Below are positions 1 through 64,000 of a DNA stretch of 64,000 bases, piece by piece (positions within the stretch are counted from its first letter, which is position 1; each line of letters starts with the position of its first letter). The position numbers and the translations under genes are program-made. The stretch covers positions 2,876,001 to 2,940,000 of the forward strand of contig NC_134686.1 in the NCBI RefSeq assembly GCF_024713945.1, read 5' to 3'. The DNA is from Dermatophagoides farinae (taxonomy: Eukaryota; Arthropoda; Arachnida; Sarcoptiformes; Pyroglyphidae). Below the pieces are notes generated by a model. That model saw only the letters and a program-made list of their open reading frames with translations, was not told the DNA's origin and did no database searches.

Positions 1-348
1 CATACGTACACGTACAAGACAGCTAGCTAGCTAGTCATTTACTTGAATATAACGGTGTCATCATAATCACCATTCTTATTATCATCATAATGGCTATGTG
101 GTAACAGTGCATATATAAGCGCAGTGCAGTCATGTATTACAAGTTCAAACTAAATAATTAGGACTAAGAAGAAAATATTTTTCCTAACTTTCAAAATAAC
201 GGTGGTCTTCCTGCTGCTGCTCGATAAACTGAAAATTAGATCGGCTTACAAACAACAACAACAATGTGAAAGTGATTACATTCTGAGCACTAATTATTAG
301 TGGTTGAAGAATAGTTTTAAGTGAAATCGAAATCAAGATTAGTCTTAC
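1..348 (-). other. intron of the ADAM10-like gene, continuing off the left edge
   Basis: This stretch follows a consensus donor at 348-347 and holds no coding signal on the minus strand. A TATATAAG motif lies on the plus strand near 112-119, but no reading frame or initiator supports a nested gene. Confidence 0.6.
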
Positions 349-3300
349 CTATTATAGCTGATACGACCTTGTGCTTCGAATAATCTCCTGTAATTACTAT
401 AATCATGATTTCTATTGTTACCATTAATGTTGTTATTGGAAGCTCGTTTTGATCGTAATATTGGTCGATTCAGATCATCGGTTGAATTATTGATCATGGC
501 TGTTGTGGTTGATGAGTTATGATTCATTTCATAACCATCACCATCATCATCATCATCGGTGACTGCCGAATTGGCTATCGAATCCATCCATTCGCGAACT
601 TTTTCATTGGCACCACAACTACCGTCTATTTTTAAATGATAAAACAAATGTAATGAAATGATCTATTACTACGATTATTATTTACCGATAGGAGATCGTC
701 GATCATGGAATGGATCGTTCACATGTTTCGATGAATAAATGACTGAATGAAATGGCAGTGACGGTATTATGCTTGCTGTTGTCGAAGTGGACGTCGTCTT
801 ACTTAAACTGATGGCATTAACAATGTCATAATAATTATATTTGGATTTCAATGTTGAACCATCTAATAGATAGATATCGACCGGATTTGGTTGAAAATAT
901 TTATTGGCTCTTTCCACAAAGAACGTATCCTCATCAGGCACGGTTGAATGTATTTTGCCAATAAATATTCCATCACGTATAGAACCATATGCCATACTAT
1001 TTGGCTGATTATGAACATGTCCACTGACAATGTGATCAAGATTAACGGACAATGGTTGACCATCACCATCTTCAATAATCAGATCACGATGAAAGACTGA
1101 ATCAATGTCACGTTTAAGTCGGAGGGAAAGATTACGTCCATGTGAATGCAAATGTATCGTATACAATGGATTAGCATCCGGATGATTATTATTATCATCA
1201 TATAAATTGGCTGACCGTCTTGAACGATGCAATGCATTCACATATGGTCGAGGATCATAATCTAATGTTTCATAATGAATTATATGTTCATTCAATGGAT
1301 TCAATGTATGAGCTATTTGAGTAGAAAAATGAAAAAAATACAAAAATTCAATAATAATTAGCATTAATCATCAAAAACAAAACAAAACAAAAAAAAAACA
1401 AAAAAAAAACAAAAACGAAACTAGGACATATTCGACGACTATATATTGACAAAAAAAAATGACGATAAATATATACACCCACCCAATCAACAAAACTCTG
1501 AAAACCATGAATTGTTTATTTATCATCAATCACTTCCAGGCAAACAAACAAATAAAATTAAGGGAAACTAAAAAAAAAACAAAATGCATACATTTCAGCT
1601 TTAATTTGATAATTGGATTATTCGAATGAGGATATATGGAGAACAACAAAAAAAAACATAAATAAATAAATAAATCCATTGTTTAAATGTTATTGCAAAA
1701 TAGATCGATCAACCAGTTAGTTAGTCAGTCAATCAATCAATCAATCGATCGATCGGAAATCCAACAGGAAATAAGCCTCAATCATAGATCCCAGTATATA
1801 TGATAATTGGCAATGACGAAACATAAAACTATCTTGTTGTTTGTGAATAGACAAATAATATACACCTGAACATTATTCATTCATTAATTTATTATACAAT
1901 CATGTCAAGCTCTAAATTCATCATCATCATCATCATCATCATCCTAATGAAATGATGGCAAAAAAAAGGCCACTGTCGACCTACTGGACTAAAGAACTTG
2001 TCTGCTGCTACTGTGTTGAATTTGGCCTCGTTGAATAATTTATAACACACACACACACTCACAAAGCATATATTTCGAATATTATCATCACAAATTAATT
2101 AATCTCTTATCATCATTTCACTATCCTTGTCATTTAAAACATGTGGATCAAGGAATCTGAATGGAACAAGGATTGTTAACAAATGAATTTTTCTTCATCA
2201 TTCAAGGTTGAAGACGACCGTTGGTCTAAAAAGAAAAAATAAAATTTTTCTTTGATTCAAATGTGCTATATAAATGAATGCAATAAAAAAAAATAGACAC
2301 ACAAGGAAAAAACATGGAAACATTTCCACTATATTGTATTTCGTCAGAATTTGTCAATAAGATAAAAAAAAAACTGTGCGTTTCGAAATAACGGCTGCAA
2401 TCGCTTGAATATATTTTCCGTCTTGATTTTCATCATTTTCTGGTTCATAATGATGATGATCATTGTGAACCAGCGCAATCCTTGAATAATGAGTAATCAA
2501 CACATATTGAAAATGATGATGTGTGTTGTTTGTTGTGTGTTTTCAGATTGAAACTGAAAAAAAAAATTGTCATCTCATTTATGACTTTATTATTATTATT
2601 ATTATAGATAGACAACGGCTTTTCATTTTCATTTTTTGTTTTATTAGACAAAATTTTCAAATTATACACACTCAAAAAAAAAACAAATAAAATCATCATC
2701 ATTTCGATATGAAGACATTGGACAAGGGTTATAATCATAAACGTGTGATTGCATTTTCATTTTATTATCATTCATTTTAGAATTAATTGCAGAGACCTCG
2801 ATTAATATGCAATCAACATACAGGGTTCACCGTGCCATCATCATCATCATCACCAGTCTGATGGTTTGGTTGGCTAGGTGACTGATTCATAATTTTTTTT
2901 TTACTGCTATAGACACACATACACGAAATGGTATAACATTTAAAAAAAGGGAAGAAAATGAATCCAATTCTCTAGAATTTAGGAAATAAATTTTCATTGC
3001 CTTTGTGTGTGTAATAAGGACAAATTAATTCCTTGTTAAAATCATTAAAGGAAACAGGCACCGATTTCAATTATACTTTGTATTTCCATTCATTTTTCAT
3101 TTAATTTAAATTTTTTTGGTGAAAAATTTTTCTTTAAAAAAAAAAATTTTTCAAACAAAAGAAACAAAACTATGTGTTGTGCACCACAAATACAATGACT
3201 GTGATTTTTTTTTCTACTCAATAAATATAAATCAATGTATATATGTGGTGATCACATGTCTTGCAAGTTCAAAATGCCATTGACATTGATTCATTGATAA

Positions 3301-3801
3301 TCGGTTTTTCTTTCTTCTTTTGAACAACAACAACAACACAACAGAAAAAAAAGTTTGAGATCACATTTTTAACAATGCGTTCGAAAATCGACATGCTTAA
3401 TGGCTCAATAGAGTATCATTGACATTTTGTCGATTGGCAAAAAAATTTACTACACTAAACAACAAATAAATAATCATCATTTACATACCGAATGGCAAAG
3501 GACAAATAATGAATATTAGTATGGCCATCAATAATAATAAAAATAATGATGTTGATGTTGATGATGATCGTCGAATAGATGACCACCATTTATGATGATA
3601 ATTTGAATGAAAATGTTTTGCCGTTGATTTAAAACATTCATGATGATCAGGTAGTTGTATTGGTGTATTGTTGTCGATGATGATCAATGATGATGAATCG
3701 AATTCAAAATTCCATTTATTTAATTTGGCCAACATATGTTTTGACTTTAGATAGTTTCGTTTCAGTATTCTTCTATTTGTTGCTAGTGATGAATCCATCA
3801 T
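349..3801 (-). CDS. kuz: ADAM10/kuzbanian-type metalloprotease, N-terminal half only (partial at left edge)
   Basis: Three minus-strand coding exons chain in phase: 3489-3801, 686-1312 and 349-625. A good donor at 348-347 then leads into an intron that runs off the left edge. The first exon (about 105 residues) ends in a hydrophobic stretch that would act as signal peptide or signal anchor. The second carries the prodomain signature of ADAM10: NPLNEHIIHYETL near its start, then HLHSHGRNLSLRLKRD, the SGHVHNQ and GSIRDGIFIGKI segments, and LPFHSVIY. The third has GSCGAN followed by a basic LRSKR site that fits proprotein-convertase removal of the prodomain. The zinc-binding protease, disintegrin and membrane segments are not in the window. 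Known family role: membrane-anchored sheddase that cleaves Notch and other surface proteins. The start was put at the first ATG of a tandem ATG ATG; a 5' UTR exon further upstream is possible. About 405 residues are visible. Confidence 0.87.
1313..3488 (-). other. large intron of the ADAM10-like gene
   Basis: It is bounded by a GTATGT donor at 3488 and an AATAG acceptor at 1314-1313. It contains simple A-rich and ATC/GAT-triplet sequence with no conserved frame on either strand. Confidence 0.7.
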
Positions 3802-3843
3802 TGTGATGATGATGATATATCTCAATCGTCACCTATACCTGAA

Positions 3844-3846
<3 letters not shown>

Positions 3847-3881
<35 letters not shown>
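3847..3881. repeat. (GT)n microsatellite
   Basis: Uninterrupted GT dinucleotides upstream of the ADAM10-like start codon, probably in its 5' UTR or promoter. Confidence 0.95.
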
Positions 3882-3883
<2 letters not shown>

Positions 3884-3929
3884 GTGTTGTGTGTGTCTAT
3901 GTGATGATAATAATCTTGTTCGATGTGAT

Positions 3930-3937
3930 TATTTATA
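3930..3937 (-). promoter_or_regulatory. possible TATA box for the ADAM10-like gene
   Basis: TATAAATA reads on the minus strand about 130 bp upstream of the predicted start codon. No clear initiator is visible 30 bp downstream, so this is tentative. Confidence 0.2.
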
Positions 3938-5714
3938 TGTCACCTTCTTTCTCTTCTACATTGTTGGTTGATAATCATTATAAACAATGATGATGAATCA
4001 TGACAAAATGATTGAAATCTTTATCTTTATTGCAGTATTCTCAAAATGATGAAAGCCATAACTGTTGAAAAAAAAGGAACAAAAAAAAGAGAACATTTTA
4101 CAATAATTATATCAACAACATTAACAACATACGTATCAATGATAATCACGATTGATTGATTGGCGATGAGTAAAAAAAAAACACCACAAGAATTATTTCA
4201 CAAAGAAATTGATGAAATTTACAAAAAGGCAATGGCAGAATGGGCAGTTTTATTTGGTGTAGAGAGGAGCAGAGCACACTGGTCGACTGGTTTTTTTTTC
4301 GTTTCTGTTGGCCAACCAAGATATCCAATGCGATGATGATGATTCATACAGATTAAAAAAAAAAAAACTAGAACACGACGTTTATCATCAGGATGGCTAG
4401 AATCATATCATCATCATCATTATTATTATTATTGCCTGAAATGAGAGTTAAAATATATCATCAATACGAATCACACACACACAGAAAAAAAACAGAGACA
4501 TTCGAAAAAAAAATTTTTTTTTTTTTTTTTGACAGCAGTTTAATATAACAGAAACAAAGCCATCAAACAAATAAAAAACAAGAGTTTAAATACCTGTATA
4601 TATCCAAAACAACAGTGGGTTATTGGCCAAATTAATTTTTATCGATGGTGTTGATGTTTTTTTTCTTTTTTGGACGACGTATTGATGAGATAACAACCAC
4701 TACTATGACTACGGACAATTATATCGACGACAATGTCTGTTCTGTTTTGTAATTTATCATCAACCAAAATCAAACTAAAACGTTTGTTGCCATGTATTAC
4801 AACATGTAGCTTTTTGTATACGATTGATGATGATGATGATACAATTTACAGTTACATCATACAAAAGATGTATTAGGAACAACAAAGACAACAACTCAAC
4901 CAACCAACAAACAAGACAATCAAGATGATGATGGACATTCCTTTAAAAAAAAAACAAAACCATCTATTGCATGGGAACCAACATTATTGAAGAAAATAAA
5001 CCTGAAGATTGGATGGATAAAATCAAAACACTCAAATGCGCAAGACGGATAACCAAAAGATCTTCTTCTTCGTCTTAGCAGTTGTTGTCGTTGTTGTTGA
5101 TAAAGAATAAGATTTTCTTGTGGATGGATAAGATGGTAAATCGCATACAAAAAGCGAGCACATCCACACACGCACAAACACACGAAACACAACACAATCA
5201 CCAACAGCCACCACTAAATAACGATGAAAATGTTTTGATCACAATGATAATGATAGCTTTGATGTGTTTGTAGAAGAAGTGAATTTTAGTAATGGAAAAA
5301 AAAATTCTATAGACAAAATGTGTGCGTGTGTGTGTGTGCATGTATCGAAAAAGAAAAAGCAGACGTCGCGCCACAATCCTGGATATGTATTAGATGGAAA
5401 TTTTCAAAAAGAAAATGTTTATTATTTTTTTTTATAGAATAGAATCACATAAAAATGAAATCCAAAAAGAGTAAATAAATGATTTGAAAGAGAGAAAGAG
5501 AGAGGATAAAACACAAACAAAAGAGTCGAATACAACAAACAACAAGACAGTGACGAAAAGAGAATGAATTTCAATCAAATTGAGATTGTATACATGGATG
5601 GACGAATGAATAACAACACAGAAACAGACCACATTGTCAATGACCACGCCAACCATGCTAGACCTCATACAAATTTCTAGACCACTGCTTTGATTTGTTT
5701 TTCAGGATCATTAC

Positions 5715-5738
5715 AAAAAAAAAAAAAAAAAAAAAAAA
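5715..5738. repeat. poly-A tract
   Basis: An uninterrupted run of about 24 A in the spacer. No duplicated flank or element body is visible beside it that would mark a retroposed copy. Confidence 0.95.
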
Positions 5739-6009
5739 CAAAACAGGACAATGCTAGCTGCATTTGGTAGTAGTGGTCCATTATTCGATACATTTTCAAT
5801 TGTGTTTGTTTGTATCAAAAACACTTTTCGGAGGTCACCACCACCACCACCACCACCATCACCACACATACACATGAATGTGACACCCACCCACCCATTG
5901 ATTTGATAATGTTGCCCCTCCTTTAAATTGGTTTTTTAAATTTCAATTTAAAAAATCTGAATCATTGTAATTTACTTTCAATCATCATTAAGATTAACAT
6001 TATTCCTGG

Positions 6010-6050
<41 letters not shown>
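6010..6050. repeat. (CA)n microsatellite
   Basis: About 20 uninterrupted CA units in the spacer downstream of the DELE1-like gene. Confidence 0.95.
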
Positions 6051-6054
<4 letters not shown>

Positions 6055-6483
6055 TACATGATTATTATACTCAATATAATGATGATGATGATGATGACTG
6101 AGTTTCACGGTCGATGGATATTTTAATGGACAATTATATCATCATCATCATCATAGGAAAAAAAAACAGGTAGAACACCTCATTCTCAACGGTATTTTTC
6201 AAAGCCAAAGAAAAAAAACTGGTATTTATTTGCCAAGTCTATGATGATGATGATGATTATATAGTGGCAATTTAAATGAGTAATAATATATAAAAATAAC
6301 AAAACAAAGTTTGAGAAAAAAAAATTATAATAACAATAATAAAGAGCAACGACAAAGACTATCCCTTATTGAGAAATCATTATGATGATAATAATGACAA
6401 CATGGCGGGTGTGTTCGTATCATGATGATAATAATAAAAAATTGAAATCAAATGAAATGAAATGAAAGGTATTTTCGTATTGA

Positions 6484-8236
6484 TCAATTGATCGAAATCG
6501 ATTGATCTGGATAATGTACAAATTCGGGCAATGTCGTTGATCTTCGAATAATAATATTAGAAGCATTTGATCGAAATAATGATGATTCATCAGAATCAAA
6601 TCTATCATATGATGGTGATGACAATGATGGATTCGATTTACTTTTATTATTATTTATTAATCGTTGATTGTGTAGTTTTTCTTTTTCATCATCAAATCGT
6701 TGACAATAATCACGTGCTTGTTGAACGCCTTTACTAGATGCAATTCTTAATAATTTAAGGGCATGGTCTATGTTTGTTTTGATGCTACCCTTTCCATAAA
6801 GATAATATAATGCTATATTGTAGATGGCATTATAATGGCCTTTGCTTGCGGCCAATGTATAATAATGGAAGGCCATATCCATATCAGGTTTACCATCATC
6901 ATTCATTGCATACAATCCACTTTCATATGCAACACCCAAATTGAACAATGCAGCTGAATATCTTGTGTCACAGCTTAACCAACAGGACAATGCATCGTTT
7001 GGACGTTGTTTTTTCATTAATTGAATGCCAGACAAATTATTCAATATATCCGAATATTCAAGACAGGTTTGTCGAAACACTGATGCAATGAAATCACCAT
7101 TGTTATTAGAAGCAGTGGCGGTTGAATCGTCATCATAATCATCATCACTACTATGATGATCATCTTGATTGTATTCAGATACATCCACCGTTCCGGATGC
7201 TTTCTCACAATTCAAATAATTGTTCAATGACAAATCGGTATTCAAATGACCAGGATATTCATTTTTTTGTACAATGTTCGTTATACAGATATCGTCCTTG
7301 TCCTTTTCAATTGATTTCCTGTTTTCATTATTGTTATACAAAAACAATGAACAATTTGTTGTATGATAATTTTGTTCAGGTTGTAAACATAGGATTCGTT
7401 CAAGTTCTTCAATATTCCGCACTTTTTTATTTGTTTTGGTAACTCCCGATGCTACAAGTGAATCCGTTCGTCCGTGGACATCATCATCATTGATCTTGAT
7501 CGTTGAAGGTATCTGATCAACAATATTGGATGATAATGATGGCAAAAATGATGGCATCGCGAATATCTTGCTGAATATATAGTTACACCAACGATTTGAG
7601 CCACAATAAATGGTTTTCGTGCGACAAAAATCATTGAGTGGATAGCCATTTTCGACAAAGTTGGGCAATCGTTCGCGATTATCATTGCTGATATGCTCGA
7701 GCATACGATGGTCTCGACGATGCTGCGCAGGTGACCATTGATTTATACGTGAACGAATATCGAAACCAACGACCAAAGCAGTTCCCTACACAATCAAATA
7801 CAGAAATTCGTTATGAGAAAAAGTTCCTACTCATTTCATTTCAAAACTTACAATGAATCCAAATGTTTCTAATAATCGAATATTGAGCGAATCGAAATCA
7901 AATTGATGTTTTGTTTGATTTTCATCCGGACTTTCGATCAGACCCACGTTGATCGATTTTGATTTTAGTCAAATTTTCATGAAATCTAAAGAATGGACAT
8001 CGTTGATTAAGGACAAGTTTTTGCCAATGATTTTGATGAGGTCGATCGACAATCTGAATTTTTTGTGATTTATTTTTGGATTTTTCCTCATCATTTAAAC
8101 AATCATCATTTTCTTGTTGTTTTTCCTCATTCGATATGATTGAATTCCGTAAATAAGTGGGCCATGAGTTATTATCAAATCGAAATGGTGGCTTTGGCGA
8201 ATCAAATTTTGGAAGATGGCAACGAAAGAAAGGCAT
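6484..8236 (-). CDS. DELE1: Sel1-repeat mitochondrial stress-relay protein, DELE1-like
   Basis: Three exons chain in phase: 7948-8236, a 17-nt microexon 7852-7868, and 6484-7785, giving 535 residues (human DELE1 has 515). The microexon and the next exon together build a hydrophobic segment, TFGFIGTALVVGFD, which matches the single hydrophobic helix expected at this place in DELE1. After a long low-complexity acidic stretch come tandem Sel1-like TPR repeats: ALFNLGVAYESG, AFHYYTLAASKGHYNAIYNI, and ALKLLRIASSKGVQQA. In mammals DELE1 relays mitochondrial stress to the kinase HRI and the integrated stress response. That role is inferred from family resemblance only. The first exon is poorly conserved and the microexon rests on splice consensus plus frame, so the N-terminus is the weak part. 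Another Sel1-repeat protein cannot be excluded. Confidence 0.62.
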
Positions 8237-10027
8237 TATTGGATAAAAAAGAGGGATTCACGAAAATTTAAAATATCATTAACACCAATATTCAAAGTGG
8301 AAAAGATTATGGAAAAAAATATAAGAAGAATGAATGATTATTCAAGTTGGGATTCACCAACATAAAAATCCCAAGAAAAACATTGTTGATCAAAGTTCAC
8401 GATAGTGACATTCGTATATGATAATCGTGACAATAATTTCGATATCAAATGTTCGTGTTATTCAAGGGACAAATGTTACATTAGGAAAATTTGATTCTCA
8501 ACAATAGATGGCAGAATGATTGCTTTCAATCACTGAATTGAATCTCAATGTCAACAGATGGCAATCATGGTCAGTTTGAACTGCATTTTTAAATTATCTG
8601 TGGGTCATCGAATAGTGTTTGATGGTCATTCTGCAAAATATTTGGCCACACGCAAAAAAAATTATACATGTTAATAAGGACCCAGAAAATAAACAAACAA
8701 AAAAAATCAAATCAAATAATTTTATTATATTACACAGACATAACCAGACACGATGTCTTTAGCTTTGTTCTTTGACCGCCATAAATTTACTGTTTTTTTT
8801 ATGGCCATTTATGAAATTCAAACTGTGATGATAATCTGGCCATATATGTCCATATAGGCAGCGCCACTTTGACCACGATTCTTGTATACCTATTGTGATT
8901 GAATGAAAAAAAAAATTCTTTAACAAAAAAAACACTGACTGTTTTCGCCGAACGCCAATCATAAAGTTGTCCGAATCGACTAACCAAAAAAAAAACCGAC
9001 AGTCTCTCGGTAAGTGCAAAATGAAAATCCACGAATAAACATATAATTTTCATTTTCATTTTCATTTTTGCCGACAAACACATGATGATGATGATGATGA
9101 TGATGAATCGATTCTCAACCCAATCAATCGAAAATATGGATTGAGAGGCAAAAATTTTAAATTGACTTGCAATTTTTTTTTGTTGCCACGATAATTAGCT
9201 TTTAATAATAATGAGAATGATGATGATGATGATTATAAATTATTGCAAATGAATTGATGGCTAAAAATATCTGCAATACAAACACAGAGAGAGAGAGAGA
9301 AAGAATTTCGATTCCAATGTCGATGGTATTTCGATGAATTTCAAAAACAAATTCATCGTTCGTTTTTTTGTTTGTGTAAACATTGAGATTTATAATCACA
9401 TTTTAACCAATCGAATCATTTTTCATCTCATTCACTCATATCTCAATCATCATTGCCATGATGGTTAGTTTTTTTTTCATACATCAAATCAAACTCGTAA
9501 AGAATAAACGAATATGAACATTGTTTTTAATTCATTCTCCATGGACAGTTAGAGATTGATTTGAACTATAATATATAAAAATTTTTTGGGTGGACAAAAA
9601 TCATTTAAAAATTTCTTCTTATATGAATGATGATAAGGATAAATATACAGTGGTGGTGGTGGGCGGTGGGTGGTGATGGGAAGAAAAAATCCGATGGTCA
9701 CATGATCATGATGATGAAATGGATTTATGTTACAAGAAATTAATTTTGCTTTGAAAAAAATATGTGCCCTGTGTGTGTGTGTGTGTGTATGGTATAAAAA
9801 TGTTTGTTGTTGTTGTTACTAAATGATGATGTAAATAAATGAATAATAATAACTTAATAGAGTTCCAATCAATCAATTTGTCACTTTCGTTTCAGAAAAA
9901 AAGCATTCTATTTGGGTAATGGGACTAGCTCTATAGCCACAAAACACTTAGGACACACATATATACTGTTCGGCTAGGTTATGTTAGGTCCCTGATGATG
10001 AAAAAAAATATATAAATCTTTTTTTCT
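8237..10027. other. spacer between the DELE1-like and daughterless genes
   Basis: Nothing coding is recognised. The right part should include the 3' UTR of daughterless. Near 8505-8512 and 8555-8562 are two same-orientation TAGATGGC/CAGATGGC motifs 50 bp apart, upstream of the DELE1-like start. The rest is A/T runs and GAT triplets. Confidence 0.55.
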
Positions 10028-13000
10028 TTAAAGCATATTCGAACTTGTTACAATCGACATGGATGCTCCAGCATTCATTAAATGATGTGAATGAGACACG
10101 TTTGATGGACCTGCCGATACAGTTGATTGATTCGATGATTGTTGTGGTGTGATATGTTGTTGTTGAATTACATTTGTTACCGGATTATTCGATCCTGGAC
10201 CGCCACCAGTCATCATTGGAGGTGATAACGTGGTTGCCATCTGTGGAGGTTGTCCTTGCGTGTTGGACATGTATTTGGCATGAACAGTTTCTTCGGATTT
10301 TTCTTCTTCTCTTCGTTTTAGACAGGCAGTTTTTGGATTAAGATTTCGTTCTATAATTGATATAAATACATTATTAACAAATGCCATATGAAAAACAAAA
10401 CAACCAACCTCTAACTTGTTGTTCCAAATTGGTAATAACATCGACAGCCTGATGAAGAATATTCAATTTGGTCTGTGCTTTGTCACATTTCAGATGCATA
10501 ACAACCATACGTCCAAGTTCTTTGAATGCTTCGTTTATGTCACGAACACGAATTCTGTAGTGAAAAACAAATGAAAACATCATAAGCATGTATTGAATAG
10601 ATTGTTTGCAAAAGAATGAAAACTTTTCGAAATAATCAGCTTGATATAGTGTATAAAAAAAATCCGCATAAATTTTAGATACGGGGCTCAGTCGGGGAAA
10701 GATTGTCATCATTTCCAAATAGACAAATTCAATGAATAAAAAACAAAATTGAAACAAACCTTTCACGAGCATTGTTTGCCTGTCTTCGTTCTCGTTCTCG
10801 TTCATGTTTAATTTCGGGTGGTTCATCTTCATCGGCCGAACTGACAAATGGAAGCATTCTATTGCAAAATTAAAAAAAAAAAATTTTTACATTTTCTTAG
10901 AAATAACAACGATAAAAAAAGACACATACTTTCGGCCTCTGGATCGTTTAGGCTTTGATGCAGCCGGTGATGATGATGATGAGCGTGAATTTTTATTCTT
11001 AACATTCTGAGAAGTGGATGTCGGTGCTGCATTGGATACCGTACCAGCAACAGCATTGTGTAATAAAGGTGATGTTACGGCCACAGGCTGCTGTTGAGGC
11101 AACGTGCTATTCGTCGCGGAAGTCGATTGTGGCACAATAGTACGCATGCTCGAAATCAGACCATTTGGACTTTGCTGTGGTGGTGAGGCAAAAAAAAAAT
11201 TCAAGGAGTTAAAATAGCCATCCAAATTTGAATTTGAAAATATTTTGAAACAAAAAAAAAAAAAATATAATTACCACATGTCCTTCTAATGTTGTCAGTT
11301 CAGTATTATTTGGAGGTGATAGAAAAGAATTTGGTCCTAACAATTGTTGACCTTCAGCATGATTACGAAGAATATCGATAGCATCATCCAAACGTTCGCC
11401 AACATTCACACCTCTTGTATGCTATTTATAACAAAGAAAAACAAAACAAAATTAAATTCATGCAAAACAATAAATCTCTTGATAAGAAACAAAACAAAAC
11501 AAAACAAACAAAAAAGAAACAAATCAAACTCTATAATGGGGAAGAAAATCATACCTCGCCAGAAATATTCGAATCATTCATAAGGTGCATAGTAGTATTG
11601 GTGGGGTCATCGAATTGATGATGATGATCATCAATAACGTTGGTGGCGTTTACGGTTTGCTGTGTATAAGCGTACCAACATCATGCAAAGAAACCAAAAA
11701 GAAAAAATAATCATGCATTGAACCAAAAAAACAAAAAAAAAAGAATCGGGATGCGATAAGCCAAGAGAAATTTCCACTTACCATTGTATGAAGATGAGTG
11801 ATTTCATTTGTATTGGAGGATTTAATATCAGTCGATTGAAATGATTGCTGCTGCTGTAATGGAGTAACAACAGTGGTAGGAGATCGTCGTGTCGGTGGCT
11901 GTGTTGATGTGGTTAATTGTGACCATTGTTGATTAGCTTGTTGTTGTTGTTGTTGTTCATTGTTATTGGTCATCGGATAAAGGCTTGTTATATCTGGTTT
12001 AATATCGATAGTCTGTATCGGTGATTGTATTGATGAAATTGTCGTTGTGGTTGGATAATCACCAGTGGTCATTTCATTTGGTCGATTTGTTGCGAATGTT
12101 GACATTGGTGGAAGACTTGAAAGGCTATTATTATTATTAGGACTGCTTGATACAGTATCATAAAGGGATGCGGTATTCGGTGGTTGCGGTACCAATTGAT
12201 CCATGGTTTGTGGGTGTGTATGGATATTGATACCATATTGTTGTTGTTGTGGTGGTGGTGGTGGTTGTGTGGCACCAACAATATGGGAACCATATTGTTG
12301 ACTGGCTGCTGTATTCCAATCATTCGATGCATCCAATTGATAATAATTATTGGATGATTCACCAAAAAGTGTTCCTATATTTTTTTCAAATTAAAACGAA
12401 AAAAATTAGACATTTTTATTCATACAAAGTTTAGGCATTACAGATAAAATAACAATAAAAAAGAAAGGGTGAACAACAAAAAAAAAAAAAAAAAAAAAAA
12501 TACAAGTGAATCGGCAAAGGAAAAGTTTTGAAATTATATTTCAAATGGTTTTCGGTTATCATGCTGGGAAATAAAATACACACAAAAATACTGATCAAAC
12601 AATTTCACATTTTCAATTTCTTTTTCAACTCTATCTTTCTACATTTCTGAAATCGAAATTCTTCAGGTGTTGTTCAGCTGGTGAAAGAAAATTGTCCAGA
12701 AAAAAAAGTAGCATCACAGCATGTCATCATCGGTCATCGCTAGACTGCTTGACGACGATGATGACGGCTTTTTTTTGTGCTTGCACTGACCAACCAAACA
12801 CTTTTTTTTTGTTACCCTCCACAGGTTATATATGTTTTATAGATTTTCGTTAGATTCCATGCCCATTAAAAAAAAGTAGAATTTCATGAAAAATGAAAAA
12901 GAAAAACATTAAGCTTTTTTTTTTGTTCACGGACAACAAATAACTCAACCAAATAGCCGATACAGGTAAGGGTAAAAATTCTATGATTAGCTAACCATAT

Positions 13001-16000
13001 ATATTTTTTCAACTTTGACCTTCACAAAAGTAAATAATAATTGAATGAAAAATGTTTGTGTGTGGCGTTTATTTCATTCCCTGTAGAGATCATGCTGATT
13101 TTTTTTCAGATAAAAAACTATTCAAATATGAATGGATCGAATCTATTCTTTGAATCACTACTTTGGAATTAATGTATGTATCCCTAGGAAAGGATTTCAA
13201 TGTTCATTCTTCTCTTTTTTTGAAAAATTTTTTTTTCATTCAATCCTTACCTCGTGAATCACAATAGGGTGAATAATATTGTGAAGAGTCGGGTGCTGTA
13301 GCTGTATTGGCAACAGCAGCGGCACCAGAATTGGTACCATTAGTCGGAGGTGGATAATGGGTTGATTGCTGTGATGATGGTGGCTGCTGTGATGATTGTT
13401 GCTGTTGTTGATGATCAGGATTATTCAATTGATGATATGTCGATGGTGTAGGTGTGGTCACTACACCCATTATTCCAGCAGAATTAATATCATCTTGATG
13501 ATGATGATGATGGCTCATTGTTGCCAAATGTACATTATCAACAACAATATTGGCCATTGTTGGTTGTGGTTGTGATTGACCACCATTCGATCCATATGAA
13601 GGCATCGTATATGAAGGCATATCAGCCTGGGATTTATCTACTTTTTTCAAAAAAAAAAAAAAAATTAGAATAATTACTAATCAAGATAACAATGAAAAAA
13701 GAAAAAATGTCAAACATATTCAACCATATTCAACAATTTTGATCAATCAATCAATCAATCAATCTTTGATAGCCGAATCAGATCAACCAACGAAACAAAC
13801 AAAACAAAAAAAAACCAGCTGCTACTTGTCAAATATTGTCGATTCTACATTGGACATATATACAAACATAATCAACAAGCATCAAACATACATACATATT
13901 CACATTCAAATAATAGGACAATAAATAAATGGCAGTGAGTCTCAACCTATAACACCAACATGAAACGTTTTCTATATGTTTCTGTTTCGACAATTCTTCA
14001 CTGATACTGAAGTGTATGCACACACACACACACACACACTAAACGCCAAATCCACATTTTTTTTTTAGTTTCATTCCTTTTTTAGACGCCTTCGCATATT
14101 TCGTGGGCGCCTTCCGTTTTGAGTAGAGTTTTTTTTGTTTGTTTCATTTTGAGATCGTCATCATTGATGATGATTGGCCACCACTATAGTGGTGGTGGTG
14201 GTTGTAGTTTGCTGATGGCCATTATTATTATTATTATATAACCATCAATGTTTGACGATGAAATGACTATCCTTACTACCAAATGGTAATAAACAAACTT
14301 TAGAAATAATATAATCGACCAGAAAAGCAAAATTCATGATGGCGCATCGATCGTAATTTTTTTTTTCTTCTCGTTAGAATCAAAATCCAATAGATAGGAT
14401 CAGAATTGAAAAATTTCGAAATATTTAATTGAACCTTGAAAATAAAATGATCTTTTTTGATTTAAGATAAAAAAAAAATTTGTGACAATTGCTTAATGAT
14501 TACGAAATCAGACAATCAGACAGACGAACAAACTGTTGATGATTATATATGATGAAGAATGAATCATTGTGGTTGATCATGATCTTGTTTAATTTTTCAA
14601 TTTATGAATGAAAAAATAAAAATTTAAATGGACACGAATCAATGGTAATAATCATTCTTAAACCAAAAGAGAAAAATGATGATTTGTTTCAATTCAATAT
14701 AATGAAACCAAAAAGAAACAAAAAATCGTGATCAATTTTTGAATTGATCATATTTGGTAAAAAACAATTAAACAATGATAAGCATCATCATCATTGAACA
14801 ATCAAAACGTGTTTGAATGACATGAAATTTTTGAAAAAGAATTTAAAAAAAAATATCAACTTACTCATATTAGTGTACATTATTTGCTATAATTACAGGG
14901 ACCAAACAAACAAACAAACAAAAAAACAGCAACAGCAACAACAACAACAACAACAACGACAACAATCAAACCATCATTCAAATAATGAACGGAATGAAAA
15001 TTGTATTTTAATGTCAATTATAATTCGAGATTTCGACAGGTGTATGAATTTGGTTGTTTATGTTTTTTTTTATTTAATATTTATTTCGATGTAATCATCA
15101 TCATCATTACTATGATGATTAAAGTATCGTTATTGGATCACCAAGCGACGTGTTTTTATTTGTTGTTATCTTGGATTTTTATTTTTATTTTCTCTCTCTA
15201 ATGGAGATGTTCAAGATGTATCCGAAATGGATAAACAAAATAGCTCTTTACACACACACACACACACACACACAAAATCGATTGTTATCGATGGGTTTTA
15301 TTATTATTATTAATCAATTGATCGATGATTGATAACGGCGGTGATGATGGCAACAAACAAACATAAACACACAAAACGATACGAGATAGGTATGAAATAC
15401 TTTAAATCACAGATATTCTTCAAACAAGAATTATCAAGAATGAAACTTGTGTATGATATGATGATATTCACATGGTGATTCTATATTTATATATGTGCAC
15501 AAACAACACAAGAGTCACAACCACCGATTACTGTTTTTTTTTGTTGTTAAGAATCAAACAGCACAAACAAAAAAAATGGTCTTTTGTTCCAGCATATTCA
15601 TTCAATAACGAGAAAAAAAAGAGAACCCTAAGAACCATTCATTATTCACAAACACACACACTAGGACCAGACCGATATTTATGAAAATGGAAGCATTAAA
15701 AAAAATATATACAAGGTTCATTCATTGAGGGTACCGAGGAGGATGAATGTGAATGGTGTGAGTGGAAAATGTAATAAAAAAATAGAATCAACAACAACAA
15801 CAACAAAAAAAATGACGAATAAAACTTTCAAACCAGGAGATCAGCGTAGCTTAAAGCTTCAGAACAACGGCGACGAGTGGCGGCCAACCGAGACACAACA
15901 ACAATTGGGGATATTTGAATCGAATTGAACCAAAGAAAATAAAACACTAATAATAAAAACAAGGGACGCAGGCAAAAGCGGGTGGACCAAAAGAAAAAAA

Positions 16001-16117
16001 AATCAACCAAAAAAGAGGAGGAGGAAGAATGGACAAAGAAAACTGAACTGGCTGAATGACACTAGCGCGCGAGCTTATTTATAATTCACCGATTCTGTGT
16101 ATTCAACATATATGAAG

Positions 16118-16155
<38 letters not shown>

Positions 16156-17756
16156 AACAGGACGACCTCGTCGATTGTATTGAATGAAAGTGGTTTTCGT
16201 ACGGTCGTAGTGGTCAATGGTTCTTAACATACATCAGGATTGTGCAGCTGCCGCGCTTGATGTAAGCATTTTAAAATGGTAACCCCTGTCATCATCCTCC
16301 TCATTGAACCATTATTTTTGAAATGGTCTGTTTGTGCTTGTTCGGATCTGAGGAGGGAGGATGGTAATTGTAATAACTAGCGTGGTCTGGTTTTATTTTC
16401 ATTTGGTTTTGGTTCACATTTATTCGACGATTCATTCGGTCGTTCATCATTCAATTCCATCTAGGTGGTGGTTGTTGTTGGGACATTCATTTATTCATTT
16501 GATCTGACAGAACCGAAAAGAACCTTTTGTGTATGGGGATGATCAGATCAGATCAGATCGACGATCAATATAATAATGGAATTGGAAATGGTCAAACAAA
16601 CAAACAAAAAAAGTGTGCAAAGCAAGGGTATATGCATACAATATGAAGCAAATTTATGAGGCATTCAAAAATGGTTTGTGTGTGTGTGTGTGTGTTTGCC
16701 TCATTTCATTTTTGATCTTTTGTCGATAGTGTCGACTAAATGTCCAAACAACAGCTGCTATGATGTGATGCACTTGTATGTGTGTATTAGGTCTATCCGA
16801 GAGAATTAAGCCCTATGCGTGTGTAAACATCAAATAATAATGGATGAACGGGACCTAGAATCGCTGGCTCGTTTTTTATACTCTATATGACATCAAACAT
16901 TCATGCTATGATGATGATTGAACAAATAAACAAACAAAATTTCATGACCTATGTTGTTGATAAAGTCAAACATAATTATCATGCACACACAGGTCAAATG
17001 ATGATGATGATGATGAAGTAGAAAATAAATCGAATAACGGAATCATTTTCTTTGGTGGATTTGACATAAACCAGACACTAGACATGAGCATTTGATAATC
17101 GGTACAGAAAAAAATAAAATCTAAAATTCGTAACGTAGAAAATCGCTTGATCTAACCTTGAAAAGTAATTAATGTTTTGATCATTCATTATGGCTTAATC
17201 GATTTATTGAAAGGCAACTTGCATAAACACATGAAACAGTGATTTGTGGATCAAGATTTCAATTTTGATTGACATTGGCTATTTTTATCTTTAATTTTGA
17301 ATTGCTAAGGTCATTTAACCTTTTATGGATTTATATTGGGATGTGTACACAATGTATATGATATGATATATTCTAATAAATAAGGAACAACCACTTACCA
17401 CCGGTTCGAATTGTATTCGATCCCGTTGTATACAGGCACCGTGATGGTGGTAATGGTGGTGATGATCCGGATGTTGTTCTTGTTCGAGTTCGTTGTTGTG
17501 TTCGATTAGTTAATGAACAACCACTTGGCACTGGATTCGAATCGGTAATCACATTCACCGATGATGAACTATTACAACAACTTGTCACAGATGATATTGT
17601 AGATATGGTTGCTGCTGATGATGATGATGTTGGTGGTGGTGGTGGTTTATTTGAAATCGATGATGATGGCGGAGGCGATGATAATGGTATTTTTGGGCCG
17701 AAACAATTTTGAAACACTTGTACATAGTTTAATTCTTCATCATTAGAGTTGGCCAT
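10028..17756 (-). CDS. da: Daughterless / class I bHLH E-protein transcription factor
   Basis: Nine coding exons chain with matching phases: 17399-17756 downward by sequence through 13251-13637, 11782-12374, 11555-11659, 11275-11421, 10930-11174, 10760-10858, 10409-10554 and 10028-10350 (800 residues). The first exon starts [19 protein letters not shown], matching the N-terminal activation motif of insect Daughterless. Exon five carries the loop-helix activation motif [25 protein letters not shown] is a likely nuclear signal. The bHLH domain (about residues 630-690) spans three exons: [10 protein letters not shown], then [18 protein letters not shown] and [16 protein letters not shown], then the E-protein tail [18 protein letters not shown]. 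Gln-, Pro- and Asn-rich linkers fill the rest. The protein should dimerise with tissue-specific bHLH factors and bind E-boxes in neurogenesis, sex determination and cell-fate control. A second promoter seems to lie inside intron 1. Confidence 0.95.
12478..12500. repeat. poly-A tract inside a daughterless intron
   Basis: A run of about 23 A in the 0.9-kb intron between the second and third coding exons. Confidence 0.9.
16044..16083 (-). promoter_or_regulatory. candidate internal core promoter of daughterless
   Basis: On the minus strand TATAAATA (16076-16083) is followed exactly 30 bases later by an initiator TTCAGCC (A at 16053), with a second TCAGTT at 16041-16046. A GA-repeat of the GAGA type lies 40-70 bp upstream of the TATA box. 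Transcripts starting here would skip exon 1 and its activation motif and could splice into the exon at 13637. This is a sequence-based prediction without transcript support. Confidence 0.45.
16123..16154. repeat. (GA)n microsatellite, possible GAGA element
   Basis: Sixteen GA units directly upstream of the candidate internal daughterless promoter. GAGA-factor binding is inference. Confidence 0.9.
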
Positions 17757-20032
17757 CGTATCTGATGATGATGACGATAATAAGAATTAAAAAAAAAAAT
17801 CCAATCAGATGAATCTTTCACCCATTAGTCACAATCATACATCGAACGATGAGAATAATCCCTGACCACTGTCAAAAACCATGAACGACCGTGAATTTCA
17901 ACAATTTCCGATGAATCGAATAAATTTGAAAGGAAAAACAAAAAATTAATTTTTTCAAGATTCGAGTTTGTTCGAATGGATGTGGCCAACAAAAAAAAAA
18001 ACATCAGCCAAACTAATACTATTGGCTAACTTCCCGAATATGTGTGTATGTATGTATTTTACACTTGGCAGCTGCTGTTTTTTTTTCGTTGGATGCCCTA
18101 AAACACAAAAGGCAGATGTTTGATGTTTTTTTTGTGTCTGAATCCTCCAACAACAACAACGACGATGATGATGATGATGATGATGATGACGATGACGCCA
18201 TACACGATGATCCACGAAATATAAAAAAAAAACTATGGCTGACTGGCTGGAGCAGCTTTAACTTTATTCCGATTGGCTTTTTTTTTAATATAATGACAAT
18301 GAAAAAAAAATGATACTTTCAATTTTGATCACAATCACCAAGTTGAAATCATTTGAACAAGAATCAATATGGGCGCCATCAATAAACATGTCCTATGATC
18401 ATTGTTTTTGATTCAAAACAATTTGATGACAGAATCCGAATCGAGCCCGATACTGGAAATTGAATCACAAATGGAATACTCTGAAAAAAAATACAACCGA
18501 AGAATGAGAAAATTTTTTTCATTTTCTCCACACACACACACACACAAACACAATAATGATCGAAAATCAACTCATGGAAAAAAATGAACCCAAACTAAAT
18601 AACAAGAACAATGTACGAAGAAGCGAAAAAGCGACGAAGTGGTAAATTTGGGCAATTTTTGGGTCCCTATTCTACTACACCGAATCGATTCTGGATTTGT
18701 TTCTTGATATGCTGTGTATGAGTGTGTGTGTAACAACCGGTAGTAGCGCCCATCTGAAATGGATCCAAAAAAAACAAGTATGAAGGCAAACAATGAAAAC
18801 AGATTCCAAATTAGCTAGAGAATCAGTATTGGGAGTAGCAAGAATCAAAGATGCATTCGGCTGTCAGTTATTATTATTATTATTATTGACTAAAAATCTG
18901 GCTAGTTAATAGTCTATATATTTTCTGTATAAATTCAACCTCTATATACTAGCTGAGCTAGACAGTCATTTCAAATGGAATTTCTCTATTCAATGTGCAT
19001 GATTTTACTATAAACGAATACGAATTATGTTTGAAAGATAATTGTTTTTAATGAGAAACTAATCGGTGTCGATGTGTGTTTGTGTGTGTGTGTATGTGTG
19101 TGTCAGTTAGTTTGTGGTTTATCCACATGATTCTTCCAGATATATTCAGCATATAATTTGAGACTATTCATTTATTAACGTGTATTCAAAAATTTTTCTT
19201 CGATAATGTTCCAGTGTATAGAATATTTAATAAGAATATAGATAATGGTGTGTGTGTGTGTGTGTGATATATTCATAGTGTTGATAGTAAAAGAAAAAAA
19301 AATTAAATTGAATTCAAGCTGAGTGTTGATGTATGCATATATACGGGTAAAGAAAAAAAAGAGAACAATATTATTGAAATGGAACAACAACAACAACAAC
19401 AACAGCAGCAGCAAACACCATACACATGATAATAGTGGTTAGATACGAACCAAGAGATAATAAGATGAGTGATTGAGATGCAAATAATGGATGCGGCACA
19501 AAATGGACTTTTTTGTGTGTGTGTGGAGTTTGCGCGCCATTTTTATCAATTCATTCACGAAATTTATTTCAGTATAGGAGGATAATGATGATAATTGAAC
19601 AACATATCAAGATACACAGATAAAGAATGCGACGAGTCAATATAAGAACGATTGAAGATGTAAATTATTCTTTTATTTTATTTTATTATTTTTTTTTTTT
19701 TGTCAAAATCAAGCACAATTTGTTACACTCTGTTTTTTTTTTTTTTTTTTGTTTCATGCATATATGCTTGGAGTCTTTTTTTCCATTCTTTTTCACTCGG
19801 AATAATAATGATTCGATACAGACAATTTACCGTACAACGGACGAACAAAATGATTGTGAAAAAAAAACCACCCATTCAACCAACCATTTAAATCGGTTAG
19901 ATCGGTTGGGTAAAGTTTCACAAATAATTTAGAAAAAGAAAATCAATTGAAAAAAAATAACAAACAAATGAATCTATGGTACATTACAGTCTGTTTGGTT
20001 TGGAATGAAATAACCAATTCAATGATGAGATA
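17757..20032. other. spacer between daughterless and CCDC22
   Basis: The left part is the 5' flank or 5' UTR of daughterless, the right part the 3' flank of CCDC22. There are GT runs near 19,076-19,104 and 19,243-19,265, a GAT-triplet block near 18,160-18,200, and T-rich stretches. No supported gene is seen. Confidence 0.55.
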
Positions 20033-22107
20033 TCATGATGATGCATCACTTATTTTCTGTCTCAGCTGCTTATTTTCCAAACGAATCTGTTCAAGATCGG
20101 CATTGATTCTGGTCAGATTTGCACTTGTTTTTCGATTATTTTCACTTTCAATCTATTTATTTATTTAACAGAATGAAAAAAATGGAATCAATTAGCAAAT
20201 ATGAAAAATTAATGGACTGGAATACAAAAAAAAAATTACCATTTCTTCTAGTTTACGAATCTCACGAAGATGAACACCAATTTCAGTGATAGCTTGTAAT
20301 AATTCAGTGAATGATGATTGTAATAGGGCTAATGATTTATAACAATTACGATTCCATTCATTCTGGCGAGCTTCATGAAACAATGTCTCATCGGCAATGG
20401 CAAAACTTCGTTCGATTTTTCCATTCAAATTATTTATATCTTTTTGAACGGCTTTCATTTCGGATACAACTTTGAGCGTTTCATCATTCTGTTTCTTAAC
20501 ATTCTGTATGATTTCGATTATACGACGTGTATATGATCCACGACTGGGTGGCCATTGTTGTGGCTGTCGTGATTCCAATTCCTTAACCAATGATTCTTTA
20601 GCCTGAATTTCTTTTAGTTTCGATGCAATAGCTTTCTTCATAGTGTTAATCATACGAATTTTTTCAATTTGTGCTTCATTCTGAGCTGTATTTTGAAGTT
20701 TTTTTGTACGCAATTTTTCTAGCAAATCTTTTTGCATTTCATCCCATGCAATGGCAATCTCTTCAATGGAATCTTTCATCGTCGTAATGCTATTTTCAAG
20801 CTAAAAAGATTTTTTAATCAGAAATTTTAATGATTTTAATGAAAAATAAAATACCTCGTCTTTGGATCTAAACGATGCTTCGAATAGTTTATACTTTTCC
20901 TGATATTCCTTTTCCAATCGGATCAATTCATTTTCATTCATTTTGCATTGATGGATTTCTGAATCACATTCATACAATTCTTGCCGCAGTTTATCGAGAA
21001 TAATCTGTTGATTTGTTTTTCGTTCAATTTGGTCGGTCGCTGGATTCGCTGATAGCTGTTCATTTGACTCGACATTACCACCAACATTCATCAATGAAGG
21101 TATAGTAGAATTGACATAATTGGTCGATTGTTCACCACCACCATGATAAACGATGGCATTCGTTAGTTTCGATTCACACAATGTCTTGAAATAATGACTC
21201 ATATAATCGACTTGTCGATTTTTATTATTATCGTCATCATCATCAGCAGTGTTGCCTTTCCAAAAATGATTATTCCATTCAAGAATGTCGATAATCGTTG
21301 ACGGAATAATCGGCATTTTTCCTTTATTAAGATTAATTCGGCAATATTCAGCCAATGGACTATTGGAATTACTGGACAAAAATGACTTTAATGAATAATT
21401 GTTCAGATTATACATTCCATAAATTGAATTTGGACTAGTTATGGACGCATAATAATCATGATAATCACTATCGGGACAATATTTACTCTCATCATCATCG
21501 TCATCAATATAATCAGAGCTATAAGGAATCCATACAGTTGATGGCCGGGAATGTTTCAATCTTCGAATGATATCATATGGTCTGATTGACCAACCAGTAG
21601 CAGATGGATGATCAGGAGATGATGATTTTTCATCTGAATCGGTGGAAATTTGTTCAACTAGATACAATAAAAGTCGGCGAATTTCATGTTCATTACTGTA
21701 AAGAAATGTTTGATAGCCAATATCAGATTTGTATCCAATATTCTGTGTATGGATCGAATGTCTGGATCAAATTCAATATCGGAACAACAATATAATAATA
21801 CCTGTATACAGGTGGACAATTGATTAGCTAGTTTATATTTAATGGACATGTTCATCGTCGAATTGATTGCCGATGGATCTGGTATCAATGAATCTACAGC
21901 ATCATCATTGATTTGAATTCGTCGTAAACAAATGGCAACACATTTCATGATCTGATATGAATCCATTGAAACGATACCATGAATGTTTTCATCATCTAAA
22001 TCACTGAATAAAAGATTTTAATAAAAAAACAATCAAAAAATTTTTTCGAAAACTTACCATCCAATTTCTCGAAGCTGTGAGATAAGAATTGAATCGACTT
22101 CTTCCAT
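20033..22107 (-). CDS. CCDC22: CCDC22, coiled-coil subunit of the Commander/CCC complex
   Basis: Five exons in phase: 22058-22107, 21802-22003, 20855-21742, 20240-20800, 20033-20152 (606 residues; human 627). The first exon gives MEEVDSILISQLREIG, close to the start of vertebrate CCDC22. The next supply the N-terminal calponin-homology-like fold, including the LGYQ-type segment GYQTFLYSNEHEIRRLLLYL. A serine/asparagine-rich linker follows. The C-terminal half is coiled coil, with a strongly matching block: RGSYTRRIIEIIQNVKKQ, then KDINNLNGKIERSFAIADE and LREIRKLEEM. CCDC22 pairs with CCDC93 in the CCC complex, which with retriever recycles membrane cargo from endosomes; it also touches cullin-ligase/NF-kB regulation. 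The last exon contributes the terminal helix ending QLRQKISDASSS. The small first exon fixes the start codon. Confidence 0.93.
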
Positions 22108-22310
22108 TTTTTCTGGTCCAAAAAATTAACTTTTGTCGATTATTAAAAAACATATGATCCAATAAGACTTTATTGCGCGTGTGTCAATTTCGCAGGTTGT
22201 TTTGCTGGTTATCCATAGCGTTGAAATTTGGATCATGTGCTAAATCACGCAACAACGAGTGGGTTTAGTCAAAATGTGCAAAATCCCTCGGAGTGCGAAA
22301 TCCCTGGAAA

Positions 22311-22410
22311 TCCTCGTTCGTATAGTGGTGAGTATATCCGCCTGTCAAATAGTAGGAAAAAAGGGTAAAACAGTGCGCGGAAGACACGGGTTCGATTCCC
22401 GTACGGGGAG
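22311..22410 (+). tRNA. tRNA-Asp (GTC) with a 28-nt intron
   Basis: The 72-nt mature cloverleaf folds fully. The acceptor stem TCCTCGT pairs with ACGGGGA and the discriminator is G. The D-arm is GTATAGTGGTGAGTAT, the anticodon stem TCCGC/GCGGA, and the loop C-T-GTC-A-C. The T-arm is ACGGG-TTCGATT-CCCGT. An insertion of 28 nt (22348-22375) separates position 37 (A) from position 38 (C), the standard site of nuclear tRNA introns. A-box (TAGTGGTGAGT) and B-box (GGTTCGATTCC) are intact and a T7 run at 22418-22424 can end Pol III transcription. The anticodon GUC could pair by wobble with GGU inside the intron. Both stems are sound, so I read it as a working gene. Confidence 0.9.
22348..22375 (+). 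other. tRNA-Asp intron
   Basis: 28 nt between positions 37 and 38 of the tRNA. Its removal restores a canonical seven-base anticodon loop. The length is typical for protein-spliced nuclear tRNA introns. Confidence 0.85.
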
Positions 22411-22417
22411 GATTTAA

Positions 22418-22424
22418 TTTTTTT
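22418..22424 (+). terminator. Pol III terminator of tRNA-Asp
   Basis: Seven consecutive T on the sense strand, eight bases after the discriminator base. Confidence 0.85.
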
Positions 22425-22771
22425 CCGTGATATTACTGTAATTTTGGGGAAAAAGCAAAAATCTAATGGTTAGCACTAACCTTTTTGGGTTAGTACTAAC
22501 CCTAGTTTTTTTCTGTGCGGGGCTGACTAATTGTGACTGTCATCTATTTGATACAAAAGCTGCATCAACGCGCGAAGCTAAAAATAAATGTGAAAAATTC
22601 ATATCAAACATTAAATTTGGAGGACTAAACGGAAGAATTACTTTTTAATTTTTCATTTACCATCACTAAAATTACAAATTTTTATTACACATACAATGAG
22701 AATAAATATCAAACATTTAATTTGCAGGAAAATAAAATATTAAACTGGACATTTCTATTATATATTGATCA
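22425..22771. other. short spacer between tRNA-Asp and the HSF-domain gene
   Basis: It holds two neighbouring palindromes built on GGTTAG/CTAACC (22468-22481 imperfect; 22487-22502 perfect, 16 bp) and the 3' flank of the HSF-domain gene. A 60-codon frame at 22466-22648 overlaps the palindromes and is discussed under findings. Confidence 0.6.
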
Positions 22772-24369
22772 TTAATATATAATATTATTATTATCGATTA
22801 GAAATTGATGATGATCCATATTCAATGATTGTTGTGATGATATCGGATCCGATAATGATTGTGATGATGAAATTGTATTCTGTGTGGATGATGATGATGA
22901 ATTATTATTATTATTCGAATAATATCGACGTATTTTTTTCACCAATTCATAATTATCACGTTGAAAATAATTGCATTGATATTCGGATAGATATTCACTG
23001 TGATCATCGATACGATGATGATTTCGTGCTCTTGTCACCTTTCTAAATCCATACAGATGAAGTTGCCGAAGGAATGATGAAAATTTTTTCGATCGAAAAT
23101 AATGACCAAGATTTGGTTCAAGACGTTGTTCATTGATTATGACACTCATGCCATCTTTTGACCATCGAATCGGTTTGAATGATTTATCTGAGGCCAGATT
23201 CCACAATTTGATCGGAAAACGCTGATGAACATATTTTGGATTAATTTCATGATTTTTGCAATAATTTTTTGAACGATTTTCTTTATCTTCCTCATCATCA
23301 TTATCATCATCATCATCATCATCATAGTGATTGTTTACTAGTCGTTCGGATTCCTCATTGTTGCCATTACTAGATTCACCGGTCATCATTTCGTTTACAT
23401 TACTAAATTGATCATCATTGTTATTAATTATCATTGGTGGATTATTATCAAGATTTTCTCTATTTTCATACAACATCGATGTCTGTTGTTGTTGTTGTTG
23501 ATGTTGATGTTGATGATGATGATCATCAGTATCAAAGACAATATCATTGTGATACAATTCGGCTGCATTCGATGGAATTTGATTACTATTAACGCAATAT
23601 TGGATATTCATACATCTATTATCATCGTATGGATAATAGTAATCAGTATAATAAATCATCTGGTTCGAATCGTAAGGATTATATAAAGATGGTGGTTCAT
23701 TCATTGGTTGTTGTTGTTGTTGTTGCTCGATCTTTATTGCAAAGAAAAACAAAAAAAAAACATTGGTTTAATCACACACACACAAACACACAAAAACTGA
23801 TTTTAAATTTAAATTACCTGATTGGCATAGATGAAATTGGTATGATTTTCGATAGAATAGAAAGGATTGTACAATGCAAAATGTGGATCAGGATAATCCA
23901 ATGTATTATTATTATTGATACAGTAACCATCCATATTAATTTGCTGATTCATATAATTATGATCATTGTTCATCATGTTCATCATACCATTTGGATCTGA
24001 TGAATCTATCGGCTGCAACAAGCCATTGTTTTCATGTATTTTGTCCACACTGCCACCGCCATACATCGGTTGGCATTTTTCTTCGTTAATGACATAGTTT
24101 GATTGATGATTAAAATCGCCATCATTGATCGAAAAATGCGTTGTTTGGTTGTTATTTGAAGAAAATTCTTGATTTTTATTCTAGAATATTAATTATAGAA
24201 AAAAAATACTGTTAAGATGTTCGAATTTTTTAAAAACATAACAAATAAAACATTTTCTAACCAATGGTTCATTCGAATTATGAAAATGTGATGATGATGA
24301 TGATGATGATGAAGATGCTATTGGTTCGTCGAAAATTTCTTCCTTTATGGACATAATTTTTTCTTCCAT
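22772..24369 (-). CDS. heat-shock-factor-type DNA-binding domain protein
   Basis: Three exons in phase: 24262-24369, 23818-24180, 22772-23731 (476 residues). The first two thirds are low complexity: a serine run, Asn/Gln/Met-rich and His/Gln runs, and an acidic DDDDDDDNDDEEDKE block. The HSF-type winged helix occupies roughly residues 325-440. FPIKLWNLASDKSFKPIRWS is followed by GMSVIINEQRLE, and the recognition-helix region FSSFLRQLHLYGFRKVTR is well kept. No heptad HR-A/B trimerisation region follows, only a Ser/Asn-rich tail. This is unlike HSF1 and more like the HSFY/HSF5-type members, which carry the domain without a classical oligomerisation coil. It probably binds DNA in the nucleus; the targets are unknown. 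It shares a 366-bp divergent spacer with the ubiquitin protease. Confidence 0.85.
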
Positions 24370-24735
24370 TCAAATTTTTAAATTTTTTTTTATTGAAAAA
24401 ATATTGTTTTAAAAATATAATCGAACTGTGGTCTGAAACAAAAGCATGAATCAAATGATCGGCAACATTATCAAACACAATCGGGCATGCTAGTTTATTG
24501 AATTAAAGAAACAAAAAAAATTTGATAAAATCGAATTTTGCCAGTTCAATTCAGTTCAATTTTTCCAAGACTTCCATTTCGAAAATGCCGTGCATGAATT
24601 TGCCTATGCATACGCCATCTTCAGGCAGTTTTGTGTTAATTCCGTTTGTTAGTTGTAAATTGAATAAAAATTTTTTCTGTTTGTTATATTTAGTAGTGAA
24701 ATTTAGAAATAAACGAAATTGCGTCATCAAGAAAA
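24370..24735. promoter_or_regulatory. divergent promoter region, HSF-domain gene / ubiquitin protease
   Basis: 366 bp separate the two outward-facing start codons, so both core promoters and 5' UTRs must fit here. I see no convincing TATA box. Confidence 0.5.
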
Positions 24736-26088
24736 ATGGTGTTTGAAATCGAAATAACATCATGCGAATACGAAGGTAATTCATGTGTGAATCTCGTTAA
24801 TCAACAACATAATCATAAGGGAAGACATGATGATGATGATGATCAACAACATGAACAACGATTAAGATCGGAACATAACGATGATTGTAGCGGTGGAGGT
24901 GGTGGTAATGATGTACATCATGATGAACAAATCATCAAAGAAGAAGTGGACAGCAGTGAAGGACCGATGACAGTGGTTCCCGTTTCGAATCCAAACATTT
25001 TTTATGATGAACCCAAATTCGTTGGACTTAAAAATCTGGGCAACACTTGTTACGCCAATTCCACACTACAGGCATTATATGGATCGAATAAATTACGACA
25101 ATATCTTCTGAATTTGCAACATCCATCAACAACAGCTGGTGGTGGTGGTGGTCGAATACAATTCAAATTATCGAAATTGTTTCAGCAGATGCATCAAATG
25201 GGCAACAAAGCATTGTCAACGAATAGATACGCAGTCATTAAACCGGAGGAATTTATTTGTGAATTTCGACTGATCAAACCACAATTCGTTCGTAATGAAC
25301 AACATGATGCACAAGAATTTCTTACCATTCTACTTGAATGTATTCACCAAGAAGACAATAAAATCAAAAAGAATAAACTGGCAAAATTGAATGTTGAACC
25401 AAAAAATGCTCAAGAAGCATGGCAACTTCATTTGGAACGTGTAGACAATAGTTTCTATTCACGGCTATTCGTTGGTCAATCAGAATCGGTATTAGAATGT
25501 TTCGAATGTAAACATTCAAGCCTTTCTTGGAGTAGTTTTTGGCAACTAAATCTACACCTCAAAAATGATAACGAAAATGGCAACGGTGATCGAGAATTAA
25601 GCATTCAACAATGCATACAAGAATACATGGCTTGGGAGGTATGTCCAATAATCATGAATACGATAATAATAATTAAATTAAATGAATCTCCATAGATATT
25701 GAACGATGCCACATTCTGTGAGAATTGTCAACGAAAACAAAAATCCAGAAAACGTCTGACAATATGTCGAGCACCGCATTATCTCATCGTACATCTGAAA
25801 CGATTCACTCATACTGGTTCGAAAATTACCCGTAAAGTAACCATTAATCAAACATTGGAAATATGCGACAAAAAATATGACATTTATTCATGTATATTAC
25901 ATCGTGGTACAGAAACAACTGGTCATTATTTCACATTGGTTCGACCATATTATCATTCATGGTTATTATTTGATGATGAAAGTATTTCCAACGATACACA
26001 AAAAGAATGGGTAGAACATTGGCTACAAAATTATTCATACATTTGTTTCTATCGTGCCGTTGCCAATAAAGTCATCGCTTGGAATTGA
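24736..26088 (+). CDS. ubiquitin-specific protease (USP/UCH family, C19)
   Basis: Two exons, 24736-25638 and 25696-26088, with a 57-bp intron in phase 0 (431 residues). After a His/Asp/Gly-rich N-terminus the Cys box reads VGLKNLGNTCYANSTLQALY with the catalytic Cys at residue 105. NEQHDAQEFL is the QQDAHEF-like motif. Paired cysteines CFECKH and CENCQRKQ form the finger zinc site. LIVHLKRF is the conserved strand, TTGHYFTLV supplies the catalytic His (about residue 378), and WLLFDDES the third member. All catalytic parts are present, so it should remove ubiquitin from substrates. The domain is close to the minimal length of a USP. I could not assign it to a named USP; similarity is spread over the USP2/USP36/USP12 groups. 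Confidence 0.92.
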
Positions 26089-26268
26089 TATAAGTTAATA
26101 GAGCGGGAGAAATCGTTTTGTAAAAAAAACCTTTCCCGTCACGTTCTTTATGATTAGAATTGAAATCAAAATTTCCAAAAATTGATTTTGATTTCACATG
26201 TATAAAATTTTATTATTTTGTGTTGTTAAAATAATACTGTGTTCTTTTTGATGAAATTGATAAAAAAT

Positions 26269-26610
26269 ATGGATCAATCAATCGATTCTAATAAAATTGA
26301 TAAATCATTTCATTTCTCACCACTAACATTGGAACAAATTCGTCAGATGCATGATGATTTTGTAATGAAACGTAATTGGGAACAATTTCATCAACCACGA
26401 AATATTTTGCTTGCATTGATCGGTGAATTGGGTGAGATTGCCGAAAATTTCCAATGGAAACCGGATTCATATTGTGACAATGGACTGACCAAATGGACCG
26501 AAAAAGAACGAAATGCATTGGCCGATGAATTGAGTGATGTTCTTATTTACTTGATTCGTCTATCCGATCGTTGTCGAATCGATGTTTCCAAAACAATTTG
26601 CAAAAACTAA
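26269..26610 (+). CDS. DCTPP1: MazG-like dCTP pyrophosphatase (DCTPP1), short form
   Basis: Single exon, 113 residues from this start; an ATG 18 bases upstream in frame is also possible. LTLEQIRQMHDDF, NWEQFHQPRNILLAL, IGELGEIAENFQWK and ADELSDVLIYLIRLSDRCRIDV match DCTPP1 closely. The two acidic motifs (E..E in GELGEIAE and E..D in DELSD) that bind magnesium are intact. The family hydrolyses dCTP and modified dCTP to monophosphates, cleaning the nucleotide pool. Against the human enzyme it stops about 12 residues after the second motif: the usual K-M-x-x-N-x-x-x-Y-P end is replaced by SKTICKN and a stop. No downstream exon with that motif is visible. It lies only 180 bp after the ubiquitin protease on the same strand. 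Confidence 0.87.
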   Translation: MDQSIDSNKIDKSFHFSPLTLEQIRQMHDDFVMKRNWEQFHQPRNILLALIGELGEIAENFQWKPDSYCDNGLTKWTEKERNALADELSDVLIYLIRLSDRCRIDVSKTICKN

Positions 26611-26816
26611 ACCAATGACTATCACTTATCTTTTATTGTCTCAAATATCGATGTTGTCATGATGTGAAACACTTTTTTTCAATTGATTGATAAATTTATC
26701 AATTTCCTTGAGAAATCAATCGGTTGTCAAGGATATGGAGATGGAATAAAAAACGTTAATTGTAATCATATGCAACCTGTTGTCTTTAGTCACTCAGTGT
26801 ATGCATCATTTGAAAA

Positions 26817-28633
26817 ATGGCTCAACCAAAAATATTCATCGTTTTGTTTTTCGTGCTGATTGTTCGAAATTGTTCAGGTCAGAATAGCAGCATCATCAAC
26901 GACATGATTGACGAATCACCAGTTGCACAAATAACCACGCTCACTAAATACAATTGCAATGAAACCGAATTCCATGATGAAAGCGGTGAAATATCGTTTT
27001 TAGATGGAGATAAAATCTGTCTACTTAACACAGTGGTGAACAATGTAATGTTGTTGAGTAAAATCGATTAAAAATGATTAAAAAAAATTGAATTTCATTA
27101 AACAGTCATTGGTCGGATATTACCACGTTCAAACATCATCGGATAATGATTATATTATTTTAACAATACAATTTTGTGGTTATATCGATAACAAACTGAT
27201 CGTTGTCGATGAGAATTCTGGCAATGTACTAAGCTCGTTTATTGGCAAAGAATCAGATGGCGAATGTCAACCCGAGGAAATTCAAACTTTTATCAGTGAT
27301 TCGAATAAGGTAATTATCATTGCTAACCATTTGTACAGGTTGTATTGTTTATTTCGGCTGTTTATTTCTAGATACGAATAGAATTCACAGCATTCGATAA
27401 TAATCAAGCTGAAACGCATTTCGCTCAAAACAAAAGAAAAGTAAAATTCGTCGATGATGATGGCCATCCCTGTATCAAATTTTCTGTGACGCATAAAACG
27501 GTTAAATTCAGATCAATGGAAATTCACGCGGAAAATGATGGCATTTCTCGATCAAAAATTGAAATTGATCATTATGAACCCAATTCAGTATGGACACACG
27601 TTGTTCCAAAAGCAGAAGAATCCGAAACCGAATACAAGATTGGTGTTCAATTCGAAATCGTATATCTGGATCTGGATTTTGACAAGAATGATTATCTTCT
27701 AATTTGTCCTGGTATGCAGCCTAAACTTTGGGCTCATACAAAATGTCAGATTATCACACGGAAAATTGCAAGCCACAATAGTGAAGGAATGAAATTCTGG
27801 ATCAATGCTGATTCGGCTTTTCTTAGGTAATTATTTCCATGATTTCTCTCGATTGACAATACTCAATGATTGCAACCAACACTCGTCCACACACAGGGTA
27901 GTCACTCACAATTCATTGAAAAAAAATGTCAAAGTATTGGAAGCATATAGTGAAATTGCAAATAAAACAATCAAAAAGTCCAAAAATTATGATATACCAA
28001 ATCGAATCAAATTGGCGTCAACACAATTATGTTTCGAACAACTATGTATCAATTGGCGAACGACGACAAAAAAAGAGTTTCTCCAGGAATATGTTTATCA
28101 TCTGAACAATTATCTTGTCGAACATGAATCAAACATCAGTATGTTGATCGACACGGAATCCGGTGAGTAAAGCTGAAAATTAAATTAAATTAAATTAAAC
28201 TAAACCATGTCCAAACAATCGCTTACTTATATTATTCAATTTAGTTCTTATAATCGATACAAGAAATGAGACAATATCATCATCACGTTATAATGTCGTT
28301 TGTCGTGTAAGTTTGGCTGTAACATCGCCATATGATCCAGAATATCCATTAGTTGATGGTGATACATTACATGAAATGTATTTTGGTTCGAAAACATCAA
28401 TCATGTTTAATGGGATTCGAGTGACCGATTGTTCGTACATGAACATTACCATCCAGGAGATTATCATACCCATATTGATCATCATTATAGTCTTTTCATT
28501 CATTACAGTTGTGTTTTGGCGGTTACAAACACAATTGATCAAAAATCGATATACACCAATCAAACGGAAAAATAATCAATCAGAGTCAAAGCTAAATCTT
28601 GCCGAGCAAAATGAAGATTTTATGAATTATTAA
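26817..28633 (+). CDS. unrecognised type I membrane glycoprotein
   Basis: Five exons in phase: 26817-27044, 27106-27309, 27372-27826, 27897-28162, 28245-28633 (513 residues). It has a clear signal peptide (KIFIVLFFVLIVRNCSG), a roughly 440-residue extracellular part with scattered N-glycosylation sequons (NSS, NET, NKT, NIS, NIT) and about a dozen cysteines, one transmembrane helix (IIIPILIIIIVFSFITVVFW) and a 35-residue hydrophilic tail ending DFMNY. Two segments have a CUB-like look: CGYIDNKLIVVDENSG to ISDSNKIRIEF, and YLDLDFDKNDYLLICPG. That assignment is weak. I do not recognise the family. It sits between DCTPP1 and the MEOX-like gene on the same strand. An AATAAA lies 53 bp past the stop. 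Confidence 0.8.
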
Positions 28634-28685
28634 ATTGTATTGTAAACAATATTTATTTTATTTTATTTGAGCAACAAAAAAAAAT

Positions 28686-28691
28686 AATAAA
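28686..28691 (+). terminator. polyadenylation signal AATAAA
   Basis: 53 bp downstream of the stop of the membrane glycoprotein gene, on the same strand and followed by an A-rich tract. Confidence 0.5.
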
Positions 28692-28910
28692 CAAAAAAAA
28701 TGATGAATTTCTATACTCAAAAGACAGCCAAGATTTTGACCATATGTTTTTGACATTCAAACATGTTGAATTGACAGACACAATTGATTGATATTGATGA
28801 TGATGATGATGATGGCGATGACTAAAAGGCCATCAACGCGTGTTTTCTCATAATGACAAATCATTTGGCACTTGTTGATGTGTTACATCTGACCGACAAT
28901 TTTTTTTTCG

Positions 28911-28917
28911 TATAAAT
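28911..28917 (+). promoter_or_regulatory. TATA box of the MEOX-like gene
   Basis: TATAAAT lies 58 bp upstream of the homeobox start codon, which would give a leader of about 30 nt. It is the only TATA-like element between the two genes. Confidence 0.5.
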
Positions 28918-28974
28918 TTGTCCGCAATTCATTTCTCCAAAATCATAACAGCCGTATAGCAGCAGTGGAAAAAA

Positions 28975-29442
28975 ATGTTTTCAATTGAACATTCAATGGT
29001 GATGGAGCTCGATAAATATAACAACAACAATTGCTTTATCGATGATTCAAATCAACAGCAAATTTATTGTTCAAAGTTCAATAACAATAATAATCAACAA
29101 CAAATAACCATTGAATCAGTGATCGATTCGAACATGCAAAACAACAACAACCAGTTGAATCATATGATTGAAAACGTCAGCTTTCGAAAAGAAAGAACTT
29201 CTTTTAGTAGATTCCAATTGGAAGCTCTCGAACAACATTTCGATCGACAAAGCTATTTAACACGATTGCGACGATACGAGATAGCAGTCGAATTAAACCT
29301 GACCGAACGTCAGGTCAAAGTTTGGTTTCAAAATCGAAGGTAATAGAATAATAATAAAATCGATGATGATGATGATGACATAAATTTTTTGTTTCTTCTT
29401 ATATAAATTAGAATGAAGGAACGAAGACGGGTAAAAATGTAG
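28975..29442 (+). CDS. MEOX/buttonless-like homeobox protein, very short
   Basis: Two exons, 28975-29339 and 29412-29442 (131 residues), split by a 72-bp intron inside helix 3 between the two arginines of QNRR and the following Met. The homeodomain (about 69-128) reads [56 protein letters not shown] plus [12 protein letters not shown] and [15 protein letters not shown] is the MEOX signature. Position 56 is Glu where MEOX has Trp (MKWKR becomes MKERRR), and the protein stops nine codons into the last exon, right after the homeodomain. The N-terminal 68 residues are Asn/Gln-rich. MEOX factors act in mesoderm patterning; in Drosophila the relative buttonless marks dorsal-median cells. It should bind DNA, but with an unusual end to helix 3. 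Confidence 0.85.
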
Positions 29443-29461
29443 AGAAAAGAATAGGACATAT

Positions 29462-32371
29462 TTAGCACATTTCACATTGATGGCCACAACCTGCCGGACA
29501 TAATGAATTCGTACGGAACCAATCAAGCATATGTTTCAGATGACCACCATGTGCACATCCTTGACACCAAACATATAGTCCTCGTACCGATACATGGCAT
29601 ATACTGCAGGTGCTTGGCTGTGTACGACATTTTTCACATAAAACCGATCCATGATGAATAGCTTTCTTACATAATGCACAATAAACCAGTACTGATGTTA
29701 ATGATTGATTAATACCCTGAATATCTGGATCACTACATTGTTGTATCAAACGTGTTGATATGTTCCACAGTTGAAATCGATGTAAAAGATCAATGTATGA
29801 ACGAAACCATATCTGAATGGTTTGTTTATCAATTGATACGATCTGTTTCATTCGATCGCCCAACACCAAAATAATTGAAACGGCAGTCTGTACATCGGAT
29901 ACATCCACATAAAACCGAAGCATTTGAGCTACAGATTCATAAATAGGCCATGCTGGTGGTGCTGGATTTTTTGACGATAACAGCGCCTGTAGATTAACAT
30001 TTGAAAATCCAGGCGATTCATTAAGATTGAAATCCAATTCATCATCTTCATCATAGCTAATGGATGAATTGACTTCATAATTGCTCATCAATGAATTATC
30101 ACCAGCATTATTTGCATTCATTTCATTCATCTGTATACCATATTCAGCAATATTATGACGATGAAATATTGATTCACGTTGCAGTTCCCATTCCTGGCAA
30201 TTTGATTCAAAATCATAGAAATTTTCATCATTACGATGATGATAATGTAAGAGACGTTGCTCGATCGAATCCATTGTTTCTAATTGATTCGGTTGGTAAT
30301 CGAAAAAATCTACCACAAATTTATTACTAGGCATCGTATCCTGTTTCAATGTGGGGAAATGATTTTGAAACAAATCCAATTGATTGTTATCGTTACGATC
30401 ATCATCATCATCCGAGTGTTTGGATTCTTTTGAAAAAAATGGATGATTATTCACAGCTGCATTATTATTGCCGCTAAAATGACGAGTGCCGCCACCTCCA
30501 CCACTGGCATGTCGACTTGGAATTTCATTCTTCATCTTGTAATCACCACTATCATTGATTGGTTGCATACTATTCTGTAGGCTACCACCGCTTGGATTAT
30601 TTCCCGTCGTACCACCTACGCCACCGCTGGATGTCGGATGACGTCCGGCTATGCTGAACATGTATCGTATCATACGCCATGTTTGTGCAATTTGACAACG
30701 ATTTAATGAATCGGAAACCTGAGCATTATGTTCACACAATTCTTCAAATGTTCGATCCATCAATAGATACTTTCTGGCTGAATGAATAAAATTTTTCATT
30801 GAAATTTCCTCAGTTAGACAAGCTGAAATTGTGGGAAATTTTCGACTTTCAAATAACATCATGTAACTGATCATACAACGGAAATGATCAGCTAGTATTG
30901 TTTCATTCGTTTTCCTATACGATATAGGTACACTTATATTGTAGGCAGGTGTCGAATACGATGATGATGAAGATGAGGATGAAATCTGTTGTTGCTGTTG
31001 CTGCTGCTGTGATGGAAGGTACTTAGGTTGACCATGACCGCTAGCGATTAGATATTGATGAGCATGATGATTTGACGGGGAACCAATCGAAATATGCCGT
31101 GTTGTTGGTCGTGCATCACAGGCAATTGATGCATTAGTAGGTGGCAGTTCATAATTATTCTGTGTAAATGAACTGGATAATGAATGATTCAAATTTGTTG
31201 CTGAATTTGATTGAACAAGAATATTATTAGATAAATTATTCAGGCCAAATGTTTTCATTCGATTCGATCGACTACTGCCAATATTCATTGAATTTGAATT
31301 TTGTAACGTTTGTGAGTGACGATAAATGAAATCAGTGGTGGAAAAGGCAACATCACCAAATGGATTGAAATCGATGCCGATCGGTGGATAATGTTCGGCC
31401 GGATAATAGGCATCGGTTTCAAATCGATGTTGATATATTGTACCATCCTTACACGATGATATGAACACAAAAGGATCATTTTTCCATGCTAATCCGGTGG
31501 TAACATCTTTTTTCGTACCAAAAATGGCAAACGGTACATATGGTCGTTTAATATCCCAAACGTAAACACTAAAATCAACAACCAATGAACAGCTGCCAAT
31601 ATGGAAATCTTTTTCTGGTCGCCATTTTAGCTTCGAAACGGGCGTTATCGTATGAACATTATAAATTAATTGTGGACGATTACGATTGCTGAGGTCCCAA
31701 ACTTTAATGATTTTATCACGACCACCAGTTGCCAGCCATTTATATGCTTCTTGATTTGGATGCCATTCACAGGCAAGTACTGGTCCATCATGAGCAATAA
31801 AATTACATTCCGGTCTATCAGGTTTACGGATATCCCAGATTTCGACATTTCCGGTCTCCTGTACGGATGCAAAATGATATGTCCAATGTGGCGAGAATTG
31901 TACATCACGAACACTTTCAGAATTTGAAACAAACGTAGTGACAGCTTCTTTTTTGCGTAGATCAAACAGTTTCATACATCCATCTTGAGAACCACTAAGC
32001 AATAGATTTGGATCATTACCATGAAAACAAACTTTGTTCACCGTTCGTTTATGATCATTGTAAACGACGCCTATTTTCGACTTGGTTGAATTTTGTAGAT
32101 TCCAAATGACAACAGCACCATTCGTAGCGGCTGTAGCTAGAATATCATTATCAAGTGAACACCATGTAACATCGCTGTTGGAAAAATTCAAATTTTTCAG
32201 ATTTGAACTACGAAGATTGAACAATTCCTGACCAAACGATGATCCAGTCTCATCACAAAGATTATAGACTTTCAGTAAACTTCTTCCGGCAACGGCAAGC
32301 AGTCCATCACGGCTAACAGCCATTGCATTCACGGGACTATCCGTTTTGAATTGCATTGTATCTTGAAACAT
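29462..32371 (-). CDS. Wdr24: WDR24, GATOR2 complex subunit
   Basis: One uninterrupted frame of 969 residues. The N-terminal third is a seven-bladed WD40 propeller: LLSGSQDGCMKLFDLR, FASVQETGNVEIWDIRKP, LATGGRDKIIKVWDL, FISSCKDGTIYQHRF. The middle is a long Ser/Asn/Gln-rich linker with glycine runs. After it comes the helical solenoid (PAPPAWPIYESVAQMLRFYVDV onward). The last 74 residues are the RING/zinc module with CALCKK, CEKC, CSICHVSVRG, CQGCAHGGH and CPAGCGHQCEMC, matching WDR24 in order and spacing. WDR24 is needed by GATOR2 to relieve GATOR1 inhibition and let amino acids activate TORC1 at the lysosome. It is convergent with the MEOX-like gene (19 bp between stops) and divergent from CHERP. 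Confidence 0.96.
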   Translation of the reverse strand: MFQDTMQFKTDSPVNAMAVSRDGLLAVAGRSLLKVYNLCDETGSSFGQELFNLRSSNLKNLNFSNSDVTWCSLDNDILATAATNGAVVIWNLQNSTKSKIGVVYNDHKRTVNKVCFHGNDPNLLLSGSQDGCMKLFDLRKKEAVTTFVSNSESVRDVQFSPHWTYHFASVQETGNVEIWDIRKPDRPECNFIAHDGPVLACEWHPNQEAYKWLATGGRDKIIKVWDLSNRNRPQLIYNVHTITPVSKLKWRPEKDFHIGSCSLVVDFSVYVWDIKRPYVPFAIFGTKKDVTTGLAWKNDPFVFISSCKDGTIYQHRFETDAYYPAEHYPPIGIDFNPFGDVAFSTTDFIYRHSQTLQNSNSMNIGSSRSNRMKTFGLNNLSNNILVQSNSATNLNHSLSSSFTQNNYELPPTNASIACDARPTTRHISIGSPSNHHAHQYLIASGHGQPKYLPSQQQQQQQQISSSSSSSSYSTPAYNISVPISYRKTNETILADHFRCMISYMMLFESRKFPTISACLTEEISMKNFIHSARKYLLMDRTFEELCEHNAQVSDSLNRCQIAQTWRMIRYMFSIAGRHPTSSGGVGGTTGNNPSGGSLQNSMQPINDSGDYKMKNEIPSRHASGGGGGTRHFSGNNNAAVNNHPFFSKESKHSDDDDDRNDNNQLDLFQNHFPTLKQDTMPSNKFVVDFFDYQPNQLETMDSIEQRLLHYHHRNDENFYDFESNCQEWELQRESIFHRHNIAEYGIQMNEMNANNAGDNSLMSNYEVNSSISYDEDDELDFNLNESPGFSNVNLQALLSSKNPAPPAWPIYESVAQMLRFYVDVSDVQTAVSIILVLGDRMKQIVSIDKQTIQIWFRSYIDLLHRFQLWNISTRLIQQCSDPDIQGINQSLTSVLVYCALCKKAIHHGSVLCEKCRTQPSTCSICHVSVRGLYVWCQGCAHGGHLKHMLDWFRTNSLCPAGCGHQCEMC

Positions 32372-32714
32372 TTTCGTTTCGCTTTGATATTATCTCTTTA
32401 ATTCATGCAGCTGCTTCAAAATCAATCAAAGATCAGATCAAAGAATCGGTGGCCATTTATTGGTCATAAGATAATAGAAGTCACTAGATATCTGCATAAA
32501 TTAGATTGAAACAAAATTGATGGAAAAATGTGATTCGAACAAACAATGATCAAAACAATTTATTTTGCAAGTATTGCCATCTAGAGGTTATTCATCGGAA
32601 CCCAGGCTATGTCCAGGATAAATGCTCGTCAAACGAAGGAATCTTGAATTTTTTGTTTAGTTTTTTTTCATATCATTCTTATATCATATTCTATTCAATT
32701 AAATGATATAAAAG
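32372..32714. promoter_or_regulatory. divergent promoter region, WDR24 / CHERP
   Basis: 343 bp separate the two start codons. On the minus strand 32576-32583 reads TAGATGGC in the context CCTC-TAGATGGC-AA, close to the CTCF core consensus. No TATA box is evident. Confidence 0.5.
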
Positions 32715-35700
32715 ATGAATGTTCCTAAACCACCGGAAGGTTAGTAAGCAATATTCATCGAAAATATTCATATTGATTATAAATTTGTTTAGATTTAGAA
32801 CTTCGCAACATAATCGATAAATTGGCTCAATTCGTTGCTCGTAATGGACCGGATTTCGAACAGATGACCAAAAATAAACAAATGGGCAATCCGAAATTTA
32901 TGTTTCTATTCGGTGGTGAATATCATGCATATTATCGATTTCGTGTTGCATCCGAACAACAACAGGCATTTCAACAACATTCGAAAATGCCCGCACAGCC
33001 ATTACCATCACATGCTATGCCTCCGTTACCCAATTTTTTTCCCAATCCTCCTCCATTACCGCCACCTTTACCGTTTCCGCCATCATCACAAGCTCCAACG
33101 CAATTCAATAATAATTTTGCTTCACAACAATCTCCATTGTCTCATCATACACATCCTCATCATCAGTTACCACCACCACATTGTCCTCCGCTGCCACTTC
33201 ATGCTCCATTCATGTCAGAAGAATCATTTCATAATCATCAATTTGTACAAATTCCGCCGAAAACAGTGTCAAATTGGCAACCACCGGCATCTACTAATCA
33301 TCTCATACAATCGCCAATTTCAGCGCCGTCCAGTGATATTGAGTCACACAATCGAATCGATTCACAAATTCAACAATTAAAAGATCATTTAAAAGAATCG
33401 GAAAAAAATTTAAATGCTCAAAAAGAAGTGATAATGGGCGTAGAAATGGAGAGACGAATCAACGAAATGATTACAAAACAATTGGATGATGAACTTAAAC
33501 GAATGTGCGAAGATTTCAATATTAATCTCAATGAGTTTGATAAAATTTTGCAACCCATCATTAAAAGCTGTCGTAAAGAATCAGTTGCTGTAATTTTTAA
33601 ACCATTGTTTAATATATTCCACTAATCAGTGTTTGTTTGTTTCAATTAGAATGGCAAAATATGGATATTTAACCATTGTAATACAGCCGAACAATATGAT
33701 GCTGTTGCCAAACATCTTTTGAAAAGGTAGATTTTTTACTATTTATTCATAGATCAATTGATTAATTTCCACTAATAATAAAACAGAGTGACAAGAACCG
33801 ATTCTCAATTCGAAGGCAAACTTCATTTAATGTATTTGATAAATGATATATTCAATCATTGGTACGAAATCATATTTCACAAATATAAGAATCAATCATT
33901 AATCGTTTGTAATAATTAAAATTTTCGAATAGCATGCGAAAAAATGATGAAAAATTAAAAACGGCCATTGTGAACATAATCGTCGCTGCCTTTACTACGG
34001 TTTTAATGGAAGCAAACGATGAACGAAAACAAAAAATGAACAAAGTAATTTTTTTTTTCTCTAAATATCTTTTTCTGGTTTCTGTTTTTCATTTTTTTTT
34101 TTATTATTATTCAATTGGAATCGAATGAAATTCATATTAACAATTTGTCTTAATTATTATCATCATTTTCATAGCTTCTCAAAATATGGGAGACCAATCA
34201 ATATATTGATCACACATTGTTGGATGTAAGGAATCATTTGAATAAAACAGGCAAACATTTCAAATCTTTAAATTATATATAATTGAGAGGTTTTATCAGG
34301 CATCTATTGTTGATCCACTATATAATACACTTTTATAACATTGGAACAATGATCAATTTTTAATATTATATCATTTTCTATCATTTTTTTCCCATTATCG
34401 ATTAATACGGGCACTTTTTCCTATTGATTAGCAATTGAAATCACCAGAACAATCACTAGATGCCTATAAGGTGGGTAATGACAATTGTTTCATTGATAAT
34501 TAAATCCATTCATTCATAGAACTCTCTACGGAAGAAATATTCGGAACAAATCAATATGATCAATCAAGAACAAATGAATAAATACATACAGATTGAGAAA
34601 CAACATTCGGATTTTGTTGTTCATTGTAATAATCAAATTCAACAGCTTCAATCACAAAAAGTTAGTTAAAAATAATCAATTTTACATCTGATTAAAGTTT
34701 TCATTTTTCCGATAGCAAACTATACAAGCAAACATGTCTCCTATACAACCATCGTTTCCACCGGGACAGATGAACGAATTACCACTTGCTCCAGTTCCAG
34801 CACATTTACCCGTTCATCCAATGATAACTACTGCCCCTCCTAATGGCACTGTACCACCGCCACCAACATCAAGTATTCCATTAGTTACACCATCGATTGT
34901 GAATAATTTCGTGCAGACAAATTCTTCGATGCCGCCCGATTCACTTCAACAGCCGCAAACTTCGCTACTTCCGCCACCTCCACATTTACCATTACCACAT
35001 GCTCGGTTTCCTGCACCATTTTCAATCGTAACGGTTACATCACATCATCAGCCGAATTTCTACCCAACAAATCCTGGTGTGCAGATGTATCCTCCATTGC
35101 CACTGTATGCATCGGCAATGATGCCGTCCACCACTCAGATGTTACCAGAAGTTCCTTCTTTGGCACCCGAAGAAGCGGCACCTTATTTCGAAAAACCGGC
35201 CGGTTTGATGACTACGTTGATTAAATTAGAAGATTTCGATTATAATCCCATTGATCCAAAAGAAATTAAACTGCCATCATTGGAACCTCCATCTGAACGT
35301 CTGCTTCAAGCTTTGGAAGCATTTTATTCAGCTCCAACCCACGAACATCCAAGAAATGCTGAAGGTTGGGAGAAACTTGGCCTATATGAATTTTTCAAAA
35401 CCAAATCACAAGCTCGAAAAGAATATGAAATTAATGTATTAGGCCATGAACCAACACAGAAAGATGATGAAACATTAAACGACTCGGATTCATCAAGTAT
35501 GCCATGCAATAATGATAATAATCGAAAATCATTTTCAGAGAAATCATCTCCACCTAAAAAATCCTATAAAGAATTCACAGAAGAAAAAAGGTATTTATTT
35601 TCTTTAATTTTCCTATGTTTAACCTGTTCATCCATATTTGTTTGCATATTTCTTTAGTAAAAACCGTAGCCGATCACCGACCGACAAGCATCGTTCAAAA

Positions 35701-36147
35701 AAGCGATCAAGATCAAGATCACCTGTTCGTTCGAAAAGTCCATCGAAATCGAATCATCGACGAGAATCCTCACCTAAACATACTTTTTCAAAGAATAAAT
35801 CTTCAAGTAAATCACCGGAATTTTCCAAATTTAATCGCAACTCTGATGATTCTCGCAAGAAAGATTTGATATCAACAAAGAAAATGACCTGGTCAAATAA
35901 CACAGGATTCACCACCAAAGAGACAAGTATTGATCTAGTTAATATGCATTATAATTGTCCATACTAATTGATGAATTTGATTTTAGAACCCAAGGTTACT
36001 TCACCTGTCATACAGCAATCCGAACAATATCGAGGGTTCGGTGATACGACCAACACACCAGCCAAAATGTTTGATCCATTTGAATCATTTCGACGTAACA
36101 AAGGTCAAGCTTATATTCAACGTATTCGTGATGCCAGACGTGATTGA
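32715..36147 (+). CDS. CHERP: CHERP / SR-related CTD-associated splicing factor
   Basis: Eleven exons in phase: 32715-32739, 32793-33589, 33650-33726, 33787-33861, 33933-34044, 34175-34225, 34432-34470, 34520-34660, 34716-35590, 35658-35926, 35987-36147 (873 residues; human 916). It starts MNVPKPPEDLELRNIIDKL and continues into a SWAP/surp module (FLFGGEYHAYYRFRV). A Pro-rich segment follows, then the CID-like domain (NEFDKILQPIIKSC, HLMYLINDIFNHC, LLKIWETNQYID). A second Pro-rich stretch leads to the CHERP-specific block AGLMTTLIKLEDFDYNPIDP with SERLLQALEAFYS, an Arg-Ser-rich part, and the terminal FESFRRNKGQAYIQRIRDA. CHERP is a nuclear U2-associated splicing regulator, first described through calcium homeostasis. 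The G-patch before the C-terminus is hard to recognise. Exon joins rest on consensus sites and frame. Confidence 0.93.
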
Positions 36148-36273
36148 AAACTTGCTTTATACTCATGTAACATATTCTTTCATCATCTCATCATCATCAT
36201 CATCATCATTTTAGACATTTATACTAAATCCTAATTGTATTATATGAAGGACAGATATTCAAAAATCATAGAA

Positions 36274-36279
36274 AATAAA
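36274..36279 (+). terminator. polyadenylation signal AATAAA of CHERP
   Basis: About 125 bp after the CHERP stop codon, followed by T-rich sequence. Confidence 0.5.
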
Positions 36280-37327
36280 CATTCATTTGAACAATATTTT
36301 TCTTTTCTCTTGTTTGATTTCAGAAATGAGATTGACATAGTTTTTGTTTTACTTTGAACATTAGATGTCAAACATGTGATGATTATATTGATCAAATGAA
36401 GAAATTAAACAAAGTAATAATAATATAATAAATAATGATAAATTATAAACAAGAAACTGTTTATTTGAACGTGAATATCAAACTTGGACAAACAAAAAAA
36501 CGGAATGCAAAATGCAATAATCATATAGGTATAACTAGATATTTTTTTTTTTTTTTTTTGGCTAAAGAATTGCAATCACCAATCATTGACCAAATCGATC
36601 ATAACATATCGATATCGTCGTGTAAAAATTTAAAACTGGTATGTGGTGGTCTCCATTCTTGAACGTGAGTCATTTTGGCATTCTGTATGCCTGTAAAAGT
36701 GTACAGATAATATTTGATTACCAAAACATATGAATCCCATCAAACCAATGTCCAACCGAGACAAGATAAGAGAAACCAAGAAAAGAAAGGAAAAACTTTG
36801 ATTAGCATCGATTTCGTTCTTTTTTTTTACTATGCAAATATGAGGGAAATTGTTCTTTATGAATGTATGAGAATTCGGGTCCGAAGAAGTAAGAAAATGT
36901 GCTTCTTTTTCTAGGTTTCTCTCTTTGGTTTTTTGAAAATATTCGAAGAATTATTCTTTGGAAAAATTTTTTTTATTACATAAAGATTGTCATCGTTGAA
37001 ACTTAGCCGAAATGACAAAGACAAATATTTCTTTCGAAAGTTGATCTAACATTTTGTTCATGGCGATAGAGAGGATTGAAAATGAGAATTAGCATCAATA
37101 TCACATGAATGAACGTGGACGCCTAATTAAATGACTAGTTTTTTTTTGTTTTCATTGAATCCTAATCATTTATACATGATTAATCGATTCGGGTTGTCTT
37201 TCTGTTTTTGTCGATTATGTTTATATGTGTGTGTGTGTGTTTGTTCGGAATTTGAAGGGAAACAAATTTGTAAATGGACAAAATGATACTACTATCATAT
37301 ACTGTATAATGTTAGTTTATCATATCA
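36280..37327. other. spacer between the 3' ends of CHERP and TMEM8
   Basis: A tail-to-tail spacer with no supported gene: T-runs, scattered TG dinucleotides and short low-complexity frames only. Confidence 0.6.
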
Positions 37328-40300
37328 TCAATAGGTTTTGGTTATTTGTTGAGCATTGGTCGGAACATTCGTATGGGTATGTGTACGGGCCAAATGGGAT
37401 TTTTCTTCGCCAATTAGCTCATAATAGGTTTCGGGATTAGTAGCAGTTTTAGCTGTACCTTTACCACTTCCGCCTGCTGTCGAGCTGCCAGATGAGCTCA
37501 TAAAATGGACGTGATCCTCATCTTCTTCATCATTTTCCGCTGGATTTTGTGATGGCATCGATGGTATTGCCAAAAATAATGCCAATGCAACAACACCATG
37601 CCAAACGCTAAAAACAAAATTTTAAACAACAATTAATCAGTATATGATGAAGATTTTTACCTGTGAGTAATGGCATAGTTATCTTGTGTTTCTAAAAATG
37701 CATAGATTATCAATCCAACAATGGTTAAAATCAGCGCTGGACATATGGAAAATATCCAACAGCGTACGGGTGGATAACAGGATTTTCGACAACAACGTGA
37801 ACACTGTCAATATGGGGATCAATATTACTGGAATTTTCGACATTAGATTGTTAAACATACCCAACAGCAGAACATGAGTAATGTTCCGAGACCAGCCGGA
37901 ATGACAAATGTCCATAGGCTTGTACGATCATTTTGGGTGATCAATGCAATAGAGATAGCACCCATTAGATGGAAAAATGATTTACATCCAGGTGATAAAC
38001 ATGCTAATGTCAATAATGTGACAAAGAATGATAATATTGCTGTGTAAAAATCAGCAAATTGTAACAGTCCAACACTAAAGACACAATAAGATTGTGAGAA
38101 ATCGCTATCGCAAGCATGATATAACTGGAAAATCAAAATGAATGAATTTATTTACAATTATTCAGTCATCAATATTACATACCGCTGATGAGACCATTGT
38201 GATGAAATAGATGGCCGATTCGGTGAAATAACGTCGACATGCTGCCAGAACAATTGCCGGTATAAATGCTGCATTGCTGATGGTCAATATGAGAAAGTTG
38301 ATGAGTAGTTTTTGTGCGGATAACGCTTCGCTTCCATCATTACAAACTAATCCTTTCCAACCTTAGAGGAAAAAAAATGAAATAAACAATTTCGAGTAAC
38401 AGCTAACAAACAAAGATTACAGTACCTGCACGACATGAGCATGTTGAATAAAGGATTCCAACATTCATATATTGTTGACATTTACCGTTGTTCAAACAAC
38501 GAGAATTTAAACATGAAGCTGAATGAATATCGATCATGATGGATGTTTTATTCAAATAATCACAGCTAACGGTGCTGAAATCGGCATTCATTAATGAATT
38601 GAAATCATCATCGATATCTTCATCGTGGCTACTATAACATCGAGCCAGAATCGAAATAAACCATGTTCCAGATTGTGGATAAGGTACAACTAATGATTGC
38701 AACTCACTTCCCATTGTTGTGAAATTTGCCTGAGAAGTATTCGATACAAGATGGCCATAGCAATGTTCATCAAATTGAATGCCAGTGGATGTCAGTGATA
38801 ATGGTGGTAATCGATTGTGCGTCAAACAAAGGATGGCCGTAACATTCTGATGTGTATGATTGGTCCATGGTGAGATGGCGAAATCAATTTCTAGATTGCC
38901 ACCAATATCATATTGAGGTATGATTGTAAAATTAAACAAAGCAAATCGATCATTATCGATTTCGATGAAATTGGCTTGACTAGAATATGATTGATTCGTG
39001 TTCAATAATTCATCATCGATTATCATTGTCGGACTATAACGGAAAGTGAAAACATCCGAACTTTGATATCGTGTAAGATTGTAGACTGCAAATGTGGTCA
39101 TATTGACCATATCATCCTCATCTAACGAAGCCATTATTTTCGAAGGTTCGAACTGACATTGTTTTTCGGCTAAAGCTTTATCTCTATTTCGTTGTCGATT
39201 TTTATTCTTTTGTTTCTTAAGTCGTCGTTCTTCTTTGGCTTTTTTATCCTGTTTCTTGCGATCACGGTTCTGATCGGCTGATCTTTTGCTGATTTGATTT
39301 TCGGTGACATCAATAAAATCGCCATCATCTTCATTATATTCAAGTGAATCATAATTATTGATCGATACAGTGGAAGCTTTTTCATTTTTCATTGAATTGA
39401 TTTTCATGTCAACATCCGAATCGATCTGATCGAAAGGATAGGCAGGTTTTCTATCCGAATTATTATGTTTGGCAATGTTATAATTTGCCAAATTATTGGA
39501 AAGCCGATTTGTTGATAAAAAATTTACTTTGGAATTGTCATCGACGATTGCCGATACTGGCGATTCATTCTTATTTTTTGTTACAAAATTATAATTGTTC
39601 AACGACATAATGTTCGATGCCATTGTTGTGCTTGTTAGTTGCTGTTGTTGAGGCTGTGGCTGATTTTGGCCAGCAGCCATTTGACAATTTTGATCATTAA
39701 AATAATTATATAGAAAGGCTTCCTGACCGGCAAGAAGTTGTATGGTAAAATTGATTGAGCCAAACTTTAATTTTGTTCGATATTGTTCGCCAAAGATTGT
39801 TTTATGAGTTTGATGATGATCATTGATCATAATCATATTGTTCACTGTTGATACAATCTGTAAATAATTCCAATGATCCGGAACAAAGCTTGGTAAATCG
39901 ATGATACATTTATCATTGCTCAATTCAACATTCGTTTGATTCGTCTGGCAATTGAATGAATAATCTCGAGTGGTTGTATTTGGCAGTGCAAGTGCTCGAA
40001 AATTTAATTCAATTGGGCAGGAATTGGTCATATTCAATGATGATGATGATGATGATGATGAAAAATTTGTATTGTGTTGAACAAGCATCGGATCACCGTT
40101 ATTCATCACCATAGATGATTGATACGATGGCAATTGATTCGATGGATGATGACGGATATTTGCCGATGATGATGATGACGGTCGATATTGGCAGTTGGTT
40201 ATAACAATCTTGACACCGTATGATTCGTGTAGATTGAGGAAAAATTTAAAGAGAAGCTCTGGTTGAATATTTTGCTGGTCAATAACCAAAGATTGTTTCA

Positions 40301-41110
40301 ACATGAAAGTATGTGATGGCTTCAAAACGCTCACACGATTCATTGCAGTGCCAATTAAAGAAACGCTTGATTTAAACCGATAAATGCATTCACGTTCAAG
40401 ACCTTTCTGTGCGATTTTATCATTGGTTTTGTTGATGAATGCCATACCATACCAATCACCGGGTAATGGATTCGTTAGATTTAGTTCAACAATTTGGCCA
40501 TCCGTTTTCAGATCAACAACATACTGATCGGTTGAATTTTTGACTATAAAATTATCCGGTATGGTTGCATTCCGTATCGATAATAATGGAAGTGATTGCC
40601 AACGAAGATAAAATTTAACATGCAACGGTTTTCGGCAAGCAGTGCTCAGTACTGATCGATAAAATTTATTTATTTTTTCCGAATAGATTGCTATTTTGGT
40701 TGCATTGATCCAACTAGGTAATGATGGCCATTGATCGGTGGCCGTAATAGGTATGGTATCAGCCATATTCGTTTTGGATAGATGTGTTATATTCCATGCT
40801 GAATAATGATCTTGCCACATGGTCACATTGATCGGCAATTCGGATTGCGATGCATTCAACCGAAATACGGCATTGCTGAGTTCCGGCGGTATTTGGAAAC
40901 GAAAAAACTGAGCATCCTTATACGAACGTAATGGACTCAGTTTTCGTGTCAATTGTATTTGATTGTTCCATTCTGTATGCGTGAAAAGAAATAAATCAAC
41001 AAAAGTAAATCAACATCATGCAATTATCACTTACCGAATGTTTGCGAAAATGAAATTGCATAAAAAACAAAAAGAAAAGAATAGAAAAGATTTTGAGCCA
41101 TTCGAATCAT
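37328..41110 (-). CDS. TMEM8: TMEM8/PGAP6-like multipass membrane protein with EGF-like motif
   Basis: Six exons in phase: 41035-41110, 38426-40972, 38183-38361, 37861-38124, 37661-37803, 37328-37607 (1162 residues). A signal peptide (LFYSFLFVFYAISFS) is followed by a very large, N-glycosylated ectodomain with two beta-rich repeats, interrupted by a Lys/Arg-rich low-complexity insert (about 560-620). A single EGF-like motif, CLNSRCLNNGKCQQY to STCSCRAGWKGLVC, is followed by the seven-helix CREST-type domain. That domain has LYHACDSD at the start of helix 3, LLQFADFYTA, the GAISIALITQNDR segment and WHGVVALALFL at the end. These placements match TMEM8A (PGAP6), a GPI-specific phospholipase A2 of the cell surface; the HACD and late WH motifs carry residues expected of CREST hydrolases. 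The tail is acidic then Gly/Thr-rich. Confidence 0.9.
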
Positions 41111-43886
41111 TTTTCATTCAATAATAATGACGATGACGATTTCACTCGAATTTGAGCAAAACGATCAATTCTTAAATAAATATGATAAATATAATAATAG
41201 CTATCTGTCCGGAATTTGGCTTGACAATTTACTTTGTCACATCTTGAAATTATTGTTACGAGTTTATAAATTTAATTTGATCAGATTCGGCATACTAGCG
41301 AGAAAGGGAGTCAAAGACCTAAATTCGTTGTGTTAGAAATGAGAAAAAAAAAATCCAGGGACACAAAAAACGCCACCTAACGCATAACCAATTGTGCCAT
41401 ACTCCCATTATATTTTTATTGATGATCGAATACATTTATGAATGTTACTGCTCAATCCTGGTTTCTATGGATATAATATTGAATAGCCGCCGCTAGTTCC
41501 AGTTCGTTGCTCCTCGAATCAAAATGGGCCGTCTTATATATAGCCAACAACTGTGATGATGGGTATATATCGGCCAATGTAGGGTACATTAATGATGATG
41601 CGGCTGTCAGTTATTTGGTGTATTTTTAACTATTAAAACATCTTATATTATATGGTTGCTATATGGTGGCAGAATTTCATTGTTTTCATTAACCACCATT
41701 CATTCACCATATCATCATCATCATCATTTTTTAAACAGCTTAAACTTGACGACATCAATAATACCAATGATGTTTTTAATCAATGACCATGGCTGTTCAA
41801 CAACAATGATGATGATAGAAATAATAATAACCATATGATGATATGAAAATTTAATGAAACAATTTCAAAAAAAAAAAATTATACAAATCAAGATAAGATT
41901 GACATTGAAAACATTCGAAATAGAAAATACAATGTGCAAAAAATAAGCAATAGATGGCGATACTTGTCCTTATCTTTCGGACAGTTTCCGGGTTTTTTTC
42001 TGATTTCTTTCTGAAACTTTTGATAAATCAATATTTTTTTTAGTTAATATTTAAAGATTGGCACAACTAATTTGGATCATCATCGTCATTTTTTTTTTAT
42101 TTCTACGCGTAAGATGGCGAGAGAGAGAGAGAGAGATTTCTTTGATGGACGAAGTTGCGAGAGAGAGAGAGAGACCATTTAGGTCCCGGTCTGCTGTTCA
42201 AGGCAAACCACACATAGTTCATATTGTGACACACAAGTGTCGTATTATTATTATTATTGAGCCAAGCGAACAAGCAAGCTCAAAGGACCTTGTAAAGTAG
42301 ATCACAGGTTTTTATTTTATTTTTTCTTTCTTGCACACACACACACACACACTGGTTGCACACATATGGCTATTTGTTTGATCGATCCAGGAGGGAGAGT
42401 GTACTAAAAAAAAATACATTATAATAATCACCCATAAAGAAGCTAGGGTAGCAAGGTGCCTTGGCGGTATTTATATGCTTTGATTGTTTGGTAAGCATTT
42501 TCACGCTGGTTCAAGATATATTTGTGTGTTGTATTTTTTTTGTATTGCTAGACAACCAATAAACAACCAACTCAGAGTCCATAAGATATTCGAATCTTCC
42601 ACTGTGTAACAATGTATGAACCTAGTCCAAGTTTGTGTGTGTGGTGAAACAAGTCAAAGTTTATCAATGCTATGTGTGTGTGTGTGTGTATGTGTTAATC
42701 ATCGTCTGATGGATGATAATGATCGTTGTTGTTTCGGTCTTGATGGTGGTGGTGGTGGTGGTAGCCGTGGTCTTCGTTGTCTTCATCGTTATCGTTCTGG
42801 TCAAACAAGCCAACTAAGAGAAAATATTTACACTACTAACCAAAGAAAAGACTAAGTCCACATAGAATATTGATGATAGCTAAAGAAAAGAAGCAAAGTT
42901 AGTTTTTTAACACAACACAAAACAGGTAGGTTGTGCAAATCGATGGTCAGTGGCAATTTTTTTTTTTTTTTTTGGTTGGGTTGTTGGTGGCCATCATCAT
43001 CTCAGTTGTCAATAACTCTAGTTTGTTGCCATACACCAATAGCAATTGTGAAATTGGTTCGATTCATTGAATATCGATCATCACATTATCGTTTGTCTAT
43101 TGTATATCATTCAAACAATCCAGTTGAAAATTGGATCAATCAAAACTATTCATTATAATCACATCATATTACACAGTGACAGCCATACTACCTGTATTTA
43201 TAATATGTGCTGCTAAAAAAAAAACAATTTCGAATGTTGCCATTATAAACGGCAATGTTATCATTATCCATATATAATAGCAATCACCTAGCTACCCGAT
43301 AACCATCGCATCAATATTTCCCCCTCCCGAAAGGAATCATTCCTTTCAACCATCACCATTATCATCATCATCATCATCGAAAATATTATAGTAACAACAG
43401 CATCGATCAAGATCATAAACAAGAGAGAACTTTGGGATTATTACACACAACCACTACTTACATATATCAATTCGATTCAACAGCAACAACAACAACAACA
43501 AAAAAACATCACAAACTTGCATCTCCCTTGTGTCCACCACACTTTAATTTAACGACAAAGAAGGTAAACTCGTTTTCTTCGATTTGAATCGACAACAACA
43601 ACAACAACAACGAAGACGACGACGACGACATCATCATTATTCTGTTGAGTGTGTTCTTTTTGTTTCTCTGTTATGTTTTTTTCTATTCTTCAGTATTAGC
43701 ATCCCATATTTTCATTGTTTTTGGATCGGAAACCTTTGACACTTGTTGCATAGCAAATCAAGTGTTTGTGATGTTTCGATTGCAGTAACCATTTGGTAAT
43801 TATCAATAGGTATCGATAATTTTTTGATATAGATTTCATAATAACTAATTCATAGCTTTTATGTTTTTGAAAAGTATTTTAACATT
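41111..43886. other. divergent spacer between TMEM8 and yorkie
   Basis: It should contain both promoters and the 5' UTR of yorkie. TATATATA occurs at 41535-41542 and 41564-41570, GA runs at 42119-42136 and 42159-42173, and TAGATGGC at 41951-41958. A possible 5' UTR intron of yorkie runs from a GTAAAC donor near 43564 to a TTCTTCAG acceptor at 43693. No protein-coding gene is supported. Confidence 0.5.
42119..42173. repeat. two (GA)n runs
   Basis: GA dinucleotides at 42119-42136 and 42159-42173 with about 20 bp of other sequence between, in the yorkie upstream region. They could serve as GAGA-factor sites. Confidence 0.85.
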
Positions 43887-45566
43887 ATGCATCTGAAATC
43901 TGGTTCTGAAACAACAAATCACACAAATAATAACAACACGAACAACAATGGTAATGCGATTGTTCGTGTTGATACCGCTGCCGATGAAGGTCTTGATGAA
44001 CTGTTCAAAGCGGTTATGAGCCCTAATGATGGTCAATCACGCTTACCACAACAAGTACCTATGCGACAACGTCGATTGCCGCCATCATTTTTCCGTCCAC
44101 CATCGGCTGCATCATCAACGAATTCATTAGCATCGGCTAGCCATTCCAGAGAATCATCGCTAGATGGTGGATATCAATCACAGGGACAAACACCAATCAC
44201 ACCGAATACGAACGGTGGTGGCCAGAATAAAATCAACAATTCGCCTCTTATCGGTTACAATGCAGCCAATGGTTTGGCCATCATACATCCTAGAGCCAAT
44301 TCATCGCCGGCTGCATTACCACCGGCTTCTTTAAATACTGGTGGCTCTGCTACTAATAACACATCATTAAATGGACAGGGTACATTTGGTTCAAACGATT
44401 TAAAATCATCCAACGACTCGGCCGCAAATCAAATTTCACATTATCGACAAATGAGCTATGATTTGGATCAAATCCGATTACCAGATGGTTGGGAAATGTC
44501 CTATACGGCCAGTGGTGAACGATATTTTCTGAATCACAAAGAAAAGACAACCACTTGGGAAGATCCACGGAAAAAAATTGTCGAAGAAATGTTACGACGT
44601 TCAACACCACCGCCACCACCACCACCACCAGCACAGCCAATCATTCAATCAGCAACAACAGTGCCTACTGTTTCTATACAAGCTGCTAATCAAGTGACAT
44701 CTTCGACCGTTGTATCGGTTCATGGTGGTGGTGATCAAGAACATCTTTCCTATATCGATCCATCCATTGTTCCACTGCCGGATGGATGGGAACAGGCACA
44801 AACATCTTCCGGTGACATATATTTCATCAGTCACATTGATCAAACAACAACATGGTTCCATCCAAGTATACCAAGAAATCTACAAATGAAACGTATACAA
44901 CAACAAAGTTGTTCCATACAACCGCCGCCATTCCAGAATAGTTCAAATATACCACCGGAATTGGTTGTGGCATTGAAAAATATGAATACTTCATGTCAAA
45001 CACCACCAACGGTGACAGCTACTGCTAGTACAACACAAACACAGAATCCATTAGAAATGGCATTGAAATCTCAACAGAATCAACATTTACGAGATCTCGA
45101 ACTTGAACGGGAACGAATGAAACAACGACAAGAAGAATTACTACAAAGTTCATTGTTGAATAGTACGGCTTCCAATATTATGCTATCATCATCCACTGAG
45201 GCAGCTGCATCACCATTTTTGTCATTACAAAATGAATGTCATTCTCGACAGGAAAGCATCGATTCAGGCTTAGATCTAGGAAATTCAAGCAATTTTTCAA
45301 TGCCACACACTCCGGATGATTTTCTTCGCATGTCGAATAATACAGCCACATCTACTGCTGTTGCTTCAGTGGCCACAGCAACAAATCCACCAAATACAAA
45401 TACAGCGGCCATATCTGATGATATTGCTTTTGAAAATATGCAAATATCTGGACTGGATTTAGATTCCGAATCAATGGATTTTATGCAAGGTCTTGATATG
45501 GATCTATTGTCCAATGTAGAGGAGCTATTAAATTCTAACAAAGATAATATAATGACATGGCTTTAG
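43887..45566 (+). CDS. yki: Yorkie/YAP transcriptional coactivator of the Hippo pathway
   Basis: One uninterrupted frame, 559 residues. The TEAD-binding region is near residues 22-72: EGLDELFKAVMSP, then VPMRQRRLPPSFFRPP. Four HXRXXS sites for the kinase Warts/LATS are visible: HSRESS, HPRANSS (the YAP Ser127-type 14-3-3 site, followed by PAALP), HYRQMS and HSRQES. Two WW domains lie at about 196-228 (LPDGWEMSYTASGERYFLNH, TTTWEDP) and 296-328 (LPDGWEQAQTSSGDIYFISH, TTTWFHP). The C-terminal part keeps the phosphodegron SRQESIDSGLDLG and the PHTPDDFL motif, and the protein ends in a PDZ ligand, MTWL. It should shuttle to the nucleus and activate Scalloped/TEAD growth genes when Hippo signalling is low. 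The ATG at 43887 gives the expected short N-terminus; an upstream 5' UTR exon is likely. Confidence 0.97.
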   Translation: MHLKSGSETTNHTNNNNTNNNGNAIVRVDTAADEGLDELFKAVMSPNDGQSRLPQQVPMRQRRLPPSFFRPPSAASSTNSLASASHSRESSLDGGYQSQGQTPITPNTNGGGQNKINNSPLIGYNAANGLAIIHPRANSSPAALPPASLNTGGSATNNTSLNGQGTFGSNDLKSSNDSAANQISHYRQMSYDLDQIRLPDGWEMSYTASGERYFLNHKEKTTTWEDPRKKIVEEMLRRSTPPPPPPPPAQPIIQSATTVPTVSIQAANQVTSSTVVSVHGGGDQEHLSYIDPSIVPLPDGWEQAQTSSGDIYFISHIDQTTTWFHPSIPRNLQMKRIQQQSCSIQPPPFQNSSNIPPELVVALKNMNTSCQTPPTVTATASTTQTQNPLEMALKSQQNQHLRDLELERERMKQRQEELLQSSLLNSTASNIMLSSSTEAAASPFLSLQNECHSRQESIDSGLDLGNSSNFSMPHTPDDFLRMSNNTATSTAVASVATATNPPNTNTAAISDDIAFENMQISGLDLDSESMDFMQGLDMDLLSNVEELLNSNKDNIMTWL

Positions 45567-46035
45567 ATATACACACACTCATTTTAATTGTATAGAATTT
45601 AACTATTGTCATATTTTTTTTTACTGTTTTGATAAAAACAATTCAATATATAACAACAACAACAACAAACAACGACAACAACAAACAACAACAACAAGAT
45701 TTTTTAATAATGACACACGACATTTCACATGTTATTGGAAACGATAATAATGATGATAACATTTATAGTGATAATGTATGTTTGTGTCGAGCCATATTTT
45801 CAAACACACACATTTTTGGTCAATCTGTGTTACACGAACATTGTATTCCTATTGTGCCATTGAATTATTCCAGAGATTTTTTTTGTTTTTTTGTTTTTTT
45901 TCTGCAAAATACACATTGAAATCCTTGGATAATCGGTCCATGCATCTTTTATTTTATTTTTTTTTTACCGTTTTGGTGCCAAATCCAATTCATCCATTTT
46001 CAGCATTTTCTTCATTCATTCATTCATCACTTTTC

Positions 46036-46058
46036 CTCTCTCTCTCTCTCTCTCTCTC
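46036..46058. repeat. (CT)n microsatellite
   Basis: Uninterrupted CT units in the presumed 3' UTR of yorkie. Confidence 0.9.
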
Positions 46059-46170
46059 GTCTAACTCTCCATATCCTGAAGAAGAAGAAGAAAAAAAAAC
46101 CTGATGATGATGATGATCCTGCCCTATCTTTCATATATTATATAATAATAATGATGATAAATCCCGAATG

Positions 46171-46176
46171 AATAAA
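46171..46176 (+). terminator. possible polyadenylation signal of yorkie
   Basis: AATAAA about 605 bp after the yorkie stop, on the same strand. Confidence 0.35.
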
Positions 46177-47625
46177 TTTTGTATTTGCGTAAAAAAAAAT
46201 TGTTCGATTTATATACTTGAGATGCACGAGAAAATCATCATCATCATCTCATATAATGTCCATCATTGATGAACAAATATAAAAAGGGATTGCCCATTAT
46301 AAAACATTCATTGACCGCAATTTTGGATTTCCAAACAAAAAAAAAAAATAAAAAAAATCCGACATTATGGATTATTCACAATTACAGGGTGTCTGTTTCA
46401 TCATTATCATTATTCATTATATAAATTTCTTCATAATAAAAAAAATTAACTTGTGAATGAATGATCCGGTTATCGGATCGATGCGAAAAATGTTCAAATG
46501 TTATTTTTTTTTTTTTGTTTGTTTATTGTCGTCAACACAGTTTGCTGTTATTTTGATCGAATCCGGGATTTTATTTGATTTTGCCATTATCAACATCATC
46601 ATCATCATCGTTGTTGTTGTTGTTGTTGTTGCTAAGTTTAGTAGATGAGAAGAAAAAAAAAATTGGCCATTTTTGTCCAATTTTTCTTTAAAATATACCG
46701 AACATTGAAGAGGAAAAACCAAATTGACGAACACAAATGATGAATAGCCAACAACAACGACAACAACAACAACGACGACGATGATGATGATGAAAGAGAA
46801 TGAAAACGATTCGCAAAATAGCTCTATTCATCATCATCATCATCAAAATAACAACAACAGTAAATATTTAGCAACAAGTGTGTGTGTGTGTGTGCGAAAT
46901 CCTATAACTAATGGCACGACAAAATCTTGACGCGAATATTTTCTTTATTCATTTTTTTTTCGAACGTTAGGATCATCATCATCATCATCATCAACATCAT
47001 CATCCGAATCGAATAAGTGTTTGGGCTTTAAATGAATGAATGAAACAAAAAAAAAAACGAACGAGAAAGAGAGAGAGAGAGAGAGGTAGAGAGAAAAGAA
47101 ATTCAATAGAATTTAATGAAAAGAGATTTTTTTTTCGGCAATAAAACCAGTTTCCAATGGTTTTCGAGAGAAATAAAAGAGACATAGAAAATGATGATGG
47201 TGGTGATGATGATGATGGTATCCACCTTTGACTTGGACGCCGAGTCCGTGTTTTCGATGTGTCTATGTTTGTGTTTTCATCATTTGAAATGAAAAATTAA
47301 TGATTATTGCATTTTTGCTACGGCTACAACGACGACGACGACAACAACAACAACAACGACAACAAACAAATGATTAATCAGCGAATGAAATTTTTCTCCA
47401 ATCGGTTTTAATCTACAAGATTTCATCACCACAGAAGTGCAATATTGTATACGGTAGTCGATTGTAAGAATCTATTCATCATCACCAAAAAAAAAACAAA
47501 ACATATCATCATATTCATTGCCTTTCTAATCAATAATGTGAAAAAAAATTCATCAATCTTAAACGATAAAAAAAACATTCTGCATACAATTTCCTTACCA
47601 TCGAATCCTCAAATCGATTTACGAA

Positions 47626-48133
47626 ATGTCGGCAGCGATACGATCAACATCGGCACGTCGTTTTGCGCCAACCACCTATGAGAATATTTGCAATCGTTGT
47701 GGTCATCTTGTTTATTCGGCTGAAAAGATTGGCCCATTAAAAGATTTTACATTCTATCATCATGGATGTTTTAAATGTGTTGCATGTGGATCAAAATTAA
47801 CATTGAAAACTTATTACAACAATCAACAAGATCAAGATGATAAAGAGGTTTGTTGTTTTATGTTGTTTCATTGTTTATTTTTTTTTCAAACAATCAATGT
47901 CATATGATGAAATCTTCATAGAGTTGATGACCATTCTCAGTCTTGAATTTTTTCAATTTTCAAACAAAACAAAAACTCTGTCATGGCCAAGATTTTGTTT
48001 TTGTTTTTTTGTTTTTGCATTAATTTAATTGCAAAAAAATGGAGAATTTTTACATTGTTATGGCAGATGGCAGTGTTTTTATCAGTGTTATTTTTAGGAC
48101 TGAATTATTTGTGCGCTATGTGTGATTATGATC

Positions 48134-48166
<33 letters not shown>

Positions 48167-51100
48167 CATGACAGGTGAAATGTTGTTTCTGTTCGTGGAA
48201 TTCAAAAAATGTTAATCGATTCAAACATTATTATGAATTTAATTTGAAATTTGAAACCATTTTTGTATTCGATTCAGGTTTATTGCCAAAGTCATGTGCC
48301 GAAAACGGGCCCTGGCCATTTAGATGGCCAATCTGTCGGCATTAAAGCGGCATTGAATGTACCGAAAAAGAATCACCTGATCAATGAACAGATACGTGTA
48401 TCCGGTTCGAAACCAGCATTAAGCACGGATGCTCTGACAATCAAACAAGCTATGGGAAATCATTCAGATCAATCAACATCGGGCAAACCACATTACTATC
48501 CTGCCGGACATTTTGATGCATCAGCTTTGCATATACAACATGCTGTCAATCAAACAAAATTGAATCGATCCACCAACGGTTTACGTCATAGTGTTCGTCC
48601 GGGCATCGAAAGTCGTATAAATGATTTTCTTGTAAGTTTTTTTTCCCCCATTTGCATAATTCATTTTTATTTTATCATGCTGTTTCTATTGGTTACCATC
48701 GATCGAATGAATGAATGAATGATCATCATTACAATCAATCCAGCCCAATATAGCTAATAATTTAACTTGAATATATCATGACAGATGAAAAGGTCCATAT
48801 AAAAACGTTTGTCAGAACGTTTAATTTTGTGACAATGAATGTGCAGTTAAATTAACCACCATTTTTTTTTATCGTCCTAAATCGACATACAAACATGATT
48901 CATTCATTCATTGGTTGGTTGGTTTGCTGACTGAATGTCTGTATATATCATGTTCATTATCATTATCATCATTATTTTAAGGTTGTAGTTTTCCAGTAAA
49001 AAAATACATCAAGTCTAATGACCAAGTTAATGTTTGTACTGATCACCATTATAACTTTTTTTTTAAATGATAATGATGATCATTCATTTGAATTTGAATT
49101 TGAATTTTCAGTCTATTATATTGGTTGTAGGTATATTTGGGAGAAAATAATTGAGACATCATTTATGAATGATGAATTTTTTTTATTTCTTTTATACCAA
49201 AAATTTAAAATTTGATCATTAACATGGCATATTTTTGTTGTTGTTGTTGTTGTTACTTATGGATTTGTTTTTATATCCCGATTATATAATAGGATTCAGA
49301 AACGCAAAGAAAATTAGAAATGCTTCATCGTGATGAAGAAGATGCATTATATAGGCAATTCTCGAAAAAAAGAGCTGAAGAAGTATCGTATATAAATACC
49401 GAAATCAAAGAAGAATGGGAAAAAGAACTGGAAAAATTGACATCAAAATTTATTTGCGAAATGAATAGCCGTAAAAAGAGAATATCTACTGATGAAGAAA
49501 AAGCATTGACCATTAGACATCAAAAAGAGAAAGATGATCTGGAAAAAAATATGACAATCAAATTTGATAAGAAAAAAGAATCATTAGCGAAAAAATTATT
49601 AGAACAAGAGCGACATGCAACGGCCGAATTAGTGGAAAAACAAAGTAAAGAAATGATGAATCTGATAACGGCCAAATTGCAAGAGTTTTCCGTAAATAAA
49701 TCCTCTTCAAATGAAAATGGTTTGAAAAATAAAGATAGTCGAAACCGTAATGTAAGTTTGTTGCTTTTGTTGTTGTTGTTGTTAATAAACTAATCGCCAT
49801 TCAATTGTTGTTTAGCGGTCAAATGAACCAATCGAATTGCCGAATGAAGAGAAGCCCTCATCGATTGCATCGGCCATTACAATGGATCATTCATATCCAT
49901 CACAGCCACCAGCACCAAGCATAACATCGATTTCCAAATTGGACATTTATAATGATCCTAGTGTTTTTGCTGAATTAGATCAAGTGGCCATCAATGTGGG
50001 TATTCTTTTTTTTTTTTGAACAACCATTTTCATCAATCAATATTATCTATTTCATCTACAATCATAGGTGGCACGCGAAGATCAGAAAACATTTACCGAT
50101 TTGGTCAGACAATTGACAGCAAATTGTGTGACCGATGTGGAAAAATCTCGTGCAATATTTCGATGGATAACTGTCAAAAATTTGAATACAATTAAATTTG
50201 ATGACAATGTTTCGGCCGATACACCAATGGGAATATTACGTGGTATTAAACATGGTACTGAAAGTTACCATGTCCTATTTAAACGTCTATGCAGGTAATT
50301 AATATATGATATTGGCTTTAATCCCTTCCAACACTCGAACATATTTAACGCTTGACCCAATAACAAAATTGACCATTAATAAATGAATAGGGATTTATTT
50401 ATTTGATAATTATAACATGCATCTTATGTATGTCTTTCTAGCTTTCGACTTATTTTATTTTGACTAATTTCATATGATAACCATGCAAGCATAACAATCC
50501 TTAAAATGATTTCATGTCTAGTGAACAAAAACAAAAAAAAAAGATCTTTCCAATTATGACAATTGAAATGATATGAAAAAAACCTTGTTGTTGTTTTGAC
50601 CTTTTTTTCGTTGTTTTCGTTGTTTTCATTTACAGTTATGTTGGCCTTCATTGTGTGGTCATTAAGGGATATTCGAAAAGTGCCGGCTATCAACCGGGTG
50701 TACATTTTGAAGATAGTCGTTTTCGTAATTCATGGAATGCTGTATATGTGGCCGGAAGTTGGCGTTTCGTCCAATGTAATTGGGGTGCAAGACATCTGGT
50801 CAATGCTAAAGAAGTGGGCAACCGATCAAGCTCATCATCATCCGCATCATCATCAACATCATTATCATCACCATCATCATCGATGGCCAATCATCATCAA
50901 TTGTCATCGAACAATAGTGCAAAATGTACAACCGATAGTCTACGTTATGAATATGATGATCATTATTTTCTTACTGATCCTAAAGAATTTATTTACGAAT
51001 TTTTTCCCTTACAACCGGAATGGCAACTATTACGATGTCCGATTAGTTTACGTGAATTTGAAGAGCTACCATTTGTGCGATCACTATTCTTTCGATATGG

Positions 51101-51887
51101 TCTTTATTTTGTGGACGAAGATATACAGGCCATATTGAGAACAGACAGTTCCGGTGCTGTTACCGTTCGAATAGGAATGCCAAGCTATATGACACCTAGC
51201 CTTATATTTCATTATAATCTCAAATTGATTGAAAATTATGCCACTGGCATACGCAATGATAATGGTACCGATACATATGATGGTGTAGTATTGAAACGAT
51301 TCGTCATGCAAACGGTAAGCAGCAATATTGTCTCATTTCGTGTCCATTTACCCGGTTCCGGTTCATATATCATGGATATATTTGCCAATTCAACAACGCC
51401 AAAAGAATATGTTACCGGTGAACCGATGAAATTCAAAAGTGTTTGTAAATTCAAAATTCTATGCCACGAACTGCATACAGTGATGATTCCGTTACCAGAT
51501 TGTGCTAGTGGTGAATGGGGCCCATTGAAAGCCACACGTTTGTTCGATCTGGTCCCATTGACACATGAAGAAGCGTTGATTTTTTCGCCACGTGATCTTG
51601 AAATTCAATTCCGTATGTCACGACCATTGACTGATTTTATGTCATCATTACATAGAAATGGTTCAGATGAACGTAAACTAGCTCGTTTCGTAACCGTATT
51701 GATCGATGATAATGATGATCTAGTTTCATTTCGAATCACTTTTCCTGATGAAGGCCAATATGGTCTAGATATTTATACACGTGAACAACATTCGAATGAA
51801 ATGTACAACATTGATAAGCAATTGCTAACACATTGCTGCAAATACCTCATTAATGTATCGTTTGCAAACATGACTAAAGTCAAATAA
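47626..51887 (+). CDS. Hil: Hillarin: LIM domain plus transglutaminase-like (KY-type) protein
   Basis: Six exons in phase: 47626-47847, 48278-48631, 49293-49751, 49816-49995, 50068-50294, 50636-51887 (897 residues). One LIM domain near the N-terminus is split by the first intron: CNRCGHLV, HHGCFKCVACGSKL, then VYCQSH. A linker is followed by a long charged coiled coil (about 195-330), then the transglutaminase-like core (REDQKTFTDLVRQLTANCV, RAIFRWITVKNLNT, SYHVLFKRLCSYVGLHCVVI, NSWNAVYVAGSWRFVQCNWG). A Ser-rich insert and two C-terminal KY-type beta domains complete it. This order is that of arthropod and annelid hillarin, a cytoskeletal/septin-associated protein. The Cys, His and Asp of the transglutaminase triad appear absent, so it is probably a non-catalytic scaffold. 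An AATAAA at 52126-52131 may end the transcript. Confidence 0.93.
47848..48277 (+). other. first intron of hillarin
   Basis: Phase-0 intron inside the LIM domain, GTTTGT donor and TTCAG acceptor. It contains a 27-nt poly-A run (48134-48160) and no coding signal. Confidence 0.8.
48134..48160. repeat. poly-A tract
   Basis: About 27 A in the first hillarin intron, with no adjoining element body. Confidence 0.95.
48632..49292 (+). other. second intron of hillarin
   Basis: GTAAGT donor, ATAATAG acceptor. T-rich, with a run of GTT triplets near 49,227-49,255 and nothing else recognisable. Confidence 0.8.
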
Positions 51888-52162
51888 CTTTTCTGATGAT
51901 TAACTGTTCTAGTGATCACATATCCATCCATCATCATCATTCTATCATTCTATTCTATTATTATTATTATATACGTGTTTGTGTTGTACATAAATGCAAA
52001 GAGATCGTTTGGAGAAAAAAATGTTTTATTTTATTTTTTTTTTAATTGTTTCAAATTTTTTTTTGTTGAAAATCAATATTTACATATTCCACAAAAACAC
52101 AACTTTTATATGAGAAAAAAAAAGAAATAAACAAAGAAATGGCCGACTGTTTTGCTCAATCA

Positions 52163-53434
52163 TCAAACATCTGGTGATAATTTTGGAAACGGGTTCTGTT
52201 TCGATATGACCAATTTCTGGTGTTGTAATGAAATGTAGCCTTTTAATTTATTATCGGCAATCAGATTGGCCAAAAGACAATGTACTTCTTCCATTGTCAT
52301 TTTGTCATCATCGGCCAGTTCGATTCGGTTACGATTTGATTGATAATAATTGATGGCATCCACAAAATGATTCAAAGGTATCTGATGATTTTGAACGATT
52401 TTGGCCACTTTTTTGAATATATTTCGATATACTAATACTTTTAATTTTTCCAATGTAAAATAGATACCATAATAATAGAAAAATTCTGAATTCTTTTCGA
52501 TGGCCTGATCAAATTCATATAAATTACCTTCTTTGATTGAGGCACATAAATCTTCGAATTGCAATAGGTTGTATTGTTGTAAAATGGTTTTGGTAGGCAA
52601 ACAACCAGAATAAAGCATTTTGACTGGTATCAAAAATATCAATATGATACGGCGATTTTTTTCCATTTTAGGTAGACATTTTTCGAATGCAAAACTCAAC
52701 AAACGATCAGCTTTTCTATAGTCCGAATCATACAATGATTTCATCCCGGTGAAATATGAATATGTAACACGTTCAGCCAATGTGAAATGTTCATCGATAT
52801 TAGCGTTTTCCAGTGCACGTACCAATGGTTTGTATAGATTTAATTTGTTGATTTTGAAATAAATTTTAAACAATTGATTGATAATGTTCATCATTCCTTT
52901 ACGTTTGCTAACCTCGATCGAAGTTCGAGAATCATTGGCACATACACGGAACAGATTCATCAGATGTGATGCTGCTTCTTCAATGTTGGCGTCTGGTTGA
53001 GCAGATTTTTTATTCGTATTCGCCGAGGCCGTTGTATCTGCACAGATGGCCAATTTACGAAGTTCGATTGAAGCCATATAAACGGCTGGAAGCATCCAAT
53101 TTTCTTCTTTAGATTGAGTCAAAACTTTGACCAATGCTTGAATCATTGAACATTGATGGCCAAATGCCAGTGCATAATTTCGGCCACTAATCAATACTTG
53201 CAATGACAAAAAATGATTCATGACAACATCATCCCATGGTGAGTCTAATATTTTGGCCACCGAATTTTCCAAATTCTGATTATTCACCAACGTGTTTCGT
53301 AAATCATTTGTTAATGAAAATTTTTCCAAAGACAAAATAGTGGCAAGCTCATTACCATCTTGTTGAAAGATTAAAGATTTTATATCATGAAGTAAATTAT
53401 TCAATGGATTATTTTTGAAACCAAAATGATTCAT
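52163..53434 (-). CDS. PCID2: PCID2, PCI-domain subunit of the TREX-2 complex
   Basis: Single exon, 423 residues from the ATG at 53434 (the frame stays open upstream without another convincing start). The match to PCID2 runs almost end to end: KEENWMLPAVYMASIELRKL, LMNLFRVCANDSRTSIE, NIINQLFKIYFKINKL, AERVTYSYFTGMKSLYDSDY, RIILIFLIPVKMLYSG. The PCI winged-helix at the end contains MEEVHCLLANLIADNKLKGY, ISLQHQKLVISKQNPFPKLS. PCID2 (yeast Thp1) pairs with the GANP/Sac3 scaffold at nuclear pores for mRNA export, and with the Rpn15/DSS1-type subunit. It is tail-to-tail with hillarin (276 bp) and head-to-head with the AGPAT gene (440 bp). Confidence 0.96.
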   Translation of the reverse strand: MNHFGFKNNPLNNLLHDIKSLIFQQDGNELATILSLEKFSLTNDLRNTLVNNQNLENSVAKILDSPWDDVVMNHFLSLQVLISGRNYALAFGHQCSMIQALVKVLTQSKEENWMLPAVYMASIELRKLAICADTTASANTNKKSAQPDANIEEAASHLMNLFRVCANDSRTSIEVSKRKGMMNIINQLFKIYFKINKLNLYKPLVRALENANIDEHFTLAERVTYSYFTGMKSLYDSDYRKADRLLSFAFEKCLPKMEKNRRIILIFLIPVKMLYSGCLPTKTILQQYNLLQFEDLCASIKEGNLYEFDQAIEKNSEFFYYYGIYFTLEKLKVLVYRNIFKKVAKIVQNHQIPLNHFVDAINYYQSNRNRIELADDDKMTMEEVHCLLANLIADNKLKGYISLQHQKLVISKQNPFPKLSPDV

Positions 53435-53874
53435 TTTTTTAATTTTTTTTTTAATTTTTTCATTGACGTTATAATCAAAAAAAACATGACAATGCTGATG
53501 CTGTTGTTTTTGAAATGAAACCCAGTTTGTACGTTGAAAGTCATTTATTAACAAACGATTAATTGGTTATGGTTAATAATATACAATGCATCATCATCAT
53601 CATCATTATAAATTTTTTTTTTTCATTTTCTTGTTGAATTAATACTTGAGTGAAGTGAACATGTCATCGAAGATATGACCAAACCCAAAAAAAAAAATGA
53701 TTTGATGATTAAATCGAATGTGTTTACAATTGTACCCTTGTAACGATATTTTAGCTATAAAGAAGCCAACATTCGATCATATATTCCTATATGATTATAG
53801 TGCACATCAAAAGATTGGCATTTTGTTTTCTTTGAACATAGAAAAAAAAACATTCAAATTTCCATCATTACAAT
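53435..53874. promoter_or_regulatory. divergent promoter region, PCID2 / AGPAT
   Basis: 440 bp between the two outward start codons. T-rich with ATC triplets; no clear TATA or initiator. Confidence 0.45.
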
Positions 53875-55218
53875 ATGAATGTGAAAAATAATATTTTCAT
53901 CCACATGTTTTTCGGTTTGGCCTTTTTTATTTCAGGCTTGTTTATCAATGTGATTCAATTCATTCTATACAACACGTTGGCATGGATCGATATACAACGT
54001 TTCAGGCGAATCAATTTTTATTTAAACTATTCAATGTGGTCACAAGTTGTTGCGTTAGGACATTGGTGGGCCGATACCGAATTGACCATTTATTATCCGG
54101 ATGAAAATTCTTTAAAACTTTCCGCTCCAAATCATATGCTATGCCTGATGAATCATACATTTGAAATCGATTGGGTCATGTCATGGCTGGCCGTTGATCA
54201 TTATCAAAAACTTGGTGTATGTTTATTATCATAATCATTTTTATTCTGTTTGTTTGTTTTAATCATTTTTGAATATATTTAGAATGCCAAATCGTTTGTG
54301 AAAAGATCATTACGTTTCATACCAATAATTGGTTGGAGCTGGATATTTGGCGAATTCGCCTTTCTCGAACGAAATCTGGAAAAAGATTCGGCAAACATTG
54401 TGAAAGCATTGAAAAATTTCCTACAATTCGAACATCCTACATCGTTGTTATTCTTTGCCGAAGGTACCAGATTTACGGAACAAAAACATGAAAACAGTAT
54501 CCAATTTGCTAAAGAACGTGGCCTACCGGAACTCAAATATCATCTATTACCACGGCCCAGAGGTTTTAACTTGGCCGTTCGAACATTCAAAGAAGAAAGT
54601 ATGTATGAAAGATTTTTTTTCTCGATTTATTCATTGATTGTTATTATTATTCTATGAAGAAAAAGATGTTCTAGTCGCTCAAATTCAATTGAGATTTCCC
54701 AAAAATCAACCTGAACCATCATTTACAACATTATTACGTGGCGATAAATTAAAAGCCGATATGTATGTACGCATATTTCCGTTGAGCGACATTCCAACCG
54801 ATAGTGAAAAAGAAACCACTGATTGTCTGTACAAGATTTATCAAAATCAAGTGAGTATATAACCTTGACACAAATAATAAATGAATATATATCATTAATT
54901 TGTAATAATAAAATTAAAAAAAAACAGGATGAATTGGCTGATTATCATGAAAAAAATGATTGCTTTCCTGGCGTCAAAACGGTCGTTCATCGTCGAAAGG
55001 CATCATTGTTGAATCTGATGGCATGGACTGGCGTTACATCCATACTGTTGCCATATCTATTGGCTAAAATTGTAATCAACAGTAGTTGGCTTGTTATCAG
55101 CATCATTGCTGCCATTATCGTATTTGGTCTGTTCTCATTCAAGATGATGATCGATTCGACCAAAGTGAATAAATCATCATCTAGTTATGGTATGGAGAAT
55201 AAGAAAAAACAACAATAG
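53875..55218 (+). CDS. 1-acylglycerol-3-phosphate O-acyltransferase (AGPAT3/4/5-like)
   Basis: Four exons in phase: 53875-54216, 54283-54598, 54660-54850, 54928-55218 (379 residues). An N-terminal hydrophobic helix (IHMFFGLAFFISGLFINVI) is followed by acyltransferase motif I, NHTFEIDW, with the catalytic H-x4-D at about residues 94-99. RFIPIIGWSWIFGEFAFLERN forms motif II. FFAEGTRFT is motif III (acyl acceptor phosphate binding) and LLPRPRGF is in the motif IV region. Two C-terminal membrane helices end the protein. These are all hallmarks of endoplasmic-reticulum AGPATs that make phosphatidic acid from lysophosphatidic acid; the long C-terminal part with double helix fits the AGPAT3/4/5 branch. 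AATAAA lies at 55293-55298. Its 3' end is 131 bp from that of the myosin light chain gene. Confidence 0.94.
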
Positions 55219-55292
55219 TTTCACATTCTATTTTCCAATATAATTGTCATTGTTATACTTGAGAAAAAAAAATAAGACTTTGAAATTTAATA

Positions 55293-55298
55293 ATAAAT
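55293..55298 (+). terminator. polyadenylation signal AATAAA of the AGPAT gene
   Basis: 75 bp after the stop codon on the same strand. Confidence 0.5.
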
Positions 55299-55349
55299 AT
55301 ATGTCTAAATTTTTATAATGTGAATGAAGAAGGATAAAATGATTTTTAA

Positions 55350-55991
55350 TCAACCACTCATAATATGCCGTACAAATTCTTCATAATGAATATTACCATG
55401 ATTATCTTCTTGGCCGGCCAATAGCTGTTCAACTTCATCGTCGGTCAGTTTTTCGCCCAATGTTGTGAGTAAATGTCGAAGTTCAGCTGATGAAATGTAA
55501 CCACTTCCATCTTTATCAAAATGTCGTAATCCTTCAATAAAATCTTCGGCCGTATCCGTTGATCTTGATTTTGATATTGTCTGTAGTATGGGCAGAAAAA
55601 CTTCGAATCCAATTCGTTCATCTGTAACAATGAATTTGGATAAATTTCATAAATCAAAACAACATTAATCATCATCATCATCATACCGGGTTTCAATTGA
55701 CTGGAACATTTTTTCACATCATTTTCGGTGGGATTCTGTCCCAATGCTCTCAATACATCGCCTAATTGTGAAACGTTTATTTTACCATCACCTTTATTAT
55801 CAAACAAATAGAATGCCTCTTGAAATTCTATGAATCAAATGGTATCAATTTAATAATTCACAATTTTTTTCACAGAAAAAAAAAACATACCAAGAATTTG
55901 ATCTTCCGTAAAGTTGACCTGTAGATAAACGAAAAAAAACGAATAGGAATTATGGACGTGGAAGAATCATTTTTTCTTCTATACAAACCAT
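55350..55991 (-). CDS. Mlc-c: non-muscle essential (alkali) myosin light chain
   Basis: Four coding exons in phase: an ATG-only exon 55989-55991, then 55891-55918, 55687-55827 and 55350-55621, giving 147 residues, the length of Drosophila Mlc-c. The protein reads [15 protein letters not shown], then [88 protein letters not shown] and FVRHIMSG. Paired EF-hands are present; the [12 protein letters not shown] loop looks competent while the others are degenerate, as usual for this family. It wraps the IQ motif of non-muscle myosin heavy chain (and some unconventional myosins). The ATG-only first exon rests on a GTTTGT donor and is the least certain part, but an intron straight after or near the start codon is common in calmodulin-superfamily genes. 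Confidence 0.93.
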
Positions 55992-56821
55992 AGTTGCCAA
56001 GTTACAAATCGAAATGGCTTTAATTGAGAAAAAAAAAAGATTTATATTTGTCAACGGTTTTGATTTGTGTGTTGCAATCAAAAGACAAAAAAAAATCCCA
56101 AAACTATTATTAATCAGCAATGAAATATAAAATCAAAAAGACAACAGGCATCAAAAAAAACAAAAAATAAAACGATAAACCTGTCAAACCAGTGCTCAAA
56201 TTGACCGTATTTTCTCGCTTTCATATCACTGATTTTCGGCTATATGCACAAAAATATATTGGTCGAACAAAACCAGACCACTAAGCAAACATAACAGTAG
56301 AAAAGCGCGAATTTACGATAATTGTCACCGGTTCTGTCGAAATAGACTTTTTTTTAAGGATTCGAATTTTTTTTTTTTTTTTTTTTGGTTTTTTTGTTTG
56401 AAAATTCTGATTTTATTTTACAAAAGATTGCTCATAATTCAATATATATGGCTTTGATTTGATTGACTAGCATGTTGAAGAAATATATCAATGGACACAT
56501 GGAAGAATGGTGATAACGAGATATGATGATTATGATAGTGGTCATTCAATTGGTCCGACAAAGTCAACAAGTGAATGAATGGATTCTATGAATGAATTTC
56601 ATTTCCGAAACAAACAACAAGAGAAAAAAATTGAATAAAAAATAAAAATAAAAACTCCAATCATCATTGATTATAATGTTACATTCGTTTTTATGGAATA
56701 TGTACAAGAATGATAACAAGAATTTTTTTGTTCAATTAGCAAATTAACCCTGATGAGAAATATTGGTTTGGCGTAAGGGGCAGCATCAATGAATTCTTCC
56801 TTTTTTGTTATTGCTTGATGA

Positions 56822-58262
56822 TTACTTTTCACTGTTATTATCATCGAGATCATCATCATCATCATCATCGTCATCATCGATGCTATCAATATTATCCATT
56901 TCGATACCGAAATCCTGTTGGCTATGTCCTCCTTGGTCCGACGAATTTTCACCAAAAGTTTCGAATGATTTGATTTGATCATCAATATTATTATTATTGT
57001 TATGATTACTATTATGCAGTGATATCGTTATATTTGATTCATCACTACCAGCCAAACTGATTGCACCACAACTATCCATCGGTTGTGTACCGTTTCTGAT
57101 AATGTTATTATTCTTACGTGAACCACCGGAACTACTACGTCTCCATTCCATAAGTTGTTTCTTCCATTTGGTTCTGTGAATAAAAAAAAACAAAAACAAT
57201 ATCATCAATCATGTTCACATTATATCATCTTACCTTCGATTTTGAAACCAAGTTTTGATTTGGACTTCAGACAGATTAAGTGCACAAGAAAGCTCGATTC
57301 GTTTACTTACAGTCAGGTATTTATCATTCTTTAATTTTGATAAAATCATTTATTATTTTTTTCAATTCAAATCATAACATAATGTTATTATTATTATTAA
57401 TTCTTAACTTACTTGAAATTCGGATTCAAGACGTTCCAATTGTTTAGTATTGTACGCCTGTCGTGGACGACGTTCATTCATAACGAATTTTCGTCCATTC
57501 GCAGAATTGTTGTTGTCATTTTTATTATTATTTGTTGATGATATCGATTTCATATCGATCGTCGCTTTTTTATTATTACTACTATTACTATCGTTTGATC
57601 TGTTTGCCACAGATGGCGATGCAATCGTTTCGAAAGACGTTGATTTCAATGTTTCGCCCGCGATATTCGCCAATTTTGTATGTTTCTTATTGTTGGTAGA
57701 ATAATTGTAAACATGGATATCAGCAGATTTGTTTGTTGTAGGCGATATTGGAGAACATTTATCACCATTAGATGGAATGTTGTGTAATGAGCTATCATTC
57801 TGCGACATTGCCTTGAATAACATCATTGATGAAATGTATTGACAATAGGCAAATATATCCAAAGCGGCCATTTGTTGTTGTTGTTGTTGTTGTTGACTAT
57901 TGCTACTGCTATTATTTGGTCCAATCAATGAATATAAACCATCATCATTGCCATTATTATGATTATGATTATTATTATTGTTGTTGGTGATCAAACCCAA
58001 TAGGTTAGGTTTGAGTGCTTCAATAATATTCTTATCATGCATCACTTGATGGGCGGCATTTTGATGATGCATCAATACATCGCCAAGTTGCGATAATCTG
58101 GTCGCACGTTCATTCGTATCATTCGTGCCAATCTTATCACTCATTATATTCTTGATTGAAAACTTTTGACAAAATTTCATAGATTAGTTGTGAGTTGTAG
58201 TAGTAGTAGTCAAGTTTGGTCATCATTGAATTTGAACAAAATAAACTTACTTTGAGATCCAT
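56822..58262 (-). CDS. NK-like (ANTP-class) homeobox transcription factor
   Basis: Four exons in phase: 58251-58262, 57413-58162, 57234-57328, 56822-57173 (402 residues). The first encodes only MDLK; the second opens FSIKNIM, an eh1-like Groucho-binding motif in the place typical of NK-type proteins. Gln-, Ser- and Asn-rich linkers follow. The homeodomain spans three exons: RRPRQAYNTKQLERLESEFQ, then NDKYLTVSKRIELSCALNLS, EVQIKTWFQNRR, then TKWKKQL. Q50, N51, W48 and F49 are present; KTWFQNRRTKWKKQ is NK-like. The C-terminus ends in a run of ten Asp followed by LDDNNSEK. The RPRQAY start and the KYLTVSKRIELS segment are distinctive, but I cannot place it in a named subfamily. It is expected to be a developmental, mainly repressive, nuclear factor. 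Confidence 0.87.
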
Positions 58263-59806
58263 GATGTAATGAAAATAACTTGTTGTTGTTGTTTCTCTCG
58301 TTTTATTACAAAAAAAGAAGAAGATTCAGTTGATGAATTTCATTCGTTGTGCATTAGTTGTTTTTTTTCAATTTCATTAGTCGAATCATTTGACAATGTC
58401 CAGATTAATTTGACTATCTAATTTTTTTTTTTCACTAGAATTACCGGGATATATGTTGCGAAGAAGAAGCAAAATTCGAATGAAATGTCTGTGTGTGTGT
58501 ATGTGTGTGTGTGTGCATGTGTGTATGTATTGTATGTGTGTGTGTATGTCATTTAGTCATTCAATTTATTTTATTCAATGATTCAGTCATAATTTTAGCT
58601 AAGCGCCAACACAGAATCAAATTGATTGGTGTAGCATAGACACTTGAACACACATTTGCGATTGCCTATTTAAGTATTTAATAGTTCCAGTTAGTAGAGT
58701 AATAACAACAACAACAACAACGACAACGACAATAGGGAACAAACACCAAATGTAGCAGCTGTAATGCATCAATAACATTATCAACATTAAACGACATCAT
58801 CAACACGACATCTGCAACAATAACGATTACTTATACAAACAGAATCAATGTCTATATGAATGTATGAGGCTGTGATAGGCCGATTGAATAATAATAATAG
58901 GCAAAGCGAAAAAAAAATCTGCCTGATCTGAACCCGAAAATGGCCAGACAACCAATGAAACGATGTTGATAGTGTGATGGTGATGGTGGAATTGAATGGA
59001 ATGGATCCGAAACCAGAAATGAAACAAATCGAATCTTGCCATATAACACCATTGAATGCCACCATTTTATATATTAAAATGGCAATGGATCGTATATTGG
59101 CCAAGGCAAAATTGCTAAATGATGATGATGATGGTGGTGGTGGTGGTGGTGGTCCGCTGGTGGTAGCATCATTATCAATATACATCCATTATACGACTAT
59201 CTATGTATGTAATATACACACACTTATAACATTCACTAAATAATAATCACAAAAAATAGACCAATTTGCCATTACAGTTAAACCATTCATTCATTCATTC
59301 GTTCAATTTATACTGTAAATCAAAATATGCATGCATAACGTTTAGTTAAATCATAATTCCATTTAATAATAATAATAATAATAATAACTAAACTAAAAAA
59401 AAGCAGAAGCAATAGATGATGATGTCGCCACAATTCTGACAATTCTAAACAGTAGAATCAGTGTTAGTATATTGTTTGTCGTGATCAAATTGAATTCCAT
59501 CATGTGTATGATGTAGTTGATAGGAATTGATGAATCCAATTTTTTTTTCTATCATTTGGATCTAGATTTTCATCTTTTTTTTCATTTTTGATTTTGGATT
59601 CCTTTTTTTTTATTTCATTAGATTTTTTTTTTCTTTTTTGTCGAAATGCTATTCCTGTAGAACAAAATGACGAAAGTAAAGTAATTATTATCCAATATAT
59701 GAAAGCACAGACAGGCTTGTTAGTCCTGGATGAATGACTATGACTATTATTATTACTAAAAAAAAAAGTTCCACGCCTTGGATCACAAGTGGCCCATTTC
59801 ACTGTC

Positions 59807-59829
59807 TGTGTGTGTGTGTGTGTGTGTGT
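59807..59829. repeat. (GT)n microsatellite
   Basis: GT units, followed at 59850-59872 by a complementary CA run, so the two can pair as a hairpin. Confidence 0.85.
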
Positions 59830-62322
59830 TATGACTCTATTATCTCCAACACACACACATACACACACACACTACTAATATGTCAATGCCGTCAAGATTC
59901 TATATAACATAAATGGATACATTTTGCTCCATTCTTAACAACAACAGCAATTTTCGAGAAGATAAAAATTGCAAGTTGAATGAAATGAAGCTTTACCAGA
60001 ATTCTGCTTCAATTTTTATCTCCCGCTCGGTTCGGTAATTGATGGCAATCACAAAACAGTTATCAAATAGTAGACTCTATTTAATAGAGTGAAAAAAAAG
60101 GAATGAAAATGAGTGAAGCAAAAATGATATTAAATGCCTTACTAACTATATCTATCTATCTATCTTTCGTTTTTCACATAATTGAACATAAAGTTTTTCT
60201 CATTCATTCATCCATTTTTTGAACATAAACGTTTTAAATAATTTTTTTTCTTTTTGGATAGTTGAAATTGAGCATTAATTGTCGTGCGCCATTTACCATA
60301 TCATCATTGTAGATATTGTCCATATATCACAATTACAAACATGTGGCCATCCCAACCCCTACCTTTTATACTATTGTATGAGTGTCATTGTTTTTTTTTT
60401 TAGTTTGATTTTTTTCCATTCAAATTAGTTAACGATTACCGAACATCTACAGCCATAGAATTGCGCTTGTCTCAAACTTTATTCAATGACTGTATAAAAT
60501 GCATTGATTGTAACATTTGCATCGTTGTTTAGAATCTATACATTAATAATTCAATGTATGTATGTCTGTATTTTGTGTGTGTGTTGTTGGCTTGTTTTTA
60601 TATGCTATGTTTCTGTTATCTACATTTGTACAGCAGACTAATTTATTTCACTGTGTTTGCTTTTCAAGATTATTCTTGTTTTAACGATTCAACCGAGCAA
60701 AAGAAAAAAAAGAAAAAAGATTTTTCCAATAAATGTGATATTGTGTATTATATTATAGTAGACAATTATAAAACTAGGCAATTATAGTAAAAATTGAGAA
60801 AAAAAAATTCCTACATGGATACAGTAGTGTATATATGAATCGATTCGATCGATCCAAATGAACGTACCAGAATAAAATAAAAAAAAAGAATCGAATGTAA
60901 CTTTTTTTTTGTTTTTTTTTTTTTGTTTTTTTGTTTTTTGTTTTGGTCGAATGATGAAATATTAGTAGTTTTATTAGTTTTGAAAAAAGACAATAATAAT
61001 TTTTTTTTTAAAGTTGAAAACTTAATCCTTGCTATACAAAATAAATTCTTATTTGTTATATATTGTCAATGATGATGATAAATAAACGCAGTGGAGATGT
61101 TGGCTATTTCATTTTTTTTACAGGAATAAAAAAAATTCCTTTATGTAGAAAAAAAAGTGTTGAATATATTGAATATCGTCGAGATATATTCAAAAACAAT
61201 TTAAATTGTCATTGATTATTTGTATTTAGTGTTTAGTGTTTGCAAAAAAAAAACTGGAATTTGTTGGCCGGAAATGGCAACTATTAATAAAATTGACATT
61301 TACAACATATGTAACTTGGCCTAGTAACTAATAAACTATATACTATTATATATAAAATCTAAGCAACATTTTTTTTTCTTTTCTTTCATTTCAAATAATA
61401 ATGATATGTTTAAATGATATTGTTTGTCTGGATATATATCTATATTTGACAATTATGTTATTGACAAGAGAAAAAAAAAATAAACGTATCTACTTTTTTG
61501 GACACATTCCATTTTCGATTTCGGATTCCAATCTTGACAATCTTAATGGCCATCACTATTACCATTATTGCTCACTCTTTCTCTTTTTCTCTGTAACACA
61601 CACACACACTAATTGAACATATCAATGATGGTATAAGATGGCAATGGATGGGGGATTTATGGAATGGAATCGATGATGCTTGTTTGATGCCTTATTGGTC
61701 GGCAGGCCTTAGTTGTCGTTTGTCGATTCTTTTTATCGTTTTTCTCCATTTGATTCTCGACCATTCACTTTACCTTAATTGAATTGTAATATCTGGCCAA
61801 TTCTTTCTCTCTCTCTCTTTTTTTCTCGCAATACACATTTATATGAAACGAGAAAAAAAAGTTCCAGAATGAACAAAATGGGATGAGAAAAGCTTTTATT
61901 ATATCTTTGTAAAGAAGAAAAATAGTTATTAGTGGCTAACAACTGCCAACTAATATATAAACTATATACACGATTCATGTCAATCCATCGTCATTCGTCT
62001 TTTTTTTATACTTAATTGCTAAAGCAATTCATTCATTTTTTTTTTATTCGTCGTTGTTCTGTTGCCATCCATGAGCATTTGATGTTTGGTTGTTATCGTT
62101 GTAATAAACCACCTATAGGACAATACATATTATATTTCATTCACCAAATTTTCAGCAGCAGCAATAGTCCAGAAAAAAATGATACCATCAAAAAAAAAAA
62201 TTGATATCCACTAAAATTTCATTCATCAGTTTAGATTTAGATGGAGTCAACTTACTTTTGATTTTAGTTTTCAGTTTTTTTTATTCGAATCCAATCAATG
62301 AATGAACATGGGCGGAATTCGA

Positions 62323-62330
62323 ATAGATAG

Positions 62331-62368
<38 letters not shown>

Positions 62369-62369
62369 G
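62323..62369. repeat. (TAGA)n(GA)n compound microsatellite
   Basis: Seven TAGA-type tetramers run directly into GA dinucleotides. Confidence 0.95.
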
Positions 62370-64000
62370 TAAAAGGAAAAGGAAAGGCATTCCAAGCAAT
62401 GTAATCCTATTATTAATATATGTATGTGTATCGGTGATAGTAAGAATAATAATCTATAAAATATATTAAATTATACTCTGACTACAAAAGATTTCTTTTT
62501 CATTTCATTTTTTTTTTTGTTCGCTAATTTTTTTTTCTTCATCTCCATCATCATCATTGCATCTTTGTTTGTTATTGTTATTTTTCATTTTTCTCTTTTG
62601 CTCTTTGGTTTATACATATGTCTGTGTACGTTTACTATTACTACTACTACTATTATTATTATTAAATTTATTATCATCATCATCAGAAGAAGAAAAAAAA
62701 TGGCATTTTCCATCTCTCGATTCTTGATTCTAGTGTTGTTCCTATTTCGTTGTTTTTTTCATCATCATCATCATCATTATTATTATTATTGCAATATTGT
62801 ATGTTTGCCTGAAATACAATCGCTGCTGTCATTGATTATGATGATGATGATGATGTGATCATGCACATAGAAATAGAAATAGAGAGAGAGAGAGAAGAAT
62901 GAATTTTCATTTTCATTTTCATAGGCTTAAACATCCAATAGGGTTATGTGTGTGTGTGTGTGTGTGTGTATGAAACAATTTTGGATAATTGTGTTTTTAT
63001 TGTTATTTTTATTTTTTTTTTACATAAAACAGAAAAACAGAAATTTTCAGCATAAAAAATATATATAGAAGGCAAGACAATCTATGGTATATAGCGATAA
63101 TTATGAAATCATTCATTCAATGTTATATCAGTTGGTGTGTGTGTGTGTTTTTTTTTTATTTGGCTGTTAAAGCATTTATATTTAAGCACTTTTTTTCAAA
63201 TCGACATGGCCTAGGCCATGTAATTACTGTTTATAATCATTATATATCAAAAACGTGTACTTTTTTTTCAATTCAATTCATTTCATTATATACAAACAGA
63301 ATGAGCGAGAGAGAGAGAATCTGATGTGTATATATTTTTTTTCAATAGTGCCCATTCTCATTATTCTGAAATTCATTTCTATTGCTGATATGTTTAATTA
63401 TTTGCTGATAGCGCACGAATAATCATCATCAAAAAAAAAACGAAAGAGAATCTAGTCTAGAATTAATATATGTATGAATTTGCCATTGAATAAAAATACT
63501 TTATTCAAACAGAGACATACATAACATGAACGAATTGGAATAGTCCAAATGTTTGCAAACAACAAGTTTTTTTTTTCATCACTAATAATAACATTATATT
63601 AAGGCAAATGGGCAATTGTAGCCGGGTTATTGTTGTTGTTCACTATATATAGTGTGTGTGTGTGTGTATGTGTGAATCGGTACCGTTAATAGAAATAAAA
63701 CACCTTACAATTAAGTGGATGTAATGTTGTTATATGCATTTTCATAAGAAAAAAATTCGAGACTAATGAAATTATATTTTTGTTTCACACATCATCAAAA
63801 TGATTATTATTTACGAATAAACTCTTGTGATGCATGTAATTCATACAATTCCCATGTTTCAGCTGTTGTTGAAAATATTTTGAAAAAGTTTTGGATCATT
63901 TTATGAAAAAAATTCATTCTGGTTAGCAGTGTTTTTGTAACTTATGACAAATATAACAAAAAAAAAATTTTCCCTAATTTTTTTTTGGATTGAAAAAAAT

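Follow-up and report, generated by a model that had tools for sequence, protein, structure and literature searches.

The window analysed here is a 64,000-nucleotide stretch of C10, one of the ten large mite chromosomes (C1–C10) in a Dermatophagoides farinae assembly of 62,435,336 bases and 22 contigs. The forward strand of the window carries an intron-bearing tRNA-Asp(GTC) gene at 22311–22410, with 72 mature nucleotides and a 28-nt intron. The region was matched to RF00005 by cmscan with 49.9 bits (cut-off 29, E 1.1e-7), and ARAGORN with introns allowed placed a tRNA-Asp(gtc) interrupted by 28 nt at the identical coordinates. A purpose-written cloverleaf scanner found 0 mismatches across the four stems. 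Over the whole window, Rfam at the gathering threshold gave nothing besides this RF00005 match, and the scanner at its own threshold found no second tRNA on either strand. ARAGORN at its default setting reported no tRNA in the window because introns are excluded in that mode; this result is not counter-evidence to the gene.

Exon 1 (22311–22347, +) comprised positions 1–37, with the A-box region and the anticodon GTC. The single intron (22348–22375, +) was located at 37/38, one base 3' of the anticodon. Exon 2 (22376–22410, +) comprised positions 38–73, with the discriminator G73 and no encoded CCA. The B box GGTTCGATTCC was found at 22389–22399 (+; pattern match C10:2898389–2898399), and a T7 run resembling a Pol III terminator at 22418–22424 (+). 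The features of a functional gene were all present: a covariance score above the cut-off, intact stems, A and B boxes, and a T run. An earlier note, made from the sequence alone, had described the locus as nuclear, transcribed by Pol III and encoding tRNA-Asp(GTC), with a canonical 28-nt intron at 37/38, and its coordinates, strand and isotype were confirmed by cmscan, ARAGORN and the scanner. Its description of the cloverleaf, Pol III boxes and terminator as intact agreed with the mismatch-free stems, the B box and the T7 run, and the covariance score that it proposed as a pseudogene test was well above the cut-off.

A group I or group II self-splicing intron, whose catalytic core takes up hundreds of bases, was ruled out, since the intron is only 28 nt long and the window had no further Rfam match at the gathering threshold. 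A split or permuted tRNA gene was also ruled out, as both exons lie in order inside 100 bp. A short distance downstream of the gene, at 22469–22500 of the window, an inverted repeat of 13 pairs was observed (GTTAGTACTAACC...GGTTAGTGCTAAC).

tRNA introns on C1–C10

The tRNA genes of C1–C10 were collected from an RF00005 search, from B-box patterns and from the loci fetched around them, and one scanner parsed all of them. The RF00005 search of the assembly (63 of 2453 candidates scored) gave 62 matches, 25 of which were on C1–C10. The B-box pattern GGTTCGANTCC gave 111 matches, with every C1–C10 match inspected and fetched, and GGTTCRANCCC gave 41, with every C1–C10 match fetched. Pattern GGTTCAANTCC gave 106 matches, and 30 of the 97 C1–C10 matches listed were fetched; the loci of GGATCGAWDCC (148 matches) lie outside the census. 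Five of the 47 scanner rows were removed; in each, an intron longer than 190 nt resulted from pairing the 5' half of one gene with a 3' copy lying downstream. Three genes (Leu TAA and two tandem Gly genes) were added after the scanner run, and the boundaries of Lys(TTT) were revised to give a variable loop of 5 nt, base -3 being G under both cuts. A covariance model (R1) trained on the mature sequences of 20 mite tRNAs recovered the genes in the 32 loci supplied to it, which included most of its training set.

In this partial census, an intron at 37/38 was present in 40 of the 45 tRNA genes found on C1–C10, or about nine in ten. The intron-bearing set represented 27 anticodons and 14 amino acids: Ala, Arg (4 anticodons), Asp, Cys, Gln, Glu (2), Gly (2), Ile, Leu (5), Lys (2), Met, Phe, Ser (4), and Thr. 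The five intronless genes were Asn(GTT) (two), Pro(TGG) (two), and Val(TAC). A mixed intron state was seen within none of the 30 anticodons found. Between 34 and about 590 bases of upstream flank were fetched, and these counts may therefore miss genes whose introns are longer, and Tyr and several other anticodons are outside the census, which is uninformative on them. With the BUSCO value of 92.1% given in a passage of PMC11074847, tRNA genes may also be missing from the assembly itself.

DNA searches added three further families. For the initiator Met, exon 1 began at C8:1069945 and exon 2 was at C8:1070050–1070085, giving an intron of about 69 nt by coordinates only. The tRNA queries also gave two His exon-1 matches stopping at base 37, and Trp exon-2 matches of which two begin exactly at base 38 and one a base earlier. 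These coordinates alone suggest that the initiator Met, His and Trp genes also bear introns.

The earlier note had offered two alternatives, namely that the lineage gained introns in extra tRNA families or that this was one odd locus. The first was strongly supported by the 40 of 45 genes, and the second was contradicted by them. As the best explanation as a whole, the Asp intron is, with high confidence, an instance of a nearly universal presence of tRNA introns in D. farinae.

Exons and introns differed greatly in their conservation. Among 22 pairs of paralogs with the same anticodon, 21 had identical exons and one had exons of 98.8% identity; the introns of these pairs were 16–100% identical and differed in 18 of the 22. 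Identical exons with diverged introns form the pattern that would be expected if the ribosome sees exons only. Three Glu(TTC) genes that encode the same mature tRNA had introns of 31 nt (C9:1903770), 23 nt (C8:3689601) and 140 nt (C9:1957874), and these introns were mutually 16–48% identical in global alignment. Such unlike introns between identical exons suggest that introns were gained repeatedly or replaced quickly, and the introns may have originated by lineage-specific spread and turnover.

The hexamer CCGGAA, which we take to be an ETS-type motif, occurred 13 times in 1.9 kb of introns against 0.6 expected, about 20-fold (one intron per anticodon). Its density in the 200-nt tRNA flanks was 0.54 and 0.63 per kb against a background of 0.31–0.36, less than a 2-fold difference. 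Forms resembling ACCGGAAGT, of the same type, share this enrichment in the tRNA introns on C1–C10. The enrichment within introns and hardly in the flanks would fit another explanation, in which the introns are real and are retained chiefly for a job of the excised intron as a circular, antisense or regulatory RNA, rather than simply being tolerated. The lengths agree with it too, as four of the 37 distinct introns (140–174 nt) exceed the eukaryotic range of 6–133 nt given in the part of PMC4090602 cited here. However, CCGGAA was confined to 8 of 27 introns (one per anticodon), and the Glu(TTC) genes combine identical exons with introns unlike in both length and sequence. Retention for such a job is unlikely.

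Copies of the Asp gene and contigs C11–C22

The C10 gene was apparently the sole complete Asp gene on C1–C10. A DNA search with the gene and its flanks (4 of 4 candidates scored) found no second complete Asp gene there, and the other three matches were partial Asp copies on C6. Inspection of the C1–C10 matches of B-box pattern GGTTCGANTCC likewise gave no second complete Asp. With an arthropod tRNA-Asp as query, the genes of contig C17 were recovered and no gene on C1–C10. The DNA search with 28 spliced tRNAs (40 of 55 candidates scored) returned no row for Asp, Gly(GCC) or Cys, for which genes exist; being blind even to the Asp exons of the window, that search leaves room for further intron-bearing Asp copies.

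The block 21971–22380 (+) aligned with C6 near 1161.6 kb at 91.7% identity (411 columns); the Asp copy at that place is cut short beyond its anticodon arm. For the remaining 3' portion of the gene, the C6 match was near 1125.6 kb. A downstream piece, 22581–22634 (+), was 90.7% identical to C6 near 1125.5 kb; there it borders a lone tRNA-Asp 3' part, which does not accompany it in the window. Truncated Asp copies were located on C6 near 1161630, 1162016, 1125593, and 1125441. The three copies that reach the anticodon arm all carried the same intron as the C10 gene, and the intron thus predates the duplication. The Asp 5' and 3' parts on C6 were considered as a split tRNA and rejected, because their overlap spans the whole anticodon arm and the intron. 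Given this overlap and the existing complete gene, the C6 parts were read as duplication debris.

Two intronless Asp genes were found on C17. They share one sequence, which was identical to the mite's tRNA-Asp at 59 of 72 positions. The earlier note had held that the C10 gene would be a dead copy if all other Asp genes lacked the intron and the locus gave no spliced reads: on C1–C10 no other complete Asp was found in these searches, and the contig of the two C17 genes probably belongs to a second eukaryote. These two genes, together with the truncated copies on C6, could suggest that the C10 locus is a dead or unexpressed copy with a 28-nt insertion in its anticodon loop, the Asp-tRNA being supplied by another gene. 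However, the stems, boxes and terminator of the C10 gene are intact, the intron is older than the C6 duplication, and an intron of the same kind occurs in 40 of the 45 genes found on C1–C10. The C17 sequence, moreover, is rather distant and lies on contigs resembling a different organism. A dead copy is very improbable.

The contigs C11–C22 differed from C1–C10 in their tRNA genes. The fairer comparison between the two sets is given by the spans of all 62 RF00005 matches (63 of 2453 candidates scored): 20 of 25 matches on C1–C10 spanned 85–187 bases, and 37 of 37 on C11–C22 spanned at most 82. Among the tRNA sequences scanned on C11–C22 loci, 1 of 32 distinct ones had an intron (Tyr, 5 nt), a figure biased toward intronless genes because these loci were chosen for the best-scoring RF00005 matches and their neighbours. 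C11–C22 amount to 3.6 Mb, and their fetched loci were gene-dense with long uninterrupted ORFs. They encode their own tRNA endonuclease, their own RtcB, and a separate tRNA set. C11–C22 are probably a second, compact eukaryote inside the D. farinae assembly.

If they were instead part of the mite genome, for example as recently acquired or differently evolving DNA, the C10 Asp gene would be redundant with intronless genes. Their presence in the same assembly agrees with this, as does the authors' statement, in a passage of PMC11074847, that microbial DNA was removed. However, C1–C10 total 58.83 Mb, near the 58.77 Mb of an earlier 10-contig D. farinae assembly according to the same source, and the long ORFs, the additional endonuclease and RtcB, and the second, almost intronless tRNA set argue against it. 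Assignment of C11–C22 to the mite is very unlikely.

An open frame on C1 aligned with the Der f 2 PDB chain along 122 residues and differed from it at two of them, one being the residue at the exon edge. The same frame scored higher with Der f 2 (270.8 bits) than with Der p 2 (246.7 bits), in agreement with D. farinae as the organism.

Splice-site pairing and splicing machinery

In the minimum free energy (MFE) fold of the Asp precursor, C32-U33-G34-U35 (22342–22345, +) formed four Watson-Crick pairs out of four with the intron bases A(-6)C(-5)A(-4)G(-3) (22370–22373, +). The 3' splice site was inside a three-base bulge (-2, -1, 38). The earlier note had allowed pairing of the intron with the anticodon by wobble alone; the fold gave this all-Watson-Crick helix instead. 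The folding energy of the precursor was not distinguishable from that of shuffled sequences (z -0.08). Since the energy is unremarkable, support for the pairing comes from comparison across introns.

The pair of G(-3) with C32 corresponds to the A-I pair, which we take to be that of base 32 with intron base -3. It was possible in 36 of the 37 distinct mite introns on C1–C10, with 35 being Watson-Crick; the sole exception was the 12-nt intron of Arg(TCG). Random draws from interior intron bases gave a mean of 7.45 pairs, and the observed value was reached in 0 of 20,000. Paralogs are not independent in this statistic, and counted by anticodon the pair was still possible in 26 of 27. Covariation was seen at the two positions: C32 was accompanied by G at -3 in 32 of 33 introns, and T32 by A (three Leu introns) or G (Ala). 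Over the 37 introns, the helix of 32–35 with -6 to -3 had four pairable positions in 11, three in 17, and two in 9. PMC4090602 uses the term A-I pair for eukaryotic pre-tRNAs in the legend of its Figure 1. Pairing between the anticodon loop and the intron is not required for splicing in yeast and Xenopus extracts, according to a passage of the same paper; the Asp helix alone is thus no proof of splicing.

Genes for splicing enzymes were found on C1–C10. The tRNA endonuclease domain was present in two genes, a TSEN34-like one on C3 and a TSEN2-like one on C6, whose proteins had Sen34 chains and Sen2 chains, respectively, as best PDB matches. RtcB was represented on C1 by three matches that jointly cover model positions 1–426; a TGA inside one of them was taken as part of an mRNA intron. 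Sen2 and Sen34 are the catalytic subunits; for the structural subunit Sen54, the N-terminal domain scored 19.1 bits, below the cut-off of 24.

The anatomy of the locus, the comparative splice-site signature, the constraint on exons and introns, and the TSEN2, TSEN34 and RtcB genes were all observed, and the window gene is very probably a working, spliced nuclear tRNA-Asp(GUC) of D. farinae, apparently its only complete one. For its transcription, cleavage and ligation we infer the following course. Pol III would transcribe the gene from the internal A and B boxes and stop at the T7 run. In the pre-tRNA, the helix of 32–35 with -6 to -3 would leave the 5' (37|+1) and 3' (-1|38) splice sites unpaired. 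The TSEN endonuclease would cleave both sites, and an RtcB-type ligase would join the exons into the 72-nt tRNA-Asp.

By the features tested other than Sen54, the Asp intron belongs with the canonical eukaryotic tRNA introns. It shares with the 37/38 introns cut by TSEN/SEN the position, the A-I pair and the limit of one intron per gene, and the genome encodes TSEN2, TSEN34 and RtcB. The mite differs in isotypes, which include Asp, Glu, Gly, Lys, Met, Phe, and others, and in the 4 of 37 introns above the length range quoted from PMC4090602. What is unusual is the extent, an apparently intron-saturated animal tRNA set. To our knowledge, tRNA introns in the best-known animals are limited to a few families. 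Introns are present in 39 of 1068 tRNA genes of the sea urchin and in 132 of 143 of the yeast Cryptococcus neoformans, as stated in a passage of PMC4090602. With about nine in ten genes intron-bearing, the mite count is close to that of C. neoformans; however, one is a yeast and the other an animal, and the mite count is from a partial census. In the arthropod Daphnia pulex, tRNA-Sec has an intron at the canonical position, in a family previously without known eukaryotic introns, according to an excerpt of PMC5330540. The likeness is an arthropod with introns in a new family, whereas the mite has them in most families found; the same excerpt states that D. farinae is without selenoproteins and Sec machinery.

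The archaeal bulge-helix-bulge, as defined in a passage of PMC4090602, was also compared. The Asp precursor resembles it in two respects: its helix of 4 bp takes in the first two bases of the anticodon, and its 3' site has a bulge of 3 nt. The strict archaeal form has a 4-bp helix with two closed 3-nt bulges and was rejected, as the Asp MFE fold lacks the intron-side helix; in addition, all four pairs were possible in just 11 of the 37 introns. Among the open-licence papers searched, none on nuclear tRNA introns of mites was found, which does not prove novelty.

With introns so widespread, the tRNA families found, except Asn, Pro and Val(TAC), would need splicing before translation. The mite would then lend itself to asking why tRNA introns persist, by what route they spread, and to what extent TSEN/RtcB capacity limits growth. 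The Glu(TTC) trio makes intron turnover testable in close relatives. Annotation that excludes tRNA introns, of the default ARAGORN type, would overlook most of the mite tRNA set.

Junction-like copies, retroelements and lone tRNA parts

Three loci (C1:2272030, C5:173216, and C9:1310735) contained 45–47 nt identical to exon 2 of tRNA-Leu(AAG) followed by CCA. Two of the three matches stopped precisely at the splice junction (C38), and the third fell two bases short of it. In the C5 locus (C5:173000–173600), the Leu match, in reverse complement, adjoined a 177-bp TG...CA direct repeat, and the same repeat abutted the Leu match in the C1 locus (C1:2271800–2272400). C9:1310400–1311000 was a third retroelement-like place with a Leu(AAG) exon-2 match. 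From its position beside the 177-bp repeat, the match was interpreted as the primer-binding site of LTR retrotransposons, one of unusual length. The CCA was rejected as sole proof of a processed tRNA, because the flank of the Leu(AAG) gene itself reads CCA; for this reason the adjoining LTR is the better evidence.

These LTR retrotransposons might be primed by the unligated 3' exon of tRNA-Leu(AAG) freed by TSEN, with a 47-nt primer-binding site ending at base 38 as the consequence and nearly all translation dependent on splicing. This idea is tentative and more doubtful than not. An equally simple cause of the end at base 38 would be a mature-tRNA primer with a reverse-transcription stop at G37, which we assume to be methylated in the mature tRNA.

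Two partial copies of Ser(TGA), at C5:336710 and C4:4013116, contained five exon-1 bases and exon 2, joined without the intron. They matched different parents at the one base that separates the matched parts of the parents; they also share 65 bp at 90.8%, and so may represent a single repeat family instead of separate events. Chance or an altered intron end could account for the five exon-1 bases, and the two copies are modest evidence for fossils of processed tRNAs.

A decayed Arg(ACG) copy was located at C6:4318775–4318840, 127 nt downstream of the intron-bearing Arg(ACG) gene, with the intron precisely absent. Next to the other two copies of that gene, a search for its junction pattern found nothing. 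The decayed copy could have arisen by processing or be an older copy that had no intron. Taken as sequence matches, these candidate junction fossils agree with the predicted junction; none derives from Asp, and some may be read in other ways.

Lone tRNA 3' parts, consisting of the T arm and acceptor strand and in some cases a T run, were observed near 12 of 42 genes examined, with their ends 83–215 nt downstream. The genes concerned were Asn (two), Phe, Met (two), Pro (two), Ile (two), Lys(TTT) (two), and Arg(ACG). The lone parts were located at C7:4522495, C9:1725146, C1:3164798, C7:4636618, C7:4728140, C4:5144559, C4:5156236, C4:5985908, C4:6014033, and C6:3231012, among others. They may be remnants left by tandem duplication, or else additional B boxes.
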